From Sinomonas sp. ASV322 (GTDB lineage Bacteria > Actinomycetota > Actinomycetes > Actinomycetales > Micrococcaceae), in the NCBI RefSeq assembly GCF_030908245.1, contig NZ_JAVFJJ010000002.1, positions 372,001 to 436,000 on the forward strand: a DNA stretch of 64,000 nt, written 5' to 3'. The notes beneath the pieces were generated by a model, which worked only from the letters and a program-made list of their open reading frames with translations, did not search any database and had not been told where the DNA came from. This document shows, piece by piece, positions 1 through 64,000 of the stretch; position 1 is the first letter of the stretch; every line of letters starts with the position of its first letter. The translations under genes were made by a program, and so were the position numbers.

Positions 1-320
1 GCGGCTTCGCTGCGCGTGACTCCGAGCCTCCGGTCGAACACCGCGAGCTCGGCATCGATCCAGGCGACCCGGCTGACGCCGCGCACGGCCGCGAAGTCGA
101 GGACGGCGTCGATCTTCCACCACCCCGCCTCATCGGCGCCGCGCGTCAGGACGCACACCTGGGGCATCAGGCCGAGGACCCTCAATTGGGCGGCCGTGCT
201 CACGCATCCGAACACCGCGTGGTGCCCCGCGGCCGCGCTGATCCGCCAGAGGGAAGAAGTGCCAGGGCCTTCGCACGCGCCGATCCCCCGCGCGTCGATC
301 ACCACGGCAAGTCCGCTCAT
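1..320 (-). CDS. HAD-like hypothetical protein, C-terminus cut off by window edge
   Basis: An open frame reads leftward from an ATG at 318-320 and runs off the window, giving about 106 residues. It begins MSGLAVVIDARGIGA and contains WWKIDAVLDF near residue 70 and RVAWIDAEL near 83. This resembles small HAD-like hydrolases that carry a hydrophobic strand ending in D near the N-terminus and a late W-x-D-[DE]-L motif. The usual DxDxV nucleophile motif is not obvious here (VIDAR), so activity is uncertain. Three GACATGT repeats lie just upstream at 376-417 and may be its operator. The family call is inference; that it is coding is supported by the uninterrupted frame and its composition. Confidence 0.5.
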   Translation of the reverse strand, partial: MSGLAVVIDARGIGACEGPGTSSLWRISAAAGHHAVFGCVSTAAQLRVLGLMPQVCVLTRGADEAGWWKIDAVLDFAAVRGVSRVAWIDAELAVFDRRLGVTRSEA

Positions 321-375
321 CGCTTTCGGGTCCTCTCCTCAGGGCACGTCAACCATGCTCGTGCCGCCGACCCCC

Positions 376-417
376 GACATGTGCACTTCTATCATTGGAC
401 ATGTCTATTTGACATGT
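376..417. promoter_or_regulatory. Three GACATGT repeats upstream of the partial gene
   Basis: GACATGT occurs at 376-382, 398-404 and 411-417 in an AT-richer patch just upstream of the minus-strand start at 320. ACATGT is itself palindromic. The spacing is 22 and 13 bases. This could be a repressor site over the promoter of the leftward gene; no regulator is assigned. Confidence 0.35.
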
Positions 418-470
418 AAAGAGCCAAATTGACGGTTGCTGCTGGGATCCCTCCGCCCACCCCGCCCTTC

Positions 471-535
471 GTGTACGCGTACACGACGGCACGCGATTTC
501 AGGCGTCCGTTCCAGTACGCGTACAGCACGGGACG
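471..535 (+). repeat. Intergenic palindromic repeat, copy A (GTACGCGTAC family)
   Basis: This copy has two palindromes. The first is a perfect 14-bp GTGTACGCGTACAC at 471-484; the second has core GTACGCGTAC at 515-524. They flank a 23-base segment (487-509) that recurs identically at 631-653. The second palindrome is followed by a GGGACGCG-type tail. The stretch 321-776 contains no convincing gene, only these repeats. Confidence 0.75.
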
Positions 536-617
536 CGGGGAATGACGCCCCCGCGAGCCCGGGAATTCCGGGGTTCTTCGGCGATCGGCGGACGCGCACG
601 GCCGGGTCGGCCGGCGG

Positions 618-680
618 AACGCGTACAGTTCGGCACGCGATTTCAGGCGTCCGCTCCAGTACGCGTACAGGAAGGGACGC
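618..680 (+). repeat. Intergenic palindromic repeat, copy B (GTACGCGTAC family)
   Basis: This is a second copy 144 bases downstream of copy A. A decayed first palindrome (AACGCGTAC, 618-626) is followed by the same 23-base segment at 631-653 and a perfect GTACGCGTAC at 659-668, then GGAAGGGACGCG. The parallel arrangement with copy A indicates duplication of a roughly 65-bp unit. Confidence 0.75.
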
Positions 681-700
681 GCGAGGCAAGGAAAGGGACG

Positions 701-764
701 CGCGCACCGCCCGGGGACGCGCGGGGACACACGCGTCGCGCGCACCGCCCGGGGACGCGCGGGG
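701..764 (+). repeat. 26-bp direct repeat pair
   Basis: An identical 26-base GC-rich segment beginning CGCGCACCGCCCGG lies at 701-726 and again at 739-764, a 38-base period. It sits between the palindromic repeat copies and the 3' end of the LacI gene. No coding role is seen. Confidence 0.6.
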
Positions 765-776
765 CGCCGGCCAGCC

Positions 777-1787
777 CTACGCCCTCGTCGACGCCCTCGC
801 GTGAAACCGTGCCTGGACGAGCCGCGGCCCCTCGGCCGGCTCCCCCGCGATGAGGCCTTCGAGGAGTTCGAGCAGGGCGGCCGTGGCCGCCGCCGGATTC
901 ATCTCGAGCGCCGAGATCGCCGGCCGGCTCACGCGTGCGTGCTCGGAATCCGACCCAGCGGCCACCATCGTGCGCTCGGGAACACGAACGCCGAGCCCCA
1001 CAAGGCCCTCGAGCACCCCTGCGGCGTGCCGCCCGGTGAGGCAGAAGACCGCGTCGGGGGCGCCGTCGCCCGCGATCCGCGAGGCAACGGACCGCCCGCC
1101 GTCGACCCCGGCGCGCTCGGGGACCTCGTAGACCCGCGGCTCGACCCCCGCGCCCGCGCACCACTGACGGTAGGCCGCCTCGCTGTCCGCATTCCACGCG
1201 TTCGGGTCGGTCCCACGGACCAAGGCAACAGTGCGCGCGCCCTGCCCGGCCAGGTGGTCGAGGACGAGCCGCGCCGACCCGGCGTCGTCCTCCGACGCCC
1301 ACTGCATGAAGTCGGGCCGGGACAGGTCCCGCCCGAGCGTGACATAGGGGATCCCGCGCGAGGCGAGCAGCCGCACCACGGGGTCGTCGACGTGCGGGTT
1401 CGTCACGATGTACCCGTCCATCGAAAACGCGAGCGGCGGGACGGGCGGCCGCGTCAGGTCGGGAACGAGCATGAGGCTCAGCCCGCGGGCGAGGGCGCGG
1501 GACGCCGCGGCCCCGACGAAGCGTTCGAAGACGTCGACGCCCGACGGCGTGTAATCGGCGAGCGCGTCAAGCGACCGGAGCACGAGGCCGACGGCGCCCA
1601 TGGGCGAGCGCCGGAGCCCGCGCGCGAGGGCGTCGGCCTGGTACCCGAGCTCGCCCGCGACGGCCTGCACGCGTTCTCGCGTCGCGGCGCTCAGCGTCCC
1701 GGTCCCGTTGAGCGCAAACGAGACGGCCGCGGTCGAGACACCCGCACGGCGCGCGACATCGCGGATCGTTACGCCCTGCCTTCCCAT
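777..1787 (-). CDS. LacI family transcriptional regulator
   Basis: The 336-residue protein has an N-terminal helix-turn-helix (VTIRDVARRAGVSTAAVSFA, residues about 6-25) and a periplasmic-binding-protein-like sensor domain from about residue 60. The start is set at the ATG at 1785-1787 because the HTH follows within a few residues and the upstream 15 codons overlap the operator. It is divergent from the C45-type hydrolase gene at 1853, with a TAAAACGTTTA sequence between them. It therefore probably represses itself and that neighbour in response to a small effector, which cannot be named from sequence. Confidence 0.9.
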   Translation of the reverse strand: MGRQGVTIRDVARRAGVSTAAVSFALNGTGTLSAATRERVQAVAGELGYQADALARGLRRSPMGAVGLVLRSLDALADYTPSGVDVFERFVGAAASRALARGLSLMLVPDLTRPPVPPLAFSMDGYIVTNPHVDDPVVRLLASRGIPYVTLGRDLSRPDFMQWASEDDAGSARLVLDHLAGQGARTVALVRGTDPNAWNADSEAAYRQWCAGAGVEPRVYEVPERAGVDGGRSVASRIAGDGAPDAVFCLTGRHAAGVLEGLVGLGVRVPERTMVAAGSDSEHARVSRPAISALEMNPAAATAALLELLEGLIAGEPAEGPRLVQARFHARASTRA

Positions 1788-1799
1788 CCCGCCATTGTA

Positions 1800-1810
1800 T
1801 AAAACGTTTA
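1800..1810. promoter_or_regulatory. LacI-type operator TAAAACGTTTA
   Basis: The palindrome AAACGTTT with a central CG lies in the 65-base gap between the divergent LacI gene (start 1787) and the hydrolase gene (start 1853). A central CG step and this position are typical of LacI-family operators. The binding protein is inferred to be the adjacent LacI product. Confidence 0.5.
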
Positions 1811-1852
1811 ATGCCCCTAGCGTTGCTCGCACCGCACACGAGAGGAACGCCA

Positions 1853-2944
1853 GTGGAGCTCCGCGAATTCACGACCGAGACGACCGATCCGCGCGAACGG
1901 GGCCACGCCCTCGGCGAGCGCTGGGCCGAGCAGATCGTGCGCACGAGCAGGCTCTACCTCGACCACTTCGCGGCCCTCGGGATCCCCGGGGAGCGCGTGC
2001 GCGGGATCGCCGAGCGCAGCCACGCCGCCTTGCGCGCGTGGTATCCGGCCCTTGCGGAAGAGTCCGACGCGATGGCCGACGCCGCAGGGGCCGAACGCTG
2101 GCACGTCGCCGCGGTCGGCGCGCGCACCGAGATCCTCGCCGCCGCGCCGCCGGCCCGGGAAGGCGAGTGCTCGACGGCGGTGTACGCGCCGCCGTCGTCC
2201 GCGCGGCCCGCATCGTCGGGGGCCGAGACGATCCAGACGTGGGACTGGCACTCGCACCTCGCGCCCGAAGGCCTCCTCCACCGGCTCACGCCCGCCCCGG
2301 GCCGCACGGTCAAGCTCTTCACGGAGTTCGGCGTCCCGGCCAAGATCGGCGTCAACAGCGCGGGCCTCGGCCTCCACTTCAACATCCTGTCCCACACGAC
2401 GGACGACGACGAGGGCGGAGTTCCCGTGCACGCCGTCGCGAGGCGGGTGCTCGACGAGGCGGACACGGTCGAGGAGGCCGCGGCGATTGCCGCGTCGGCG
2501 AGGGTGAGCGCGTCGACGGTGCTGACCGTCGTCGGCCGCGGACCGGACGGGCTGCGCGCGGCGAGCCTCGAGCTCTCGCCGGCCGGAATGGCCGTCGTGC
2601 CCGCGGACGGGAGCGGCTGGATCCTGCACACGAACCACTTCCTTGACGCACAGCTGAGCGACGGCGACACGATCCCCGTCGAATCGACGACGAAGGAGCG
2701 GTTCGAGCACCTCGAGCGGGTCCACGCGGCGATGGCGGGGCTCCCCCTCGCCGAGCGCGCGCGGGCCCTGTGCGGCGCCGAAGGCCACGACGCGCCCGTG
2801 TGCATGCGCCCCGACCTCGCCGCGCCGCTCCACGAGCAGTGGTCGACGCTCCTGACCATCAGCCTCGACACGGAGGCGTGTGCCCTCGACGTCGTCGCCG
2901 GCTCCCCGGACGAGGCCGCGCGGGCGGGCTTCCACCGCTTCTGA
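1853..2944 (+). CDS. C45-type autoproteolytic acyltransferase/hydrolase
   Basis: The 363-residue protein resembles the acyl-CoA:6-aminopenicillanic acid acyltransferase (peptidase C45) family, which are Ntn hydrolases that self-cleave before a nucleophilic Cys. The candidate is GECSTAVY near residue 105, followed by a tryptophan-rich TWDWHSH strand near 127, as in the family. The GTG at 1853 is chosen because AGAGGA lies six bases upstream; an in-frame ATG at 1811 overlaps the operator. The gene is divergent from, and probably controlled by, the LacI regulator. The substrate is unknown: amide-bond hydrolysis or acyl exchange on a small metabolite is expected from the family. Confidence 0.75.
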   Translation: MELREFTTETTDPRERGHALGERWAEQIVRTSRLYLDHFAALGIPGERVRGIAERSHAALRAWYPALAEESDAMADAAGAERWHVAAVGARTEILAAAPPAREGECSTAVYAPPSSARPASSGAETIQTWDWHSHLAPEGLLHRLTPAPGRTVKLFTEFGVPAKIGVNSAGLGLHFNILSHTTDDDEGGVPVHAVARRVLDEADTVEEAAAIAASARVSASTVLTVVGRGPDGLRAASLELSPAGMAVVPADGSGWILHTNHFLDAQLSDGDTIPVESTTKERFEHLERVHAAMAGLPLAERARALCGAEGHDAPVCMRPDLAAPLHEQWSTLLTISLDTEACALDVVAGSPDEAARAGFHRF

Positions 2945-3072
2945 GCTCCGGCCGGGCGGCCACCTGGGTGACGGGCCGCCCGGCACAGGGCGGGCGACGG
3001 CGGAGCGCGCCACGGCGCGGTGCGTCGCCGCCGTCATGCGCAACTCGGCCCAGAGTGCGCGAGACTGGTGGC

Positions 3073-3711
3073 ATGACCAACGCAGACGTCTTCGAGTCGG
3101 AATCAGAGCGCGTGACGGGCAAGCTGCGCGATCAGATCCTCGACGGCGCGCGCGAGCCGGGAAGCCGACTCGTCGAGCGCGATCTCGCGGCCGAGCTCGG
3201 CGTGAGCCGCGTCCCGGTGCGGGACGCCCTCAAGGCCCTCGTCGCCGAGGGACTCGTGACGCCGCGCCCGCGGACGTGGGCGATCGTGCGGGAGTTCACG
3301 GCCGAGGACATCTCCGACCTCAACGAAGTCCGCCAGGCCTTCGAGGGCCTCGCGTTCCGGCTCGCGGCCCAGCGCCGGACGCGCGAGGGCCTCACCCGCC
3401 TGCGCGCGGTGCTCGACGTCGAACTCGCCGCGGCACGAGCGGGCGACGCCATCACGGCGCGCCGCGCCGCCGCCGACTTCCACGAGATCGTGACCTCGCT
3501 CGCGGCCAACTCCCTCCTGACCGAACTCGAACGCCCCCTCCGGAGCCGCATGCGCTGGCTCCTCGCACGCCACTCGGATCTCGTGCGTGTCGCGGAGGAA
3601 CACGAGGCCCTCTACCAGGCCATCGTGGATCGGGACCTCGTGCGAGTCGAGGAACTCGCGGCCACGCACGTCGCGAGCAATCAGAACCTCAACGCCGCGA
3701 CGGCACACTGA
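3073..3711 (+). CDS. GntR family (FadR-type) transcriptional regulator
   Basis: The 212-residue protein has a GntR winged helix (residues about 10-75, with LVERDLAAELGVSRVPVRDA as the HTH) and an all-helical FCD-type effector domain. The latter shows D-x(3)-R near ADFHEIV and a late H-x-E/H-A pattern of the kind used to bind metal and carboxylates. It starts at the ATG at 3073 in a 130-base gap after the C45 gene. The amidohydrolase starts 23 bases after its stop, with a GGTATACC palindrome in between, so it probably controls that gene. Confidence 0.88.
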   Translation: MTNADVFESESERVTGKLRDQILDGAREPGSRLVERDLAAELGVSRVPVRDALKALVAEGLVTPRPRTWAIVREFTAEDISDLNEVRQAFEGLAFRLAAQRRTREGLTRLRAVLDVELAAARAGDAITARRAAADFHEIVTSLAANSLLTELERPLRSRMRWLLARHSDLVRVAEEHEALYQAIVDRDLVRVEELAATHVASNQNLNAATAH

Positions 3712-3718
3712 GCAATTC

Positions 3719-3726
3719 GGTATACC
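3719..3726. promoter_or_regulatory. GGTATACC palindrome, candidate GntR operator
   Basis: A perfect 8-bp palindrome in an AT-rich patch lies in the 23-base gap between the GntR gene and the amidohydrolase start. FadR-type regulators commonly bind GT-n-AC palindromes. It is a short motif, so the assignment is tentative. Confidence 0.35.
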
Positions 3727-3734
3727 ATTTCTGC

Positions 3735-4946
3735 ATGACCTCGACGCCCCTGACCCTTGCCAACGTGCGCCCTTGGGGCGCCGCCCCCGCTGACATCGTC
3801 GTCGTCGACGGGAAGATCGCATCGGTCTCCCCCGCCGGCACGGCCGCCCCGGCGACAGGCGCACCAGCCAACGGCGGGACGACGGTCGACGGCGGCGGCC
3901 GGCTCGCCCTGCCGGGCTTCATCAACACGCACGCGCACGTCGACAAGAGCTGGTGGGGCCAGCCGTGGGAGCCGTACGGCGGCGTCGCCACGACGCAGGG
4001 GCGGATCGAGCACGAACGCTCCGAGCGGGACCGGCTCGGCATCCCGGGCGTGCCCTCGACGACGGCGGTGCTGCGCGAGTTCCTGCGCCACGGGACGACG
4101 GCGACGCGCTCCCACATCGACGTGGACCTTGGCCTCGGCCTGCGCGGCATCGACGTCGTGCGCGAGTCGGCGGAAGCGCTCGGCGGAGCGATCGACGTCG
4201 AGATCGTGGCCTTCCCGCAGGACGGCGTCATGCGGCGCCCCGGCGTGCTCGCCCTCCTCGATGCGGCCGCCGAGGCGGGCGCGACCCACGTCGGCGGGCT
4301 CGACCCGGCCGGAATCGACCGCGATCCCGTGCGGCAGCTCGACGGCCTGTTCGAGATCGCGGTGAATCGCGGCGTCGGCATCGACATCCACCTGCACGAC
4401 GGCAACGATCTCGGGGCCTTCCAGATCGAGCTCATCGCCGACCGGACGATCGACGCCGCGCTCTCGGGCCGCGTGAACGTCTCCCACGGATTCGCGCTCG
4501 GCGACCTCCCCGACGGGCGCCGCAACGACCTCCTCGACCGGATTCGCGAGGCGGGCATCTCGTGGACCACCGTGGCACCGCCCCGCGGCGCGCTCCCGTG
4601 GGCCGGGATGCGCGAACGCGGCGTCCTGCTCGGCCTCGGCACCGACGGCATCCGCGATCTGTGGTCCCCCTATGGCGACGGCGACATCCTGCGCGTCGCG
4701 CTCGCGTTCGCCCGAATCCACGGCGTGCGGCGCGACGAGGACCTCGAGGGCGTCGTGCGGCTCGCGACGTCGGGCGCAGCGCCCTTCGTCAGCCGCGACG
4801 TGCACGATCTCGTCCCCGGGGCCCGCGCGGACATCGTCCTCCTCGACGCAGAGAACCCCCAGGACGCGCTCCTGCGGACCCCGCGACGCGAGGTCGTCGT
4901 CGCGGGCGGTCGCGTCGTCGTCGACGGCGGGGAGCTGCGGGTCTGA
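3735..4946 (+). CDS. Amidohydrolase, cytosine-deaminase-like
   Basis: The 403-residue protein belongs to the amidohydrolase superfamily. NTHAHVDK at residues 64-71 gives the HxH metal ligands. DIHLHDG and NVSHGFALG follow mid-protein, and GLGTDGIRDLWSPYG carries the late catalytic Asp. The HxHxDK motif and the TDGIRD-type Asp motif fit the cytosine deaminase / N-isopropylammelide hydrolase branch. It would deaminate or hydrolyse a cyclic amide or amino-heterocycle; the actual substrate is not visible. It follows a GntR gene and precedes an aldehyde dehydrogenase with a 112-base gap, so all three may serve one catabolic route. Confidence 0.82.
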   Translation: MTSTPLTLANVRPWGAAPADIVVVDGKIASVSPAGTAAPATGAPANGGTTVDGGGRLALPGFINTHAHVDKSWWGQPWEPYGGVATTQGRIEHERSERDRLGIPGVPSTTAVLREFLRHGTTATRSHIDVDLGLGLRGIDVVRESAEALGGAIDVEIVAFPQDGVMRRPGVLALLDAAAEAGATHVGGLDPAGIDRDPVRQLDGLFEIAVNRGVGIDIHLHDGNDLGAFQIELIADRTIDAALSGRVNVSHGFALGDLPDGRRNDLLDRIREAGISWTTVAPPRGALPWAGMRERGVLLGLGTDGIRDLWSPYGDGDILRVALAFARIHGVRRDEDLEGVVRLATSGAAPFVSRDVHDLVPGARADIVLLDAENPQDALLRTPRREVVVAGGRVVVDGGELRV

Positions 4947-5058
4947 TCGGCCCCTAGGAGTCCTGCGCCCGCGGACAAGCATCCGGCACCGGCAGACAAG
5001 CCCTCCACAACTCCCGTGCTGAGACTGGGGTGAACAGCAGACTCAACGTGGAGGACTC

Positions 5059-6480
5059 ATGGACACCCTGCAGAACACCGATTCCCTGCTCAGTGCTGTC
5101 GCCCCGGCCGAGGGCGCGGCGGGCCGCGAGATCCTGGACCCCGCGACGGGCGAGGTCGTCGGCGTCGCCCCCGTCGCTGGGGTGGCCGAGCTCGAGGCCG
5201 CGATCGCAGCGGCCGAAGCCGCGCAGCCCGCGTGGGCCGCGGCGGGGCACGAGGCGCGCTCGGCCGCGCTCCTGGCGGCGGCCGACGCCGTCGAGGCCCA
5301 CGCCGAGGAACTCGCCCGGATCCTCTCCCGCGAGCAGGGCAAGCCGCTCAACGGCCCCAACGCCCGCTTCGAGGTCGGCGCGTGCGCGGCCTGGCTGCGC
5401 GCGACGGCGGCGACGCCGCTCGAGCCGGAGGTCGTGGTGGACGACGGCGAAACGCACGCCGAGCTGCACTACCGTCCGATCGGCGTCGTCGGCGCGATCG
5501 GGCCCTGGAACTGGCCCATGATGATCACCGTCTGGCAGATCGCCCCCGCCCTGCGGATGGGCAACGCCGTCGTCGTCAAGCCGAGCGAATACACCCCCCT
5601 GAGTGTCCTCACGCTTGTCAAGGTCATCAACGAGGCCATCCCCGCGGGACTGCTCACCGTCGTCGCCGGCGGCCGCGAGGTCGGCGAGGCCCTCTCGGCC
5701 CACCCCGCGATCGGCAAGGTCATGTTCACCGGCTCCACCGCGACGGGCAAGGCCATCATCCGCTCCTCCGCGGACACCGTGAAGCGCCTGACCCTCGAGC
5801 TCGGGGGCAACGACGCAGGCATCGTCCTGCCCGACGCCGACCCGGCCGCGATCGCCGAGGGCCTGTTCTGGGGCGCGTTCATCAACACCGGCCAGACCTG
5901 CGCCGCGCTCAAGCGCCTCTACGTCCACGAGGACATCTACGACGCCGTGTGCGAGGCCCTCACCGCCTACGCCTCCCAGGTGCCGATGGGCGTCGGGCTC
6001 GAGGAGGCCAACGTGTTGGGCCCCCTGCAGAACAAGGCCCAGTACGAGATCGTCGCGCGCCTGGTGGAAGCCGCCAAGGCCTCCGGCGCCCGGGTCCTGC
6101 TCGGCGGCAACCCGGACGCGGACCAGCCCGGGTACTTCTACCCGACGACCCTGATCGCGGACATCGACAACGCCAACCCGCTCGTCGCCGAGGAGCAGTT
6201 CGGCCCCGCCCTGCCGATCATCAAGTACTCGAGCATCGACGAGGCCGTCGAGCAGGCCAACGGAATCGACGTCGGCCTCGGCGCCTCCGTCTGGTCCAGC
6301 GACAAGGCCGCGGCCCGCGACGTTGCCGCGCGCCTCGAGGCCGGCACCGTGTGGATCAACGCGCACGGCGCCGTCGACCCGCGCGTCCCGTTCGGCGGCG
6401 CCAAGCAGTCCGGCTACGGCCTCGAGTTCGGCGTCGAAGGCCTCAAGCACCTCGGCGTCCCGCAGATCATCAACGGCTGA
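5059..6480 (+). CDS. NAD(P)-dependent aldehyde dehydrogenase
   Basis: The 473-residue protein has the complete aldehyde dehydrogenase motifs: PWNWP with the oxyanion Asn151, FTGSTATGK (223-231) in the cofactor fold, LELGG with general base Glu247, and GQTCAALKR with catalytic Cys281. Length is normal for the family. GGAGG lies eight bases before the ATG. It oxidises an aldehyde to the acid in the cytoplasm; substrate unknown. A 112-base gap from the amidohydrolase suggests either read-through or its own promoter. A strong hairpin follows at 6586-6625. Confidence 0.9.
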   Translation: MDTLQNTDSLLSAVAPAEGAAGREILDPATGEVVGVAPVAGVAELEAAIAAAEAAQPAWAAAGHEARSAALLAAADAVEAHAEELARILSREQGKPLNGPNARFEVGACAAWLRATAATPLEPEVVVDDGETHAELHYRPIGVVGAIGPWNWPMMITVWQIAPALRMGNAVVVKPSEYTPLSVLTLVKVINEAIPAGLLTVVAGGREVGEALSAHPAIGKVMFTGSTATGKAIIRSSADTVKRLTLELGGNDAGIVLPDADPAAIAEGLFWGAFINTGQTCAALKRLYVHEDIYDAVCEALTAYASQVPMGVGLEEANVLGPLQNKAQYEIVARLVEAAKASGARVLLGGNPDADQPGYFYPTTLIADIDNANPLVAEEQFGPALPIIKYSSIDEAVEQANGIDVGLGASVWSSDKAAARDVAARLEAGTVWINAHGAVDPRVPFGGAKQSGYGLEFGVEGLKHLGVPQIING

Positions 6481-6566
6481 CCGTCCCTGAGGGGACGACC
6501 GTCCCTGGAAGGCATGACCGTCCCTTGCGCGCGGTCCTGCGGGACGGTTGTGGAGGTACGGGACGG
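6481..6566 (+). repeat. Clustered CCGTCCC / GGGACGG heptamers
   Basis: Immediately after the aldehyde dehydrogenase stop, CCGTCCC occurs at 6481-6487, 6499-6505 and 6518-6524. Its complement GGGACGG occurs at 6541-6547 and 6560-6566. The opposed orientation would allow several alternative stem-loops in the 3' untranslated RNA. GGGACG is also the tail of the GTACGCGTAC repeats elsewhere in the window. Confidence 0.6.
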
Positions 6567-6585
6567 TTATGCCGTTGGGTGCGCG

Positions 6586-6625
6586 GAGAGGCGGGGTCGA
6601 TGCTCAAGCATCGGCCCCGCCTCTC
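6586..6625. terminator. Strong hairpin between convergent genes
   Basis: GAGAGGCGGGGTCGATGCT (6586-6604) and its complement at 6607-6625 form a 19-bp stem, with one G-U type mismatch and a 2-base loop. It lies between the convergent aldehyde dehydrogenase (ends 6480) and channel-like gene (ends 6664). No long T tract follows. It is most likely a bidirectional terminator. Confidence 0.75.
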
Positions 6626-6663
6626 TGCCTCCGTCCCGTCCCGCTGCGCGCGGAACCTGTCGA

Positions 6664-7341
6664 TCAGTACTGCGAGTCCGAGACCTGGCGCTTGTCCGCC
6701 TCAGTTTCGGCGCGGGAGAGGTAGCCTTCCCAGCGGCGGGACATGGGGCCGATGAGGCCGCCGCCAATGCCGACGATCGCGATCCCGGCCACGGTTGCCA
6801 GGACGGAGATGAGCACCGGGGTCGTAACGGTGACCGCGATGTCGACCTGGTTGAGGGCCGCGATGACGCCCAGGGCCAGGATCGCCACATACGTGACCGT
6901 GCCCAGGACGCGCCCGTAGGAGGCGCCCGAAAGGGTCCCGCCGACCAGGCCGCGCACGGCGTTGGCGATGGCTGCGGTGACCACGACGATCACCAGCGCG
7001 ACGACGACCTTGGGCAGGAACGCCACGATCGTGGTCAGCAGAGCGCTGATCGGGTTCGGGCCGAAGACTCCGAAAGCAAACTGGAGTACGAGCAGCACGA
7101 TCGCGTAGTAGACAACCTTGACGATGATCTCCGTCGGGTCGACCGAGGACTTCGCGAGCATCTGCTTGAGCCCGCCGCGCTCGACGAGCCGGTCAAAGCC
7201 CAGCCGCCGCAGGACCATCGACAGGCCCTTGGCGATGAGCCGGGCGATCAGGAGCCCAACGAGGAGGATCACGAGGAACAGGACTAGTTTCGGAACGAAA
7301 TCGGCGATCGTGCTCAGACCGTTCGTCAGTGCTTCTTGCAT
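6664..7341 (-). CDS. Membrane protein with conserved TM-helix repeats (mechanosensitive-channel-like)
   Basis: The 225-residue protein has about four to five hydrophobic helices. It starts with a VPKLVLFLVILLVGLLIARL helix (residues about 16-35) followed by a basic segment LRRLGFDRLVERGGL. This hydrophobic-then-GFD pattern is characteristic of the conserved-TM-helix repeat found in MscS-related and CmpX-type proteins. There is no classical MscS beta domain; the protein ends with a short charged tail. It presumably sits in the cytoplasmic membrane and may influence osmotic or envelope stress; no function is proven. A 480-base gene-free region with repeats lies upstream. Confidence 0.7.
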   Translation of the reverse strand: MQEALTNGLSTIADFVPKLVLFLVILLVGLLIARLIAKGLSMVLRRLGFDRLVERGGLKQMLAKSSVDPTEIIVKVVYYAIVLLVLQFAFGVFGPNPISALLTTIVAFLPKVVVALVIVVVTAAIANAVRGLVGGTLSGASYGRVLGTVTYVAILALGVIAALNQVDIAVTVTTPVLISVLATVAGIAIVGIGGGLIGPMSRRWEGYLSRAETEADKRQVSDSQY

Positions 7342-7603
7342 CTCACCACTCCTTGCACATTGTTCGCCCCGGCGCAGTGCTGGCGGCGTTCGACCCCTCG
7401 AACCGTCGCGACAACCGGAAAGGTCACGTGGGCGGTTCCTTGCCCGATGAGATGCAGATCATGTGCGCTTATGACGCGAGCCTGTTCACATCCGTCCCGC
7501 AACTGCGGATGCGACCGCACGACGCCTTTCGGGGACACCCGGCGCAAGGTTATTGGATACTCCTACTATCTAGTCGAGCCAGCGGCACCCGCCCTTAACG
7601 CCT

Positions 7604-7636
7604 GTGGGCGCCCGGAACCGAGTTCCAGGCGCCCAC
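7604..7636. terminator. Hairpin in the 7342-7824 gene-free region
   Basis: Arms 7604-7618 and 7622-7636 pair over 15 positions with one mismatch and a 3-base loop. It lies about 190 bases beyond the 3' end of the minus-strand operon that ends at 7825, and upstream of the channel-like gene. The rest of 7342-7824 holds a repeat pair and no convincing gene. Confidence 0.55.
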
Positions 7637-7651
7637 CGGGCGTGCCGTCAT

Positions 7652-7764
7652 GTACGCGTTTCGACGGCGCATCGGCCCCTCGAAGGGCGACACACCGGTG
7701 ATTTCGCCGCCACACACCGTTGCTTCGTGTTGTCCCTTCGCGTACGCGTACAGGAAGGGACGCG
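7652..7764 (+). repeat. Intergenic palindromic repeat, copy C (GTACGCGTAC family)
   Basis: A degenerate palindrome GTACGCGTTT at 7652-7661 is followed 90 bases later by a perfect GTACGCGTAC at 7742-7751. The GGAAGGGACGCG tail is the same as in copy B at about 669. The two-palindrome arrangement matches copies A and B. It lies just past the 3' end of the minus-strand operon. Confidence 0.65.
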
Positions 7765-7824
7765 AGAGGCGGGTGGGTGAGGCGGCGAGGACGGTGTGCC
7801 GAGGTCCTGGGCCCCGCCGCGCGC

Positions 7825-9351
7825 TTAGGCCCCCGCCTGGGCTGCGAGCTGCCGCGCGACCGCGCCAGCCACGGCGGCCGGGAAGTCGGCGTCCTCGCGC
7901 ACGAGCTCGTGGACGAAACCGTCCTCGAAGAGCTCGCGGGCGCTGATCCGCTGCGCCGCGCTGAGCTCTGGCGCCCGCGACGGCACGCCGTGCACGATCA
8001 CGCTCGCGCCCTCAGGCGGGAGCGGCGCGAGCCACGCGTTCTCCGCTGCGACGGTGCGCGCGGCAGCCGCGAGCGCGAGCGCTCCCCCGCCCGTGCCCTC
8101 GCCGAGGAGCACGGCGACCGTCGGCACGCTGAGCGCGAGCATGCCGGCGATGCAGTCGGCGATCCCACCCGCGATCGCCTGCTCCTCGGCGCGCGCCGAG
8201 AGCTCCGCGCCCGGCGTGTCGATGACCGTCACGAGGGGCAGACCGAGTTCCTCGGCGAGCCGCATGCCGCGCCGCGCCTGGGCGAGGCCGGCGTCGTCGA
8301 GCACGTGGCCCTCGCGCTGGGCTGCCCGGTCGTGCCCGACGACGACGACCGGCTGCGGCTGCCCGGCGACGTCGGCAAGCTCCGCGAGCACCACGGCGGT
8401 GCTCGCCGAGGCGGCACCGCGCCCAGTCCCATGCAGCCGGACGGCCCGCCCGACGCCCGCACCGAGGAGTTCGCGCAGCCCGGGCCGGCCCTGCTCACGA
8501 GTTGCGAGCACCGACTCCCACACTGGTCGCTCCGGCGTGGCCAATCCGACAGAATCCGAACTCGCGGCGGCCGGCACCGCGGAGTCCGACGACGACGCGC
8601 GGGCGGCGCCGTCGTCGTCCGCCTTGCGTCCCTGCCCACCGAGGATCCCGAGCGCATCCCCCGCGAGGCGACGGAAGCCCGCGACGTCGAGGACGGCATC
8701 GACCGAGCCGTGCTCGAACAGGTGCTCGGCGGTCTGGACGCCCTTCGGGAAGTCCTCGCCCGTGAGGCCCGCGTAGACCTTGGGGCCGAGGAACCCGACG
8801 AGCGCGCCCGGCTCCGCGACCGTGATGTGGCCGAGGGAGCCCCACGAGGCGAAGACGCCGCCCGTCGTGGGGTGGCGCAGGTACGCGAGGTACGGGAGGC
8901 GTCGCGCCTTGAACTGCCCCAGCGCACGCGTGATGCGGACCATCTGCAGGAAGGCGGGGGCGCCCTCCTGCATGCGGGTGCCGCCGGAGGCCGGGGCCGC
9001 GATGAGCGGGAGGCCCCGCCGGCCCGCGGCCTCGATTGCCGCGACAATGCGATCGGCCGTGTTCTTCCCGATCGAGCCGCCGAGGAACGCGAACTCGCTC
9101 GCGACGACGGCCACCGGCTGGCCCGCGATCCGCCCCGCGCCCGTGAGGACGGCCTCATCGACGCCGCTCCGGTCTCGCGCGCGGGCAAGGTCCGCGGCGT
9201 AGGCGCCCGCTGCATCCGAAGGAACGGCGGCGTCCCAGCTCACGAAGCTCCCCGCGTCTAGGAGCTCCCGCAGGAACTCGATCGAGCCGAGGCGCTGGGG
9301 CCGCGAGGGCGAGGCCGCGCGGTCCGCGTCGAGCGGGGCGAGCGTGCTCAC
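7825..9351 (-). CDS. Fused carboxyltransferase (AccD-like plus AccA-like domains)
   Basis: This 508-residue protein joins an AccD/beta-type crotonase fold (residues about 10-255, with APASGGTRMQEG and HPTTGGVFASWG) to an AccA/alpha-type fold (about 285-500, with VTVIDTPGAE and EGTGGGALAL). These are the two halves of an acetyl-CoA-carboxylase-type carboxyltransferase. No zinc ribbon, biotinyl or biotin carboxylase domain is visible here or nearby. The GTG start at 9351 overlaps the CoA transferase stop (GTGA), so it is translationally coupled. It may move or release a carboxyl group on a CoA ester, either as acyl-CoA carboxylase with partners elsewhere or as a malonate-type decarboxylase. The reaction is inference. 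Confidence 0.8.
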   Translation of the reverse strand: MSTLAPLDADRAASPSRPQRLGSIEFLRELLDAGSFVSWDAAVPSDAAGAYAADLARARDRSGVDEAVLTGAGRIAGQPVAVVASEFAFLGGSIGKNTADRIVAAIEAAGRRGLPLIAAPASGGTRMQEGAPAFLQMVRITRALGQFKARRLPYLAYLRHPTTGGVFASWGSLGHITVAEPGALVGFLGPKVYAGLTGEDFPKGVQTAEHLFEHGSVDAVLDVAGFRRLAGDALGILGGQGRKADDDGAARASSSDSAVPAAASSDSVGLATPERPVWESVLATREQGRPGLRELLGAGVGRAVRLHGTGRGAASASTAVVLAELADVAGQPQPVVVVGHDRAAQREGHVLDDAGLAQARRGMRLAEELGLPLVTVIDTPGAELSARAEEQAIAGGIADCIAGMLALSVPTVAVLLGEGTGGGALALAAAARTVAAENAWLAPLPPEGASVIVHGVPSRAPELSAAQRISARELFEDGFVHELVREDADFPAAVAGAVARQLAAQAGA

Positions 9352-10580
9352 CGGGGCTCCGCGCCCGCCAGGACGCCGCCAAGCCACGCGCGGACGCTCT
9401 CGTCATGCTCGCCGAGCCGCGGCGGCGCGGCGTGGTCGAGGCGCGTCGTCTCCGTGCCATCCGGCCGGAAGAAGCGCAGCGGGCCCCCAGGCACCTCGAT
9501 GCGGCCGAGGCTCGAGTGCTCGAGCTCGAGGGCGAGGTGCTGGCTCCGGGTCTGCTCCCACGCGAACACCTCGTCGAGCGAGCGCACCCGGCCGGCCGGT
9601 ACCCCGGCCTCGTCGAGCTTCGCGAGCAGCTCGTCCGGGCCGAAGGCCGTGAACGCCGCCTCGACGGCCTCGATGAGCTCGGCCCGGTGCTGGACCCGCG
9701 TCGCATTGTCCGCCCAGCGCGGGTCCTCGGCGTCGAGGCCGAATGCGCCCGAGAAGCGGGCCCACAGGCCCTCCGAGCCGACCGCGATCTGCACGGCTCC
9801 GCCCGCGCAGCGGAACAGGCCGTACGGCGCGATCGACGGGTGGTGGTTGCCCTGCGCCTGCGGGACCTCCCCGCCCACGGTCCAGCGCGTGCCCTGGAAC
9901 GCGAGCACGCTCACGATCGAGGAGAGCAGCGACGTGCGCACCACTTGACCCCGGCCCGTCCGCTCGCGCTCGAGGAGCGCCGCGAGCACGCCGTACGCGC
10001 CGTGGATTCCGGCCAGGAGGTCGCCGATCGGAACGCCGACGCGCTGGGGATCGTCCGGCCCGGACCCGGTGAGGGACATGAGCCCGGCCTCGCCCTGTGC
10101 GATCTGGTCATAGCCCGCACGCTGGCCCTCGGGGCCGTCGTGGCCGAAGCCGCTGATCGAGAGGATCACGAGCCGCGGGTTGAGCTCTTCGAGCGTCTGC
10201 GGATCGAAGCCGAGACGGTCGAGCGTGCCGGGACGGAAGTTCTCGACGAGCACGTCCGCGCGTCGTACGAGCTCCCGCAGCACGTCCTTGTCCGCCTCGT
10301 CCTTGAGGTCGAGGGTGATGGACTCCTTGTTGCGGTTGCAGGAGAGGAAATACGTCGATTCGCGCCCCTCGTGCCCCTCGAGGGTCCCGTCGGCCGGGTC
10401 GACGAACGGCGGGCCCCAGCCGCGCGTATCGTCGCCGCCGTTCGGGTTCTCGACCTTGATGACGCGGGCGCCGAGGTCGCCGAGCATCATGCCGGCGTGC
10501 GGGCCGGCGAGCGCGCGGGAGAGGTCGACGACGAGCGTTCCTTCGAGCGGGCCCGTGCCCCGCGTGGGGGTCGCCGTCAC
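9348..10580 (-). CDS. CaiB/BaiF (class III) CoA transferase
   Basis: The 410-residue protein shows class III CoA transferase features: LEGTLVVDLSRALAGPHAGM at the N-terminus, LGDLGARVIKVE, VENFRPGTLDRLG, SGFGHDGP and GNHHPSIAPYGLF. These enzymes move CoA between carboxylic acids through an Asp-anchored intermediate. The GTG at 10580 is chosen because it overlaps the symporter stop by GTGA and begins the family's N-terminal strand; the longer open frame upstream lies inside the symporter gene. Placed after an amidase and a symporter, it probably activates the imported or released acid to its CoA ester. Confidence 0.88.
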   Translation of the reverse strand: MTATPTRGTGPLEGTLVVDLSRALAGPHAGMMLGDLGARVIKVENPNGGDDTRGWGPPFVDPADGTLEGHEGRESTYFLSCNRNKESITLDLKDEADKDVLRELVRRADVLVENFRPGTLDRLGFDPQTLEELNPRLVILSISGFGHDGPEGQRAGYDQIAQGEAGLMSLTGSGPDDPQRVGVPIGDLLAGIHGAYGVLAALLERERTGRGQVVRTSLLSSIVSVLAFQGTRWTVGGEVPQAQGNHHPSIAPYGLFRCAGGAVQIAVGSEGLWARFSGAFGLDAEDPRWADNATRVQHRAELIEAVEAAFTAFGPDELLAKLDEAGVPAGRVRSLDEVFAWEQTRSQHLALELEHSSLGRIEVPGGPLRFFRPDGTETTRLDHAAPPRLGEHDESVRAWLGGVLAGAEPR

Positions 10581-12055
10581 GCGCTGGCTCCTTCGGCGGC
10601 GACCGGACGCGCTGCGGCGAGGGCGTCGTCGTTCGCCTCCTCCGCCTCGGAGGGCACTGCGGGCTGGCCCTTGAACACCGTGCGGCGGATGAGTTCGGAC
10701 ACCGCGAGGACGATGAGGTTCGGGGCGAGCGAGATGAGGCCCGAGTCGACGCCGCCGGTCTTGATCCCCGCAAACGTGATGATGGCGACCGAGATGGTGC
10801 CGGCCGCGATGCCGAGGACAACGGGGATGCCGTGCACGCGGACCTTGCGGCCGATCGCGATCGCGACCGCGGGGGCGAACTGGGTCAGCCCGCCGTAGGT
10901 GAGGAGCAGAAGCGCCGCGATGTCCGACTTGGCGAGGCCGAACGCGAGCGCGAGGCCCACCGCGACCGCCACGATGACGTGGTTGAGCCGGAAGCGCAGC
11001 TTCGGGTTCTTGACCGGGAGCAGGTTGTGCGAGACGAGCATCGAGATGCCCATCGCGATCGCGCCGGCCGGCACCATGGCCGCCGCCGCTCCGCCGATCG
11101 CGATGACAGCGATGAGCGGTTCCGGAAGGGTGTGCTGCGCGACGCTGAGCAGAACGAAGTTGCCCGGGGTCTTCTGCTTGAGGACGAGGATGCCCGCGAG
11201 GCCGACGAGGATCGGAATGAAGAGGCTCAGCTGGTAGATCGCGATCCAGCTGGAGTTGCGGCGCAGGACGGCGCCGCTCTTCGCGGCGAGGGTCGGCGGC
11301 CACAGGTGGGGGAACGTGTTGAAGCCCGCGCCCAGGCCGGTGACGATCACCGAGCTGACCCAGAACGTCGCGTCAAGACCGGGGCGGGACATCGTGAAGT
11401 ACCCCGAGGAGATCGCGTTGACCTTCTCGACAACAGTCGGGATCCCGCCCACACTCGCGATGACGCCCGCGAGCACGATGACGAGCGCGGCCACCATCAT
11501 GAAGTCCTTGAACACCGCGACACGGGCCAGGCCGCGGATGCCGGCCCAGATGACGAACACGACGACGAGAACGCTCGCCACGATCATGCTGAACCCGCTC
11601 GCGTCCGCGCTGCCCGTCGCGAGCTGGACGATGAGCCCGAGGCCCGTGATCTGCAGCTGGAGGTACGGGATCAGGAAGAGGGCGCCCACGAGGGCCACCG
11701 TCTTGCCGAGCGTTCGGCTTCCGAAGCGGTCCTGGAAGAAGTCGGCCATCGTGAGGTAGCCGCGGTTGGCACCGAGCTGCCGCTGCCGCGGCGTGATGAA
11801 GTACTGCAGGACGCACGAGATCGTGAGGTAGCCGACCGCGAACAGCGCCGCGACGCCGCCGCCGTAGGCGATGCCGGCGAGGCCCAGGAAGCTGAACGTC
11901 GTGAGCGACTCGCCAGCCTGGAGGAACCACGTGGTCCAGCGGGGAAGGTCGCGCTTGCCGACCGACCAGCCGGAAAGTGACGTCTGGCGCGTGCGAGACC
12001 ACACGCCGATCGCACCGATCGCGACAATGCCGAGGATGATGAGGACGGGAAGCAT
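10577..12055 (-). CDS. Sodium:solute symporter (SSS family)
   Basis: The 492-residue integral membrane protein has about 13 hydrophobic segments. It has the SSS hallmark near the N-terminus (SGWSVGKRDLPRWTTWFLQAGE) and GIRGLARVAVFKDFMM mid-protein. Family members bring in monocarboxylates, amino acids or similar organic anions with Na+. The ATG at 12055 overlaps the DUF3311 stop (TGATG), as is usual for this two-gene transporter arrangement. The C-terminal 40 residues are polar and Ala/Glu-rich. Substrate is unknown; context suggests an amide or carboxylate handled by the flanking amidase and CoA transferase. Confidence 0.88.
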   Translation of the reverse strand: MLPVLIILGIVAIGAIGVWSRTRQTSLSGWSVGKRDLPRWTTWFLQAGESLTTFSFLGLAGIAYGGGVAALFAVGYLTISCVLQYFITPRQRQLGANRGYLTMADFFQDRFGSRTLGKTVALVGALFLIPYLQLQITGLGLIVQLATGSADASGFSMIVASVLVVVFVIWAGIRGLARVAVFKDFMMVAALVIVLAGVIASVGGIPTVVEKVNAISSGYFTMSRPGLDATFWVSSVIVTGLGAGFNTFPHLWPPTLAAKSGAVLRRNSSWIAIYQLSLFIPILVGLAGILVLKQKTPGNFVLLSVAQHTLPEPLIAVIAIGGAAAAMVPAGAIAMGISMLVSHNLLPVKNPKLRFRLNHVIVAVAVGLALAFGLAKSDIAALLLLTYGGLTQFAPAVAIAIGRKVRVHGIPVVLGIAAGTISVAIITFAGIKTGGVDSGLISLAPNLIVLAVSELIRRTVFKGQPAVPSEAEEANDDALAAARPVAAEGASA

Positions 12056-12396
12056 CAGTGGGCCTCTCCTTCGGGCAGCTTGGCCAGGCGCTCGGCGTCA
12101 AGCGCCGCTTCGGCGGCGTCGAGCGCCGCCCCGCCGTCGCGCTGATAGCTGCGCTCGACGATCTGGAGCGCGACGACGGTGCCGATGACCATCGCGGCCA
12201 TCCAGACGACGGCTGCAGGAAGCCCGAACACAAACGTCGGGGTGGACACGAACGGAAGGAACGGAGTGACCACGATGCCGACCACGGGGGTCAGGGCAAT
12301 CGCGAGCCTCTTGGGGGATGCAAGGCTTGTGCTCAGTGGGGCAGTGCTCCCAGAGGCGAGCCTCGCAGAGTCGGGGCCCGAAGCGTCGGGGATCAT
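12055..12396 (-). CDS. DUF3311-type small membrane subunit of the symporter
   Basis: The 113-residue protein has two hydrophobic helices. The first contains VVGIVVTPFLPFVSTP and the second VFGLPAAVVWMAAMVIGTVV, with the F-G-L-P-x(3)-W pattern typical of DUF3311 proteins encoded beside SSS symporters. Its ATG at 12396 overlaps the amidase stop (ATGA) and its stop overlaps the symporter start (TGATG). It has a 35-residue polar N-terminal extension and a charged C-terminal helix. It is probably a small partner of the symporter in the membrane. Confidence 0.75.
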   Translation of the reverse strand: MIPDASGPDSARLASGSTAPLSTSLASPKRLAIALTPVVGIVVTPFLPFVSTPTFVFGLPAAVVWMAAMVIGTVVALQIVERSYQRDGGAALDAAEAALDAERLAKLPEGEAH

Positions 12397-13823
12397 GGGA
12401 TTGAAACTCCTTGGGGGCGAACGGATGAGCAGGAGGAGAGCTTCTCGAAGGCCGAGGCCAGCCGGAGGAGGCGGGCGTCGCTGCCACGCGCTCCGACCAT
12501 CTGGAGGCCAACGGGAAGGCCGGCGGGCGTGAACCCGGCCGGGACCGACAGGGCCGGGAGGCCCAGCGGGGTGAACAGGTAGGGAGCGCGCATCCAGTCG
12601 AGGTAGGTCTCGAGCTGGTGGCCCTCGATCTCGGTGGGGTATTCGAGGTCGGCGTCGAACGGCGCGACCTGCGACGCGGGGGCGATCACGAGGTCGTAGC
12701 GGTCGAAGAAGTCGCCGGCCCGACGGATGAGACGGGTCATCGTCTCTTCGGCGCGGAAGACGTCCCGCCCGGTCAGGGCGGCGCCCTCGCGGATGTTCCA
12801 CGCGAGGAAGTGATTGAACAGCTCGGGGTCGGCCGCAAGGTCGTCGCCCCATGCGGCGTCGAACGCCGCGGCGCGCAGCGTGCGGAAAGCCTCGTCGGAT
12901 CCGTCGAGATCGAGGCATTCGAGGTCGACGACGGCGCCCGCCTCCGCGAGCGCGCGCGCCTGGGCCTCGACGACGTCGAGCACCTCGCGCTCCACGGGGA
13001 CGCGGCCGCCGAGCGTGGGGGCGAACGCGATCCGCAGGCCCTTGAGGTCCTCCGGCGTCGGCTCGCCGGCGGGGAGAGCGGGCGACGGCGGGAAGACCGA
13101 GAACGGGTCGGCCGCGGCGGGGCCGGCCATCACCGAGAAGAGGAGCGCGGCGTCGGCTGCCGTGCGGCCCATCGGCCCGGCGACGCCGAGCGGGAAGAAG
13201 ACGTTGCCGCCGTCCGTGTTCGGCACCATCCCGGGCGTCGGACGGAGTCCCACGACGTTGCAGAAGGACGCGGGGTTGCGCAGGGATCCGCCCATGTCGC
13301 TGCCATCGGCGATCGGCTGGAAGCCGCATGCGAGGGCCGCGGCCGCGCCGCCACTGCTTCCGCCGGCCGACTTCGTGAGGTCGTAGGGGTTGCGCGTCAC
13401 GCCGAACACGAGGTTGAACGTGTGCGAGCCGGCCGCGTATTCGGGGACGTTGGTCTTGCCGAGGCGGATCGCTCCGGCATCGAGGATCCGCTGGACGTGG
13501 AGGTCGTTGGCCTCCGGCACGAAGTCCCTCGTGCGCGGGTGGCCGAAGGTCGTGCGCATGCCGGCGGTGAGGGCCGTGTCCTTGAAGCTGATCGGAAGGC
13601 CATGCAGCGGCCCGACCGGCTCTCCCGCAACGAGCTTCCGATCCGCCTCGGCCGCGGCGGCGCGGGCGCCCTCCTCGTCGAGGGTCACCACGGCGTTGAC
13701 CAGCGGGTTGACGAGGTCGATCTGCTCGAGGTGCGCGTCAAGCACCTCGACCGCAGAGACCTCCCGGGCTCGGAGGAGTGAGGCCAGCTCAACCGCCCCG
13801 GTGTACACCAACTCGTTCGTCAT
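12393..13823 (-). CDS. Amidase (amidase-signature family)
   Basis: The 476-residue protein has the Ser-cisSer-Lys triad: Lys81 in ISFKDT, the GGSSGG loop with cis-Ser156, and nucleophile Ser180 in DGSDMGGSLRNPA. Length is normal. It hydrolyses a carboxamide to acid and ammonia in the cytoplasm; family members include malonamidase and aryl-amide hydrolases, and the substrate is not readable from sequence. It is the first gene of a five-gene unit in which every junction overlaps. The Lrp-type gene upstream on the same strand is a likely regulator. Confidence 0.9.
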   Translation of the reverse strand: MTNELVYTGAVELASLLRAREVSAVEVLDAHLEQIDLVNPLVNAVVTLDEEGARAAAAEADRKLVAGEPVGPLHGLPISFKDTALTAGMRTTFGHPRTRDFVPEANDLHVQRILDAGAIRLGKTNVPEYAAGSHTFNLVFGVTRNPYDLTKSAGGSSGGAAAALACGFQPIADGSDMGGSLRNPASFCNVVGLRPTPGMVPNTDGGNVFFPLGVAGPMGRTAADAALLFSVMAGPAAADPFSVFPPSPALPAGEPTPEDLKGLRIAFAPTLGGRVPVEREVLDVVEAQARALAEAGAVVDLECLDLDGSDEAFRTLRAAAFDAAWGDDLAADPELFNHFLAWNIREGAALTGRDVFRAEETMTRLIRRAGDFFDRYDLVIAPASQVAPFDADLEYPTEIEGHQLETYLDWMRAPYLFTPLGLPALSVPAGFTPAGLPVGLQMVGARGSDARLLRLASAFEKLSSCSSVRPQGVSIP

Positions 13824-13888
13824 GAGTCATCAAGCTTTCATTGAGTTTCGTTTTGAGCCGTTCTATCGACTCGTAAGAAGACAATGAA

Positions 13889-13900
13889 CCACGATAGTGG
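13889..13900. promoter_or_regulatory. CCAC-GATA-GTGG inverted repeat upstream of the amidase operon
   Basis: CCACGATAGTGG lies 66 bases upstream of the amidase start in a comparatively AT-rich 147-base stretch that must hold the operon promoter. Arms of four bases are short. It is recorded only as a candidate site for the adjacent Lrp-type regulator. Confidence 0.25.
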
Positions 13901-13970
13901 CAAGAGTCACATTTGGCTAGGGGTGGGGTCACGTCGCGACACGAGAGCCGACACGTCCCACCTCGCCCTT

Positions 13971-13992
13971 CCAGTACGCGTACTGGAAGGGA
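13971..13992 (+). repeat. Intergenic palindromic repeat, copy D (16-bp perfect palindrome)
   Basis: CCAGTACGCGTACTGG at 13971-13986 is a perfect 16-bp palindrome followed by AAGGGACG. It starts 12 bases past the stop codon of the minus-strand Lrp gene (ends 14004), so it could also act as that gene's transcription terminator. Confidence 0.75.
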
Positions 13993-14003
13993 CGGAATGA
14001 GCC

Positions 14004-14969
14004 CTAGCGGGCCATGCGGACGCCGCCGCGCTTGTACGCGCGCACGACGAGGGAGCTCCGCAGAGCAAGAGCTCGCGAGGCCCATGCCGAGGCCGTGACG
14101 AAGTCACGGAGCTCGTTGAGGCTCGGGAGCGTCACATTGACCATGAGCTGGAACTCGCCCATCGCCATGACGGCGTACCGGACGTTCGGCTCGGCCGCGA
14201 CAAGGCGGCCAACCTCGGCGACCTCCGTCGGCGACGTGCGGATCCACACGACGGCCTCGATCGGCAGGCCGACATCGGACGGCTCAACGATGGCACGAAC
14301 CGTCAGGCGCCCGTCTTCGAAAAGCCCGCTGAGCCGGCGTCGCACCGCCGGCGCGGAGAGCCTGACGGCGTCGCACAGTTCGGACGTCGGCACCCGCCCG
14401 TCGGCGACAAGGAGCGCAACCAGCGTGGAGTCGATCTCGTCGAGGACGAAGCTTGGGCTCGGCCGCGACTGCGGCGGAGCCACTTCTTGGAGCGCCTCGA
14501 CCTGCTCCTGCGAAATAGGCCCGGGGTGCCACTCGGCGACCGTGCGGAAGTACTCCATGACGGGCGAGGCGTCGACCTGCACGACGCCCTCGAGCGTGGG
14601 AAGCTCCTCGAGAACAAGGGTTGAGAGCCGACCGGGACGGGCCTGGACTTCCATGACCAGCCGAGTCGGTCCCGTCAGGGCGTAGATGAAGTTCGCGTCC
14701 GGGTCCGCGGCGAGGGCCTCAGCGATCTCGGCGAAGCGTGCGGGCTCACAGTGCACCTCGACGAGATGCGTCGGGCCAAGCGACACCAGCCCGGCCACCC
14801 GCACGGTCCCAGACTCGAGCAAGGCGATGCCGCGCCGCGTCACCGTCCGGAACGGCTCGCCGAGCACTTCCGCGATCCGCCGCCACGACGCGCGGCCGTT
14901 GACCTGGAGCGCGGCGACGATCCGCCGGTCCAGCTCGTCCAATTCGCGCGCGGGCGCCGGCGTGACCAC
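14004..14969 (-). CDS. Double-module Lrp/AsnC family regulator
   Basis: At 321 residues this is twice the usual Lrp length. It contains two modules: HTH at about 10-55 (LDELDRRIVAALQVNGRASW) with a RAM-like beta domain to about 150, then a second HTH near 175-220 (DEIDSTLVALLVADGRVPTS) with a second sensor domain to the end. Such tandem proteins behave as ready-made dimers. It starts at a GTG (14969). It lies directly upstream of the amidase operon on the same strand and probably controls it. The effector, likely a small amino acid or carboxylate, is unknown. Confidence 0.85.
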   Translation of the reverse strand: MVTPAPARELDELDRRIVAALQVNGRASWRRIAEVLGEPFRTVTRRGIALLESGTVRVAGLVSLGPTHLVEVHCEPARFAEIAEALAADPDANFIYALTGPTRLVMEVQARPGRLSTLVLEELPTLEGVVQVDASPVMEYFRTVAEWHPGPISQEQVEALQEVAPPQSRPSPSFVLDEIDSTLVALLVADGRVPTSELCDAVRLSAPAVRRRLSGLFEDGRLTVRAIVEPSDVGLPIEAVVWIRTSPTEVAEVGRLVAAEPNVRYAVMAMGEFQLMVNVTLPSLNELRDFVTASAWASRALALRSSLVVRAYKRGGVRMAR

Positions 14970-15132
14970 GTACCGATTATGCCGTGCCGGTCATGCCCGG
15001 GGCGCACGCAGGGAAGCGTCGGGGAGTCACGGAAGCGCGATGCGCCCCTTGTCGCCGGACCGCAGTCCCCTCCTCGCCCTGAAGTCCCCCTCAAGAGGAC
15101 TTCCTCGCGTGACGGGGACTGCTGGCCGCGAC

Positions 15133-15181
15133 AAAAAGGGGGCCGCGCCCCGCGGACTCAACCCGCGGAACGTGGCCCCCC
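15133..15181 (-). terminator. Rho-independent terminator of the universal stress protein gene
   Basis: Read on the minus strand, a GC-rich hairpin (GGGGGCCACG... paired with ...CGCGGCCCCC, inner stem CCGCGG/CCGCGG; 15138-15181) is followed by TTTTT (15133-15137). It lies 20 bases past the stop of the minus-strand gene ending at 15200. This is the clearest intrinsic terminator in the window. Confidence 0.85.
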
Positions 15182-15199
15182 GCCGTCGGACGCCCCTGC

Positions 15200-15643
15200 T
15201 CAGGCCCCTTCGCCCGTTGTGTTCACGATGTACACATCGCAGTCGGCGCCATGGGCGACGCTGTTCGCGATGCTCCCAAGGATCCGCCCGATGCCCTGCA
15301 TGCGCCGATTTCCGACGACGACGAGGCGCGCCTGGAGCCGCTCGGCCTCCTCGAGGATCGCGTCAGCAGGCTTGCCGCGCGCGGCGATGTAGCTGATCTC
15401 CTCCCGGCCCTCGGGCCACGTGAGGTCGGACGCGACCTTCTTGGCGACGCGCTCCGCGAACGTCGCTCCCGATTCGATCCACTGATCGCTTCCGACGCCG
15501 TACACCTCGGTGCGGTCGTCCTCGAAAGCGCTCACCACGTGGAGTCGGGCTCCAAAGGCCACGGCGATCTCCGCGGCCGCCTCGGCGGCCCGGAATGCCG
15601 TGTCGCTGTTGTCCACTCCGACGACGACGATGTTCTCCCGCAT
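15200..15643 (-). CDS. Universal stress protein (UspA family)
   Basis: The 147-residue single-domain Usp begins with MRENIVVVGVDNSDTAFRAA, with the Asp of the first strand in place. It ends with VVVGNRRMQGIGRILGSIAN and a following SVAHGADCDVYIV strand, matching the G-x2-G-x9-G-[ST] ATP-binding pattern of ATP-binding Usps. The ATG at 15643 is preceded by AGAGGA. It probably binds ATP in the cytoplasm and acts in stress or starvation. It stands alone with its own terminator. Confidence 0.88.
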   Translation of the reverse strand: MRENIVVVGVDNSDTAFRAAEAAAEIAVAFGARLHVVSAFEDDRTEVYGVGSDQWIESGATFAERVAKKVASDLTWPEGREEISYIAARGKPADAILEEAERLQARLVVVGNRRMQGIGRILGSIANSVAHGADCDVYIVNTTGEGA

Positions 15644-15809
15644 CGATTCCTCTTCTCTCGCCACATCACAGGGTCGGCGGACCTCGGTGTCCGCTCGGAC
15701 CCGGCCTCCGGAATACCAATTCCTCCGCCACTGCTGACTGTAACCGCCACCGGCGGCCCGAGCGAGCCCTGCGGCACCCGGCGGACGCCAGGCCAGCCAG
15801 ATAACGAGA

Positions 15810-15829
15810 GGCCGCCGTCGCTGGCGGCC
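15810..15829. terminator. Hairpin just after the FAD/Fe-S oxidoreductase gene
   Basis: GGCCGCC (15810-15816) and GGCGGCC (15823-15829) form a 7-bp stem with a 6-base loop, beginning nine bases past the stop of the minus-strand gene ending at 15838. It lacks a T tract, so its terminator strength is uncertain. Confidence 0.5.
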
Positions 15830-15837
15830 CCCCCACC

Positions 15838-18747
15838 TCATCTCGCGAGCGCCGAACGCAGGACCTCCGCGAGGTGCACGCCCTCGCGATCTGTGCCCTG
15901 GGCGATCTGCGTCCGGCACGAGAACCCGTCGGCCACGATGATCGTCTCGGGCGCCGCGGCCCGCACCGCGGGGAAGAGCTCCCGCTCCCCGAGCCGCTGC
16001 GAGAGCTCGAAGTGGCCGGGCTCGAAGCCCCAATTCCCCGCGAGCCCACAGCATCCGCCGCCGACCACCGAGGTGGCCACGCCGAGACGCCCGAGAACGC
16101 GCAGCTCGGGCCCGTACCCGTCGGCGCCCTCGCCGAGAGCCTTCTGGTGGCAGTGGACTTGGCACACGGCCGCCGCGACCCCGCCGTCGCCGGTCCCGTC
16201 GCCCGAACCGCCGTCGCCCGCAAGCGACCGGAAGGGCCACGCCTTTCCAGCGTCGAGATGTCGGGCGACAAACGTTCCAAAGCCCACGGCGAGCTCCGTG
16301 ACCCGAGCGGCCCGCGCGTCGTCCGGGAGAAGCTCGGCGATCTCGTGCTGAAGCATCGCGGTGCAGGACGGTTCAAGCCCGAGGATCGGGTGCCCCGCCG
16401 CGAGCAGGGGCTCGACGACGTCGAGGGTCTGCCCGAGCACCTTCTTGGCCTGGTCCAGCTGGCCCGTCGAATGCCACGTGAGGCCGCAGCACGCGTCGAC
16501 TCTGGGAATGAGGACCCGGTAGCCCATGGCCTCGAGGGCCTCGACGGCGGCGCGGCCGGGGGCGTCGGCCGAGTAGTTCGTGAACGTGTCCGGCCAGAGG
16601 ACAACCGTCTCGCGGGCGTCGTCGGGCCCGCGGTCGACGGCGGGGTCCCCACCTCGCGCGGTCCCGTCCCGTCGGCGAACCCACGCCGTGAGCGATTGGG
16701 GCACGAACGAGATCATCCGGCGGCGCGGCTCGATCCCGCCGAGCCGCTTCGTGAGCGCCTCGATCGGCGCGAACGATTCGAGCCAGTTCACCGCCCGGAC
16801 GGCCCCCGGGACGCGGGCGAAGAACCGCACGAGGTACGGCATCCACCCCATCGTGAAGTGCGCCAAGGGCCGGCGGCCCGGCCCGACGAACGCGAGGAGC
16901 CCGCTCCGGTAGTGACGGTTGAGGAACTCGGCCTTGTACGTCGCCATGTCCACGTTGACGGGACATTCGGCGACGCAGGCCTTGCAGGAGAGGCACAGGT
17001 CGAGGGCCTCGAGCGTCTCCTTCGACTTCCAGCCGTCCGTGATCGACTCGCCGCGGAGCATTTCGGCGAGGGAGCGGGCCCGGCCGCGCGTCGAATGGAC
17101 CTCGTCGCGCGTGACCTGGAAAGAGGGGCACATGGCTCCAGCGTCGGATCGGCACGCCCCGACGCCCACGCAGCGATTGACGGCACGAGCGAAGGAGCCG
17201 CCGTCGCGCGAGAAGGCCTGCACGGGCGCGACGTCGAACGTCCGCGCACCGGGTCCGGGCCGGATCCCCTGGTCGATGGGCTCCGGATCCACGAGCACGC
17301 CCGGGTTGAACACGCCGTCCGGATCGAACACCCGCTTGAAGTCGGAGAAGGCCCGGAGCGCGGCCGGCGAATAGATCGTGGACAGCAGTTCGGATCGGGC
17401 GCGGCCGTCGCCGTGCTCGCCCGAGACCGAGCCGCCGTAGCGGTGCACGAGCTCGGCCGCGGCGCGGATGAACGAACGGTAGCGCGCGACGCCGTCGTCC
17501 GACGCCAAGTCGAACGAGATCCGCAGGTGCACGCAGCCCTCGCCGAAGTGGCCGAACGGGATCCCGGCGTAGTCGTGCTCGTCCATGAGCGCGGAGAGGT
17601 CACGGAGGTATTCGCCGAGCCGCGCGGGCGGCACCGCGGAATCCTCCCACCCGGGCCAGGCCTCGCCGCCGTCGGGCAGCCGTGTCGCGATCCCGGCGCC
17701 GGCCTCGCGAATCGCCCACAGCGCGCGGGCTCCGGGCCCCTCGGGCACCACCGCTGAGTCGACGAGGCGGTCCGCGACGAGCTCCGCAAGCTGCCCCGCC
17801 CGCTCGAGCGCGCCGTCGGCCGTTTCTGCCCCGACCTCGCAATAGAGCCAGCCACCCCCGCGCGGGAGCTGCGACCCGGCTCCCGCCTGGCCAGGGCGAG
17901 CCTGAAGCGCCTCGATGAGGTCGGCGCCCATTCCCTCGATCGTGTACACGCCGGGCACGCGGAACGACGGCGCCGCGGCCGCGGCCTCGAAAGCATCGGC
18001 GAAGCCCAGAACGGCGAGCGCCGTATGCGCGGGCTTCCGCACGAGCCGCACGGTGAGGCGCGTGATGATCCCACAGGTCCCCTCGCTCCCGGCGAAGGCC
18101 TTCGCGGCGTCGAAGCCGTTCTCGCTCAGGAGATGGTGCAGGCCGTAGCCCGAGACCTGCCGCGGGAACTGGCCCAGCTCTGTACGCAGGACGGCGAGGT
18201 TCCGATCCCTGATCGCCCGCAGCTCGCGAGTGATCCGCGCATCCGACGTCCCGCCGGGTCCGAGCGAGACCTCGCTGCCGTCGGCGAGCATGACCGTCAC
18301 GGCCACGAGGTTGTCCGCGCTGGTCCCCCACGCGACCGAGTGGGAGCCGCACGCGTTGTTGGCGACCATCCCGCCGATCGTGCAGCGCGAGTGGGTCGAG
18401 GGGTCGGGCCCGTACGTGAGTCCGAATTCGGCCGCCGCCGCGCGCAGGGTGTCGCACACGACGCCAGGTTCAACCGTCGCCGTCATGGCATCCGGATCGA
18501 TCGAGAGGATCCGGTTGAAGTGCCTCGACAGGTCGACGACGAGGCCGTCGCCGATCGCGTTCCCCGCGACGGAGGTGCCGCCGCCGCGGCACGTGACGGG
18601 CCACCCGCGCTCACGAGCGAGCGCGAGCAGCTCGCGGATCTCCTCGACCGTGGAAGGCTCCGCGACGGCCGCGGGCACGCGCCGGTAGATCGAGGCGTCC
18701 GAGACGTACGCGGCGCGAGTGGTGAGATCTTCGCGGATTGCGCGCAT
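15838..18747 (-). CDS. FAD-linked oxidase fused to Fe-S (GlcD-GlcF type) 2-hydroxyacid dehydrogenase
   Basis: The 969-residue protein fuses a VAO-type FAD domain (residues about 25-250; CRGGGTSVAGNAIGDG and DPSTHSRCTIGGMVANNACG), a C-terminal FAD-oxidase domain with FGHFGEGCVHLR and SGEHGDGRARS, a two-cluster ferredoxin segment (CVGVGACRSDAGAMCP and CLSCKACVAECP, about 570-650), and two CCG-type domains (DACCGLTW; GGGCCGLAG). The order matches D-lactate or glycolate dehydrogenases that pass electrons to quinone at the membrane. The ATG at 18747 is preceded by GAGGAAGG. It is monocistronic, 192 bases from a divergent SDR gene. D-lactate or another D-2-hydroxyacid is the likely substrate. Confidence 0.87.
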   Translation of the reverse strand: MRAIREDLTTRAAYVSDASIYRRVPAAVAEPSTVEEIRELLALARERGWPVTCRGGGTSVAGNAIGDGLVVDLSRHFNRILSIDPDAMTATVEPGVVCDTLRAAAAEFGLTYGPDPSTHSRCTIGGMVANNACGSHSVAWGTSADNLVAVTVMLADGSEVSLGPGGTSDARITRELRAIRDRNLAVLRTELGQFPRQVSGYGLHHLLSENGFDAAKAFAGSEGTCGIITRLTVRLVRKPAHTALAVLGFADAFEAAAAAPSFRVPGVYTIEGMGADLIEALQARPGQAGAGSQLPRGGGWLYCEVGAETADGALERAGQLAELVADRLVDSAVVPEGPGARALWAIREAGAGIATRLPDGGEAWPGWEDSAVPPARLGEYLRDLSALMDEHDYAGIPFGHFGEGCVHLRISFDLASDDGVARYRSFIRAAAELVHRYGGSVSGEHGDGRARSELLSTIYSPAALRAFSDFKRVFDPDGVFNPGVLVDPEPIDQGIRPGPGARTFDVAPVQAFSRDGGSFARAVNRCVGVGACRSDAGAMCPSFQVTRDEVHSTRGRARSLAEMLRGESITDGWKSKETLEALDLCLSCKACVAECPVNVDMATYKAEFLNRHYRSGLLAFVGPGRRPLAHFTMGWMPYLVRFFARVPGAVRAVNWLESFAPIEALTKRLGGIEPRRRMISFVPQSLTAWVRRRDGTARGGDPAVDRGPDDARETVVLWPDTFTNYSADAPGRAAVEALEAMGYRVLIPRVDACCGLTWHSTGQLDQAKKVLGQTLDVVEPLLAAGHPILGLEPSCTAMLQHEIAELLPDDARAARVTELAVGFGTFVARHLDAGKAWPFRSLAGDGGSGDGTGDGGVAAAVCQVHCHQKALGEGADGYGPELRVLGRLGVATSVVGGGCCGLAGNWGFEPGHFELSQRLGERELFPAVRAAAPETIIVADGFSCRTQIAQGTDREGVHLAEVLRSALAR

Positions 18748-18939
18748 CGCCACCTTCCTCTCCTCCCTCGTCCCAGTCTGGCGGAACACCGGGGGATTTT
18801 GGTGGGCGGTTGTCGTCTCGCGCAGGATCCTTGGCCGAGCGCGCACAGTCCCGCCGCGTGCCGGGGTCCCACAGGCACCATAGAAAGCGGCACAGAAGCG
18901 AGGCGGCCGGAGCGAGCCGCGCCCGGACGAAGGAGACCC

Positions 18940-19752
18940 ATGGGCTACGCAGGTTCAAGCACCGCTGACAAGGTCGTGCTCATCACGGGCGGCGGAACGG
19001 GAATCGGCGCGGCCATCGCCGAGCGCTACGCCGCGGAAGGCGCGCGCGTCGTCGTCGCCGGTCGTCGGATCGGCCCGCTCAAGGAGGTCGCGACGTCGGT
19101 CGGTGGCCTCGCCGTCGAAATGGACGCCGCGGACGCCGAATCGGTGCGGAACGGCCTCGCGGCCATCCTCGCCGAGTACGGCCGCCTCGACGTCCTCGTG
19201 GCCAACGCGGGCGGGCACGGCTTCTCGTCCGTGGGAGATACGGACGACGCCGCGTGGGAGGCCTCGCTGCGAGCGAACCTGACGACGGCGTTCGTCGCCG
19301 CCCGCGAATCCCTCCCCGCGCTCATCGAGTCGAAGGGCCAGATCGTGGTGATCTCCTCGCTCGCGGGGCTGTTCGCGGGACCGTCCGTCGCGGGCTACAC
19401 CGTGGGCAAGCATGCCCTCATCGGCCTCACGCGTACCCTCGCGCGCGACTACGGCCGGCACGGCGTGCGCGTCAACGCCGTGTGCCCGGGCTGGGTCACG
19501 ACTCCCATGGCCGACGCCGAGATGGACGAGTTCGCGGGCCACGCGGGCCTCGACAGCCGAGCCGCCGGGTACGCGGCAGTCACCGCCGACGTCCCTCTCG
19601 GCAGGCCCGCCGCGCCGAGCGAGATCGCGTCGATCGTGCGCTTCCTGGGTTCCGACGAGTCCTCCTACATGACGGGCTCGGTCCTCGTGGCCGACGGCGG
19701 CGCCCACATCGTCGACCTCCCCACCATCGCGTTCGACCACGCGGGGATGTAA
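18940..19752 (+). CDS. Short-chain dehydrogenase/reductase
   Basis: The 270-residue classical SDR has GGGTGIG (17-23) for NAD(P) binding, NAGG at 89-92, and the catalytic Ser140, Tyr153 and Lys157 (YTVGK). AAGGAG lies seven bases before the ATG. It is divergent from the large oxidoreductase and converges with the LuxR-type gene at 19775. The reaction is an alcohol/ketone interconversion on an unknown substrate; GGHGFSSVGD and the C-terminal IVDLPTIAFDH are not diagnostic. Confidence 0.88.
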   Translation: MGYAGSSTADKVVLITGGGTGIGAAIAERYAAEGARVVVAGRRIGPLKEVATSVGGLAVEMDAADAESVRNGLAAILAEYGRLDVLVANAGGHGFSSVGDTDDAAWEASLRANLTTAFVAARESLPALIESKGQIVVISSLAGLFAGPSVAGYTVGKHALIGLTRTLARDYGRHGVRVNAVCPGWVTTPMADAEMDEFAGHAGLDSRAAGYAAVTADVPLGRPAAPSEIASIVRFLGSDESSYMTGSVLVADGGAHIVDLPTIAFDHAGM

Positions 19753-19774
19753 GGCTCAGCGATTAGGCGTGTTG

Positions 19775-22492
19775 CTAAACCTGATCCGAGCGCTGCTCGC
19801 GGAGGGCATCGCGCAGCGCGGCGCGTGACGTCACGCCGAGCTTGGGGAACAAGTGATAGAGGTGCGCGCTAACGGTCCGTGGCGACAGGTAGAGCCGCTC
19901 GCCGATCTGCTTGTTGGTGAGGCCAGCCGCTGCGAGGGCTGCGATCTCCCGCTCCTGCGGCGTGAGGGCCTGGGCAGCTGGGGACTCCACGACCCAGCCC
20001 GTGGCCCGCAGTTCGCCGCGCGCTCGAGCCGCCCACGGGACGGCACGGAGAGAGTCGAATGCCTCGGCGGCCATCATCAGCTGGCGCCGGGCCTCGCTCG
20101 TGGACTTCATCCGGCGCAGCCGCTCTCCATATCCGAGCCGAATGCGGGCAACGAGAAACGGCCATCCGATCGCGCCGGGAAGGGCAAGGGCCGCCTCGAA
20201 CGCCCTTGTCACGTCGTCTCCGGTCGCCACCAGCGCTTCCGCGCCAGCCGTCACGAGCGCCAGTCGTGGCGAGATCTTGGCGACGTGGGCGGCGCAGATG
20301 TCGGCAACATGGGCCCGCGCGTTCTCCATCCGTCCCGCGCGCACCGCTGACTCCACGAGGTCAAAGAGCATCCACAATGCCGCGGGCTTGTAGGACGGAA
20401 GCGTCTCGGGCGAGCACACCTCCAGCACGTGTCCATACGCGACCTTGTAATCCCCGCGTGTGAGGGCGGCGACTGCGCTGACGTGGGCGGACAGTTGCAG
20501 CACGAATCCGATGCGGTTCGGCGCGCCCCACGACACAAGCTCTGTCGCGATGCGCCGCGCGAGTTCGTCGTCCCCGCGAGCGGCCGCGACCATCGCTTGC
20601 GCGTAGCGGAGGAATCCGCCGAGCAGCCGGTAATGATGGCGGTCGGTGTAGTTGAGGCCTTCGTCCGCGATTCGCAGCGCGGCATCCCAGTCGCCGGTCA
20701 GCACCGCGTCGAAGCCGAGGAGCGCGAACGCCTTGATGGCGGACGCGATCGCCCCGCCCGCGCGTCCGTGGTCCACGAGCCGCCACAGTGCCGGACGACA
20801 CGCAGCGGTGCGGTCGACGTACATCGAGGCGATGCCGAGCCTGGCGGCGCGCGCGGTGTCGAACTCGTCATCGATGGCGGCGATCGCCGCGTCAAGCACC
20901 GGGAGCCACTCCTGTGCGCGGGTCGCGGACTCGAGGAACGTGTGGCCGAGCAGCTGCAGATTCTCTGGCGGCTCAAGGCCCAACTCGTCCAGGGCATTCC
21001 AATAGTCCGCGACGAGGTCCGCGCGAGAGCCAAACGAGCCGTTCGCCATCAGCACGTAGACGATCTCGGCGAGCGGCTCGTTCCACTCCGCCAGCGGCTT
21101 CGGAACGCTGCGCAACGCGCTGAGCAAGACGCGATGGATCGCGTCGGCATCGCCTCCGCTATTGACCATGTACGCCGCCGCCGCGACAGCCGTCGCCACC
21201 GTGTGACTGCGACCCCCCTCTGACACGGCGGGGATGCGAGGATTCACCAGGTCGCCGGTGACATCGGCGCCGAGGTAGGTTGCGAACATCGCCCGACGGT
21301 GGTGGTCGTCCTGGCCTGGACTTAGCTCCGCCGAACGCATCAGCAGTCCGATGGCTCCGACAGGGTCGCCGCGCCGCTTCGAGCGCAATGCCGCGTCTTC
21401 GAGCAGACGCGCGATCTGCTCGTCGGGTGCGATCGCTGCGGCCGCCAGATGCCATGCGTGTCGCTCCGAGTCAGCCGGGTATCGGTCGGCGAGCTCGCGG
21501 TGCGCGATGCGTCGTTCCTCGTCGGTTGCCAGCTCGACAACTGATGAGCGGGTCAGGGGGTGTCGGAACTGCACGCCACGGGTGAGCGGGTGGATACGCA
21601 CGAGTCCGGCGCGTTCGGCAGGGCCGAGGTCGGGCGCTGACGCGGCGGGGAAAACGTCGCCCGAGCCGTCGAGCGCCGCGTGCAGCAGCTGTGCCCTTGT
21701 TGCTGCGGGCAGTGTGCCGATGAGCCGCTCGAAGTGCTGGCGCAGTCGCCGGCCCACAGGAGTACGGGCGATGGGAGGTTCGGGCGAGTCGTCCCCTAAC
21801 GGCACGGGCAGCTCGATCAGCGCGAGCGGGTTCCCCTGCGCCTCTCCGAGGACGGTGCGCACGGCGCGCTGCGGAAGGCGCGGGAATATCGTGGCCATCA
21901 GCATCTCCGCCGACGGGTCGTCCAGCGGCGCAACCGCGATTTCGTCGATGCCGGCTTGGTGGAAGAGGCTGGGCTCTTCGGAGCGCACCGCCGCGATGAA
22001 GGCCACTTGGTTGCCTTTTAGCCTGCGCGCGAGCGTGGCTAGCGCGCTCGCGCTCGCCTGGTCCAACCAATGTGCGTCATCGACCACGACTAGAACGGGA
22101 GCATCGGATGCTCCCGTCAGCAGCGCGACCAACGAGTTGACGAGGGTCAGGCGGTCCGGTGCAGGACCATCCTCGATGCCGAGGGTGACTGCCAACGCAC
22201 GTCGATAGGTCGGGTTCAGGCCGGCGAGCTCAGTGAGGAGCGGGGCCAGCAGCTGGTGGAGACCCGCGAAACCAACCTCCGCCTCGAACTCCACCCCTGC
22301 AGCACGCAGCACGCGCATCCCGCGCCCCGCGGCATAGTCGGCCGCGGAATCCGCGAGAGCGGTCTTTCCGACCCCTGCTTCGCCCGCGATGACGCGCGCG
22401 CCGCCGTCGACCGCGGCCTCGTCGACGAACGCATGCAGCAGCCTCAGTTCACGCTCGCGTCCGACGAGCGGAGGGGAACCCCGACCGGGCAC
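19775..22492 (-). CDS. Large ATP-binding LuxR (LAL/MalT-type) transcriptional regulator
   Basis: About 905 residues. An N-terminal AAA-type module has PLVGRERELRLL, a Walker A GEAGVGKTAL near residue 35 and a Walker B VLVVVDDAHWLD. A long helical TPR-like middle follows, then a C-terminal LuxR HTH (LTPQEREIAALAAAGLTNKQ). The GTG at 22492 is chosen because it sits eight residues before the domain. The longer ATG option at 22606 would overlap the start codon of the divergent hydrolase and add only unconserved sequence; the start is therefore uncertain. It probably activates the two hydrolase genes that face it. Ligand unknown. Confidence 0.85.
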   Translation of the reverse strand: MPGRGSPPLVGRERELRLLHAFVDEAAVDGGARVIAGEAGVGKTALADSAADYAAGRGMRVLRAAGVEFEAEVGFAGLHQLLAPLLTELAGLNPTYRRALAVTLGIEDGPAPDRLTLVNSLVALLTGASDAPVLVVVDDAHWLDQASASALATLARRLKGNQVAFIAAVRSEEPSLFHQAGIDEIAVAPLDDPSAEMLMATIFPRLPQRAVRTVLGEAQGNPLALIELPVPLGDDSPEPPIARTPVGRRLRQHFERLIGTLPAATRAQLLHAALDGSGDVFPAASAPDLGPAERAGLVRIHPLTRGVQFRHPLTRSSVVELATDEERRIAHRELADRYPADSERHAWHLAAAAIAPDEQIARLLEDAALRSKRRGDPVGAIGLLMRSAELSPGQDDHHRRAMFATYLGADVTGDLVNPRIPAVSEGGRSHTVATAVAAAAYMVNSGGDADAIHRVLLSALRSVPKPLAEWNEPLAEIVYVLMANGSFGSRADLVADYWNALDELGLEPPENLQLLGHTFLESATRAQEWLPVLDAAIAAIDDEFDTARAARLGIASMYVDRTAACRPALWRLVDHGRAGGAIASAIKAFALLGFDAVLTGDWDAALRIADEGLNYTDRHHYRLLGGFLRYAQAMVAAARGDDELARRIATELVSWGAPNRIGFVLQLSAHVSAVAALTRGDYKVAYGHVLEVCSPETLPSYKPAALWMLFDLVESAVRAGRMENARAHVADICAAHVAKISPRLALVTAGAEALVATGDDVTRAFEAALALPGAIGWPFLVARIRLGYGERLRRMKSTSEARRQLMMAAEAFDSLRAVPWAARARGELRATGWVVESPAAQALTPQEREIAALAAAGLTNKQIGERLYLSPRTVSAHLYHLFPKLGVTSRAALRDALREQRSDQV

Positions 22493-22604
22493 GGATCTGA
22501 GACTAGCAGGAGTGCGAGGCCCGGGATCTAAGTCATCTGACCGATTCGGCGAGGACGCCAGGTCCCTAGATTCGTGAGTGTTCCCAGCGACAGAAGGAGT
22601 TCTC

Positions 22605-23288
22605 ATGAGTGCCACCATCGTCCTCGTGCACGGCGGGTTCGTCGACGGATCCGGATGGCGCGGCGTCTACGACGCGCTGACCGATGACGGCCACACGGTC
22701 CGGATCGTGCAGAACCCGACCAAGTCGCTCGCCGACGACGCCGCGACCACGCGCGACGTGCTTGACGACGTCGACGGTCCTGTCGTCTTGGTCGGCCACT
22801 CGTACGGCGGGGCGGTGATCACCGAGGCCGGCACCCACGACAAGGTCAGCGCACTCGTGTACATCACCGCGTTCGCGCCAGACCAGGGCGAGTCGGTCAA
22901 CTCTCTCCTCGCGACCTTCCCCGCGAGCGGCCCGCAACCGCCGATCCTGCCGCCAGTCAACGGCAGCCTGTTCCTCGACCGCTCGAAGTTCGCTGCATCC
23001 TTCGCCGGCGACGTGACGCCCCAGGAAGCGGCATTCATGGGCGATTCGCAGGTGCCATGGGGCCTCGACGCCCTCGGCGGTGTCGTCACCAAGGCCGCCT
23101 GGCGCGAAAAGCCCAGTTGGTACCTGCACGTCGCTCAGGACCGCATGATCCCGCCGGCTGCGCAGGCCTCTATGGCGGAGCGCATCGGGGCCACCATCGT
23201 AGAGACGCCCGGCAGCCACGCGATCTACGTCTCGCAGCCGCGCATCGTGGCCGACCTCATCGGCCAAGCGGCGGCCTCGCTCTCCTGA
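22605..23288 (+). CDS. Alpha/beta hydrolase, cytosolic
   Basis: The 227-residue alpha/beta hydrolase has oxyanion motif LVHGGFVDGSGW, the nucleophile elbow GHSYG (Ser66), an acid in VAQDRMIPP and catalytic His in PGSHAIYVSQP. It has no signal peptide. AGAAGGAG precedes the ATG. It resembles the EstC/salicylate-esterase-like family that keeps the HGGF motif. It forms a tandem with a paralogous exported hydrolase 36 bases downstream and is divergent from the LuxR-type activator. Confidence 0.87.
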   Translation: MSATIVLVHGGFVDGSGWRGVYDALTDDGHTVRIVQNPTKSLADDAATTRDVLDDVDGPVVLVGHSYGGAVITEAGTHDKVSALVYITAFAPDQGESVNSLLATFPASGPQPPILPPVNGSLFLDRSKFAASFAGDVTPQEAAFMGDSQVPWGLDALGGVVTKAAWREKPSWYLHVAQDRMIPPAAQASMAERIGATIVETPGSHAIYVSQPRIVADLIGQAAASLS

Positions 23289-23324
23289 AATCGAACGTCA
23301 CACCCGAACGAACTGGAGGAGATC

Positions 23325-24176
23325 ATGAGCTCGAATATGTCACGCCGGCACGTCTTGACGGCAGGCGCGGTCGCAGCCGGGGCGGCCGCGCTGGCGGTCA
23401 GCCCCTTCGAGACGGCGACCGCATCGGCAGCCACCGCTGAAGCCGCCGCAGGCGATGGGAACGCAAAGCCGACCGTTGTCCTCGTGCACGGCGGATACGC
23501 AGACTCATCATGCTGGAACGCGACCATCGGAATGCTGCAATCCTGGGGTTACACGACGATCTGCGGTTCGAACCCGCTGCGCGGCATCCCCACCGACGCC
23601 CCCTACATCGCGAGCCTGCTCGACTCGATCTCGGGACCCGTCGTGCTGGTTGCGCACTCCATGGGCGGGACCGTCATCACAAACGCCGCCGCCGGGAAGG
23701 CCAACGTCAAGGCGCTCGTCTACATTGCCGCGTTCGTGCCCGATATGGGCGAGACCCAAGCGGATCTCATCAACAAGTTCCCCGGCAGCGAAGTGCTGCC
23801 CGTGAGCGTACCGGTGCCCTACACCAAGCCCGACGGGACCACCGGGACAGACCTTTACTTGAGCAAGGACGGCCAGGCCGCCTTCGCCGCCGATATCCCC
23901 GCATCGACGTTCCGGGTGCTGCAGGCCACCCAACGACCCTTCGATGCGGACTCGTTCATCTACCCGACGACGGCCGCCGCGTGGCGGACGATCCCAACGT
24001 GGGGTCTGGTCGCCGGCCAGGACAAGGCAATCCCGCCCGCCTGCCAACGCTGGATGTACAGCCGCGCGAACGCCCGCAAGGTGATCGAGGTGCCAACCTC
24101 GTCGCATGTAGCGATGCTCAGCCACCCGCAGATCGTCGCGAACCTCATCGCCACCGCGGCCAGAGCTACCAGCTGA
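23325..24176 (+). CDS. Alpha/beta hydrolase with twin-arginine signal peptide
   Basis: The 283-residue protein begins with a Tat signal (MSRRHVLTAGAVAAGAAALA) and a likely cleavage site near ATASAA. The mature domain parallels the upstream hydrolase: LVHGGYADSSCW, AHSMGG with nucleophile Ser112, VAGQDKAIPP and SSHVAMLSHP. Export in folded form across the membrane is expected. CTGGAGGAGATC precedes the ATG. The cytosolic and exported paralogues probably act on the same class of ester or related substrate on both sides of the membrane. Confidence 0.87.
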   Translation: MSSNMSRRHVLTAGAVAAGAAALAVSPFETATASAATAEAAAGDGNAKPTVVLVHGGYADSSCWNATIGMLQSWGYTTICGSNPLRGIPTDAPYIASLLDSISGPVVLVAHSMGGTVITNAAAGKANVKALVYIAAFVPDMGETQADLINKFPGSEVLPVSVPVPYTKPDGTTGTDLYLSKDGQAAFAADIPASTFRVLQATQRPFDADSFIYPTTAAAWRTIPTWGLVAGQDKAIPPACQRWMYSRANARKVIEVPTSSHVAMLSHPQIVANLIATAARATS

Positions 24177-24228
24177 CTCACCCGCGTGGGGTGCGCGTCT
24201 TCCCGAGCCATGGTTCCCCGCAGCGGAC

Positions 24229-24428
24229 ATGCGTCCGCTCAGCGAGGCCTACCGCGACCTCAGCGTCAGGCACACACCGAAGGAGTTCGCCGACTTCAAC
24301 ATCTTCCTCATCGACAAGTCCTTGGCGAACGGATGAGCGCGAAAGACGGCGACGACGACGTGGCGTACCCCCTGTCAGACCGGGAGGACGCGGTCATCAT
24401 CGCTGCTGAGGCGATGGAGGACCGCTGA
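24229..24428 (+). pseudogene. Possible gene remnant: two short overlapping frames
   Basis: Downstream of the Tat hydrolase, a 35-codon frame (ATG at 24229; HTPKEFADFNIFLIDKS near its end) stops at 24336. It overlaps by ATGA a 31-codon frame starting at 24333 (MSAKDGDDDVAYPLSDRED) and ending at 24428. Both have protein-like composition, and the first stays open upstream of its ATG. They could be the degraded 3' end of a lost gene or two tiny genes. I do not recognise a family, and the second overlaps the 3' end of the minus-strand MDR gene. Confidence 0.25.
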
Positions 24429-25473
24429 CGAGCACCACGGCCTTGCCGGAGATGCGGCCTGCCCCGAGGTCGGCGAGCGCCGCGCCGGCCTCGGCGAGCG
24501 GGTAGGTCCTTGTCACGACGGACCGCAGCCCTCCGCCGTCGAACGCCTCACCGAGCGCGGTGAGGTCAGCTCGCGTGGTGCGGCCGAGCATCCCTCCCAT
24601 CCGCTGCCCAGTGAACGGGGCGATGAGTTGCGCCCGCAGCTGGCGGTCGATGCCGCCCAGCAGCGGTCCCCCGTGCTCGCCGCCCACGATCAGGAGCCGC
24701 CCGTGCGGCGCGAGAACGCGACGAAGGACCCCCAGCGGGCGGTTGCCGGCGATGTCGATGACGACGTCGTACCCCCCGCCGCGCGCATTGATCTCCTCGC
24801 GGGCGTGATCGATAGCGTCCATCGCGCCGAGGCCGAGCACGAAATCGTGCTTCGCCGCGCTCGCGACCCCGGTCACGCCCGCGCCCGCGGCCACCGCGAG
24901 CTGCACGGCAAACGAGCCCACGCCGCCTGAGGCACCGATCACGAGGACGCGCTGCCCCGCGCGCACCCGGGCGTGGTCGCGGACTGCCTGCAGCGCGGTG
25001 CATCCCGAGACCGGCAGCGCCGCGGCTGCCGAGGCCTCGAGGCCCGCGGGCCGGTGGGCCAACGCGGTGGCGGGCGCGAGGGCGAACGCCGCGTACGCGC
25101 CGGTTCCCGTCCCGAAAACGGCCTCGCCGATCTCGAACCCGGTCACGCCCTCCCCCACTGCGGCCACGGTCCCCGCGAGGTCCAGACCCTGGATCGGCTG
25201 CCGGGGTCCCGAGTATCCGAACCCGAGCCGAAGGGCGAAGGGACGGCCGGTCGCAAGGTGCCAGACGCCGCGGTCGACGCCGGCGGCCTCGACCCGCACG
25301 AGCACCTGGCCCTTGCCGGGGCGCGGCACGAGAGCCTCCTTCAGGGAGAGCGCCGTGGCGAGCTCGTCCGAGTAGCGGCCCTGCATGACGGCCGGCATCA
25401 CCTCGGGGATGGGCGGCGGAACCGCGGGGAGCACCGGGTGGCTCGTGGACTGGCTGACGATTTCGCGTGACAT
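24397..25473 (-). CDS. Zinc-independent MDR oxidoreductase (quinone-reductase-like)
   Basis: The 358-residue medium-chain dehydrogenase/reductase has a GroES-like domain with GVDRGVWHLATGRP and IQGLDLAGTVAAVG, and a Rossmann domain with VLVIGASGGVGSFAVQLA near residue 180. The catalytic zinc ligands are absent, which fits NAD(P)H:quinone oxidoreductase or enone reductase types. GGAGG precedes the ATG at 25473. It is divergent from a TetR gene with two operator-like inverted repeats between them, so it is probably induced by a reactive or toxic compound that the TetR protein senses. Confidence 0.85.
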   Translation of the reverse strand: MSREIVSQSTSHPVLPAVPPPIPEVMPAVMQGRYSDELATALSLKEALVPRPGKGQVLVRVEAAGVDRGVWHLATGRPFALRLGFGYSGPRQPIQGLDLAGTVAAVGEGVTGFEIGEAVFGTGTGAYAAFALAPATALAHRPAGLEASAAAALPVSGCTALQAVRDHARVRAGQRVLVIGASGGVGSFAVQLAVAAGAGVTGVASAAKHDFVLGLGAMDAIDHAREEINARGGGYDVVIDIAGNRPLGVLRRVLAPHGRLLIVGGEHGGPLLGGIDRQLRAQLIAPFTGQRMGGMLGRTTRADLTALGEAFDGGGLRSVVTRTYPLAEAGAALADLGAGRISGKAVVLVSGPPSPQQR

Positions 25474-25492
25474 GGCTGGCCTCCAAAGCAAA

Positions 25493-25529
25493 CCTTACGA
25501 TGTAAGGAACGATAGCCTTACGCTGTAAG
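25493..25529. promoter_or_regulatory. Two tandem TetR-type operators
   Basis: CCTTACGATGTAAGG (25493-25507) and CTTACGCTGTAAG (25517-25529) share CTTACG-x-TGTAAG and are centred 23 bases apart in the 76-base gap between the divergent MDR and TetR genes. The first has 6-bp arms. The adjacent TetR protein is the obvious candidate to bind both and repress both directions. Confidence 0.8.
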
Positions 25530-25549
25530 CACGTCAAGGGACGGAGAAC

Positions 25550-26206
25550 ATGGCGGGAGTGGCGCGGCGCGGGGCAGGCCTCAGCCGGGACGAGATCGTC
25601 GCGAAGGCGATCACCGTGGCAGACGCCGAGGGATTCGAACGCCTGAGCATGCGGCGGCTCGGAGACGCGCTCGGGGTCGAGGCCATGTCGCTCTACCACC
25701 ACATGCCCAACAAGATCGCCCTGCTCGACGCGATGGTCGACTGCGTGTTCGAGGAGATCACGCTCCCGGCAGGCACCGACTGGCAGGCCGGGATGCGCAC
25801 GCGCGCCCGCTCCCAGCGAGAAGCCCTTCGACGCCATCCGTGGGCCCTGCGCCTCCTCGAATCGCGCTCCGCCCCGGGGCCCGCGAACCTGCGCCATCAC
25901 GACGCCGTGCTGGGCTTCCTCCGCGGAGCGGGCTTCAGCATCCGCGCGGCCGGCCACGCGTACGCGCTCCTCGACGCCTTCGTCTACGGTTTCGCGGTCC
26001 AAGAGCAGGCGCTCCCGTTCGACGCCGAGACCGCCTCGGAGCTCGCGTCCTCGATGCTCGGCGGGGCTGCGGGAGCCGGATTTCCGCACCTCGCGGAGTT
26101 CATGCGGGCTGTCATCCTGCCGGGCGGCTACGACTTCGCCGACGAGTTCGACGTAGGCCTCGACCTCGTCCTCGATGCCCTCGAAAGCCTGCGGAAACGG
26201 CCCTGA
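25550..26206 (+). CDS. TetR/AcrR family repressor
   Basis: The 218-residue protein has an N-terminal HTH (LSRDEIVAKAITVADAEG through RRLGDALGVEAMSLYHHMPN, residues about 8-55), including the TetR-class VEAMSLYHH recognition region. A helical TetR_C-type ligand domain follows. The ATG at 25550 is 21 bases past the second operator. It probably represses itself and the divergent MDR reductase gene. Confidence 0.9.
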   Translation: MAGVARRGAGLSRDEIVAKAITVADAEGFERLSMRRLGDALGVEAMSLYHHMPNKIALLDAMVDCVFEEITLPAGTDWQAGMRTRARSQREALRRHPWALRLLESRSAPGPANLRHHDAVLGFLRGAGFSIRAAGHAYALLDAFVYGFAVQEQALPFDAETASELASSMLGGAAGAGFPHLAEFMRAVILPGGYDFADEFDVGLDLVLDALESLRKRP

Positions 26207-26291
26207 CTTCCCCCGGTGCGCCGCCACAGCTTTTACTCGCATCGGGTCTACCGTGAAATCAAAGGGGCAGTCCGGGTCGAAAGGGCAGATC

Positions 26292-27185
26292 GTGGCCGAA
26301 AGCGACACCCGGCTCAAGTCCTCCCTCGTCGGCGGGCGGTATCGTCTGCTCGAGGTTGCGGGCAGCGGAGCCATGGCTACAGTGCATCGCGCTCGCGACG
26401 AATTCCTCGGCCGCACGGTCGCGGTCAAGACGTTCCGTGCCCTCGCCCCGGACCACGAGGACGATCAGCGCCGCCGCGCCGAGATGGAAGTCCTCGCCCG
26501 GCTGAGCCACCCGAACCTCGTCCAGCTGTACGACGCCGGCCGGGAGGTCGCCGAAGACGGTGCCGAGCACGTCACCTACCTCGTCATGGAGTTCGTCGCG
26601 GGTGCCGACCTGCGCCGTCGGCTCGTCCAGGGACCGATGGACGACGACGACGTCCGCGGCCTGGGTGCCGACGTGGCCGGCGCGCTCTCCTACATGCACG
26701 AGCTCGGCATTGTGCACCGGGACATCAAGCCCGCGAACATCCTCGTCCCCGATGCGGTGCCGGGCGCGCGCTCACGCCGCCCCGCAAAGCTCACAGACTT
26801 CGGCATCGCGCGGGTCACGGACGGCGCGCGCCTGACCCTCACGAACGCGACCGTCGGAACCGCGAGCTACCTGAGCCCCGAGCAGGCGCGCGGCGAGGAG
26901 ATCGGCCCGGCGACGGACATCTATTCGCTCGGACTCGTCCTCCTCGAGTGCCTCACGGGGGTCATCGAGTTCCCGGGCAGCGCGGTCGAATCCGCCGTCG
27001 CCCGGCTCCTCCGCGACCCGCGCGTGCCGGAACGGCTCGGCGATCCCTGGGTCGGCCTCCTGCCCCGCATGACAGCCAAGGATCCCTCCGCGCGCCCCCG
27101 CGGAGACGAGGTCGCCGCCGTCCTGCGCATGCCGCCGAGCGTGCTCGGTGAACTCTCACGCCGTGGACGGAGGGTGACCCTGTGA
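26292..27185 (+). CDS. Eukaryotic-type Ser/Thr protein kinase
   Basis: The 297-residue kinase consists of little more than the catalytic domain: glycine loop GSGAMATVHRA (24-34), VAVK with Lys46, HRDIKPAN (142-149) with catalytic Asp144, DFG at 169-171, and GTASYLSPEQARGE at the activation segment. It has no transmembrane helix and no PASTA domain, unlike PknB. The GTG at 26292 is chosen because it begins 15 residues before the kinase fold. The stop overlaps the following lipoprotein gene by GTGA, suggesting a sensor or partner on the outside of the membrane. Confidence 0.88.
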   Translation: MAESDTRLKSSLVGGRYRLLEVAGSGAMATVHRARDEFLGRTVAVKTFRALAPDHEDDQRRRAEMEVLARLSHPNLVQLYDAGREVAEDGAEHVTYLVMEFVAGADLRRRLVQGPMDDDDVRGLGADVAGALSYMHELGIVHRDIKPANILVPDAVPGARSRRPAKLTDFGIARVTDGARLTLTNATVGTASYLSPEQARGEEIGPATDIYSLGLVLLECLTGVIEFPGSAVESAVARLLRDPRVPERLGDPWVGLLPRMTAKDPSARPRGDEVAAVLRMPPSVLGELSRRGRRVTL

Positions 27186-27568
27186 TCGCGAAGGCCCGCC
27201 GCCTCGCACCGACGGCGGCGGCTCTCGGCCTCACCGCGGCCGTGCTCGCGGGGTGCGGCCAGGCGCCGTCGGACCTCGATGCGCAGTTCGCCGCGGGCCT
27301 TCAGGCCTCGACCGATCGGGTGCGCAGCGAGGCGGCGGCGGGGCAGTACGCCGAGGCGCTCCACGACCTTTCCACGATCGAATCCCAGGCCAACGACGCC
27401 GCGACCCAGGGGAAGCTCAGTCCCGCCCGCAAGCAGGACGTCCTCGCCGCCGTCGCCCTCGTGCGCGCGGACCTCGAGACCCATGTCCCGCCGTCGCCCA
27501 CCGTCAGCCCGGCGGCCCCGACGCCGACCTCCGCGACGCGGAACCCAGGCCAACCACCCACGCCGTAG
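27182..27568 (+). CDS. Small putative lipoprotein, coupled to the kinase gene
   Basis: The 128-residue protein has a signal peptide ending in a lipobox (AAVLAGCGQ, Cys near residue 25), a helical middle (residues about 35-95) and a Pro/Thr-rich tail. The GTG start overlaps the kinase stop codon. Lipid attachment on the outer face of the membrane is expected. Function is unknown; the coupling suggests it works with the kinase, for example in envelope sensing. Confidence 0.75.
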   Translation: MIAKARRLAPTAAALGLTAAVLAGCGQAPSDLDAQFAAGLQASTDRVRSEAAAGQYAEALHDLSTIESQANDAATQGKLSPARKQDVLAAVALVRADLETHVPPSPTVSPAAPTPTSATRNPGQPPTP

Positions 27569-27613
27569 CGGCCGGGAACACCGCCCCCACGGGAGCCACT
27601 TCCTCAGCGAGCC

Positions 27614-28828
27614 TCATGGTGTTCGCAGGGAGGACCGCCCGAGCGTCGAGCGGGGTACGAGGCCGTCCTCGCCCAACGCGAGGTGTGCGAATCGGCGGCC
27701 GATCTCGGCGTAGAGATCGGCGTCGGGGTGGAGAGAATCCGGCAGCGGGTGGCGCGCGAGGTCGGCTGGACCATAGAGGGCGAGTCCGTCGAGGTAGGCG
27801 ATGTTCTCGCCCGCGCTGCGCCGCACGTCGACGACGTGCTCGACGTGTCCGCGGGAGGCGGCGAGCGTGAGCGCTCCCCTGCCGACGTCGGCGAGGTCTC
27901 CGTTGGTGTGGCAGCGGATGCCTCCATCCGCGAGGAATTCAACGTCGCTCGGCCCGGGGGTGTCGTCGCTTCCGGGCCACAGGATGGAGGAGGCGAGCAC
28001 GATCGGTGTATCGGGATGCCCCCGCCGGACGCGGTCCAGGAAGCCGTGGAGTGCCGGGACGAAGGTGCGCTGATCCATCGACCGGGCGCCGACGATGTTG
28101 ACCCCCACCTTGAGCGAGATGACGTCGGCGGGCGCGGCGGCGATCGAATCCGCGACAAACGGATCCAGCATGCACTGGCCCCCGAAGCCGAGATTGATGA
28201 GGTCGAGGCCGGCGATCGCGGCGGAGACGACGGGCCATACGCTCGTGGGCAGCGCCGGTTCGACACAGTGGCTGATCGAGCTGCCGTGGTGGATCCAGAC
28301 CGGCTGGCCAGTCTCTGCGGCCGCGAACACCGGGGCGTCGCCGCCGACGTCGAGCAGGTCGATGATCACCCCTTGCGGGAGGAACACCGTGACTGTCTTC
28401 TCCCCCACGGGCAGCGAATCGAACTCGACGAGTGACGAGGCGCTGTGCGCTACGGTCGTCGCGTCGTCGCCCGCGACCGAGACGTGCAGCACGTGATTGA
28501 TGGGAGCCTCGGCCGTTGCGACCGTCACGCCGTCGATCTGGGCGACGAACCGGTTGCGTGGCCGCGGTATGTCCCCGATCTGGATGTGGGTGCACCGGAC
28601 ACGGAGGGCGGCCCGCGAACCTGTCGTTTCCATTCGGAGACGCACGCCGCTCGCGGCCGAGGCGATGGCGCGCAGGTTCTCGCCGGCGGGCGGAAAGTGC
28701 GACCAGTGATGCACGGGGATTCGGACGGGGCGCACTCCGCCGGGTACGGAAACCAAGTCGAGATGGCCCTCGATGCGGACACTGCCGCCTGGCAGGGAGA
28801 GGACCTCCCCGCACGTTGCCGCCGTCAT
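27614..28828 (-). CDS. SGNH/GDSL-type esterase with N-terminal beta-sandwich
   Basis: The 404-residue protein has a beta-rich N-terminal half (about 1-165) and a SGNH hydrolase half. It shows block I HHGSSISHC with the nucleophile Ser at 183/184, block II Gly in INLGFGGQC, block III Asn in KVGVNIVG, and DxxH in LPDSLHPDADLY near residue 370. No signal peptide is seen. It is the last of three coupled genes (its ATG overlaps the upstream stop as ATGA). It probably removes acyl groups, for instance from carbohydrate or polyol esters. Substrate unknown. Confidence 0.82.
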   Translation of the reverse strand: MTAATCGEVLSLPGGSVRIEGHLDLVSVPGGVRPVRIPVHHWSHFPPAGENLRAIASAASGVRLRMETTGSRAALRVRCTHIQIGDIPRPRNRFVAQIDGVTVATAEAPINHVLHVSVAGDDATTVAHSASSLVEFDSLPVGEKTVTVFLPQGVIIDLLDVGGDAPVFAAAETGQPVWIHHGSSISHCVEPALPTSVWPVVSAAIAGLDLINLGFGGQCMLDPFVADSIAAAPADVISLKVGVNIVGARSMDQRTFVPALHGFLDRVRRGHPDTPIVLASSILWPGSDDTPGPSDVEFLADGGIRCHTNGDLADVGRGALTLAASRGHVEHVVDVRRSAGENIAYLDGLALYGPADLARHPLPDSLHPDADLYAEIGRRFAHLALGEDGLVPRSTLGRSSLRTP

Positions 28829-29613
28829 TCGTTCACCCTCAGCGTCGCGTGCCGGCTGATGAAGTCCCCCGTGTGGGCGATGACCTGGTCACGTTGGGGA
28901 AGCTGCGCCCAGCCGTGGTCGGCGCCTTCGACAACGATCAGCTCGCCTCGCTCGCCATAGACCTGCAGGTAGCGCTCGGCGTAGGAGAGCGGAATGAAGT
29001 CCGCGGTTCCGTGGAGGAGGCGAACTGGCCCGGCGTAGGCGGCCGCGCGGCCGTAGACGTCGAACGACTCCGCGTCGTCGCGCATCGCCGGGCCCATCCG
29101 CATGCCGAGGAAGTCGAAGTATCCCTCGGAATCCAAGGTTTCCAGGGAGCGTCCCTGCAGGGTGCCGCTGCGGATCTCGTCCGCGAACATCGCTGCGGTC
29201 GACCACATCGTCAGGGAGCGAAGCGGCAGCGCCGACTCCGCAGCGACCACGGACGCGATGACCGATCCAAGGCTCATGCCGACAAGATGCAGATTGCCCG
29301 CATCGACGTCATCGAGGTCGGCGATGGCCGCCAGGACGTCGTGCGCCTGGCGGACATCCAGCGAGACGGACGTATCGAAGAACTCGCCGTCGCTCTCGCC
29401 GTGGCCTGCGCGGTCGTAGGCGATGACTCCGATGCCAGTCGCGGCGAGTCGGCGCGCAAGGGTGACGAACAGACAGGTCGTTTCGACCCGCGAGTTCCCG
29501 AAGCCGTGGAAGAGCACTGCGGTCGGGCCCGGCTCGGGCGGCGGCGGCGAGTAGTGGGTGCCGCGCAGGCAGAGCCCGTCCACGATGGTCTGAAATGGCC
29601 GAATCACGGTCAT
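28825..29613 (-). CDS. Alpha/beta hydrolase
   Basis: The 262-residue protein has the oxyanion segment LFHGFGNSR, DRAGHGES after strand 4, the nucleophile elbow GMSLG (Ser114), LHGTADFIP carrying the acid and EGADHGW carrying the catalytic His. The ATG at 29613 overlaps the MFS stop (ATGA) and its own stop overlaps the SGNH start, so it is translated as part of one unit. It is probably a cytosolic esterase or peptidase-like hydrolase acting on the compound imported by the MFS protein. Confidence 0.85.
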   Translation of the reverse strand: MTVIRPFQTIVDGLCLRGTHYSPPPPEPGPTAVLFHGFGNSRVETTCLFVTLARRLAATGIGVIAYDRAGHGESDGEFFDTSVSLDVRQAHDVLAAIADLDDVDAGNLHLVGMSLGSVIASVVAAESALPLRSLTMWSTAAMFADEIRSGTLQGRSLETLDSEGYFDFLGMRMGPAMRDDAESFDVYGRAAAYAGPVRLLHGTADFIPLSYAERYLQVYGERGELIVVEGADHGWAQLPQRDQVIAHTGDFISRHATLRVNE

Positions 29614-30935
29614 GACTGTTCTCCCTCCCGAACGGGGGTCGCGTCGAGTTCGCCCTGCGGGGAGACAAGCGCCGACTCGAGGTCGAATTCGTTGCGCGCG
29701 TTTCGCCGGAACCCAAGCCAGCCGATGAAGAACCCTGCGCCTGCGAGGACTGACACGCCGACGTACAGGGCGCTCGGGTTGAGCAGGACGAGTGCCGGAG
29801 TGACGATGTTCAGTCCGGCGGTTGCGAACCGGGAGACGGCGTAGACGGTTCCCTGCGCAGTGGCCCGCAGCATGGTCGGGAACGATTCCTGGGTCCAGAC
29901 CTTCATGATCGTCTCGAAGCAGAAGGCGCTGAAGAACACGGTGGCCACCGTGGAGACGATGAGCGCGGGCAAGCTGAATCCGAAGATGACGGGAAGCAGG
30001 TTCGCGAGGACGACGCCGATGGAGCCCACCACGTAGTAGGACATCCGAAGTTTCGTGTCGACGACGGCCATGAACCAGATCGCGGCGACGATTGCGGCGG
30101 GCATGGCCAGAGTGGTCCATGAGTTGTACTCCGCGATCGAGGCGCCCGTGATGTTGACCGCGACGAAGGTGCCGAAGCTTCCGGCGACGCTCGTGGCCAT
30201 CGCGGCCAGCGCGTAGTAGCCGATCAGGGTGAAGAACGGGCGACGGTACGGGACTTGCCCGAAGTCGCGGAGGCGAACCCGCTCGGCGCGAACGGTGTGG
30301 ATTCCGGCGCGATGCTCGTCGCGCGCGGTGAGCCAGGACGCCGACTCGGGAATCGTCAGTCGGAGGAGGAACACGCCAAGGGCCACCGCCGCGAAGGTGC
30401 CGAAGATGACCAGACCGCCCGCGGGACCGGAGGCACCGAAGTTGATGGCCAGCAGCACGGCGAGGAGGATGCCGAAACCGCCCAACAGGTTCGAGAACAC
30501 GAGGATCTTGCCGCGATTGCGGTCGTTGGCCGCCTCAGAGATCGTCGCGAGGGCGACCGGGAGATCGGCACCCACACCGATGCCGATGAGAGACACGCCG
30601 ATGAGGAGGGTTGGAAGAGCCACGCCCAGGAGAGGAATGGCGGCGCCGACAGCGGTGACGGCCATGGTGACGAGGAAGACCGTGCGGCGGCCCCAGTGGT
30701 CGCCCAACCTGCCGCCCAACAGCGATCCGATCGCCACGCCTGCGGTGAGCGCACCCGTGAGCAGACCGACCTCTGTTGGGGAGAGGCCCGGCATGTCGGG
30801 CTTGAGCGCCTGGAACAGCACCAGCGCGATCGGAATTCCGGTCGTGATGCCGGTATCCACGAACGTGGCCAGGCCGCAAACGACACCGACCCACCACGCA
30901 TTCGGGGCCGGCCTGACCGTACCTGATGTGGACAT
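29610..30935 (-). CDS. MFS transporter
   Basis: The 441-residue protein has about 12 transmembrane segments and the MFS loop motif GGRLGDHWGRR after TM2. PESASWLTARDEH occurs between the halves, as in sugar/organic-acid porters. The ATG at 30935 has GGGAG upstream; the frame extends further but only across the operator. A palindromic LacI-type operator overlapping TTGACA lies 80-105 bases upstream. It is probably an importer for the substrate of the two downstream hydrolases. Confidence 0.87.
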   Translation of the reverse strand: MSTSGTVRPAPNAWWVGVVCGLATFVDTGITTGIPIALVLFQALKPDMPGLSPTEVGLLTGALTAGVAIGSLLGGRLGDHWGRRTVFLVTMAVTAVGAAIPLLGVALPTLLIGVSLIGIGVGADLPVALATISEAANDRNRGKILVFSNLLGGFGILLAVLLAINFGASGPAGGLVIFGTFAAVALGVFLLRLTIPESASWLTARDEHRAGIHTVRAERVRLRDFGQVPYRRPFFTLIGYYALAAMATSVAGSFGTFVAVNITGASIAEYNSWTTLAMPAAIVAAIWFMAVVDTKLRMSYYVVGSIGVVLANLLPVIFGFSLPALIVSTVATVFFSAFCFETIMKVWTQESFPTMLRATAQGTVYAVSRFATAGLNIVTPALVLLNPSALYVGVSVLAGAGFFIGWLGFRRNARNEFDLESALVSPQGELDATPVREGEQS

Positions 30936-31013
30936 GCGAATACTCCCTCGTAGTCGGATTGTCGAACGGAGCGCCACGAACGAACCAGAGAATCTCGTCG
31001 GCGTCAAATCATG

Positions 31014-31040
31014 GTGCTATACCGATATAGCACATGTCAA
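31014..31040 (-). promoter_or_regulatory. LacI-type operator beside a TTGACA -35 element
   Basis: GTGCTATA (31014-31021) and TATAGCAC (31026-31033) are perfect 8-bp arms around CCGA, with the symmetry centre on the CG step at 31023-31024, as in LacI-family operators. On the minus strand TTGACA (31035-31040) directly precedes it, so a bound repressor would block the MFS-hydrolase promoter. The LacI gene just upstream is the likely partner. Confidence 0.75.
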
Positions 31041-31085
31041 GATCAATAGTTGTAAAAATAAACAATCTTGTGGACCGCTCCGGGC

Positions 31086-32165
31086 TCAGCGGGCTGAGGA
31101 CGGTGCGGAGATGGAATGGCCAGGCGACAGCGTCATCGGCACGCGATGAACGCGCGGAGCGGCCGTGCCGTCGAGCAACAGCTGGGCCGCGAGCCGGCCC
31201 AGCTGTTCGTGCGGCAGAGCCACGGAAGTCAGTGTGGGCCGGACGGCCGTCGTGAGAGGGCTGCCGTCGAACGCCATCACCGACACGTCGTCGGGGACCC
31301 GCATGCCCGCCTCCTGAAGCGCCAGGCACGCGCCGACCCCGACCGCGTCGTTGATGCAGATGAGGGCGGACGGGGTGGCGCCCGAGGCGACGAGCTTCGC
31401 AACGCTGCTGTAGCCGTTGGCCACATCCCAGTCATCGGCGATCGCCACGCTGCCCGCGAGCTCGGTGCCGGCCGCGGCGAGCGCCCCGTCGATCCCCTGA
31501 AGCCTCTCCGGGAGCGCGAGGGGACTCCAGCTGTGCCAGGCGGCGCCCCCTGTGGTCCCTGGGGGGAAAATCCCGACGAACCAGATGCGATCGCGGTGTC
31601 CGGCGGCGAGCAGAGCCGAGGCCGCTGTCGCCCCGGCACCGACCTCGTCCGGGATGACCGCCGCGGTGTCTGGGTCATCCGACACGCAGTTCAAGAGAAC
31701 GAAGGGTACGTTTCGCAGCAGTTCCGGGACGGCGATGGTTCGGGTGAACATCGACCCGTAGATGATTCCGTCGACGTCTCGGTTGATGAGGCTCCGCAGC
31801 AACTTCGACTCGAGTGACGGCTCTCCCTGGGTGTCCACCGTGTAGAGCAGCGTGTCAGCGTCGTGAAGCGACTCGAGTACGCCACGTACCATCGCGTTCG
31901 CGAACGACGTCGTGCCGATGAAGTCGGACACGAGTGCGACCGTACCCGACCTGCCGGTGCGTAACGTCTTGGCCGTCGCGTTGGGGCTGTATCCGAGTTC
32001 GTCGGCCGCACGGCGGACTCGAGTGAAGGTATCGGCTGAAAGCCGTAGATCAGTTCGACCGTTGAGTACGAAGGAGACGGTGGACCGTGAGACGCCTGCG
32101 CGTTTGGCCACCTCAGTCAGGGTCACGCGGCGATCGCCGCGCAGACCTTGGCTGCGCCCGTCCAT
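31086..32165 (-). CDS. LacI family transcriptional regulator
   Basis: The 359-residue protein has an N-terminal HTH (VTLTEVAKRAGVSRSTVSFV) and a periplasmic-binding-like sensor domain. AGGAGAG precedes the ATG at 32165. It lies on the same strand, directly upstream of the MFS-hydrolase-SGNH genes, with a strong palindrome in the intervening 150 bases. It most likely represses that unit until an inducer related to the transported ester or glycoside is present. Confidence 0.9.
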   Translation of the reverse strand: MDGRSQGLRGDRRVTLTEVAKRAGVSRSTVSFVLNGRTDLRLSADTFTRVRRAADELGYSPNATAKTLRTGRSGTVALVSDFIGTTSFANAMVRGVLESLHDADTLLYTVDTQGEPSLESKLLRSLINRDVDGIIYGSMFTRTIAVPELLRNVPFVLLNCVSDDPDTAAVIPDEVGAGATAASALLAAGHRDRIWFVGIFPPGTTGGAAWHSWSPLALPERLQGIDGALAAAGTELAGSVAIADDWDVANGYSSVAKLVASGATPSALICINDAVGVGACLALQEAGMRVPDDVSVMAFDGSPLTTAVRPTLTSVALPHEQLGRLAAQLLLDGTAAPRVHRVPMTLSPGHSISAPSSAR

Positions 32166-32252
32166 CTGTTCTCTCCTCTTGCCCCTCCCAGCATAGGCGG
32201 CGTTCGGGTGGCGCAGGGACGGCCCGCCGATGCCCGGCCCTAGACTGACCGC

Positions 32253-33429
32253 ATGCCTCTAGCAGTCACGGGTGCCATCCTGCTCGCCGTCGGACTTGCG
32301 GCGGTGGCTTCGGGGCTGCTCCCGTGGGCTGCCCTCGGCGCGCTTGCTGACCGCGTGGTGCCGATTCTTGTGTTCGTCGCCGCCATCACGGTGGTGACGG
32401 AGCTACTCAACGCGTCCGGGCTGTTCGAGTGGATCGCCCAGCAGTTTCGTCGTTGGGGCCGCGGCCGGGCGTGGACGCTCTGGGGCCTCGTCACGGCGCT
32501 CTCGCTCGCGGCAACCGTGTTCCTCTCCCTTGACACGACGGCGGTCCTCCTGACGCCGATCGTCGTGATCCTCGCGCGCCGCTGTGGGCTTGCCCCGCTG
32601 CCGTTCGCACTCACGGCCGTGTGGCTCGCAAATACCGGGTCGCTGCTCCTGCCCGTTTCGAACCTCACGAATCTGCTCGCGCTGAACACCCTCGGAGGCG
32701 CCTCTCCGGCGGCGTTCGCTGCACGCATGGCGTTGCCCGCTGCATGGTGCGCATTAGTGCCATCCGTCGCCGTGGCCCTGTTGTTCCGGAAGGAACTGGC
32801 CCGACGGTACGCCTCGCAGCCCCCGGCCCCTGTGCCCGTCGACGCGGACGATCCCCCGGCCGGCGCGGCACTGCTGAGGATCGGGGGGGGTCGTGCTCGC
32901 ACTCCTGCTCCCCGCGCTCGTCTCAGGCATCCCGGTCTGGATCCCGTCACTCGCGGCGGCCGCCCTCCTCGTCGCGGCATTCTGGTTGATGCGGCGCTCG
33001 GCGCTTTCCTGGTCGCTCGTGCCGTGGCAGCTCATCCTCTTCGCCAGCGGGCTCTTCGTGGTCATGGAGTCGCTCCGCGGTCTCGGGGCGCAGGCCGTTG
33101 CGGCTGGCCTCTTGGGCTCCGGCGACGGGCCGTTCGATCTGGTCAGGGTGGCCGCTGTGGGCGCGCTCGGCGCGAACGTGATCAACAACCTGCCCGCATA
33201 TCTTGCATTGGAGCAGGCCGCTGGCGGACAGGCCCGCCTCGCGGCACTCCTTGTGGGCGTCAACGTCGGTTCGCTCATCACCCCGTGGGCTTCGCTCGCG
33301 ACGCTCATCTGGCATGAACAGCTCCGCAGGCTCGGCGTGCGCATCTCGTGGTGGGGCTATGCGGCCGCCGGACTCATCCTCGTGCCTGTCATGATCGTCC
33401 CGGCGGCGCTGCTCGCGTCTCTCGCGTGA
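32253..33429 (+). pseudogene. SLC13/ArsB-like ion transporter split by a frameshift at a G8 run
   Basis: The first 213 codons (from the ATG at 32253) encode an ArsB/NhaD/SLC13-type membrane protein with SLDTTAVLLTPIVV and LANTGSLLLPVSNLTNLLAL. At the eight-G run 32883-32890 the reading frame shifts. The rest of the transporter (LLLPALVSGIPVWIPSLAAA through NVINNLPAYLALEQA and VGVNVGSLITPW) continues in another frame to 33429. With seven Gs the two parts would join into one protein of about 391 residues. This may be a real mutation, a phase-variable tract or a sequencing error. Substrate could be arsenite, an anion or Na+. Confidence 0.82.
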
Positions 33430-33539
33430 GCAGCACCGCGGTCCTGCCGGTTGTGCCCACCGGTCCCCGCACGGGCGCATCGCGCCGCGCCTTGGCGCAG
33501 GGTTAGGCCGGCCGGGCTCCTACACTCAACCGCGAAACT

Positions 33540-35126
33540 CTACGAGGCGTACTGCTTCCGGAGTTCCGCCTTGCGGATCTTGCCGCTCGCCGTCCGGGGC
33601 ATGTCCTCGACGAACACGACCGACTTCGGGATCTTGTACCGCGCGAGCCGTCCGTCGAGGTAGGCCCGCACGTCGTCGTCGGAAAGCTCCGCCCCTTCCC
33701 TGATGGTGATGATCGCCCTCGGCACTTCGCCCCACTTCTCGTCCGGCACCCCGATCACGGCCACCGACGCGACCTGTGGAAGCTCCACGATCACGGCCTC
33801 GACCTCGGCCGGGTAGATGTTCTCGCCGCCCGAGATGATCATGTCCTTGAGCCGGTCCGACACGTAGAGGAAGCCCTCCTCGTCCCGATAGCCCATGTCG
33901 CCGGACCTGAACCAGATCCCGTCCGCGTACGAGTCCCGCGTCGCGTCGGACCGGTTCCAGTACTGCTTGATGACGTTTGGCCCCGAGATCTGGATCTCGC
34001 CCACTTCCCCGGGCGCGAGGACCTCGCCGATCGGGTCGACCACCCGGATGTCGGTGAAGAAATGCGGAAGCCCTGCCGAGCCGATCTTCTCTTGCGCGCG
34101 CCCGAGCGGAAGCGTCGTAGCTCCCGGCGCGGTCTCGGTCATGCCGTAGTTGTTGGAGAACCCGATCCCGCGGGCCGCGTACGCCGCCAGCACGCTCGCC
34201 GGGATCGCCGAGCCGCCGCACGTGAGCTTCGTGAGCGAGCTGAGGTCCGTCGTCGCCCAGGCCGGCTGCTCGGCGAGCATCTGGAACGTGGTGGGCACGC
34301 CGTTGAGCGTCGTGACGCGGTGGCGTTCGATGAGCTCGAGCGCCCGGCTCGGCTCGAACTTCTGCTCGAGCACCGCGGTGCCGCCCTTCAGGAGGATGGG
34401 CAGGAGGCCCATGTCGAGCGAGGCCACGTGGAACAGCGGGGAGATCATGAGCGAGATGTCCGTAGAGCTGAGATCCGTGTCGACGAGCACGTTGACGCAG
34501 TTCCACGTGATGTTGCCGTGCGTGAGGAGCGCACCCTTGGGGCGTCCGGTGGTGCCGGAGGTGTAGAGGATCATGGCGCCGTCGTCGAGCGTCACTGTCT
34601 CGTCGATCGGCTCCGCGGGCGCGGCGAGGAGCGCTTCTTCATAGCGTTCGACGGCGGGGGACCCGACCTCGGCGGTACCGGGCCCGACCTCGGCGGTATC
34701 GGGCCCGACCTCGGCGGTAGGGGACTCGACGTCGCCGACGACAAGGCGACGCTGCACGCCCGTGCCCTCCGCGGCCGCCGCCGCCAGAGCGTCGAGGCGT
34801 TCGGCGTTGACGAGGAGGCGCACGCCCGCGTCGTCGAGCTGGAACTGCAGCTCTGGCGCGGCGAGCCGCGTGTTGAGCGGCACGAACACCGCGCCGAGCA
34901 GGCCGCACGCGAAGAACGTCTCCACGAAAGCCGGATCGTTCTCGCCGAGGTACGCGACCCTGTCGCCGCGCGCCACGCCGCGGCGGCGCAGCGCGTTGGC
35001 GAGGCGGTCGGTCCGTTCCGCGAGCTCGGCGTAGCTCACGGTCCTTTCACCCGAGATCAGTGCAGGCTTGGGCGCGGACTTCGGCCGACGCCGCTCGAGC
35101 CAGGAACCAACTCCGTTGTTGTACAT
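33540..35126 (-). CDS. phdA: Acyl-CoA ligase (AMP-forming), phdA-like
   Basis: The 528-residue ANL-family ligase has the P-loop ILYTSGTTGRPKGAL, a NNYGMTE motif and the hinge region with VSDRLKDMI, ending in the conserved late lysine region PRTASGKIRKAELRK. It would activate a carboxylic acid with ATP and CoA. It is the last gene of a minus-strand unit with transporter, hydratase, dehydrogenase, hydrolase and SDR genes, which matches the content of the phd phenylpropanoid cluster; the substrate is then a cinnamate/ferulate-type acid. Oddly, residues near 135-155 are a 7-residue tandem repeat (AEVGP-type) encoded by a 21-bp minisatellite. Symbol by context, not proven. Confidence 0.82.
   Translation of the reverse strand: MYNNGVGSWLERRRPKSAPKPALISGERTVSYAELAERTDRLANALRRRGVARGDRVAYLGENDPAFVETFFACGLLGAVFVPLNTRLAAPELQFQLDDAGVRLLVNAERLDALAAAAAEGTGVQRRLVVGDVESPTAEVGPDTAEVGPGTAEVGSPAVERYEEALLAAPAEPIDETVTLDDGAMILYTSGTTGRPKGALLTHGNITWNCVNVLVDTDLSSTDISLMISPLFHVASLDMGLLPILLKGGTAVLEQKFEPSRALELIERHRVTTLNGVPTTFQMLAEQPAWATTDLSSLTKLTCGGSAIPASVLAAYAARGIGFSNNYGMTETAPGATTLPLGRAQEKIGSAGLPHFFTDIRVVDPIGEVLAPGEVGEIQISGPNVIKQYWNRSDATRDSYADGIWFRSGDMGYRDEEGFLYVSDRLKDMIISGGENIYPAEVEAVIVELPQVASVAVIGVPDEKWGEVPRAIITIREGAELSDDDVRAYLDGRLARYKIPKSVVFVEDMPRTASGKIRKAELRKQYAS
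34661..34723 (-). repeat. 21-bp in-frame tandem repeat inside the CoA ligase gene
   Basis: Three units of 21 bases sharing CCCGACCTCGGCGGTA lie at 34661-34681, 34682-34702 and 34703-34723. Each encodes seven residues of the form (T)AEVG(P/S). They lie in a surface-loop region between core motifs of the ligase, so copy number could vary without destroying the enzyme. Confidence 0.8.
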
Positions 35127-35138
35127 GGGACTGTCCTC

Positions 35139-36476
35139 CTAGCGGACGGCCGTAAGGTCATTGTCCTTCGATTCGCGGGTCAGGAGAATGAACACCGCGG
35201 AGACGAGGGACAGGGCGGCGAGGAAGCCCACGACGGCTCCCGCATTGAGGCCCGACCCCTTGTAGAGCGAGCCGACGATGCCGGGCGTGAAACCGCCGCC
35301 GATGAGCGTGGCGAGCTGGTAGCCGAGCGCGGCCCCGGTATAGCGGGACGTCGTGCCGAACTGCTCCGAGACGAACGCGGCGAACGGCCCGTAGAGCGTC
35401 GAGTGGAAGAGGAGGGCCAGCGTGAACGCGAGGAACACGAGCCCCACGTTGCCCGAGCCGAGGAGCGCGAACATCGGGAAGAGGTACGCGACGAACAGCA
35501 CGAGGCCGGCGATCATGATGGGACGGCGGCCGAACCGGTCCGAGATCCTGCCGCCGAAGAGCACGAACGCGATCGAGAGCACCGAGGCGCCGGCGAACGC
35601 GTACAGCACGCCCTGCTGTGGGGCGCCCTTCGAGACGGCGTAGGTCACCGCGAACGTGGACAAGGTGACCTGAAGGCCGAAGCCGGCGGCACCCGCAAGC
35701 ATGACGAAGATGAGGGCCTTGGGACGGCGCAGCACTTCGAGGAGCGGCACCTTCGGCTTCGCCTCCGTCTTCCGTCGCGCCGCCTCCTCCGCGGCGAGGG
35801 CGGCAGCGAAGATCGGGCTCTCCGAGACGCGGAGCCGGACGAAGAGCCCGACGACGAGCAACGCGAGCGAGAGCAGGAACGGGACACGCCACCCCCAGGC
35901 GAGGAAGTCCCCGCGGGGGAGCGCCGAGACGAGGCCCATCATGACCGTTCCCAGGAAGGCGCCTGTGGGGGCGCCCGCGTTGACGAACGACGCCGAGAAT
36001 CCTCGCCGCTTCGGGTCGGAGTGCTCGAGCGCCATGAGCGCCGCGCCGCCCCATTCGCCGCCGACGGCGATGCCTTGGAGCACGCGCAGGAGGACGAGGA
36101 TGACGGCGCCCCACGGCCCGATGCTGCTCGCGCCCGGGATGAGCCCGATGGCGGCGGAGGCGAGGCCCATGACCGTCATCGAGACGATCAGCATGCCCTT
36201 GCGGCCGATCCGGTCGCCGAAATGGCCGAAGATCACGCCGCCGAGCGGACGGGCCACGTAGCCCGCGGCGAACGTCGCGTACGCCTCGACGGCCCCGGCC
36301 CACGGGTCGGTGCCCGCGAAGAACACCGTCGGGAAGGCGACGGCCGCGGCGGTCGCGTAGAGGAGGAAGTCGTAGAACTCGATGGTGCTGCCCAGGTAGC
36401 TGGACAGGATGACCGTGCGCGCCTCTTTGCGCTGCGCGGCCGTGCTCATCTGCGTGAGCTGGGTGGTTCCGGACAT
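35139..36476 (-). CDS. phdT: MFS transporter, metabolite:H+ symporter type (phdT-like)
   Basis: The 445-residue 12-TM protein has the MHS-type start SSYLGSTIEFYDFLLYATAA, GYVARPLGGVIFGHFGDRIG after TM2 and VGGEWGGAALMALEH in TM4-5. These are typical of the shikimate/aromatic acid/proline symporter group. It lies 12 bases before the CoA ligase and 34 bases after the MaoC gene on the same strand. It probably imports the phenylpropanoid acid degraded by the operon. Symbol by context. Confidence 0.82.
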   Translation of the reverse strand: MSGTTQLTQMSTAAQRKEARTVILSSYLGSTIEFYDFLLYATAAAVAFPTVFFAGTDPWAGAVEAYATFAAGYVARPLGGVIFGHFGDRIGRKGMLIVSMTVMGLASAAIGLIPGASSIGPWGAVILVLLRVLQGIAVGGEWGGAALMALEHSDPKRRGFSASFVNAGAPTGAFLGTVMMGLVSALPRGDFLAWGWRVPFLLSLALLVVGLFVRLRVSESPIFAAALAAEEAARRKTEAKPKVPLLEVLRRPKALIFVMLAGAAGFGLQVTLSTFAVTYAVSKGAPQQGVLYAFAGASVLSIAFVLFGGRISDRFGRRPIMIAGLVLFVAYLFPMFALLGSGNVGLVFLAFTLALLFHSTLYGPFAAFVSEQFGTTSRYTGAALGYQLATLIGGGFTPGIVGSLYKGSGLNAGAVVGFLAALSLVSAVFILLTRESKDNDLTAVR

Positions 36477-36510
36477 GGTGGTTCCTAGGGGATTCTCTGG
36501 GGGTGAGGGG

Positions 36511-36972
36511 TTACTTGTAGAACCGCGCGAGGAACTCGGCGACGACGGCGGGCCGCTCCTGGCCCTCGATCTCGATGGTCGCGTTGACCTTGATCTGGGC
36601 GCCGCCCTTGACCTCGGTCACTTCGGCGATCTGGCCAACCATGCGGACCTTCGAACCGACCGCCACTGGCGACGTGAAGCGGACGCGGTCGAGGCCGTAG
36701 TTGACCTTCGTCGTGACGCCGTCGACGTCGAACAGCTCGCCCCAGAACGGGATGAGCAGAGATAGCGTGAGGAAGCCGTGCGCGATGGGGACGCCGAACG
36801 GGCCGTCCTTGGCGCGCTCGGGATCGACGTGGATCCACTGGTGGTCGTCGGTCGCGTCGGCGAAGAGGTTGACGCGGTCCTGGGTGATCTCGAGCCAGTC
36901 GGTCGCGCCGAGATCGGCGCCGGACATGGTGAGGAGCTTGTCGAAGTCGACGACGAGGCGGGGCTGGGTCAT
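36511..36972 (-). CDS. phdE: MaoC-type enoyl-CoA hydratase (phdE-like)
   Basis: The 153-residue hot-dog-fold protein has FADATDDHQWIHVD, giving the catalytic Asp43 and His48 of R-hydratases/MaoC dehydratases, and PIAHGFLTLSLL as the following helix. It would add water across the double bond of an enoyl-CoA such as a cinnamoyl-CoA. It sits between the acyl-CoA dehydrogenase (106-base gap with an inverted repeat) and the transporter. Symbol by cluster context. Confidence 0.85.
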   Translation of the reverse strand: MTQPRLVVDFDKLLTMSGADLGATDWLEITQDRVNLFADATDDHQWIHVDPERAKDGPFGVPIAHGFLTLSLLIPFWGELFDVDGVTTKVNYGLDRVRFTSPVAVGSKVRMVGQIAEVTEVKGGAQIKVNATIEIEGQERPAVVAEFLARFYK

Positions 36973-37006
36973 TACAGTTTCCTTTCGATGGGGACGCGGT
37001 CTCTAT

Positions 37007-37066
37007 CGACACAATTCACGGCATTTTTGAGCGATTTTCTGGGGCCTATGCGTCGCAGTTGTGTCG
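37007..37066. promoter_or_regulatory. Inverted repeat CGACACAA...TTGTGTCG in the operon
   Basis: Perfect 8-bp arms at 37007-37014 and 37059-37066, 44 bases apart, flank an AT-rich stretch in the 106-base gap upstream of the MaoC gene. This is the largest gap in the unit. It may carry an internal promoter or operator for the hydratase, transporter and ligase genes. Confidence 0.4.
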
Positions 37067-37078
37067 TTAGGCGCTGTT

Positions 37079-38359
37079 CTATCGGGCAAAAGCGCTGGTG
37101 CCCGTGAGGGCGCGGCCGACGATAAGGGCGTTGATCTCGTGCGTGCCCTCGTAGGAGTAGACGGCCTCGGCGTCCGCGTGGAAGCGGGCCACGTCGGTGT
37201 CGAGCGTGATGCCGTTGCCGCCCACGACCTCGCGGGCGAGGGCGACGGTCTCGCGCATCGCGAGGCACGTCTGCATCTTGGCGAGGGCCGAGTCCTGGTC
37301 GCGGCAAATGCCGTGTTCCTGCTGCTCGGTGAGCCGGACGACGAGCGAGAGGCTCGCCGTCACGTTGCCGAGCATGCGCGCGAGCTTCTCCTGGACGAGC
37401 TGGAACGAGCCGAGCTTGCGCCCGAACTGCTCGCGCTCCCGCACGTACTTGAGGGCCGCCTCGAACGCGCCGGCCTGGATCCCGGTGGCGATCCACGCGA
37501 CGTCCGAGCGCATAGCCCTCAGCATCGCGGCGACGTCCTTGAACGAATTCACGTTGTGGAGCCGATCCGCCTCGGTGACGCGCACGCCGCTGAGCGTAAT
37601 GTGTGCGTTCTGCATCATGCGCAGCGCGGTCTTGCGGTGGATCTTCTCCACCGTTACACCGGGCGCCGTCCGCGGCACGAGGAACGCCTTGACCTGGCCG
37701 TCGGCGACGTCGCGCGCGAAGACCGCCAGGACGTCGGCCGTGGCCGCGCCGCCGATCCAGCGCTTCGCGCCGTCGATGACCCACCCGTGGCCGTCGCGCC
37801 GCGCCGTCGTCGCGAGGCCGCCCGCGATGTCGGACCCGTGTTCGGGCTCGGTGAGGCTGAAGACCCCCTTGAGCGAGAAGTCGACGACGCGCGGCATCCA
37901 CTCGCGCTGCTGCTCCGGCGAGGCGCCCACGCGGATCGCAGTGCGGAACAGGCCCGCCTGCGCCGTGTAGAACGTCGCGAGCGACGCGTCCGTGCGGGCC
38001 AGCTCGAAGATCCGGAAGCCCTGGTAGATCCCGCGAGCCGGCCTGTTCTTTCCGGCTTCGCCTCCGCCTCCGGCGGTGAGCTCTGCCGGCTCCATGAGGT
38101 CGAGGTCGATGAGCGGCTGCCGCAGCTGTTCGGGGAATTCGCCACGATCCCAGTACTCGCCGAGCAGCGGTCTGGCCTCGTCATCGAGGAACTTCCGGAG
38201 GCGCCCGAGGACCCGGCGCTCGTCGTCGGTCAGGAGGGCCTCGGCGTCGTACCAGTCGGCGACCTCGTAGAGCCGCCTGCCCTCGCCCCCGCTCCCGGAA
38301 GCCGGCCCGGAACCCGGTGCCGCGGCACCCACGGCGGGCTCCGCCGTCGTCGTGCTCAT
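37079..38359 (-). CDS. phdD: Acyl-CoA dehydrogenase (phdD-like)
   Basis: The 426-residue protein has an acyl-CoA dehydrogenase fold: FSLTEPEHGSDIAG in the FAD domain, DGAKRWIGGA, REREQFGRKLGSFQ, and YEGTHEINALIVGR with the catalytic Glu404, which places it nearest the glutaryl-CoA-dehydrogenase-like branch. The first 30 residues are low-complexity and may be a tail. It would oxidise an acyl-CoA side chain to the enoyl-CoA, passing electrons to ETF. The stop of the amidohydrolase gene lies one base before its start region. Symbol by context. Confidence 0.85.
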   Translation of the reverse strand: MSTTTAEPAVGAAAPGSGPASGSGGEGRRLYEVADWYDAEALLTDDERRVLGRLRKFLDDEARPLLGEYWDRGEFPEQLRQPLIDLDLMEPAELTAGGGGEAGKNRPARGIYQGFRIFELARTDASLATFYTAQAGLFRTAIRVGASPEQQREWMPRVVDFSLKGVFSLTEPEHGSDIAGGLATTARRDGHGWVIDGAKRWIGGAATADVLAVFARDVADGQVKAFLVPRTAPGVTVEKIHRKTALRMMQNAHITLSGVRVTEADRLHNVNSFKDVAAMLRAMRSDVAWIATGIQAGAFEAALKYVREREQFGRKLGSFQLVQEKLARMLGNVTASLSLVVRLTEQQEHGICRDQDSALAKMQTCLAMRETVALAREVVGGNGITLDTDVARFHADAEAVYSYEGTHEINALIVGRALTGTSAFAR

Positions 38360-38360
38360 C

Positions 38361-39245
38361 TCACGCCCCCAGCCCGAGGAGGCGAACCGCGTTCCCCTTG
38401 AGGATCTTGGGGCGCACCTCGTCCTTGAGCGGCAGGTCGGCGAACGCGCCGAGCCACTTCTGCGGGGTGATGAGCGGGAAGTCGGTGCCGAAGAGGACCT
38501 TGTCCTGCAGGACCGAGTTCGAGGCCCTCACGAGCGACTCCGGGAAGTACTTCGGCGACCAGCCCGAGAGGTCGATGAAGACGTTCGCCTTGTGCGTCGC
38601 GATCGAGTTCGCCTCGTCCTGCCACGGCACCGACGGGTGCGCCATGATGACGGTCAGGCCCGGGAAGTCGGCGGCGACGTCGTCGAGCAGGAGCGGGTTC
38701 GAGTACCGCAGCTTGATCCCATAGCCGCCGGGCAGGCCCGCGCCCATGCCGTTCTGGCCGGTGTGGAAGATCGCCGGGAGGCCCAGCTCCTGGAGCGCCT
38801 CCCAGAGCGGGTAGAACTCCTCGCTGGACGGATCGAAGCCCTGCACGGACGGGTGGAACTTGAAGCCGCGCGCGCCGAGCTCGAGGGCCTGGTGCTTCGC
38901 GCGGGCGATCGCGTCCTCCCCCGTCCGCGGGTCCACGGAGCCGAACGGGATGAGGACGTCGTTGTGGCGGGCCGCGCCCTCGATGAGCTCCTCGATGCTG
39001 TTGGGCTCGTGGTGGAGCTGGGTCCGCGCGTCGACGGTGAAGACGACGGCGGCCATGTTCAGCTCGCGGTACGTGTCCGCGATCTTGTCGAGGCTCGGGG
39101 AGCGGTCCTCGGCCTTGAAGTACTTCGCGGAAGCCTCCGTGAGCGCCGCCGGGAGCGACGCGTGCCCGTGGCCGTCCACCTCGAGGTGGACGTGCATGTC
39201 GATCGCGTCGATCCTCTCGACGTCGATGCCGAGCTCGTAGCGCAT
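38361..39245 (-). CDS. phdC: Amidohydrolase-2 family metal-dependent hydrolase (phdC-like)
   Basis: The 294-residue TIM-barrel protein of the ACMSD/amidohydrolase-2 type has metal ligands DMHVHLE (His18, His20), then FHTGQNG, MAHPSVPW and FGTDFPLI with the late Asp. The ATG at 39245 overlaps the SDR stop (TGATG); the longer open frame upstream lies inside the SDR gene. In phd-type clusters a hydrolase of this fold stands where a thiolase would be expected and is thought to take part in side-chain cleavage of the beta-keto intermediate; that role is inference here. Symbol by context. Confidence 0.82.
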   Translation of the reverse strand: MRYELGIDVERIDAIDMHVHLEVDGHGHASLPAALTEASAKYFKAEDRSPSLDKIADTYRELNMAAVVFTVDARTQLHHEPNSIEELIEGAARHNDVLIPFGSVDPRTGEDAIARAKHQALELGARGFKFHPSVQGFDPSSEEFYPLWEALQELGLPAIFHTGQNGMGAGLPGGYGIKLRYSNPLLLDDVAADFPGLTVIMAHPSVPWQDEANSIATHKANVFIDLSGWSPKYFPESLVRASNSVLQDKVLFGTDFPLITPQKWLGAFADLPLKDEVRPKILKGNAVRLLGLGA

Positions 39246-40195
39246 CAGCGCGCCTCGGCGGGTGCTGCGCTCTGAGCCTGCGGCTGAAGGTCCGCCGGCA
39301 GCGGGAGGAACTCCTCGCCCACGCTCTGCAGGTGCCCGCCGATGACCTGCCCGCCCTGCTCCTGAAGCGCCTCGTAGGTCCAGCCGCCCTCGCGGTAGTC
39401 CGTCGTCGCCGGCTCGGGGTGAGTCCAGACCTGGAGGCGGTCGCCGCCCGCGCCGATAGCCTGACCGGTGATCCCGGCCGCCGCGTCGGAGGCGAGGTAC
39501 GCGATGAGGCCCGCGACGTCGTCGGCCGTTCCGAAGCCGAGGTCGTGGCGGAAGAAGGCCGGCATGGCCTCGCCGCGTTCGTCCGCCTCGACGGCCTTGG
39601 CGAAGTACGGGATGGTCTTGGTCATGGCAGTCGCGGCGACGGGGATGACGGCGTTGACCGTCACGCCGGCCTTCTTCATCTCGAGCGCCCACGTGCGGAC
39701 CATGCCCACGATCCCGGCCTTGGCCGCCGCGTAGTTGGTCTGGCCGAAGTTGCCGCGCTGGCCCGTAGGGGAGCCGATCGTGATGATGCGGCCGGCAACG
39801 TTGTTGGACTTGAAGTACGCGAACGCCTCGCGGACGCACGTGAACGTGCCGCGCAGGTGGACGTTGATGACGAGGTCGAAGTCCTCGTCCGTCATCTTCA
39901 GGAGGCTCTTGTCGCGGAGGATGCCCGCGTTCGTGACCAGGATGTCGAGGTGGCCGAACGCGGCGACCGCGCCGTCGACGAGCGCCTTCGCGGCCTCGCT
40001 CGTACCCACGGGGACGACGACGGCGGTGGCCTTCCCGCCGTCGGCCTCAATCTGGGCCACCGCGGCGGCCGCGGTCACCTCGTTGACGTCGTTGACGACG
40101 ACGGCGGCACCCCGCCGCGCGAGCTCCCGGGCGTAGGCGAGGCCGAGGCCCTGTCCGCTTCCGGTGACGATCGCTACCTTGCCTGCCAGGCTCAT
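39245..40195 (-). CDS. phdB: Short-chain dehydrogenase, 3-hydroxyacyl-CoA type (phdB-like)
   Basis: The 316-residue SDR has TGSGQGLG (11-18) for cofactor binding, NAGILRD at 89-95, and catalytic Ser142, Tyr155 and Lys159 (YAAAK). The resemblance to the dehydrogenase of multifunctional beta-oxidation enzymes (NAGILRDKSL) fits oxidation of a 3-hydroxyacyl-CoA. It has a 50-residue C-terminal extension. GGGAG precedes the ATG at 40195. It is the first gene of the minus-strand unit, divergent from the MarR gene. Symbol by context. Confidence 0.85.
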   Translation of the reverse strand: MSLAGKVAIVTGSGQGLGLAYARELARRGAAVVVNDVNEVTAAAAVAQIEADGGKATAVVVPVGTSEAAKALVDGAVAAFGHLDILVTNAGILRDKSLLKMTDEDFDLVINVHLRGTFTCVREAFAYFKSNNVAGRIITIGSPTGQRGNFGQTNYAAAKAGIVGMVRTWALEMKKAGVTVNAVIPVAATAMTKTIPYFAKAVEADERGEAMPAFFRHDLGFGTADDVAGLIAYLASDAAAGITGQAIGAGGDRLQVWTHPEPATTDYREGGWTYEALQEQGGQVIGGHLQSVGEEFLPLPADLQPQAQSAAPAEAR

Positions 40196-40287
40196 GCCGT
40201 GCTCCCTTGCACTCGTGCTGCTCGTCCCGTTGGCGCCCGGCGTTCCGGACGTGAGACCCTTGTCACAGTCCATGAAAAGACCGATCG

Positions 40288-40300
40288 TTGAAAATGTCAA
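40288..40300. promoter_or_regulatory. Candidate MarR operator TTGA-N5-TCAA
   Basis: TTGAAAATGTCAA lies in the AT-rich middle of the 139-base gap between the divergent SDR (start 40195) and MarR (start 40335) genes. MarR repressors bind imperfect palindromes of this size. In phd-type clusters the MarR repressor is thought to be released by the acid or its CoA ester. Confidence 0.45.
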
Positions 40301-40334
40301 TGAGTTATTTTTTGAACCTGTTGGAGGTGGGCCT

Positions 40335-40790
40335 GTGAGCGGTCACGACGAGGTGGTGATCCCGCGGCTCGCCGAGGGAGCCGTGGCCAACGACATCGGA
40401 CTCCTGCTCGCGAAGCTGCGGGCAGCGGGGTCGGAATTCAACAACAAGGCCCTGGCCGAGTTCGGGCTGCGCGAGCGGTCGTATTCGGTGCTGCGCCTCG
40501 CGTGCAGCGGCCTCGAGCCGACCCAGCGCGAGCTCGCGGACTTCCTCGCGCTGGACCCGAGCCAGATCGTGGCCCTCGTGGACGATCTCGAGGGGCGCGG
40601 GCTCGTGTCCCGAGAGCAGGGGCGGACCGACCGGAGGCAGAAGATCGTGCTCGCGACGCCTGAGGGCGAGCGCCTCCACGCGACGGCTGAGACCGCGATG
40701 CGGGAATGTGAGGCTGAGCAGTTCTCAGCGCTCGCACCAGACGAGCTCACCTCACTGCGAACCCTCCTGCGAAAGGCCCTCTGGGGCTAG
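40335..40790 (+). CDS. phdR: MarR family repressor (phdR-like)
   Basis: The 151-residue winged-helix protein has LRLACSGLEPTQRELADFLA followed by DPSQIVALVDDLEGRGLV as the recognition helix and REQGRTDRRQKIV as the wing. The GTG at 40335 follows GGAGGT; the frame extends further upstream but only over the promoter. It is divergent from the catabolic operon and probably represses it, as the MarR protein does in the Corynebacterium phd cluster. Symbol by context. Confidence 0.85.
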   Translation: MSGHDEVVIPRLAEGAVANDIGLLLAKLRAAGSEFNNKALAEFGLRERSYSVLRLACSGLEPTQRELADFLALDPSQIVALVDDLEGRGLVSREQGRTDRRQKIVLATPEGERLHATAETAMRECEAEQFSALAPDELTSLRTLLRKALWG

Positions 40791-40845
40791 GCGTATAGGC
40801 CCGCCCTCACGTCGGGCGTCTCTGCGAGGGAGACGCCGAAGGACG

Positions 40846-40878
40846 GACGACGGCGGAAAGTCGCCTTCCGCCGTCGTC
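40846..40878. terminator. Bidirectional terminator between MarR and PadR genes
   Basis: GACGACGGCGGAA (40846-40858) and TTCCGCCGTCGTC (40866-40878) form a perfect 13-bp stem with a 7-base loop between the convergent MarR (ends 40790) and PadR (ends 40889) genes. A weaker stem (GCGTCTC...GAGACGC) lies just before it. No strong T tract is seen on either side. Confidence 0.75.
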
Positions 40879-40888
40879 CCCCGCGAGC

Positions 40889-41476
40889 CTAGCCCCGCCT
40901 TTCGAGCCTCTCGACGAGTTCAAGCCCCTTCTCGGCCCACTCGATCTCTGTCTGGGCCCGCGCAATCATGCCCTCGTAGGCGAAGACCTTGTAGGCCGTG
41001 ATCCGCTCGGCCTCCTCCTCGGATTTGCCCTCGAGCCGCTTGGCGAGGGTCGGATTGGAGTGATCGCGAAGAGTGCGGATCATGTCCTCCCAGTCTTCGA
41101 CCCGAGCCGAGTGGTACGCGATGTGGGCGCGGAAGAAGTCGGCGGACGCCGTGGGGCTGGCCCATTCGAGGTACGCGGCGCGCAGCCGAACGGGATCGCG
41201 TTCGCGCTGGTACTCGGGCGGCGCATTGAGCCACGCCCGGAAGGACTCGACGCCTGCTTCCGTGATCGAATAGCGCTTCTTGGTGCCGCGCTTGCCCCAC
41301 GGCACGGTCTCGCCACGGATCAGTCCGTCCTGTTCCATGCGGCGAAGCTCGGGGTAGATCTGCGAGTCCGGCGCGTGCCAGACGTAGCCGACCGAGGTCT
41401 GGAAGTTCTTGTAGACGTCATAGCCGGTCATGGGCTGCGACGTCAGCATCGCCAGGAGGGCGTTCCTGAGGCTCAC
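40889..41476 (-). CDS. vanR: PadR family regulator, VanR-like
   Basis: The 195-residue protein has an N-terminal PadR winged helix (MSLRNALLAMLTSQPMTGYD, then IYPELRRMEQDGLI with wing KRGTKKRYSITEAG) and a C-terminal helical Vir/AphA-like dimerisation domain. It is divergent from vanAB with two near-identical inverted operator-like sequences in the gap. In Corynebacterium glutamicum a PadR-type VanR represses vanABK and is released by vanillate; the same job is inferred here. Confidence 0.85.
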   Translation of the reverse strand: MSLRNALLAMLTSQPMTGYDVYKNFQTSVGYVWHAPDSQIYPELRRMEQDGLIRGETVPWGKRGTKKRYSITEAGVESFRAWLNAPPEYQRERDPVRLRAAYLEWASPTASADFFRAHIAYHSARVEDWEDMIRTLRDHSNPTLAKRLEGKSEEEAERITAYKVFAYEGMIARAQTEIEWAEKGLELVERLERRG

Positions 41477-41499
41477 CCGGCCACCCTATCCGTCTCTTG

Positions 41500-41565
41500 C
41501 AACTATCTATCTACATAGATAAAGTGTGTCTTGCCTCACCCTCTATCTATGGAGATAGGTAGTTG
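41500..41565. promoter_or_regulatory. Paired inverted PadR/VanR operators
   Basis: A 22-base sequence at 41500-41521 (CAACTATCTATCTACATAGA plus two) recurs in inverted orientation at 41544-41565 with 20 of 22 positions identical. Each copy holds an ATCTAT...AGATAG-like dyad. They face each other across 22 bases in the gap between the divergent PadR and vanA genes, where both promoters must lie. Confidence 0.8.
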
Positions 41566-41601
41566 TTTGCCCGCCAATGGCGGCGGGCAGGAAGGATCGC
41601 C

Positions 41602-42714
41602 ATGTCGCACCCGACCTCCACGACCAACAAGACCCTCGCCCACCCGCTCAACGCCTGGTATGTGGCGGGCTGGGACTACGAGCTCACCCGCAAACCCCTC
41701 GCCCGCACGATCGCCAACCGGCCCCTCGCGCTCTTCCGCACCGAGGATGGGCGGCCCGTCGCCCTCGCCGACGCGTGCTGGCACCGCCTCGCCCCCCTCT
41801 CGATGGGCAAGACCCTGGGTCGAGACGAGATCCAATGCCCGTACCACGGCATCACCTACAACTCCGCGGGCCGCTGCACGTCGATGCCGGCGCAGGAGAC
41901 CATCAATCCCTCGGCCACGGTGCCCTCGTTCCCGATCGTCGACCGCTACCGGTTCGCATGGGTCTGGCTCGGCGACCCCGAGAAGGCCGACCCCGCGCTC
42001 ATCCCGGACATGCACCAGATGAGCTCCCCCGAATGGGCGGGCGACGGCGAGACCATCTATGCCCCCTGCAACTACCAGCTCGTGCTCGACAACCTCATGG
42101 ACCTCACGCACGAGGAGTTCGTCCACGCCTCCTCGATCGGGCAGGAGGAGCTGAGCGCCTCCGACTTCAAGGTCACCCACGACGATCGCACCGTGACGGT
42201 TGCCCGCTGGATGTTCGACATCGAGGCCCCGCCCTTCTGGCTCAAGAACATGCGCGACAAGTTCCCCGGCTTCGAGGGTCGGGTGGACCGCTGGCAGATC
42301 ATCCACTTCGAGGCGCCGTCGACCATCAGGATCGACGTCGGCGTCGCCAAGGCCGGGACCGGAGCGGCCGACGGCGACCGCAGCCAAGGCGTCAACGGCT
42401 ACGTCATGAACACCATCTCGCCCGAGACGGACAAGACGTGCCACTACTTCTGGGCGTTCATGCGCAACTACTGCCTCGACAGCCAGCTCATCACGACCCA
42501 GCTGCGAAACGGCGTGCACGGCGTGTTCGGCGAGGACGAGGCCATGCTCAAGGCACAGCAGGAGGCCATCGACGCGAACCCGGACTACGAGTTCTACAGC
42601 CTCAACATCGACGCGGGAGGCATGTGGGTCCGCCGGCTCATCGAGCGCATGCTCGAGGCCGAGGGCCGCCTCGCCGCGACCCAGGAGCCCCAGCCTGCTC
42701 GAGTCGGCGCCTGA
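41602..42714 (+). CDS. vanA: Vanillate O-demethylase oxygenase subunit
   Basis: The 370-residue Rieske non-haem iron oxygenase has Rieske ligands Cys59, His61, Cys79 and His82 (CWH and CPYHG). The mononuclear iron site lies in NLMDLTHEEFVH (Asp167 region, His170, His175). Sequence features HPLNAWYVAGW and DLTHEEFVHASSIG are typical of VanA. It removes the methyl group of vanillate as formaldehyde to give protocatechuate. The reductase gene begins three bases after its stop. AAGGATC lies before the ATG at 41602. It is probably induced by vanillate through the divergent PadR protein. Confidence 0.92.
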   Translation: MSHPTSTTNKTLAHPLNAWYVAGWDYELTRKPLARTIANRPLALFRTEDGRPVALADACWHRLAPLSMGKTLGRDEIQCPYHGITYNSAGRCTSMPAQETINPSATVPSFPIVDRYRFAWVWLGDPEKADPALIPDMHQMSSPEWAGDGETIYAPCNYQLVLDNLMDLTHEEFVHASSIGQEELSASDFKVTHDDRTVTVARWMFDIEAPPFWLKNMRDKFPGFEGRVDRWQIIHFEAPSTIRIDVGVAKAGTGAADGDRSQGVNGYVMNTISPETDKTCHYFWAFMRNYCLDSQLITTQLRNGVHGVFGEDEAMLKAQQEAIDANPDYEFYSLNIDAGGMWVRRLIERMLEAEGRLAATQEPQPARVGA

Positions 42715-42717
42715 GCC

Positions 42718-43716
42718 ATGGCCGCCAATTCGAGCACGGTCTGGCAGCGCGGGCGCGTCGTCGAGCTCCGCGACGTCGCCCGGGACATCCGGCGCGTCGT
42801 CATCGAGCCGGAGTCGCCGGTCCGGGCCGCGCCCGGCACCCACGTCGACATCGCCGTCGTCGTCAATGGGGAGCAGGACGTGCGCTCCTATTCCGTCGTC
42901 GAATCGGACGACGACGGCACGCGCCTTGCGCTGTCCGTCTTCCGGACGCCGACATCGCGAGGAGGGTCGGTCTTCATGCACGGGCTGGGCGAGGGCGCAG
43001 AGGTCGAGCTCACCCAGCCGCTGCAGAACTTCCCGCTGCGCGTCGGCGCCGCCCGCTACATCATCCTCGCGGGAGGGATCGGGGTTACCGCCGTCCTCGG
43101 GATGGCCCGCGTCCTGGCCCGACTCGGGGCCGACTACCGGTTCGTCTACGCGGGGCGCAGCCGCGAGGCGATGGCGTACCTCGACGAGCTCATCGACGAG
43201 CACGGCGACCGGATCGAGGTCCACGTCGACGCCGAGGGTACGCCGCTCGACGTCCCGTCCTTGGTGGGTGGCCTCGGCCGAGACACCGAACTGTACATGT
43301 GCGGGCCGATCCGGCTCATGGACGCCGTGCGGCGCGCTTGGCAGGACTTCGGGCTCGATCTGCCGAACCTCCGCTACGAGACGTTCGGCAACAGCGGCTG
43401 GTTCGACCCGGAGGAGTTCGTCGTCCGGATTCCCCGCCTCGGCCTCGAAACCGTGGTCCCCAAGGACCGCTCCATGCTCGAGGCTCTCGAAGCGGCGGGG
43501 GCGGACCCGATGTTCGACTGCCGCAAGGGCGAATGCGGCCTGTGCGAGGTGGAGGTTCTGGAGCTGACCGGGGACATCGACCACCGCGACGTCTTCTACA
43601 GCCAACGCCAGCAGGAGGCGTCGGCCAAGATGTGCTGCTGCGTCTCCCGCGTTGTGACCCCGGCGGCTACCGGTAGTCGCGAACGGAAACCGGTCATCAG
43701 CATCGAGTTAAGCTGA
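42718..43716 (+). CDS. vanB: Vanillate O-demethylase reductase subunit
   Basis: The 332-residue oxidoreductase has a flavin domain (VRSYSVVE near residue 57), an NAD domain (LAGGIGVTAVLGMA and MCGPIRLMDA) and a C-terminal plant-type [2Fe-2S] domain with Cys268, Cys273 and Cys276 (DCRKGECGLC) and a further Cys in MCCC at 305-308. It passes electrons from NADH to the VanA Rieske centre. It follows vanA after three bases and is certainly co-transcribed. Confidence 0.92.
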   Translation: MAANSSTVWQRGRVVELRDVARDIRRVVIEPESPVRAAPGTHVDIAVVVNGEQDVRSYSVVESDDDGTRLALSVFRTPTSRGGSVFMHGLGEGAEVELTQPLQNFPLRVGAARYIILAGGIGVTAVLGMARVLARLGADYRFVYAGRSREAMAYLDELIDEHGDRIEVHVDAEGTPLDVPSLVGGLGRDTELYMCGPIRLMDAVRRAWQDFGLDLPNLRYETFGNSGWFDPEEFVVRIPRLGLETVVPKDRSMLEALEAAGADPMFDCRKGECGLCEVEVLELTGDIDHRDVFYSQRQQEASAKMCCCVSRVVTPAATGSRERKPVISIELS

Positions 43717-43796
43717 GGCAAGACAGGGCCCCGAATTCTGTACGCCAGGGTTCGCTTGGGCATTCATCAGACCCGCGCACAAGAGAAAGTCGCCCC

Positions 43797-45008
43797 ATGC
43801 AAAATACGGACTTCATCCAGACGACACACGCTGGCTCCCTCCCCCGCACCCCCGAACTCCTCGCCGCGAACGCGGCCCAGGCGGAGAACCCGGGCGACGC
43901 GGAGGCGTTCGAGTCGCTCCTCGCGGCGTCCGTGCAGGGCATCGTCGCGAAGCAGCGCGAGGCTGGCATCACCATGCCGAACGACGGCGAGTACGGCCAC
44001 ACGATGTCGAATTCCGTGGACTATGGGGCGTGGTGGAACTACTCGTTCTCGCGTCTGGGCGGGCTCACGCCGGGCGGCGTGGACCGGTGGCAGAACGCCG
44101 AGCAGGTCCGCTCCGAGCCCGGCAAGGTCCGGCTCACAAGCTTCACCGACCGCCGCGACCGGCAGCGCTTCAACGAGGCGTACAACGACCCGACGTCCGG
44201 AATCCTCACGGGCCGCAAGCCCGGCTCGCAGCCCACCGTGACCGGCCCGATCACGTACATCGGGCACGCGGCCGTGCAGCGCGACATCGACCACCTCAAG
44301 AAGGCGCTCGCCGAGAACGGCTTCGAGACCGGCTTCCTCCCGGCGCTCTCCCCCGGCTCCGCGTCCCGCCTCGCGAACGAGCACTACGCGAGCGACGAGG
44401 AGCTCGTCTACGCGTGCGCCGACGCGATGCGCGAGGAGTACACGGCGATCATCGACGCCGGCCTCACCGTCCAGATCGATGACCCCTCGATCGCCGAGAA
44501 CTGGGACATGATCAACCCCGAGCCGAGCGTCGAGGACTACCTCGCGTTCACCCAGCTCCGCGTCGACGCGCTCAACTACGCGATCCGCGGCCTCCCCCAG
44601 GAGCAGATCCGGTTCCACCTGTGCTGGGGCTCGTGGCACGGCCCGCACACCACGGACCTCCCCTTCAAGGACCTCGCCCAGACGATGCTCTCGATCAACG
44701 CGGGCTCGTATTCGTTCGAGGCCGCCAACGTCCGCCACGAACACGAATGGAAGGTCTGGCGCGAGCTCACGCTGCCCGAGGAGAAGGCCGTGGTCCCGGG
44801 CGTCGTCTCCCACGCGACCAACGTCGTGGAGCACCCCGAGCTCGTCGCCGACCGGATCGAGCGCTTCGCCCAGATCCTCGGGCGCGAGCGCGTCATCGCG
44901 TCGACCGACTGCGGCCTCGGCGGCCGCATCCACCCGCAGATCGCCTGGGCCAAGCTCGAGTCGCTTTCCGAGGGCGCGCGTCTCGCCACCCAGCGGCTCT
45001 GGAGCTGA
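43797..45008 (+). CDS. MetE C-terminal-like (cobalamin-independent) methyltransferase family protein
   Basis: The 403-residue protein resembles the C-terminal barrel of cobalamin-independent methionine synthase and epoxyalkane:CoM transferase. It opens with THAGSLPRTPELL, has DDPSIAENWD and the zinc-site motifs HLCWGSWHG (His, Cys) and a late STDCGLGGR Cys. The N-terminal half of MetE is absent. It begins 80 bases after vanB on the same strand, so it may be co-expressed and handle the C1 or thiol side of demethylation, but that link is inference. Confidence 0.8.
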   Translation: MQNTDFIQTTHAGSLPRTPELLAANAAQAENPGDAEAFESLLAASVQGIVAKQREAGITMPNDGEYGHTMSNSVDYGAWWNYSFSRLGGLTPGGVDRWQNAEQVRSEPGKVRLTSFTDRRDRQRFNEAYNDPTSGILTGRKPGSQPTVTGPITYIGHAAVQRDIDHLKKALAENGFETGFLPALSPGSASRLANEHYASDEELVYACADAMREEYTAIIDAGLTVQIDDPSIAENWDMINPEPSVEDYLAFTQLRVDALNYAIRGLPQEQIRFHLCWGSWHGPHTTDLPFKDLAQTMLSINAGSYSFEAANVRHEHEWKVWRELTLPEEKAVVPGVVSHATNVVEHPELVADRIERFAQILGRERVIASTDCGLGGRIHPQIAWAKLESLSEGARLATQRLWS

Positions 45009-45088
45009 GGGCACCGATCCGCTAAGCCGCGCCAGCCTCAACGGGCATGGGGTGACCGCCACGGGCCGAACCCCACCTAAAGGGACGC

Positions 45089-45604
45089 CTAACCCTGCCC
45101 CGGGATCGGCGCGCCGAACGGGAGCCCCTCGCGCACGTAGGCGTCGTAGAGCGGCTGCCACGCGAGCGCGCCCGCGCTGTGAGGTCCGCCCGGCTCGCCG
45201 CCGCCGAGCTTGACCGCGAGTTCCGCGAGGCACACGTGCCACCCGGCCGCATTGCGGGCGGCGGCATTGCGGTCGCCGAGCCAGTTCCGCAGGGTGAGCT
45301 CGGCGTCGGCCTCGGAGCCTTCGACCCGGAACTCAAGCGAGTCCTCGCCCCACTCGAACGCCCAGCGCAGGGGCGGCTCCCATTCCGTGATGCGCTCGAC
45401 GGCCGCCGGCAGATTGGGGTCGCCCGTGAGCGTCACGGTCCCGGCCCGGTGATCGATCACGACGGCGGAGGGGAACCATCCTGCGAAGCCCTCCGACGTG
45501 CTGACCGCCGCCCAGACGTCGGCCGCGGGCACGGGATAGGAGCGAACGAACGTGACCGACGCGCGGCCGTCCTCCTCGCTGTACTGTCCGTCGAGCTCTT
45601 CCAT
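45089..45604 (-). CDS. SRPBCC (AHSA1-like) domain protein
   Basis: The 171-residue START/SRPBCC-fold protein contains VTFVRSYPVPAADVWAAVST, EGFAGWFP and a late WHVCLAEL helix. These hydrophobic-pocket proteins bind lipids or small ligands, or resemble Aha1. The ATG at 45604 starts the conserved strand; the longer open frame upstream lies in the SDR gene. It lies 32 bases downstream of the SDR gene stop (45637) on the same strand and may be co-transcribed. Function unknown. Confidence 0.8.
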   Translation of the reverse strand: MEELDGQYSEEDGRASVTFVRSYPVPAADVWAAVSTSEGFAGWFPSAVVIDHRAGTVTLTGDPNLPAAVERITEWEPPLRWAFEWGEDSLEFRVEGSEADAELTLRNWLGDRNAAARNAAGWHVCLAELAVKLGGGEPGGPHSAGALAWQPLYDAYVREGLPFGAPIPGQG

Positions 45605-45636
45605 GGCGTTCCTTCCTCCCCGGAACCGCGGACTCC

Positions 45637-46473
45637 TCAGTGCCCGTAGACCGAGCCGACGATCGCGTCGAAGACCCGGTCGGGCAGCACCTTGCGCGCG
45701 GCGAGGATGAGGCCCGCGTTCCCGCCCACGGGGTATCGCGGGGCCGGATGCTTCGAGCGGACCGCGCGGACGACGGCGCGCGCCACCACCTCGGGCTCCG
45801 ACGCGCGACCCGGGACGTAAGAGGCCTCGAGCACGTTCGCCACCTTTCGCGCGTTCGCCTCGTAGGCCGTGCCTTTCGAGGCGTCGACGAGCGAGTCCCG
45901 CGCGATCCCGCTCCATTCCGAGAGGATCGGGCCCGGCTCGATGAGCACGACCCGCACACCGAACGGCCGCAGCTCGATCCGCAGCGAGTCCGAGAGCCCC
46001 TCGACCGCGAACTTGGTCGCGTGGTACCACGAGCCGAGGGGCTCGTAGAACTTCCCGCCCATCGAGGAGACGTTGACGATCGTCCCTGCCCCGCGCGTGC
46101 GCATGCCCGGGAGCACGAGCTGGGTGAGGCGCGCGAGGCCGAAGACGTTGACCTCGAACTGCCGCCGCGCGTCGTCGATCGGGACGTCTTCGAGGGAGCC
46201 GTACGCGCCGTAGCCTGCGTTGTTGACGAGCACGTCGATGCGGCCGGCCTCCTCGGTGATGCGCCGGACGCCGTCGACCATGGACGCGTCCTCGGTGACG
46301 TCCATCGCGAGGACGCGCGCGCCGTCGTCCGCCAGGCCCTGCATGCGCTCAACGCGCCGGGCCGTCGCGCACACCGTGAAGCCCGCCGCCATGAGGGCGC
46401 GGACGGTGGCCGCGCCGATGCCGCTCGAGGCGCCGGTCACGAGCGCGACGTGCCGTGCAGTCGTCTCGGGCAT
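45637..46473 (-). CDS. Short-chain dehydrogenase/reductase
   Basis: The 278-residue classical SDR has TGASSGIG (13-20), NNAGYGAYG, Ser137, Tyr150 and Lys154 (YHATK). The Tyr-His-Ala-Thr-Lys active site and LRIELRPFGVRVVLIEPGP resemble oxidoreductases acting on fatty or sterol-like ketones. The ATG at 46473 is used because the Rossmann strand begins at residue 9. It is divergent from the aminotransferase gene at 46607 and precedes the SRPBCC gene. Confidence 0.87.
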   Translation of the reverse strand: MPETTARHVALVTGASSGIGAATVRALMAAGFTVCATARRVERMQGLADDGARVLAMDVTEDASMVDGVRRITEEAGRIDVLVNNAGYGAYGSLEDVPIDDARRQFEVNVFGLARLTQLVLPGMRTRGAGTIVNVSSMGGKFYEPLGSWYHATKFAVEGLSDSLRIELRPFGVRVVLIEPGPILSEWSGIARDSLVDASKGTAYEANARKVANVLEASYVPGRASEPEVVARAVVRAVRSKHPAPRYPVGGNAGLILAARKVLPDRVFDAIVGSVYGH

Positions 46474-46606
46474 GCTCCCACGGTACCCGAGGCGCCCAAC
46501 CCCCGGAATTGTTGGATTGAGCCGAGTCAACGCGCCCCTCACCCTGTACATCCCGACAATTGGGGAGGCTGCGTGTGCGGAAGCCGCGTGTGGCAGGCTG
46601 AGGGCC

Positions 46607-47821
46607 ATGAGTCTCTCAGCCTCGTCGCGCTCCCAGGTCCCGCCCTTCGCCGTCATGGACATCCTCGCGCGCGTCGACGAGCTCCGGGCCGCGGGGCGCG
46701 ACATCGTGTCGCTCTGCGCGGGCGAGCCCTCGGGCGGAGCGCCGTCGGCCGTCTCGGCGAGCGCCGCCGAGCTCCACGCCTCGGGCCGCGCGCTTACTTA
46801 CACGCCCGCCCTCGGCACGGCCGAGCTGAGGTCCGCGATCGCGGGCCACTACCGCCGCTGGTACGGGCTCGACGTCGACCCGGCCCGGGTCGCAGTGACG
46901 ACCGGCTCCTCGGGCGCGTTCCTGCTCGGCTTCCTCGCGGCGTTCGAGGTCGGCGACCGCGTCGCGCTCGCGCGCCCCGGCTACCCCGCGTACCGGAACA
47001 TCCTCGCGGCGCTCGGGTGCCGCGTCGTCGAGATCGACTGCGGGCCGGAGACCCGGTACCAGCCCACGCCCGAGCTCCTCGACGCGGCGGCCCGCGAGCA
47101 CGGCCCGCTCGCGGGGCTCGTCCTCGCCTCGCCCGCGAACCCGACGGGCACGATGGTGAGCCGCGCCGAACTCTCGGACATCGCCGGCTGGTGTTCCGCG
47201 AACGGCGTGCGGCTCGTGAGCGACGAGATCTACCACGGCATCACCTATCCGGGAGCGCCGCTCGACGACCACAGCCCGCGCGGGGTCTGCGCGTGGGAGC
47301 TCGACCCTGAAGCAATTGTCATCTCCAGCTTCTCCAAATACTGGGGCATGACCGGGTGGCGGCTTGGATGGATGCTCCTCCCCGGCGAGCTCACGCCCGC
47401 CGTCGACGCCCTCGCCGGAAACGTCGCGCTCTGCCCGCCCGCGCCGTCGCAGCTCGCGGCGGTCGAAGCATTCTCCGCGGCCTCGTACTCCGAGGCGGAC
47501 GCGTGGGTGGCGCAGTACGCCGAGACGAGGCGCACGCTGCTCGGAAGCCTCGACGCGCTCGGCTGGGGGCCGGCCGCGCCCGCCGACGGCGCGTTCTACC
47601 TCTACGCCGAACTCGGCGACCAGCTCGAGCGGTTCCGCGATTCGCGCGAATACTGCCGCGCGCTGCTTGAGGCCGAGGGCGTCGCCCTTGTGCCGGGCAC
47701 GGATTTCGACGCGCGGGCCGGTCACCGCTCGGTGCGCCTGAGCTTCGCCGCGGGGCCAGCGGCGGTGGGCGCCGCCGTCGAACGCATCCAGCGGTTCCAC
47801 GACGATTCCCGCCAAGGTTAG
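46607..47821 (+). CDS. Class I/II aminotransferase (PLP-dependent)
   Basis: The 404-residue fold-type I enzyme has PLP Lys244 in SFSKYWGMTGWRLGW, SPANPTGTMVS (175-185) and SDEIYHGITY (205-214) with the Asp that contacts the pyridine nitrogen. It resembles aspartate/aromatic aminotransferases of actinobacteria. The ATG at 46607 fits the family's N-terminus. It is a single gene followed by the DUF1876 gene after 75 bases. Amino donor and acceptor are not readable from sequence. Confidence 0.88.
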   Translation: MSLSASSRSQVPPFAVMDILARVDELRAAGRDIVSLCAGEPSGGAPSAVSASAAELHASGRALTYTPALGTAELRSAIAGHYRRWYGLDVDPARVAVTTGSSGAFLLGFLAAFEVGDRVALARPGYPAYRNILAALGCRVVEIDCGPETRYQPTPELLDAAAREHGPLAGLVLASPANPTGTMVSRAELSDIAGWCSANGVRLVSDEIYHGITYPGAPLDDHSPRGVCAWELDPEAIVISSFSKYWGMTGWRLGWMLLPGELTPAVDALAGNVALCPPAPSQLAAVEAFSAASYSEADAWVAQYAETRRTLLGSLDALGWGPAAPADGAFYLYAELGDQLERFRDSREYCRALLEAEGVALVPGTDFDARAGHRSVRLSFAAGPAAVGAAVERIQRFHDDSRQG

Positions 47822-47896
47822 GCGACTCCGCTTCTGGCTCCCAGAGCATTCGACGCCCAGAATCGAAGCCATGGGCTCTCATTCGAGGAGGCGACC

Positions 47897-48166
47897 GTGA
47901 AGGCAGAAAAGGGCTGGTCGGTGAGCATCGCCATCGACGAACACGAAGGCCGGACGCGCGCCAAGGCGCAGCTGTTCGGGGACGGGAACTCGGAGATGGT
48001 TGGGGTCGGCCTGGCGAGGCTGAATCCAACCGACCTCGACGTCCCCGCCATCGGCGACGAACTGGCCGTGGCCCGCGCCCTGGCGGACCTGTCACACCAG
48101 CTCATCGACGCGACCGCGGCCGACATCGAGAACATCACGAAGATCCCTCCGCATCTCGAGGTCTAG
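47897..48166 (+). CDS. DUF1876 domain protein
   Basis: The 89-residue protein contains WSVSIAIDEHEGRTRAKAQL and MVGVGLARLNPTDLDVPAIG, followed by a helix ARALADLSHQLIDATA, which match DUF1876. It starts at GTG 47897 after GAGGAG. The fold is a small alpha/beta domain reminiscent of dodecin or dsRBD-like proteins; no function is established. It converges with the S4 protein gene six bases downstream. Confidence 0.8.
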   Translation: MKAEKGWSVSIAIDEHEGRTRAKAQLFGDGNSEMVGVGLARLNPTDLDVPAIGDELAVARALADLSHQLIDATAADIENITKIPPHLEV

Positions 48167-48172
48167 CGCCGG

Positions 48173-48571
48173 CTACTCGTCGCGGTGGCCGCGCAGCTTC
48201 TCCATGTCCCGGCGGTCCTTCTTGGTGGGGCGCCCCGCGCCGCGATCCCGCTGCGGGAGGCCGAGGAAAGGCATTGGCGGGCGCTCGGGGGTGTGGTCTG
48301 TGTAGCAGCGCGACGCGGCCTCGGCGCCGACGCGCTTGGCGATCAGGACATGCACCTCGAGGATCCGCTCGAAGCCCGGCTGACGGACGCGGACCGTGTC
48401 GCCGGGAACAACGGTCTGGGACGCCTTGACCGGGTTCCCGTTGAGGCGTACGTGCCCCGCACGGCACGCCGTGGTCGCCGCCGAACGGGTCTTGTAGGCG
48501 CGCACAGCCCACAGCCACGCGTCGATCCGGACTGCCGAGTTGGAGGAAGCGGGGGCGTGCGAAGAAGCCAT
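48173..48571 (-). CDS. S4-domain RNA-binding protein (Hsp15/HslR-like)
   Basis: The 132-residue protein has an S4 domain at about residues 15-65 (RIDAWLWAVRAYKTRSAATT, GHVRLNGNPVKASQ, VVPGDTVRV) and a basic C-terminal tail (RPTKKDRRDMEKLRGHRDE). It is the Hsp15 type that binds stalled or free 50S ribosomal subunits in Escherichia coli. The ATG at 48571 is preferred; a second in-frame ATG twelve codons upstream is possible. Confidence 0.85.
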   Translation of the reverse strand: MASSHAPASSNSAVRIDAWLWAVRAYKTRSAATTACRAGHVRLNGNPVKASQTVVPGDTVRVRQPGFERILEVHVLIAKRVGAEAASRCYTDHTPERPPMPFLGLPQRDRGAGRPTKKDRRDMEKLRGHRDE

Positions 48572-48633
48572 GGTGCCCAGAAGTCTAGCGGCGTATCGTC
48601 GGGGCATGGGGGGAACACCGGTTAGGAGCCGAC

Positions 48634-48780
48634 ATGCCTGACAAGCAGCCACACCAGGACCAGCACAAGAAGCCGTCCAAGTCGATCAAAGAGCAACGGG
48701 CCGAAAAGAAGGCCAAACGCGAGACCGTGCTCGGCGCGGATCCCGTCGCTCATCTGCGGAAGCCCCGCACCAACCGCTGA
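48634..48780 (+). CDS. Small basic conserved protein (48 residues)
   Basis: An ATG at 48634, seven bases after TTAGGAG, opens a 48-codon frame. It encodes a highly charged peptide with KSIKEQRAEKKAKRE in the middle and VAHLRKPRTNR at the end. Peptides of this composition (KSIKEKRA-x-KK-like) are common beside small genes in actinobacteria, though I cannot name a family. It is divergent from the S4 gene. Function unknown; nucleic-acid binding is possible. Confidence 0.6.
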   Translation: MPDKQPHQDQHKKPSKSIKEQRAEKKAKRETVLGADPVAHLRKPRTNR

Positions 48781-48852
48781 CGCAGCGCCCACTGGCGGCA
48801 CGCCCCGTCTCCGCATCCGCATCGGCGCGAGGCGGGGCGTCGCCGTGTCCGC

Positions 48853-50547
48853 CTACCCCCGCCGCAGCTGCAGACCAGCGCGCGCCATCGCGTCCGCGTA
48901 CGACTTCCCCATCTCGATGAGCCACTCGGTCTGCCGCTCCTTCGAGCCCGCGAACGCGCGGCCGTGGAGCGAGCGCGCCTTGTAGACCTTGAGCCCGCGG
49001 CGCCAGATGAGCGGGTTGTCCGTCTTGAGGAGCATCTGCGCGAGGCGGTTCGCCTCGGGGCCGTGGGCCACGATGGCCGACGCGCGGGGCAGGAGCTTGA
49101 GCAGCGCGAGAAGAGGCTTGAGGCCGGCCTGGACCTGCTCGGGCGCGAGCTTGCCGTTCGCCTCACCCGGGGTGAACCACGGGTACACGTTCCACGGAAG
49201 CATCCACTCGGGGCGCAGGCCGAGCTGGAACTGAAGGCCGAGGAGGCGGGTCGCCGCGGCGTCATCGCCGGCCCACACGAAGCCGCGCGGATTCGCCTCG
49301 CCCGTGTTCGAGAAGAGGCTCAAGATGCGGCACTCCTCGACCGAGTGCATCGGGTCCACGTAGGGCACCTCGAAGCCGGGGCGGAGCCTGCGCAAGAACT
49401 CGACGTGCTCGTTGACGGGCGCGATGGAGGGCCCGAAGAGCGGATCCGCCGCGAGGGCGGGGTCAAGGACGACGACGGCGCTCGGCTCGGTCTGGCCGCT
49501 CGATTCGGCGTCACTCGGCTCGCGGTGGCCCCTCGGCTCGGCGGTGCGCTCCTCGGCGCGCTCGGCATCCTCATGCGGCTGGCCCTCGTAGGCGACCGCG
49601 TCGTCCCGCATGGGGCCGCCGGCCGTCGCGATCTGGGCGTCCGGCACGGAGGCGTCTGCCGTCGATTCCGCTGACTCAGACAGCGTCCCGCAGGGTTCGG
49701 CCGCAGGCTGGATCTCCGCACGCTGCTCGAGTCCGGCAAGCCGTGCCTCAGCGAGGCGCTCAGCGGCGGCCCGCGCCTCTGCCTCGGCCGCTGTCGAGCG
49801 CGCGAGCGCCGCTTGGGCGGCCTCTTCCGCGGCCGACGCCTCTGCCGCCGCGGCCTTCGCCGCCGCAGCCTTCGCGACCGCCTCGGTCACGGCCCGCTTC
49901 GCCGCGTTCGCCGCCGTCTCGGCCGCCACCCGGGCCCGGGACGCCGACTCGGCGAGGGCGACGAGCGCGGGATCTTGCACCGTCGCACGGCCCTCGGTGG
50001 CCTCCTCGGGATCAAGCTCGGCAGCTGCTTGGGCGCGCTGCTCGGCCGCCGCATCGGCGAAAGTCAGCTCATCGGGAGCCGACGCGGCAGGCGCAGCGAC
50101 AGGATCCGACTTCGTGACGATGAGGCGGGTCGGCGAGGCGAGCGTCACCACGACGCCCGAGGCCGAGACGTGGCTCGTCCCGACCATCGTCGCCGTGCCG
50201 TCCTTCTCCTTGACGGATCCCCGCGACTCGGGCGTGGGCTCCGCGGCGCGCATCATCACGGGCGAGGCGGGCGCGGTCGTGTGCTTCGCCGTCGTACTTT
50301 TCGCCGCCGTGCTCTTGGTCTTGGCGCCCTTCGCCTTGGGTGCCTTGCGCTGGGTGGTCGAATCGTCGTCGTCGTCCTCGTCGTCGACGTCGTCGAAAAG
50401 CCCGGAGAAGAGGTCGTCGAGGTCGTCCCCTTCGTCGTAGTCGAGCTCGGGTCCCTGGCCGAAGCCCTCCTCGTACTTGGAATCGAGGTCGGACCGGTGG
50501 TCCTCGTCGTAGTCGTCGTAGGTGGAGCGCGAGGCCAAGACTGTCAT
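48853..50547 (-). CDS. Uracil-DNA-glycosylase-like protein with acidic and Ala-rich extension
   Basis: The 564-residue protein has three regions. Residues 1-60 are strongly acidic (Asp/Glu/Tyr, including a DDVDDEDDDDD run). Residues about 65-370 are low-complexity, with a basic Lys/Ala/Thr patch and an Ala/Glu-rich stretch likely to be coiled coil (about 170-275). The C-terminal 190 residues form a UDG-like fold with NPRGFVWAGDDAAA, LPWNVYPWF (W452 region) and IVAHGPEANRLAQ. The classical UDG GQDPY-type motif is not seen, so catalytic activity is doubtful. It may act in repair or be a structural relative. It is divergent from the MFS gene at 50964. Confidence 0.72.
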   Translation of the reverse strand: MTVLASRSTYDDYDEDHRSDLDSKYEEGFGQGPELDYDEGDDLDDLFSGLFDDVDDEDDDDDSTTQRKAPKAKGAKTKSTAAKSTTAKHTTAPASPVMMRAAEPTPESRGSVKEKDGTATMVGTSHVSASGVVVTLASPTRLIVTKSDPVAAPAASAPDELTFADAAAEQRAQAAAELDPEEATEGRATVQDPALVALAESASRARVAAETAANAAKRAVTEAVAKAAAAKAAAAEASAAEEAAQAALARSTAAEAEARAAAERLAEARLAGLEQRAEIQPAAEPCGTLSESAESTADASVPDAQIATAGGPMRDDAVAYEGQPHEDAERAEERTAEPRGHREPSDAESSGQTEPSAVVVLDPALAADPLFGPSIAPVNEHVEFLRRLRPGFEVPYVDPMHSVEECRILSLFSNTGEANPRGFVWAGDDAAATRLLGLQFQLGLRPEWMLPWNVYPWFTPGEANGKLAPEQVQAGLKPLLALLKLLPRASAIVAHGPEANRLAQMLLKTDNPLIWRRGLKVYKARSLHGRAFAGSKERQTEWLIEMGKSYADAMARAGLQLRRG

Positions 50548-50794
50548 GAGCTGCAGGTTCTCCTCGGTGTCGGCGCGGCCATCCGGAGGGCGCGCGCGAG
50601 CACGTCCCGGATGTGGGAGGTGGGGGATGGGTCCGGCCGCAACGACGGCCGAGCCTTAAGAGCTTAGCAAGCCCGAGTTAGCCGAAGGTTCACCGAGCCT
50701 GTGACTCTCACGACCACCGCCCGCTCCCTTCCGCCGCCCGTCCGCCGCCCGGAACGCGACACGCCGGAGCCTCACGACACGCCGGTTCCAGACT

Positions 50795-50812
50795 GATTGA
50801 GAAAATTCAATC
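50795..50812. promoter_or_regulatory. GATTGA-N6-TCAATC palindrome upstream of the MFS gene
   Basis: GATTGAGAAAATTCAATC is an 18-bp inverted repeat with perfect 6-bp arms in the 416-base gap between the UDG-like gene (start 50547) and the MFS gene (start 50964). No regulator gene is adjacent. The remainder of this gap is GC-rich and holds no convincing gene. Confidence 0.45.
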
Positions 50813-50963
50813 GGATGCTGGCGCGCCCCGGAACATTCGGGCACACTGAGCTGTTGGACTGTTGTGTCGGAGGCCCAGAACCCGCTTGCCCGCACCTGTC
50901 CAGCACGATGACCAGTGTCCACCCCATCACTTTTCCGCGCCCGAACTCCCACAGGAGACTCCC

Positions 50964-52418
50964 GTGACGCCCGCGTCCACTCATCAGATTTCCGCCGAGA
51001 ACCGCCTCATCATCACGGCCCTCGTGACGGCAACGTTCGTCGTGATCCTCAACGAGACGATCATGAACGTCGCGCTTCCGCGCCTCATGGCCGAGCTTCA
51101 CATCGACGCGCCCACCGTGCAATGGCTCGCGACCGCCTTCATGCTCACGATGTCCGTCGTCATCCCGACGACCGGCTTCCTGCTTCAGCGGCTCTCGCGC
51201 CGCACGGTGTTCATCCTCGCGATGAGCCTCTTCAGCGCGGGCACACTGCTCGCGGCGCTCGCGCCCGGGTTCGAGGTACTCCTCCTCGCGCGCGTCGTCC
51301 AGGCGTGCGGGACCGCGATCATGCTCCCGCTGCTCATGACGTCAGTGCTCACCTTGGTCCCCATCGCGCGCCGCGGACAGGTCATGGGTACCGTCAGCAT
51401 CGTCATCTCGGTCGCGCCCGCGATCGGGCCGACCCTCTCGGGGCTCATCCTCCAGTTCCTCTCATGGCGGTTCATGTTCCTGACGGTGCTGCCGATTGCG
51501 CTCGCGTCGCTCTTCTTCGGCGCGCGCAAGCTCGTCGGCGCCGCCGAGGGTGAGAAGCCAAGTCTCGACCTGCTCTCTGTCGTCCTCACGGTGCCGGCGT
51601 TCGGCGGCGTCGTGTACGGGCTGAGCCAGCTCGGCGGCCAGGGCCAGGGCGGCCTCGGCCCCGTTCTCCCGCTTGCGGTCGGCATCGTGTGCCTCGGGCT
51701 GTTCGTTGCGCGCCAGCTCATGCTGCAGCGCTCGGGCTCGCCGCTTCTTGACCTTCGGGCCTTCACCTACCCGATGTACACGATCGGGACAGCGCTCCTC
51801 GTCGTGGGCATGATCGCCCTGTTCGGCGTGATCATCCTCCTGCCGATCTATCTCCAGCAGGTTCGTGGCCTCGACACCCTCTCGACCGGGCTGCTGCTCC
51901 TTCCGGGCGGCCTCGTCATGGGGCTCCTCGCCCCGACGGTCGGGAAGTGGTTCGACCGCGTGGGCCCGCTCCCGCTCACCCTCACGGGGACCGGCTTCAT
52001 CACGGCGGTCCTCTTCGTGCTCGCGTTCCTCACGGCGGACACTCCCGTGTGGCTCGTTCTCGCGCTGCACATCGCCATGTCCCTCGGCCTCGCGCTCCTC
52101 TTCACCCCCGCGTTCACGAGTGGCCTCAATCCGCTTCCTCCCCACCTGTACAGCCACGGCTCGGCCATTCTGAGCACGCTCCAGCAGGTCGCGGGCGCAG
52201 CCGGGACGGCCCTGCTCGTCGGGGTGATGGCGGCGCAATCGCACGCCGTCGCGGCTTCCGGGGCGACGGCGGTGGACGCTCAGATGAGCGGCTTCCGCGC
52301 GGCCTTCCTCATTGCGGCCTGCGTCGCGATCGCGTCGGTCGTGCTCGCGGCGTTCCTGCGGAATCGTCCGTCGGTCCCCGCGGAGGAGGGCGCTGAGCCC
52401 GCTGCCGCGATGCACTGA
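50964..52418 (+). CDS. MFS transporter, 14-TM DHA2 (EmrB/QacA) type
   Basis: The 484-residue protein has about 14 hydrophobic segments. It has the DHA2 signature LNETIMNVALPRLMAEL in TM1, a QWLATAFMLTMSVVIPTTGF segment and the antiporter-type motif in TM5 (SIVISVAPAIGPTLSGLI). It would export a drug or metabolite using the proton gradient. The GTG at 50964 follows AGGAG. A terminator built around a GTACGCGTAC palindrome follows the stop codon by 18 bases. Confidence 0.88.
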   Translation: MTPASTHQISAENRLIITALVTATFVVILNETIMNVALPRLMAELHIDAPTVQWLATAFMLTMSVVIPTTGFLLQRLSRRTVFILAMSLFSAGTLLAALAPGFEVLLLARVVQACGTAIMLPLLMTSVLTLVPIARRGQVMGTVSIVISVAPAIGPTLSGLILQFLSWRFMFLTVLPIALASLFFGARKLVGAAEGEKPSLDLLSVVLTVPAFGGVVYGLSQLGGQGQGGLGPVLPLAVGIVCLGLFVARQLMLQRSGSPLLDLRAFTYPMYTIGTALLVVGMIALFGVIILLPIYLQQVRGLDTLSTGLLLLPGGLVMGLLAPTVGKWFDRVGPLPLTLTGTGFITAVLFVLAFLTADTPVWLVLALHIAMSLGLALLFTPAFTSGLNPLPPHLYSHGSAILSTLQQVAGAAGTALLVGVMAAQSHAVAASGATAVDAQMSGFRAAFLIAACVAIASVVLAAFLRNRPSVPAEEGAEPAAAMH

Positions 52419-52435
52419 GACGCCGAGCCCGGGAC

Positions 52436-52473
52436 GGCGGTTCCGCACTGTACGCGTACTGCGCGGAACCGCC
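52436..52473 (+). terminator. Terminator hairpin carrying a GTACGCGTAC palindrome in its loop
   Basis: Perfect 11-bp arms GGCGGTTCCGC (52436-52446) and GCGGAACCGCC (52463-52473) enclose a 16-base loop that itself contains the palindrome GTACGCGTAC (52450-52459). The hairpin starts 18 bases after the MFS stop. It shows that this repeat family can be used in 3' structures. Confidence 0.75.
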
Positions 52474-52489
52474 CCCACCGTGTGCCTTC

Positions 52490-52620
52490 GTGTACGAGTT
52501 CGGCGCCTCAACCACGCCCGCCACGCAGGGGAGGCCCGAAAATCCGCGTCTCGCGTCGGCGCAGGTCCTTCAAACGCGGACACGACGGGACACGTTCCTT
52601 CCAGTACGCGTACTGTTCGG
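52490..52620 (-). repeat. Intergenic palindromic repeat, copy E (minus orientation)
   Basis: A 14-bp palindrome CAGTACGCGTACTG lies at 52602-52615. On the minus strand it is followed by GAAGGAACG, the same tail seen at 13987 and 669. A degenerate copy (GTACGAGTTCGGCGC) lies near 52491. This fills the gap between the MFS terminator and the 3' end of the lipoprotein gene at 52636; no gene is seen in it. Confidence 0.65.
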
Positions 52621-52635
52621 CACAACCCCTGGGCC

Positions 52636-53580
52636 CTAGGACCGCGCGTCGCACCACTGCTCGTGGTGGCCGGGCTGGCCAACGGGAACGAGGTTGCGGT
52701 CGCGTCGCGTGATCTGGATGCGCGTGCCGAAATCGTGGCAGGCCCTGATGAAGGCGCTCTCCGGCTCGTCTGTGTACTCGATGTCCAGAACCTGGGATCC
52801 ATACACGTCCACGTAGGCGCCGCATTCGGAAAGGGCCCCGCACTCCTCCGCGACGGCGAAGTCGAAGCCGACGGCACGGGCTTGAGAGCTTAGCTCGGAC
52901 GCGTTCTTCTGTGCGATGACGAGGCCCGCTCGGTGCGCGCGCTCCGCGAGCATGCGCCCGTACGCGAGCGCGTCGGCTTCGCTCAGAAGGCCGCGCGAGC
53001 GCGAGAAGGAGTCGAAATTGTCCGCCTCGATCGCCGAGAATCCGTCGCGCGCGCAACCGTCGATCCAGCCGCCGACCATCTCGGCGAGGGCGCGGCGGGC
53101 CGCATCCGTGTCGAGGTTCAGAAGCGGCTCGTTCCACTGAGGGTCAATCACGAGCGAGCCGCGAGGGTCGCGGAGCAGCAGTTCGGGATGGTTCTCGCTC
53201 CACCAGGCCGTCTCGCCGGGCTGCGCCTGGAACGCGTTGACGTAGCAGATCGAGTACAGCCCGGGCGCCGGCGATTCCTTGCGATCCCGAATGACGATCG
53301 CGACGCCGGACGACGGCGGGTACGCCCCGCCAAGCTGATAGCTCAGGCCGCCCGCCGTCGGCGGAAGTCGCGCGGGAGCCGGACTGGCCGGAGTCTGCGC
53401 GGGAGCCGGATATGCCGAAGTCGGCGCGGGAGCCGGACTGGCCGGAGTCTGCGCGCCTCCGGAATCGCGGGCAGCGGGCGGCGCGCTCTCGCCGGGGGCG
53501 GGAGAGCCGCCGCCCGAGCAGGCGGTCGCGGCACCGAGGGCCAAGAGCCCGACGACGACGACCCCAGGAACCGCGCGCAT
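52636..53580 (-). CDS. GH114-like (endo-alpha-1,4-polygalactosaminidase type) lipoprotein
   Basis: The 314-residue protein starts with a lipoprotein signal (GVVVVGLLALGAATACSGGG, Cys near residue 21), then a Pro/Ala-rich linker built of 9-residue repeats. The enzyme domain has SGVAIVIRDRKESPAPGLYS, CYVNAFQAQ, IDPQWNE, DGFSAIEADNFDSF with likely catalytic acids, and FAVAEECGAL. These features fit the GH114/TM1410-like barrel acting on alpha-1,4-galactosamine polymers. The ATG at 53580 is eight bases past GGAAG. It probably works on extracellular or biofilm polysaccharide while anchored to the membrane. Confidence 0.8.
   Translation of the reverse strand: MRAVPGVVVVGLLALGAATACSGGGSPAPGESAPPAARDSGGAQTPASPAPAPTSAYPAPAQTPASPAPARLPPTAGGLSYQLGGAYPPSSGVAIVIRDRKESPAPGLYSICYVNAFQAQPGETAWWSENHPELLLRDPRGSLVIDPQWNEPLLNLDTDAARRALAEMVGGWIDGCARDGFSAIEADNFDSFSRSRGLLSEADALAYGRMLAERAHRAGLVIAQKNASELSSQARAVGFDFAVAEECGALSECGAYVDVYGSQVLDIEYTDEPESAFIRACHDFGTRIQITRRDRNLVPVGQPGHHEQWCDARS
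53370..53450 (-). repeat. 27-bp tandem repeat encoding the lipoprotein linker
   Basis: Three 27-base units sharing GCGCGGGAGCCGGA lie at 53370-53396, 53397-53423 and 53424-53450. The outer two are identical and the middle one differs at five positions. They encode a Pro-Ala-rich 9-residue repeat between the lipidated Cys and the catalytic domain. Confidence 0.8.
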
Positions 53581-53670
53581 GAGTCTCACTTCCGTTGCTG
53601 GGCCGAAAACGAGACGGACGACGAGGGCAACGGCTGGCTCAGCGGATCCACGGTGGCCAGCGTAGCGTCG

Positions 53671-54675
53671 TCAAGCCGGCACGGGCGCCGGCAGCGCCTT
53701 CTCATAGACGACGTCGGTGCGCACGCGCCGGAACCCGACCCGCTCGTACAGCCCGACGCCCCCGCCGGGACCCTCGGCATCGACCCCGAGGGCCGCCACC
53801 CGGAACCCCTCGGCCTTCGCGGCGGCAAGCACCTCCAGCAGCAGCCCGGTGGCGACGCCGCGGCCGCGGGCACGGCGCCGAGTCCCCACGAAACACACAT
53901 AGAGCTCGCCCGGCACGTACTCGCCGCACAGCACGTAGCCGTCCACCGCGTCGCGGGAGTCGAGCCCTCGATCGGGGCTGAGGGCCACCCGACTCAGCTC
54001 GGGCCTGAACGTCGATCCCGATATCTGGGCGACCCACAGGCCATGATCCCGCTCGGTGGCGCCGCGATGCTGGGCGAACGCCTCGTTGTGGGCGCGGCGG
54101 GTCGCCTCGGCGAGATCGCCGTCGGCCAGGTCGAACGGCAGCCCGGGCCTCGTCGCGCGGGGCCGCTCCACCTCGAGATGGCTGAGTCCTTCAGGCGACC
54201 AGTCCGCGAGGTCGAGCTGGAGGTCCTGCAGATAGCGCGCCGGCCGATAGCCCCGCGCTGCCGCGAGTCTCGCGGACGCCGACCCCGGAATTCCGGCCCA
54301 GACCGAGAGCAGGCCGGGTGCTCCGGGATGGCGGATCCCGGCGAGCTGGGCCGCGCGCGGCTCGATCCAATCCATGACCGCGCGGCCAAGGCCGCGCCCC
54401 CGCCATCCGGGGTGCACCCCACCGCCCAGAAAAGCCTTCGCGATGCCATCGCGCAGTCCTGCCCCGACGCGAAGTTGCCCGTACGCGACCATGTCCCGGC
54501 CCTTCCACGCACCCAGCGTGTCAAGGTACGGGTCGACTCCCGGCTCCTCAAGCTCCTCGGCGAGGTCTTCGGGTGCGTAATGCTCGTCCGAGCCGTCAGC
54601 CGTGGACAGGAGGTTGCTGAGCTCAGCCCACGCGGGTGTGTCCGAGGGCTCAATGGGCTTCCACACGATGCTCAT
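53671..54675 (-). CDS. Tandem-GNAT acetyltransferase (MshD-like architecture)
   Basis: The 334-residue protein has two GNAT modules. The first (about 1-150) contains GVHPGWRGRGLGRAVMDW; the second (about 165-334) contains GTRRRARGRGVATGLLLEVL, each giving the R/Q-x-x-G-x-G/A acetyl-CoA loop, and ends with LYERVGFRRVRTD. Two-domain GNATs of this size include mycothiol synthase, but key identity cannot be settled by eye. The ATG at 54675 starts the first strand (MSIVWKPIEP). A cluster of DnaA-box-like sequences lies directly upstream. Confidence 0.8.
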   Translation of the reverse strand: MSIVWKPIEPSDTPAWAELSNLLSTADGSDEHYAPEDLAEELEEPGVDPYLDTLGAWKGRDMVAYGQLRVGAGLRDGIAKAFLGGGVHPGWRGRGLGRAVMDWIEPRAAQLAGIRHPGAPGLLSVWAGIPGSASARLAAARGYRPARYLQDLQLDLADWSPEGLSHLEVERPRATRPGLPFDLADGDLAEATRRAHNEAFAQHRGATERDHGLWVAQISGSTFRPELSRVALSPDRGLDSRDAVDGYVLCGEYVPGELYVCFVGTRRRARGRGVATGLLLEVLAAAKAEGFRVAALGVDAEGPGGGVGLYERVGFRRVRTDVVYEKALPAPVPA

Positions 54676-54753
54676 GGGATTCCTCTGCGGAGGGAGGGGC
54701 CGAATCGCCGCAGAGTCACGGTAGCACCGGAATCGGCGCACTGAATGCCGCCG

Positions 54754-54939
54754 ACGTCCACAGTGTGTGAACTTTGTGCGACAAGTTATCCACAGCTTGT
54801 GGATTCACTGGGGATGATTGTCTCGCGAGACCCCGCCCAACGGCCTGCGCAGAGAAGGCCGGGCAGCTTCGCGGACCCGAATCACATGGCTGTAAGTTAT
54901 CCACGTGGGGAAAGCCCTGTGGAAAACAGCTGTGGATCA
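54754..54939. other. DnaA-box-like cluster 1
   Basis: In the 266-base gap 54676-54941, six 9-mers related to the DnaA box TTATCCACA/TTGTCCACA occur: ACGTCCACA at 54754, TTATCCACA at 54786-54794 (exact consensus), complements of consensus-like boxes at 54798 (TGTGGATTC), 54918 (TGTGGAAAA) and 54931 (TGTGGATCA), and TTATCCACG at 54897-54905. The second group begins TGTAAGTTATCCAC, a start shared with clusters 2 and 3. Confidence 0.6.
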
Positions 54940-54941
54940 GC

Positions 54942-55253
54942 TCAGTCCTCGGGCGAGACGAAGCCTTCGACCACGAGGTCCTGATACTCGGGGTGGCGAC
55001 GGAGGAACGCACGCACGTAGGGGCAGTACGGGCGGATCTTGACGCCCCTCGCGCGGACGTCGTCGAGTGCGAACTGCACGAGACGCCCCGCGAGCCCCAG
55101 GCCCGAATAGCCCTCGTGGACCTCTGTGTGGTCGAACGCGTAGACCTCCCCCTTCTCCTGCGGGCGATAGAGGGTCATCCCGATGCGTTTGCCTGCGTCG
55201 CGGAGCTCGTAGCGGTGAAGGTCGGGCGCCCAGACGATCTCGATCCGGTCCAT
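54942..55253 (-). CDS. Small GNAT-type N-acetyltransferase (YjdJ/NATD1-like)
   Basis: The 103-residue protein has the compact GNAT-like fold of the NATD1/YjdJ group: RYELRDAGKRIGMTLYRPQE, VYAFDHTEVHEGYSGLGLAG with the acetyl-CoA loop, and KIRPYCPYVRAFLRRHPEYQD near the C-terminus. Its ATG at 55253 overlaps the pirin stop (TGATG), so the two are coupled. Substrate unknown. Confidence 0.85.
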   Translation of the reverse strand: MDRIEIVWAPDLHRYELRDAGKRIGMTLYRPQEKGEVYAFDHTEVHEGYSGLGLAGRLVQFALDDVRARGVKIRPYCPYVRAFLRRHPEYQDLVVEGFVSPED

Positions 55254-56284
55254 CACTGCGCGTTCCTTTCTCGAGAGCCACCGCGCGGGCGGAGGCGGAC
55301 ATGGGGAAGTTCGGGGGCGGGAAGCGCGGAGTCGCCCCCCGTAGCCTCGACGACGGGACCGAATGGCACGCCGTCGTCCCCCGGTTCCGCGCCGATCTGG
55401 CGCTGCCACGCCGTGCGGAACGCAACGATCTCCTCGTGCCCCCGCCCGACGAAGTTCCACCACATCGTGATCTCCTCGTCGAAGGGCGTGCCGCCCAGGA
55501 GCAGGAGTCGGAGCACGTCCCGACCCGCATTCGCGAGCAGCAGCGTCGATCGGCCCGGCGGAACGTACGCAAGAGACCGCTGAGGCACGTCCGCGCCGTC
55601 GACGACGGCCGGCGCGTTGTCCGCCAGGACGCCGTGCTCGAAGCTCACGTCGAGATCGAGGACGACGGCGCCGCCCGGGCTGAGCAGGATTTCGGCACCA
55701 AGCAGGGGCGTGTGGGTGCGGACGGGCGACGTGCTGCCCGCGAGGCCTCCAAGGAAGACGCGGGCTTCCCCGGCCGTTTCGCCGTCGTGCCCGCGAAGGA
55801 CGACGACGGGGGGCACGTAGCGCTCGAAGCCCGGTTCGACGTGCCGGGATCCTTCGGGGAGGGCCGTCCACAACTGGGCGCCGTGGAGAACCGTCGTGCC
55901 GGGGGTCGAGTATTCGGAATGGTTGATCCCCCGCCCCGCGGTCATGAGGTTGAGCTCCCCGGGGCGGACAAGCGCGTGATGGCCCGCGCTGTCACGGTGC
56001 TCAACCTCGCCCGTGAACAGCCAGCTGACGGTCTGCAGACCCGTGTGAGGATGGGGCGGGACGCGCATGCCGCCGGTCCGCGAGACATCGTCGGGACCGT
56101 AATGGTCGAGGAAGCACCACGCGCCGATGAGGCTCCGCGCCTTGGAGGGCAGCGTGCGGCGCACCGGCATAGCACGGGGGCCTCCGAGGGGAACGTCCCT
56201 CGGCTCGATGAGTTCGATGGCTGGCACCGCGGCGTGCTCGGCACCGCACAGTGTCTCCTGGGGCTCGAGTTCGAGATTGCTCAT
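55253..56284 (-). CDS. Pirin family protein
   Basis: The 343-residue bicupin has pirin N-terminal motifs SLIGAWCFLDHYGP and VPPHPHTGLQTVSWLFTGEV with metal-ligand His residues, then LMTAGRGINHSEY with a further His and Glu, and a C-terminal pirin cupin. Pirins bind iron and can act as quercetinase or regulatory partners. It is coupled to the small GNAT gene. A second cluster of DnaA-box-like 9-mers lies in the 287-base gap upstream. Confidence 0.88.
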   Translation of the reverse strand: MSNLELEPQETLCGAEHAAVPAIELIEPRDVPLGGPRAMPVRRTLPSKARSLIGAWCFLDHYGPDDVSRTGGMRVPPHPHTGLQTVSWLFTGEVEHRDSAGHHALVRPGELNLMTAGRGINHSEYSTPGTTVLHGAQLWTALPEGSRHVEPGFERYVPPVVVLRGHDGETAGEARVFLGGLAGSTSPVRTHTPLLGAEILLSPGGAVVLDLDVSFEHGVLADNAPAVVDGADVPQRSLAYVPPGRSTLLLANAGRDVLRLLLLGGTPFDEEITMWWNFVGRGHEEIVAFRTAWQRQIGAEPGDDGVPFGPVVEATGGDSALPAPELPHVRLRPRGGSRERNAQ

Positions 56285-56403
56285 GGATGCCTCCTTGGCC
56301 TGAGCCTATCCGCTGGGACCGACAGCGGCGAGGAGTGCCCCGCGAGGAGCGCCCCCGCCGTCGTCCGCTGGCACCATGCGTTGTGCACTTTCCAACAGGT
56401 GCT

Positions 56404-56546
56404 ATCCCCAAAGTTATCCACAGGTGTGAACAATGCCGCCGGCGACAGTGCCCCGTATGCCGATCCGCGCTCGTCATGACGCGGGAAACGGCCGAGGAAC
56501 TACATGCCTGTAAGTTACCCACACTGTGGACAAGCGCTGTGGACAT
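56404..56546. other. DnaA-box-like cluster 2
   Basis: In the 287-base gap 56285-56571: TTATCCACA at 56414-56422 (exact), TTACCCACA at 56515-56523, TGTGGACAA at 56525-56533 (complement of TTGTCCACA, the high-GC actinobacterial form) and TGTGGACAT at 56538-56546. The downstream group begins CCTGTAAGTTACCCACACTG, nearly the same as cluster 3. The rest of the gap holds no gene. Confidence 0.65.
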
Positions 56547-56571
56547 CCGGGGAAGGGACGGCCTGCGAGGT

Positions 56572-57603
56572 TCAGCGCGAGCGGCTGCCTCGCGGCGGAG
56601 CGGTCGACGCGCGGACAACGAGGGACGGCTCGCTCCTGACGTCGACGGCCGGCGCGTGGGGATCCCGCAGCCGCTCGAGAGCCGCGGCGCCCGCGACGCG
56701 GCCGAGCTCGAGCGCGCCGAGGTCGACGGATGTGAGGTCGATCCCCCGGAGCCTCGCGAGCCGCGAGTCGTCGTAGCCAATGAGAGAGAGGTCCTCCGGC
56801 ACACGGATGCCCTTGGCGTAGGCGGCCTCCCGGATTCCGAGCGCGATCTGGTCGTTGTGCGCGAAGATGGCGGTCGGACGGCTCTCCGTATCGAAGAGGC
56901 GCAGCGCGAGGCGCTCCGCGGAGGCCTGGGTGTAATCGTCGGCGACAACGACCCACGGAGGCAGCCCGGCCTCGCGCATCGTCTGCTCGTAGGCAAGCTC
57001 GCGGTCCTGGTAGCCGAAGGGTGAGGGCCCCGTGAAGTGCGCGATGCGGGTGTGACCGAGGCTCAAGAGGTGAGCCGTCGCTGCCCGTGCGCCCATGCGG
57101 TCGTCCGAATACACGCTGTCCACCCCCTCGATCCGGCGCGCGACGCTCACGACGGGGACGCTGCGCGAGAGTTCGCGGACATGGTCCTCGGAATCGAGGA
57201 GCGTGGCCCCGATGACAATCCCGACGCGGGCTTCGATGAGGGACTCGATCCCGGCCCGCTCGGTGCCGCCACTCGAATGGGCGACGCTCAGCACGAGCCG
57301 GTTGCGCGCCCCCTCGAGGGCGCCGCGGATCCCGCTCAGGATCTCGGCGTACGTCTCGTTCCTGATGTCGAGGAGATAGAGGCCGACGGCGGAAGCCCGC
57401 TTGCTCGCGAGATCCGCCGCCGCCGCATTCTGCCGATAGCCGAGCCTCGCAGCGGCCTCGAAGATGGCCTCCCGCGTCTCCTTGCTCACCCCGGGCGCGC
57501 CACGGAACGCGAAGGAGACGAGCGTGCGCGAGACCCCCACGGCACGCGCGACGTCCTCCTGCGTCGCGGGGCGACGGGGATCGCGGGCGGCCTGCGTTGT
57601 CAC
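56572..57603 (-). CDS. LacI family transcriptional regulator
   Basis: The 343-residue protein has an N-terminal HTH (ATQEDVARAVGVSRTLVSFA) and a LacI sensor domain with SRSVPVVSVARRIEGVD and VPEDLSLIGYDDSRLARLRG. It is divergent from a sugar-porter-family transporter gene with a 149-base gap containing TAACG...CGTTA. It very likely represses that transporter in response to a sugar. Confidence 0.9.
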   Translation of the reverse strand: MTTQAARDPRRPATQEDVARAVGVSRTLVSFAFRGAPGVSKETREAIFEAAARLGYRQNAAAADLASKRASAVGLYLLDIRNETYAEILSGIRGALEGARNRLVLSVAHSSGGTERAGIESLIEARVGIVIGATLLDSEDHVRELSRSVPVVSVARRIEGVDSVYSDDRMGARAATAHLLSLGHTRIAHFTGPSPFGYQDRELAYEQTMREAGLPPWVVVADDYTQASAERLALRLFDTESRPTAIFAHNDQIALGIREAAYAKGIRVPEDLSLIGYDDSRLARLRGIDLTSVDLGALELGRVAGAAALERLRDPHAPAVDVRSEPSLVVRASTAPPRGSRSR

Positions 57604-57678
57604 GCCCTCATCCTCCCACTCGGCACGTGGGCGACGGAGAAAGACAGTTGCAAGAAGTTTGTCCGTTTGACCTTACAT

Positions 57679-57697
57679 TAACGTCTTTCGCGCGTTA
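57679..57697. promoter_or_regulatory. TAACG-N9-CGTTA dyad, candidate LacI operator
   Basis: TAACG at 57679-57683 and CGTTA at 57693-57697 form a dyad in the gap between the divergent LacI and sugar porter genes, just after TTGACC (57667-57672), which could be a -35 element. The spacer is odd-numbered, so the fit to a typical LacI operator is only moderate. Confidence 0.35.
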
Positions 57698-57752
57698 GTC
57701 TGTTCTGTGTGCGAGGTCACGGCCCGCACGCTGCACCGACAAAGGAGTCCTG

Positions 57753-59201
57753 ATGGCTAGTTCACCAACGCAGCTCGGAGCGTCGAATACACCGCTCCCG
57801 CCCCTGACCGATGGCCCGCACCGCAAGCGCCTCGGCCTCGTCGCGCTCGTCGCTACGTTCGGCGGCCTGCTCTTCGGCTACGACACGGGTGTCATCAACG
57901 GGGCCCTGAGCCCCATGTCCGCGGAGCTCGGGCTGACCCCGATCACGGAGGGCGTCGTCACCGCCTCGCTCGTCTTTGCGGCCGCGATCGGCGCGATCTT
58001 CGGCGGGCGGCTCTCCGACGCGTGGGGCCGTCGCAAAACGATCATCCTCTTGGCCGTCCTGTTCTTTGCGGGAACGCTCGCGGTCGTGTTCACTCCGAAC
58101 TTCGAGATCCTCGTCGTCGGCCGCATCCTCCTCGGCCTCGCCGTCGGCGGTGCCTCGACCGTGGTGCCGGTCTTCCTCGCCGAACTCGCGCCGTTCGAGA
58201 TCCGTGGTTCGCTCGCCGGCCGCAACGAGCTTGCGATCGTCATCGGCCAGCTCACGGCGTTCGTCGTCAACGCCATCATTGGCAGTGTCTTCGGCAACGT
58301 CGGCGGCGTGTGGCGCATCATGTTCGCGATCTGCGCACTCCCCGCCATCGCACTGTTCTTCGGCATGCTGCGGATGCCCGAGTCGCCGCGCTGGCTCGTC
58401 GAGAAGGGACGCCACCCGGAGGCCCTCGCCGTCCTGAAGACCGTCCGTACCCACGATCGGGCAGTCGCCGAACTCGCCGACGTCGAGCACGTAGCCCAGG
58501 AGGAGCGCGAGAGCCACCAGATCGGATGGCGCGCGATCTTCTCGAACAAGAATCTCTTCCGGATCCTGCTGGTAGCGATGGGCCTCGGGGTGGCGCAGCA
58601 GCTGACCGGCATCAACTCGATCATGTACTACGGCCAGACTGTCCTCACGGAGTCCGGCTTCAGCAAGGACGGCGCGCTCATCGCCAACATCGCCCCCGGG
58701 GTGATCGCCGTGGTCGGCGGCATCATCGCGCTCAAGATGATGGACCGCCTCGACCGTCGCAAGACGTTCATCACGGGCCTCTCACTCACCACGGCCTGCC
58801 ATGTGCTCATCGGCATCGCCTCGATGGCGCTGCCGATCGGCAACCCGATCCGTCCCTTCGTGATCCTGTTCCTCGTTGTCGCCTTCGTCGGCTCGATGCA
58901 GACATTCCTCAACATCGCCGTCTGGGTCTATCTCTCCGAGATCTTCCCGCTGCACATGCGCGGTTTCGGCATCGGCGTCGCCGTGTTCGCCCTCTGGGTG
59001 GTCAACGGGTTCCTCTCGCTCTACTTCCCGTCGATGGTGGCGTCGATGGGTATCACGGGAACGTTCTTCCTCTTCGCCGGCGTCGGTGCCCTCGCCCTGA
59101 TCTTCGTCGTCACCCAGGTGCCCGAGAGCCGTGGCCGCACGCTCGAGGCCCTCGAGGAAGACGTCACCACGGGCGCCATCTACTTGGTCCACAAGAAGTA
59201 G
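57753..59201 (+). CDS. Sugar porter family MFS transporter
   Basis: The 482-residue 12-TM protein has the sugar porter signatures GGLLFGYDTGVINGAL in TM1, GGRLSDAWGRRKTI after TM2, PESPRWLVEKGRHPEAL after TM6, QQLTGINSIMYYGQTVL in TM7 and VPESRGRTLEALEED after TM12. AAAGGAG precedes the ATG. It imports a sugar or polyol by proton symport. The divergent LacI gene is the likely regulator, and a clear intrinsic terminator follows. Confidence 0.92.
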   Translation: MASSPTQLGASNTPLPPLTDGPHRKRLGLVALVATFGGLLFGYDTGVINGALSPMSAELGLTPITEGVVTASLVFAAAIGAIFGGRLSDAWGRRKTIILLAVLFFAGTLAVVFTPNFEILVVGRILLGLAVGGASTVVPVFLAELAPFEIRGSLAGRNELAIVIGQLTAFVVNAIIGSVFGNVGGVWRIMFAICALPAIALFFGMLRMPESPRWLVEKGRHPEALAVLKTVRTHDRAVAELADVEHVAQEERESHQIGWRAIFSNKNLFRILLVAMGLGVAQQLTGINSIMYYGQTVLTESGFSKDGALIANIAPGVIAVVGGIIALKMMDRLDRRKTFITGLSLTTACHVLIGIASMALPIGNPIRPFVILFLVVAFVGSMQTFLNIAVWVYLSEIFPLHMRGFGIGVAVFALWVVNGFLSLYFPSMVASMGITGTFFLFAGVGALALIFVVTQVPESRGRTLEALEEDVTTGAIYLVHKK

Positions 59202-59232
59202 CCACCAGGGCCACGGCCGCTCCGACGAGGCG

Positions 59233-59280
59233 GTGCCCCGCCCGAACCTCGCGTTCGGACGGGGCACTCCGTTTTGTCTT
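59233..59280 (+). terminator. Rho-independent terminator of the sugar porter gene
   Basis: Fifteen-base arms GTGCCCCGCCCGAAC (59233-59247) and GTTCGGACGGGGCAC (59253-59267) pair with one mismatch around a 5-base loop and are followed by a T-rich GTTTTGTCTT. It lies 31 bases past the stop codon. Confidence 0.85.
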
Positions 59281-59302
59281 CGACTTTTGTCCTCGACAGC
59301 CC

Positions 59303-59371
59303 TTGACGCGATCGTTTCGGCGATCTAGTCTCGTGTTATCAACTAGTTAGTTGATCAACAGTTCAGTTGAT
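59303..59371 (+). promoter_or_regulatory. Promoter and overlapping ArsR operators
   Basis: TTGACG (59303-59308) and TAGTCT (59326-59331) are spaced by 17 bases and form a plausible core promoter. Immediately downstream, ATCAACTAGTTAGTTGAT (59338-59355) and ATCAACAGTTCAGTTGAT (59354-59371) are two inverted repeats sharing their junction AT. The sites cover the expected transcription start, so the adjacent ArsR protein probably represses its own operon here. Confidence 0.8.
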
Positions 59372-59387
59372 CTATCGGGAGGACGCC

Positions 59388-59747
59388 ATGACCACTGTCG
59401 CAGCCGACCCCGAAACGGCCGAGGAAGACCGGCTCAACCGGGCTTTCGCCGCGCTGTCGGACCCCCTGCGTCGCCGCCTCGTGGCCCGCCTCGCTCAAGG
59501 GGATGCCACGGTGAACGAGCTCGCCGAGCCCTTCTCCGTGACCCTCCAGGCCGTCTCCAAGCACATCAAGGTGCTCGAGGACGCCGGCCTCATCACGCGC
59601 AGCCGCGACGCCCAGCGCCGCCCCTGCCATCTCGACCCCCAGGCCCTGGCCCGCCTCACGGATTGGCTCGAGGGCTACCGCCAAGCAGCCGAGGAGCGCT
59701 ACGCACGCCTCGACGCACTTCTCGCATCCCAGGAGAATCCATCATGA
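59388..59747 (+). CDS. ArsR family regulator
   Basis: The 119-residue winged-helix protein contains LNRAFAALSDPLRRRLVARL, VNELAEPFSVTLQAVSKHIK as the HTH and RRPCHLDPQAL in the wing. It is of the kind paired with SRPBCC proteins rather than the metal-sensing type; no CxC metal motif is seen. GGGAGG lies before the ATG at 59388. The SRPBCC gene overlaps its stop by ATGA. Confidence 0.9.
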   Translation: MTTVAADPETAEEDRLNRAFAALSDPLRRRLVARLAQGDATVNELAEPFSVTLQAVSKHIKVLEDAGLITRSRDAQRRPCHLDPQALARLTDWLEGYRQAAEERYARLDALLASQENPS

Positions 59748-60226
59748 CCACGACCAAGACCACCGAAGTCTCCGCCGAGCCGGGCCTCCCGTTCATCACG
59801 GTCATCCGCGAGTTCGACGCTCCGGCCGAGCGAGTCTACGCGGCCCATGTGGACCCCGAGCTCTTCGTCCAGTGGATCGGTCCTCGCAGGCTTGTGACGA
59901 CGCTCGACCGCTTCGAACCCCGGAGCGGCGGATCCTACCGATTCGTGCAGTCCGACAATGAGGGCCAATCGTTCGCCTTCCACGGCTCGTTCCACGAGCT
60001 CACGGCGCCGCGGCGCATGGTCCAGACCTTCGAGTACGAGGGCGCGCCGGGCCACGTATCGCTCGATTCCGCGGAACTCGAGCCGCTCGACGGCGAACGC
60101 TGCCGCCTGACGATCCACTCGACGTTCCAGTCGGTCGAAGCCCGTGACGCGATGCTCCAGGCCGGGATGTCCGACGGTATGAGCGAGGGCTACGAACGGC
60201 TCGACGAAGTGCTCGCGCGAGGCTGA
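59744..60226 (+). CDS. SRPBCC (AHSA1/START-like) domain protein
   Basis: The 160-residue protein begins its fold with FITVIREFDAPAERVYAAHV, has ELFVQWIGPRRL and RSGGSYRFVQSDNEG, and ends with MSEGYERLDEVLARG. This is the AHSA1-like family routinely encoded with an ArsR regulator. The ATG overlaps the ArsR stop. The ligand and role are unknown. Confidence 0.88.
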   Translation: MTTTKTTEVSAEPGLPFITVIREFDAPAERVYAAHVDPELFVQWIGPRRLVTTLDRFEPRSGGSYRFVQSDNEGQSFAFHGSFHELTAPRRMVQTFEYEGAPGHVSLDSAELEPLDGERCRLTIHSTFQSVEARDAMLQAGMSDGMSEGYERLDEVLARG

Positions 60227-60308
60227 CGCGGCCTGCGCAGGCGAGACGCAGACGAGATCCAGACAAGACCCAAACAAGACTGTGCACGGGCCCGCAGGCC
60301 CGTGCACA

Positions 60309-60465
60309 GTTTCCACATTCTGTTCGATCTACTTCTCCACAGCTGGGGATAGCGGAGGACGCCCCGCTCGCGGCGTCGCCATCACGGCGGCACCGGGAGC
60401 GGGCAAACCGGTCGGTAACTACACCCCTGTAAGTTGTGCACACTGTGGACAACGCCTGTGGATTA
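60309..60465. other. DnaA-box-like cluster 3
   Basis: In the 245-base gap 60227-60471: GTTTCCACA at 60309-60317, TTCTCCACA at 60333-60341, TTGTGCACA at 60434-60442, TGTGGACAA at 60444-60452 (exact complement of TTGTCCACA) and TGTGGATTA at 60457-60465. The second group begins CCTGTAAGTTGTGCACACTG, matching cluster 2 almost base for base. A short CCCGTGCACAG-type inverted repeat at 60282-60308 (TGTGCACGGG...CCCGTGCACA) precedes it and may end the SRPBCC transcript. Confidence 0.6.
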
Positions 60466-60471
60466 GTGTGC

Positions 60472-61881
60472 TCACACGAGCTTCCGAGGCCTCATGGCCA
60501 GCCCCGCCACGGCCGCAAGCGCGAGCACCGAAAGCACCGTCGCGGACCAGAAGCCCGCGCGGCCACCGACAAAGAAGTCGCCCGGCGCGGCAAACGCCGC
60601 GAAGGTCGACGCCACGATGGCAAGGCCCACTGCCCCGCCGAGCTGCTGCATCGTCTGGAAGAGCCCCGAAGCGGACCCGGCATGCTCGGGCTCGACGTCG
60701 CGCAGCGCGAGTGTCGTGAGCGGCATGAAGGTGATCCCGGCCGAGATGCCCGTGCCGACGAGTGCGAGAGCCACCGTCACGAGGTTGGTACCGGGGCCCA
60801 ACTGGGTGAGCGGCACGAAGGCGGCGACGCGCAGCGCGGTTCCGATGAGCACGAGGCGAACGGCGCCGACGCGCTCGACGAGGCGCGGAATGATGCGGGA
60901 CATGGCGAAGATGCTCAAGGGCATCGGCAGGAACGCGAGGCCGGTCACGATCGGGGTGAGGTGCAGGTCGTCCTCAAGGTACTGGACCATGAGGAAGAAC
61001 ATCGCGAGCATGCCGCCATACGTCGCGGCCATGGCCGCAAGTGCGGCGACCCGGCTCGGGCTACGCAGCAGCTTCGGCGCCAGGAGCGGGTGGGACACGC
61101 GGCGTTCTGTCACGGCGAGCACCCCGAGGAGCACGGCGCCCACAGCGAACCCGCCGATCGTCCTGGCGCTGAACCATCCGTAGTCGGGCGCCTGGAGCAG
61201 GGCCCACACGATCGAGACAGCGCCGCCGGTTGCCGTGATCGCGCCGAGAACGTCGAATCGCCCGGGCCGGCGCGGGGTTTCGGCGACAAGGCGCGGAACG
61301 GCAAGCAGGACGACGATGCCGATCGGCACGTTGATGAAGAGCGTCCAGCGCCAGCTCGTTGTGTCCGTGAGGACACCGCCGAGGATGAGGCCGAGGGCAC
61401 CGCCCATGGACGCGATGGCCGAGAAGAGCGCAAGGGCACGATTTCGGGCTCCCTCGTCGCGGGCGTTCGTCGTGATGAGCGCGAGCACGCTCGGGGCGGC
61501 GAAGGCCGCGCCGAGGCCCTGGAGGGCGCGGGCGACGACGAGCAGGAGCGGGGATGTGGCGAGGCCGCCGAGGAGCGAGAACAGCGTGAAGGCCGCAACG
61601 CCGACGAGGAACGTGCTGCGGCGGCCCAGGACATCGCCGACGCGTCCGCCGAGCAGCAGGAGTCCGCCGAAGGCGAGGGCGTAGCCGTTGAGAACCCAGC
61701 TGAGCTCCGCCCGGGAGAAGTTGAGGTCGGCGGCGATGTGCGGGAGCGCGACGTTCACCACGGTCGCGTCGAGGACGAGCATGAGCTGGGCCAGCATGAC
61801 CAGCCACAGGCCGGTGTTACCGGTCCGCGGGCTGGAGGGCGCCGCCGGAGCGGGCGTGCGCAGAGCCATTGTGGGTGCCAT
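60472..61881 (-). CDS. MFS transporter, DHA2 (EmrB/QacA) type
   Basis: The 469-residue protein of about 14 TM segments has the DHA2 TM1 signature LDATVVNVALPHIAADL, WVLNGYALAFGGLLLLGGRV with the following RVGDVLGRR loop, and motif C in TM5 (ASMGGALGLILGGVLTD). It would export drugs or toxic metabolites. The ATG at 61881 is preceded by AGGA; the frame extends 32 codons upstream but only through operator-like sequence. It is divergent from a TetR gene, the usual arrangement for a regulated efflux pump. Confidence 0.87.
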   Translation of the reverse strand: MAPTMALRTPAPAAPSSPRTGNTGLWLVMLAQLMLVLDATVVNVALPHIAADLNFSRAELSWVLNGYALAFGGLLLLGGRVGDVLGRRSTFLVGVAAFTLFSLLGGLATSPLLLVVARALQGLGAAFAAPSVLALITTNARDEGARNRALALFSAIASMGGALGLILGGVLTDTTSWRWTLFINVPIGIVVLLAVPRLVAETPRRPGRFDVLGAITATGGAVSIVWALLQAPDYGWFSARTIGGFAVGAVLLGVLAVTERRVSHPLLAPKLLRSPSRVAALAAMAATYGGMLAMFFLMVQYLEDDLHLTPIVTGLAFLPMPLSIFAMSRIIPRLVERVGAVRLVLIGTALRVAAFVPLTQLGPGTNLVTVALALVGTGISAGITFMPLTTLALRDVEPEHAGSASGLFQTMQQLGGAVGLAIVASTFAAFAAPGDFFVGGRAGFWSATVLSVLALAAVAGLAMRPRKLV

Positions 61882-61895
61882 GAGGATTGTGTCCT

Positions 61896-61969
61896 GTTCT
61901 AGCCGGAGAGAGCTGACGTACACTAAGAGGAGAGAAGCTCCGGTTAGAACTATACGGAGACACTCTCCG
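61896..61969. promoter_or_regulatory. Inverted repeats between the MFS and TetR genes
   Basis: GTTCTAGCCGGAG (61896-61908) and CTCCGGTTAGAAC (61938-61950) are inverted 13-mers with one mismatch. A separate tight dyad CGGAGACACTCTCCG (61955-61969) follows. All lie in the 123-base gap between the divergent MFS and TetR starts and are likely sites for the TetR protein. Confidence 0.65.
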
Positions 61970-62004
61970 CTTTGCAATGGCTTTCTGAGAAGGGTTTGGT
62001 TTCA

Positions 62005-62553
62005 GTGCGCGCAGACGCTCGCCGCAACCGCGATCGCATCGTCGACGTTGCGCGCGCCCTCTTCCGCTCCAAGGGCTTCGACGCCGTATCGATGGATGAG
62101 GTCGCCAAGGCGTCGGAGGTGGGAACCGGAACGCTCTACCGGCACTTCCCCACGAAGGAGACGCTGTACGACGCGGTCCTCGAGGCGTGGGCAGACAAGG
62201 TCAACGCCGCCGTCGACGCCGCGCTCGACCTCAACGCTCCAGCCCGCGATCAGCTGCTCGCGTGGCTCACGGAATACGCGGCGATGCTCACGGCGCACAA
62301 GGGGGCGGCCGCACGGATCACCGCGTCCCTCGGCGACCCGGGGTCGCCCTTCGCCGCGAAGTGCGAGACGTACCTCAGCGCGAATCGGCGCATGATCGAC
62401 GGACTCGGCCCAGCACTGCGCGCAGACGTAGAGCCCATGCAGGTGTGCCGGATCGTGGGCGGGGTCGCCGCCGTCGCCGACAGCAGCGAACTCCCCGCGG
62501 AGACCATGAAGGGGATGCTCGAGATCGTCGCAGACGGGCTGCTCGCGTCCTGA
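62005..62553 (+). CDS. TetR family repressor
   Basis: The 182-residue protein has a canonical HTH (RIVDVARALFRSKGFDAVSM, then VAKASEVGTGTLYRHFPTKE) at residues about 10-55 and a helical ligand domain with a C-terminal SBP56/AcrR-like region. The GTG at 62005 fits the usual distance to the HTH; an in-frame TTG further upstream is less likely. It probably represses the divergent efflux gene and itself. Confidence 0.88.
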   Translation: MRADARRNRDRIVDVARALFRSKGFDAVSMDEVAKASEVGTGTLYRHFPTKETLYDAVLEAWADKVNAAVDAALDLNAPARDQLLAWLTEYAAMLTAHKGAAARITASLGDPGSPFAAKCETYLSANRRMIDGLGPALRADVEPMQVCRIVGGVAAVADSSELPAETMKGMLEIVADGLLAS

Positions 62554-62575
62554 CTCGCCGATCGGCCGTGAGCGG

Positions 62576-63448
62576 TCAGACGGCCGACGTCGGCAGCGAC
62601 CCTCCGAGCATCCTCGCCCGGGCAAAGGCGAGGACCACGAGCAGGGCGGCGACGAGCGCGAGCCCGCCGATCTGGACGACAAGCTGGAAGCGGCCGCGCG
62701 GCGCATAGGCGATGGCCGCCGTCGTGAGCCCACCCGTGATGAGCCCGCCGAGATGTGCCTGCCATGCGATGCCCTGGATGACAAAGCCCAGCACGGCGTT
62801 GATGCCGATGAGGATGAGGAGCTGGCTCACGTCTCCCCCGCGCTGGCGGACGACGACGAAGAGCGCACCGAAGAGGCCGAAGATCGCCCCCGAAGCGCCG
62901 ATCACGCCGTTCATCGAGACGGGCGTGAGCACGAAGAAGCCCACGGATCCGCCGAAGGCCGAGATGAGGTACACCGCGAGATAGCGGACCCGCCCGAGCA
63001 CGGGCTCGAGGACGCGCCCGAAGATCCACAGCGTGTACATGTTGAGCACGATGTGGAGGACGAATCCCTGGGAATGCAGAAACGCGCTCGTGAGCATGCG
63101 CCAAGGCTCGGCCGCCGTGAGCGCCGTCGCGTACGCAAAGTCCTGATAGACCTCATCGTTCGGGAGAAGCCACTGGAGCGCGTACACGGCCACATTGACG
63201 GCGATGATCACCCACGTGACAACCGGCTGGCCTGATCGGCCCACCCGCGCGCCGAAGCGGGTCCTCACCGGCGGCGCCGAGAGCTCCCGCACGCAGTCGA
63301 CGCAGTGGATGCCGACCGCGGCCGGCCGCTGGCACTCTGTGCACGTGGGGCGCCCGCACCTCTGGCATCTCACATAGGAGATCCGATCTGGGTGGCGAGG
63401 GCACACGGGCACGGCGGCCGGCTCCGCGGGCGACATTCCATAACTCAT
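62576..63448 (-). CDS. Rhomboid family intramembrane serine protease
   Basis: The 290-residue protein has an N-terminal B-box-like zinc-binding segment (CPRHPD, CQRCGRPTCTEC, CVDC; residues 16-52) and a six-TM rhomboid domain. The catalytic dyad is Ser186 (GASGAIFG) and His232 (AHLGG), with His132 and Asn136 (LHIVLNMY) of the oxyanion region. It cleaves membrane proteins within the bilayer. In actinobacteria this gene commonly lies next to ppiA near gyrA, which is the arrangement seen here. Confidence 0.92.
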   Translation of the reverse strand: MSYGMSPAEPAAVPVCPRHPDRISYVRCQRCGRPTCTECQRPAAVGIHCVDCVRELSAPPVRTRFGARVGRSGQPVVTWVIIAVNVAVYALQWLLPNDEVYQDFAYATALTAAEPWRMLTSAFLHSQGFVLHIVLNMYTLWIFGRVLEPVLGRVRYLAVYLISAFGGSVGFFVLTPVSMNGVIGASGAIFGLFGALFVVVRQRGGDVSQLLILIGINAVLGFVIQGIAWQAHLGGLITGGLTTAAIAYAPRGRFQLVVQIGGLALVAALLVVLAFARARMLGGSLPTSAV

Positions 63449-63490
63449 TCGGAATATCTCAGACGTCTATATATTCCAGTTAGAGGATAT

Positions 63491-64000
63491 TCAGAGCTGC
63501 TCGACCTCGATCGACGTGATCACGACGTCCTGGACGGGCCGGTCCTGCATGCCCGTGCGAACACCCTCGATCTCGTCGACAACCTTCTTCGAGGCCTCGT
63601 CGGCCACCTCGCCGAAGATCGTGTGCTTCCCGAAGAGCCAGCTCGTGTCGACCGTCGTGATGAAGAACTGCGAGCCGTTCGTGCCCTTGCCGCCCTGGAT
63701 GCCCGCGTTGGCCATCGCGAGCTTGTACGGATCCTTGAAGTTGAGCTCGGGGTGGATCTCGTCGTCGAAGCGGTAGCCGGGGCCGCCCACGCCCTTGCCC
63801 AGGGGATCGCCGCCCTGGATCATGAAGTCCTTGATGATGCGGTGAAAGATCGTGCCGTTGTAGAGGGGCGTGCCGGACTTGTCCTCGCCCGTCTCGGGGT
63901 GCGTCCAGGACTGCTCGCCCGTCGCGAGTCCCACGAAGTTCTTCACGGTCTTCGGCGCGTGGTTGCCGAAGAGGTTGACCACGATGTCGCCGTGGTTCGT
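63491..64000 (-). CDS. ppiA: Cyclophilin-type peptidyl-prolyl isomerase (N-terminus beyond window)
   Basis: The frame runs from the stop at 63491 to the window edge (about 169 residues), with a few N-terminal residues missing. It contains the cyclophilin core: NLFGNHAPKTVKNFVGLA, FHRIIKDFMIQGGDPLGKG with the catalytic Arg, GTNGSQFFIT, and WLFGKHTIFGEV with the conserved Trp and His. It catalyses proline isomerisation in the cytoplasm. The frame continues upstream of the first visible GTG, so it is a true partial gene. Its position beside a rhomboid gene matches the gyrA-ppiA region of actinobacteria. Confidence 0.93.
   Translation of the reverse strand, partial: TNHGDIVVNLFGNHAPKTVKNFVGLATGEQSWTHPETGEDKSGTPLYNGTIFHRIIKDFMIQGGDPLGKGVGGPGYRFDDEIHPELNFKDPYKLAMANAGIQGGKGTNGSQFFITTVDTSWLFGKHTIFGEVADEASKKVVDEIEGVRTGMQDRPVQDVVITSIEVEQL

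Follow-up and report, generated by a model that had tools for sequence, protein, structure and literature searches.

Three copies of a conserved, origin-proximal DnaA-box element in Sinomonas with a predicted role in DnaA control

Clusters of DnaA boxes near oriC were reportedly described in Streptomyces coelicolor by Smulczyk-Krawczyszyn in 2006, one of them under the name D78, and in Bacillus subtilis by Okumura in 2012. In E. coli, the DARS sites lie far from oriC, and to our knowledge the control of re-initiation is less well understood in Actinomycetes than in that organism. In the text available to us, oriC-proximal clusters are said to repress untimely initiation in B. subtilis and S. 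coelicolor (PMC4585315), and DARS2 is described as carrying accessory protein sites (PMC5742627; PMC8682772). The available text of PMC4285127, PMC3411110, PMC4210621, PMC5448010, PMC11019786 and PMC5835720 does not give the placement of the Streptomyces clusters. A search of the openly licensed literature returned nothing on DnaA boxes in the gap between crgA and rhomboid, which does not prove their absence from print, and for 'DnaA boxes' together with rhomboid it returned only work on Staphylococcus Noc. Here we analyze a window of the soil bacterium Sinomonas sp. ASV322 (the whole stretch of 64,000 nucleotides) for which an initial annotation had proposed ordered DnaA boxes in three gaps. 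The class-wide conservation of the element, its location beside rhomboid and crgA and an extra pair of half-sites are new beyond that annotation.

Three copies of an ordered element in one genome

The consensus TTRTCCACA, with no more than one mismatch, occurs 19 times in the 64-kb window, and 13 of the 19 occurrences fall inside gaps A, B and C (four, five and four boxes, respectively; Table 1), compared with a chance level of 5.47 boxes for the entire 64 kb (mean of 100 dinucleotide shuffles at the same threshold; largest value 12). The gaps are therefore places of dense DnaA boxes in intergenic DNA, as are clusters of the Bacillus and Streptomyces type. Exact boxes lie at 54786 (+), 56414 (+), 56525 (-) and 60444 (-), just where the initial annotation had put them; the one at 56414-56422 belongs to the first box group of B. 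Outside the element, gap C has a terminator-like hairpin (60279-60310).

Table 1. Positions in the window of the three gaps, the parts of each copy and the nearby genes
Feature	Position	Strand	Description
Gap A	54680-54941		Bordered by GNAT gene 53671-54675 (-) and GNAT gene 54942-55253 (-)
A first box group	54786-54817	+	> < < triad TTATCCACA / TGTGGATTC / TGGGGATGA; start-to-start 12, 11
A half-site pair	54880-54898	+	AATCACA-TGGC-TGTAAGTT
A ordered boxes	54897-54939	+	54897-54905 (+), 54906-54914 (-, weak), 54918-54926 (-), 54931-54939 (-)
Gap B	56285-56571		Bordered by pirin gene 55253-56284 (-) and LacI-type gene 56572-57603 (-)
B first box group	56402-56433	-	> < < triad on minus strand; start-to-start 11, 12
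B half-site pair	56498-56516	+	AACTACA-TGCC-TGTAAGTT
B ordered triad > < <	56515-56546	+	56515-56523 (+), 56525-56533 (-, exact), 56538-56546 (-)
Gap C	60227-60471		Convergent; AHSA1-type gene 59744-60226 (+) and MFS gene (-) ending at 60472
C first box group	60333-60352	+	Inverted pair TTCTCCACA-GC-TGGGGATAG, read by eye
C half-site pair	60417-60435	+	AACTACA-CCCC-TGTAAGTT
C ordered triad > < <	60434-60465	+	60434-60442 (+), 60444-60452 (-, exact), 60457-60465 (-)
Rhomboid-family gene	62576-63448	-	Pfam PF01694; most frequent gene beside the element in relatives
ppiA-type cyclophilin gene	63491-63982	-	Pfam PF00160; adjoins rhomboid

The two-part layout seen earlier, in which a first box group precedes an ordered group, is real and is present in three named Sinomonas contigs, being weakest in the first group of copy A of L209 (L207 and L209 are probably the same records as G010:C2 and G012:C12 and would then add no further evidence). 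The ordered group was also seen correctly except at its left edge, since it starts farther left, at an AAYYACA half-site separated from TGTAAGTT by four bases. The ordered part common to A, B and C thus consists of AAYYACA, 4 bp, TGTAAGTT and then DnaA boxes in the order > < <, with start-to-start distances of 10 and 13 in the triads of B and C. The first group of A and B is itself a > < < triad. Model R1, built without the A copies of Sinomonas, recovered the ordered part of A at E 1.6e-9; B (E 9.5e-16) and C (E 2.6e-15) were training copies.

In the genome as a whole, the ordered pattern with up to three mismatches has five matches, three of which are A, B and C, while the reversed control gives three. 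R1 falls below E 0.001 only at A, B and C; a partial match at C7:21755 comes next (E 0.005). An even spread over the chromosome, which had been named as the finding that would speak against a replication role, was looked for genome-wide and not found. The initial proposal of a dispersed datA/DARS-like element fits in its predicted DnaA-regulating, datA/DARS-like character and fails in its dispersal, and a dispersed repeat family was rejected, as both searches place the strong matches at one locus.

Unlike oriC, the copies have no dnaA or dnaN at their flanks. The dnaA gene lies on another contig (C7:11326-12627), adjoined by dnaN (named from its translation), and crgA, the usual neighbour of the element in other Actinomycetes, is at C12:360352, at a distance of 66-72 kb from the copies. 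Judging by gene order and strands, the end of C12 seems to abut the start of C7, and across this presumed join the distance between dnaA and the nearest copy would be about 28 kb or more. If dnaA is taken to stand for oriC, the copies would lie near the origin and outside it, which fits the initial view of an origin-proximal locus that is not oriC itself. On the opposite side of dnaA, at a distance of about 9 kb, the same genome has a second box cluster close to parS-like sites.

Conservation and chromosomal position in Actinomycetes

The element is found near ppiA-rhomboid in 15/15 Sinomonas genomes. The strict pattern occurs in all 15 of these and in 27 of 58 relatives, and the reversed control in 0/58. 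R1 gave a match at E<=1 in 17/17 genomes, the best E per genome ranging from 9.5e-16 to 4.7e-5. Full or partial R1 matches were obtained at E<=0.01 in the order (207 of 297 genomes, 90 without a match) and at E<=0.001 in the class (158 of 246 genomes, 88 without). R1 alone is not specific: the match listed for G037, C1:2151232, is some 16 kb away from the crgA-rhomboid gap, and that gap contains two perfect dyads with boxes.

Among 40 loci picked outside the family, ppiA and/or rhomboid is present in 37, and in 31 rhomboid lies within 1 kb of the element. All 48 family copies with rhomboid in the same fetched locus are on the strand opposite to it; this constancy and the confinement of strong copies to one locus speak against the repeat family using DnaA boxes that had been offered as an alternative. 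Copies persist where neighbouring genes change. Judged by sequence, related elements are present beside rhomboid and crgA across Actinomycetes.

We then considered regions picked solely by their position downstream of crgA, 50 stretches of 300 bp each. These contain 121 boxes. Shuffles give 7.1 on average and 16 at most, and the reversed consensus gives 13. A triad, with start-to-start distances of 10-12 and 11-13 allowed, is present in 28/50 stretches versus 0 in 40 shuffle rounds, and the topology > < < in 29/50 versus 6, 3 and 7 for the other three. Eighteen of the 50 regions have fewer than two boxes; seven of these come from genomes of family f1, which have the element away from crgA, and the other 11 have no such account. 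Some genomes also have > < < triads next to dnaA, so the present locus is not the only one with this layout.

A listed match and a listed dnaA share a contig in 127 genomes; the two are within 75 kb of each other in 121 of these and farther apart in G203 (229 kb), G015 (110), G137 (390), G539 (129), G430 (124) and G508 (115). Counting just the same-contig pairs whose match extends into the half-site part, 105 of 107 are within 75 kb (median 17.6 kb). These distances are pairs among the matches listed; genomes with match and dnaA on separate contigs, pairs spanning contig ends (such as G009, G036, G151, G361, G412 and G534) and G016, G159, G226 and G319, whose best copies are elsewhere, fall outside them. 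Each of the latter four also has a weaker R1 match at 15-25 kb from dnaA. The nearness to oriC is in part explained by shared gene order (synteny) with the ppiA/rhomboid/crgA block; in G003, G009 and G013, crgA is 134, 87 and 206 kb from dnaA and the element is still 17-30 kb away.

Predicted function and rival explanations

The half-site columns A(-11) and ACA(-7 to -5), which were not used in finding the copies, are invariant in 51/51 copies, and 16 of the 40 loci picked outside the family have the exact dyad AAYYACA-N4-TGTRRTT as their left part. It was not found in f35, f36, f37 and f53, with one or two genomes searched per family. The dyad overlaps the first DnaA box of the ordered set and is a likely site for a dimeric protein. 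Perfect symmetry is seen in 13 of 21 DnaA-linked dyads (shuffle p 0.007) and not in all, so strict covariation of the half-sites was dropped and no hairpin is claimed. No DnaA box occurs within 60 bp of eight other dyad sites that were fetched, and blastp found no gene family common to their neighbourhoods, the neighbours being unrelated; a shared regulon was thus given up as a route to the protein. MtrA is not supported either, because its motif, in the published text available, is a direct repeat (PMC6265350) and the half-site pair here is inverted.

We give about even chances to the reading of gaps A to C as three copies of a DnaA control element that is conserved and origin-proximal. DnaA would assemble on its boxes. 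Because some tens of kb separate the locus from oriC, the fork would reach it soon after initiation and double the number of strong DnaA sites. The pool of free active DnaA would then shrink and re-initiation would be delayed, by titration and possibly with a change in the nucleotide state of DnaA. A dimeric protein on the dyad would help or hinder this assembly, like IHF and Fis at E. coli datA and DARS2. The element may in this way help to prevent a premature second round of chromosome copying. In Sinomonas, gene insertions appear to have separated the copies, which were nevertheless retained; this suggests that copy number matters.

The best-surviving alternative, which we consider unlikely, is DARS-like reactivation, in which head-to-head DnaA on the first two boxes would speed ADP release, yield more active DnaA and promote initiation. 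The > < < order equals that of both E. coli sites that we take to be the DARS1 and DARS2 cores and prevails over other topologies downstream of crgA, and an extra protein site stands beside the boxes, as the available text describes for DARS2 (PMC5742627; PMC8682772). However, the start-to-start distances are 10 and 13 here (10-12 and 11-13, the allowed range, in relatives) as opposed to 14 and 12 in E. coli, and similar triads stand beside dnaA. The latter observation would also suit a role in the origin machinery, with the element as an oriC module, accessory or ancestral, that loops to oriC and aids DnaA loading or segregation, as would the short distance to dnaA, the oriC-like triads and the box cluster near the parS-like sites. 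This too is unlikely, and ranks second: there is no dnaA/dnaN flank, the gaps have no very AT-rich stretch (lowest 40-bp G+C 0.43-0.45 versus 0.375 in the dnaN-dnaA gap), and the element is 110-390 kb from dnaA in 6/127 genomes.

Control of neighbouring transcription by DnaA (rhomboid, crgA, pirin, ArsR-type) is improbable. By eye, copy B in several Sinomonas genomes ends immediately upstream of a TTGAC-type -35 of the ArsR-type gene, but in the window genome LacI and sugar-transporter genes stand between B and that gene. Moreover, 16 of 17 loci with a recognisable crgA are convergent with rhomboid or ppiA (L135 is the exception), so that the gap is at gene ends, copies stay though neighbours change, and 54.6-60.6 kb holds no promoter-like site, where shuffles likewise give just 0.4. 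A bidirectional terminator, RNA element or mobile repeat resembling DnaA boxes by chance is most improbable, despite the often convergent setting, the hairpin of gap C and the 7-bp hairpin possible in some dyads outside the family (-2.5 to -4.8 kcal/mol, 3/4 tested), given the single locus, fixed strand and DnaA-specific box sequence; an RNA or terminator identity was rejected, as the window dyads fold at 0 to -1.2 kcal/mol without a T run and match no Rfam family at gathering (one chance-level match below).

A bolder form of the DnaA control reading, which we hold only tentatively, would make the element a class-wide actinobacterial counterpart of datA/DARS, fixed beside rhomboid/crgA since the ancestor of Actinomycetes, with a dedicated dimeric dyad protein switching the DnaA complex on the > < < triad and so timing initiation. 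A small, conserved, deletable element with a clear location and a second protein site would make re-initiation control testable in Actinomycetes, and the dyad would offer bait for a candidate replication regulator.

Relation to known DnaA-box systems

In Streptomyces, the S. xantholiticus box cluster follows directly after rhomboid, but that locus has no dyad. The f37 genomes carry 2-7 boxes within 300 bp after crgA in 5/5 cases, while the exact dyad pattern is absent from the two genomes searched. The likeness to B. subtilis lies in oriC-proximal DnaA-box clusters that restrain initiation, a restraint that is predicted for the element. DARS1 and DARS2 share with it three boxes at fixed spacing, the first opposite to the next two; the spacing itself differs (14/12 versus 10/13), DARS lies far from oriC whereas the element is origin-proximal, and the accessory sites of DARS2 are for IHF and Fis instead of a dyad-like pair. 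E. coli datA resembles it as a non-coding DnaA-box cluster with an accessory-protein site, as far as the available text goes (PMC5742627), although that site is of another kind. On the best reading, the element would work like the Streptomyces and Bacillus DnaA-box clusters, with a box order like that of the E. coli DARS cores at another spacing.

Three box-bearing gaps and their shared block

The window holds 19 matches to the DnaA-box consensus TTRTCCACA (at most one mismatch), whereas 100 dinucleotide shuffles averaged 5.47 and never exceeded 12; 13 of the 19 fall inside three intergenic gaps, called copies A, B and C. The exact boxes listed in the initial annotation were recovered at the same coordinates, and the common ordered layout it described was borne out by alignment and by a repeat search, which returned one shared block. 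This block consists of AAYYACA, four bases, TGTAAGTT, and then one box on the plus strand followed by two on the minus strand, an order written here as > < <. Box starts are 10 and 13 bases apart in B and C, with looser spacing in A. A scan for such triads across the 64 kb (at most two mismatches per box, starts 9-16 bases apart) gave seven readings, all within the three gaps.

Coordinates of the DnaA-box groups and of the contig-end reading frame (C12, contig of the window; C7, contig carrying dnaA)
Feature	Contig	Position	Within fetched locus	Description
Copy A	C12	54.68-54.94 kb of the window		4 boxes; earlier group a > < < triad
Copy B	C12	56.29-56.57 kb of the window		5 boxes; earlier group a > < < triad
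Copy C	C12	60.23-60.47 kb of the window		4 boxes; earlier group an inverted pair
Box cluster	C7	21390-21789	L008, 7390-7789	six DnaA boxes (four exact, two near) by two parS-like GTTTCACGTGAAAC palindromes; about 9 kb upstream of dnaA; stretch gene-poor by eye
Box cluster	C7	65.6-65.8 kb	L010, 5641-5813	six DnaA-like boxes, of which two are exact; distance upstream of dnaA about 53 kb
Transposase-like reading frame	C7	contig start	L007, 1-932	at contig end, by eye

Exact TTRTCCACA is found 39 times in the whole genome (4.34 Mb, 33 contigs), the reversed pattern 6 times. A genome-wide search for the ordered motif gave five matches at up to three mismatches, the level needed to reach copy A; three were the window copies, and since the reversed control also gave three matches this search is weak on its own. 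R1, a sequence-only model of the element (half-site pair plus ordered boxes), was built from 41 copies with the A copies of the genus excluded; it recovered all of a set of 17 genomes and found window copy A at E 1.6e-9. Of its nine matches in the genome at E<=1, the three window copies scored from 1e-15 to 2e-9 and the next best 0.005, so that strong matches were confined to the window and the dispersed element proposed initially was not upheld.

Conservation within and beyond the family

Among named sequences, the rhomboid genes nearest to that of the window come from Sinomonas. Three Sinomonas contigs, two of them probably the same records as G010:C2 and G012:C12, carry three loci each. Of 58 relatives, 27 carry the motif by a strict pattern (15/15 in the genus, 12/21 in other genera of the family and 0/22 outside it), and the reversed control found none in all 58. 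Under a looser expression, 11 of the 15 genus genomes have three copies and four have two. The gene order in the genus is ppiA, rhomboid, C, ArsR-type, B, pirin, GNAT, A; LacI, sugar-transporter and MFS genes also lie between or beside the copies in the window's genome. Among 51 copies caught in 23 of 27 loci, the element was on the strand opposite to rhomboid in all 48 with a rhomboid gene in the same locus, three copies being without one. Left of TGTAAGTT, the A at -11 and the ACA at -7 to -5 were invariant in a separately collected set of 51 copies, a half-site that had played no part in gathering them.

In other genera, copies occur in pairs 0.3-0.4 kb apart (G016, G023, G033), and Sinomonas copies are spaced 1-4 kb apart with genes in between. 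The simplest history would be that gene insertions parted adjacent copies, which were then retained; this would mean selection on copy number. Full-element pairs about 0.3-0.4 kb apart were also seen in genus g3 of the family (L055, L205, L206); rhomboid, ppiA and crgA are all absent from the stretches fetched there (20, 2.5 and 2.4 kb). By eye, the B copies of six loci (L042, L043, L044, L048, L050, L051) end a few bases upstream of a TTGAC-type -35 and a TATTCAAC motif preceding the ArsR-type gene, so DnaA could also touch the promoter in those species.

Within the order, R1 matched 207 of 297 genomes at E<=0.01, including 24/24 in the family; within the class it matched 158 of 246 at E<=0.001. 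Many class matches span nearly the whole model and others the boxes alone (about 19-52). Forty loci outside the family, a non-random set chosen for spread and strength, were fetched: 37 contain ppiA and/or rhomboid, 31 have rhomboid within 1 kb, and 17 have CrgA close by in a crude test; in 16 of these 17, it and rhomboid or ppiA are convergent.

For a selection free of the motif, the CrgA family was searched in 52 genomes and found in every one, and the 300 bp past the crgA stop were taken in 50 (G462 and G512 were left out). With YTRTCCACA and at most one mismatch, 122 boxes fell in the 15.2 kb after crgA versus 77 in the other 137.5 kb of the same loci. A recount gave 121, where shuffles averaged 7.1 (at most 16) and the reversed consensus gave 13. 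Triads in > < < order were present in 28 of the 50 regions versus none in 40 shuffle rounds; by topology, > < < occurred in 29 and the other three arrangements in 6, 3 and 7. The genomes are related, so these counts are non-independent events. Fewer than two boxes were found in 18 regions, namely those of four Sinomonas and three other family genomes, whose element lies away from crgA, and 11 others. We conclude that this is a real, old and conserved DnaA-box element.

Position relative to dnaA

In the window's genome, dnaA was placed on C7, which begins with a transposase-like fragment, tRNA-Ala and tRNA-Ile, followed by gyrA, gyrB, recF, dnaN and dnaA (proteins named from reading translations). 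The reading frame at this contig start may have caused the assembly to break between C12 and C7. C12 ends 13 kb past the window, and ppiA and rhomboid near the window end (Pfam) are consistent with the same gene order and strand as the C7 start; from this we infer the C12-C7 join, which probably puts about 28 kb at the least between dnaA and the nearest copy. The element is downstream of dnaA in the 14 other genus genomes. Besides the C7 cluster by the parS-like sites, four other Sinomonas genomes (G002, G004, G009, G013) show weak R1 matches at a distance of about 8-9 kb from dnaA.

Distances were measured where a single contig carries both element and dnaA (127 genomes), a set that omits pairs spanning contig ends (e.g. 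G009, G036, G151, G361, G412, G534) and genomes with best copies elsewhere (G016, G159, G226, G319). Among the matches listed, dnaA is no more than 75 kb away for 105 of the 107 that extend into the half-site part (median 17.6 kb) and for 16 of the 20 that cover the boxes alone. Synteny with the ppiA-rhomboid-crgA block accounts for part of this nearness. In G003, G009 and G013, crgA is 134, 87 and 206 kb from dnaA and the element 17-30 kb. G159 (genus g3) has an additional copy pair whose distance to dnaA, counted across the contig ends, is about 82 kb; the 2.4 kb fetched there contain none of rhomboid, ppiA and crgA, nor do 20 kb at a like pair in G016. In Sinomonas the element remains close to dnaA even when crgA is distant, and the G159 pair stands apart from the three genes; both points suggest that nearness to the origin is maintained for the element itself.

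The adjoining dyad and comparison with known systems

Outside the family, 16 of the 40 loci have as their left part the exact dyad AAYYACA-N4-TGTRRTT, adjoining or overlapping a DnaA box; some others (L100-L103) keep the TGTAAG form of the family. Symmetry was perfect in 13 of 21 DnaA-linked dyads (p 0.007, halves shuffled). The pattern was present in 18 of 32 genomes searched, several matches being the element itself, and the reversed control gave none save in one genome. We take the dyad as a candidate site of a dimeric protein. Of nine other dyads fetched, eight had no DnaA box within 60 bp and G424:22655 had four. The dyads remote from boxes (L196, L197, L198, L199, L200, L201, L203 and L204) are perhaps other targets of the putative dyad protein. 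MtrA binds oriC in actinobacteria, according to PMC5487470; it is not supported as that protein, since its motif in PMC6265350 is a direct repeat, which misfits the dyad.

Layout, conservation, location and the excess of > < < order are shown here. As a mechanism, DnaA would bind the boxes, shortly after initiation the replication fork would duplicate these sites, the level of free active DnaA would fall and re-initiation would be delayed, with the putative dyad protein tuning this control.

The main alternative is an activating role like that of DARS. In E. coli MG1655, two > < < sites, in the bioD-uvrB gap and the rppH/mutH interval, both have start-to-start distances of 14 and 12; from their locations and from the review PMC5742627, in which the two cores share their spacing and box I faces the other way from boxes II and III, we take them to be the DARS1 and DARS2 cores. 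The window element agrees with them in the > < < order, whereas its spacing is 10/13 rather than 14/12; judged on sequence, its plan is similar to DARS, yet by spacing it is no DARS. Some genomes have like triads next to dnaA as well, and control sites are therefore not the only places with the > < < plan. For the restraining role, near-origin clusters that restrain initiation are reported in B. subtilis and S. coelicolor in PMC4585315. The general kind of element is already known; its composite form is new, and its location is widely kept.
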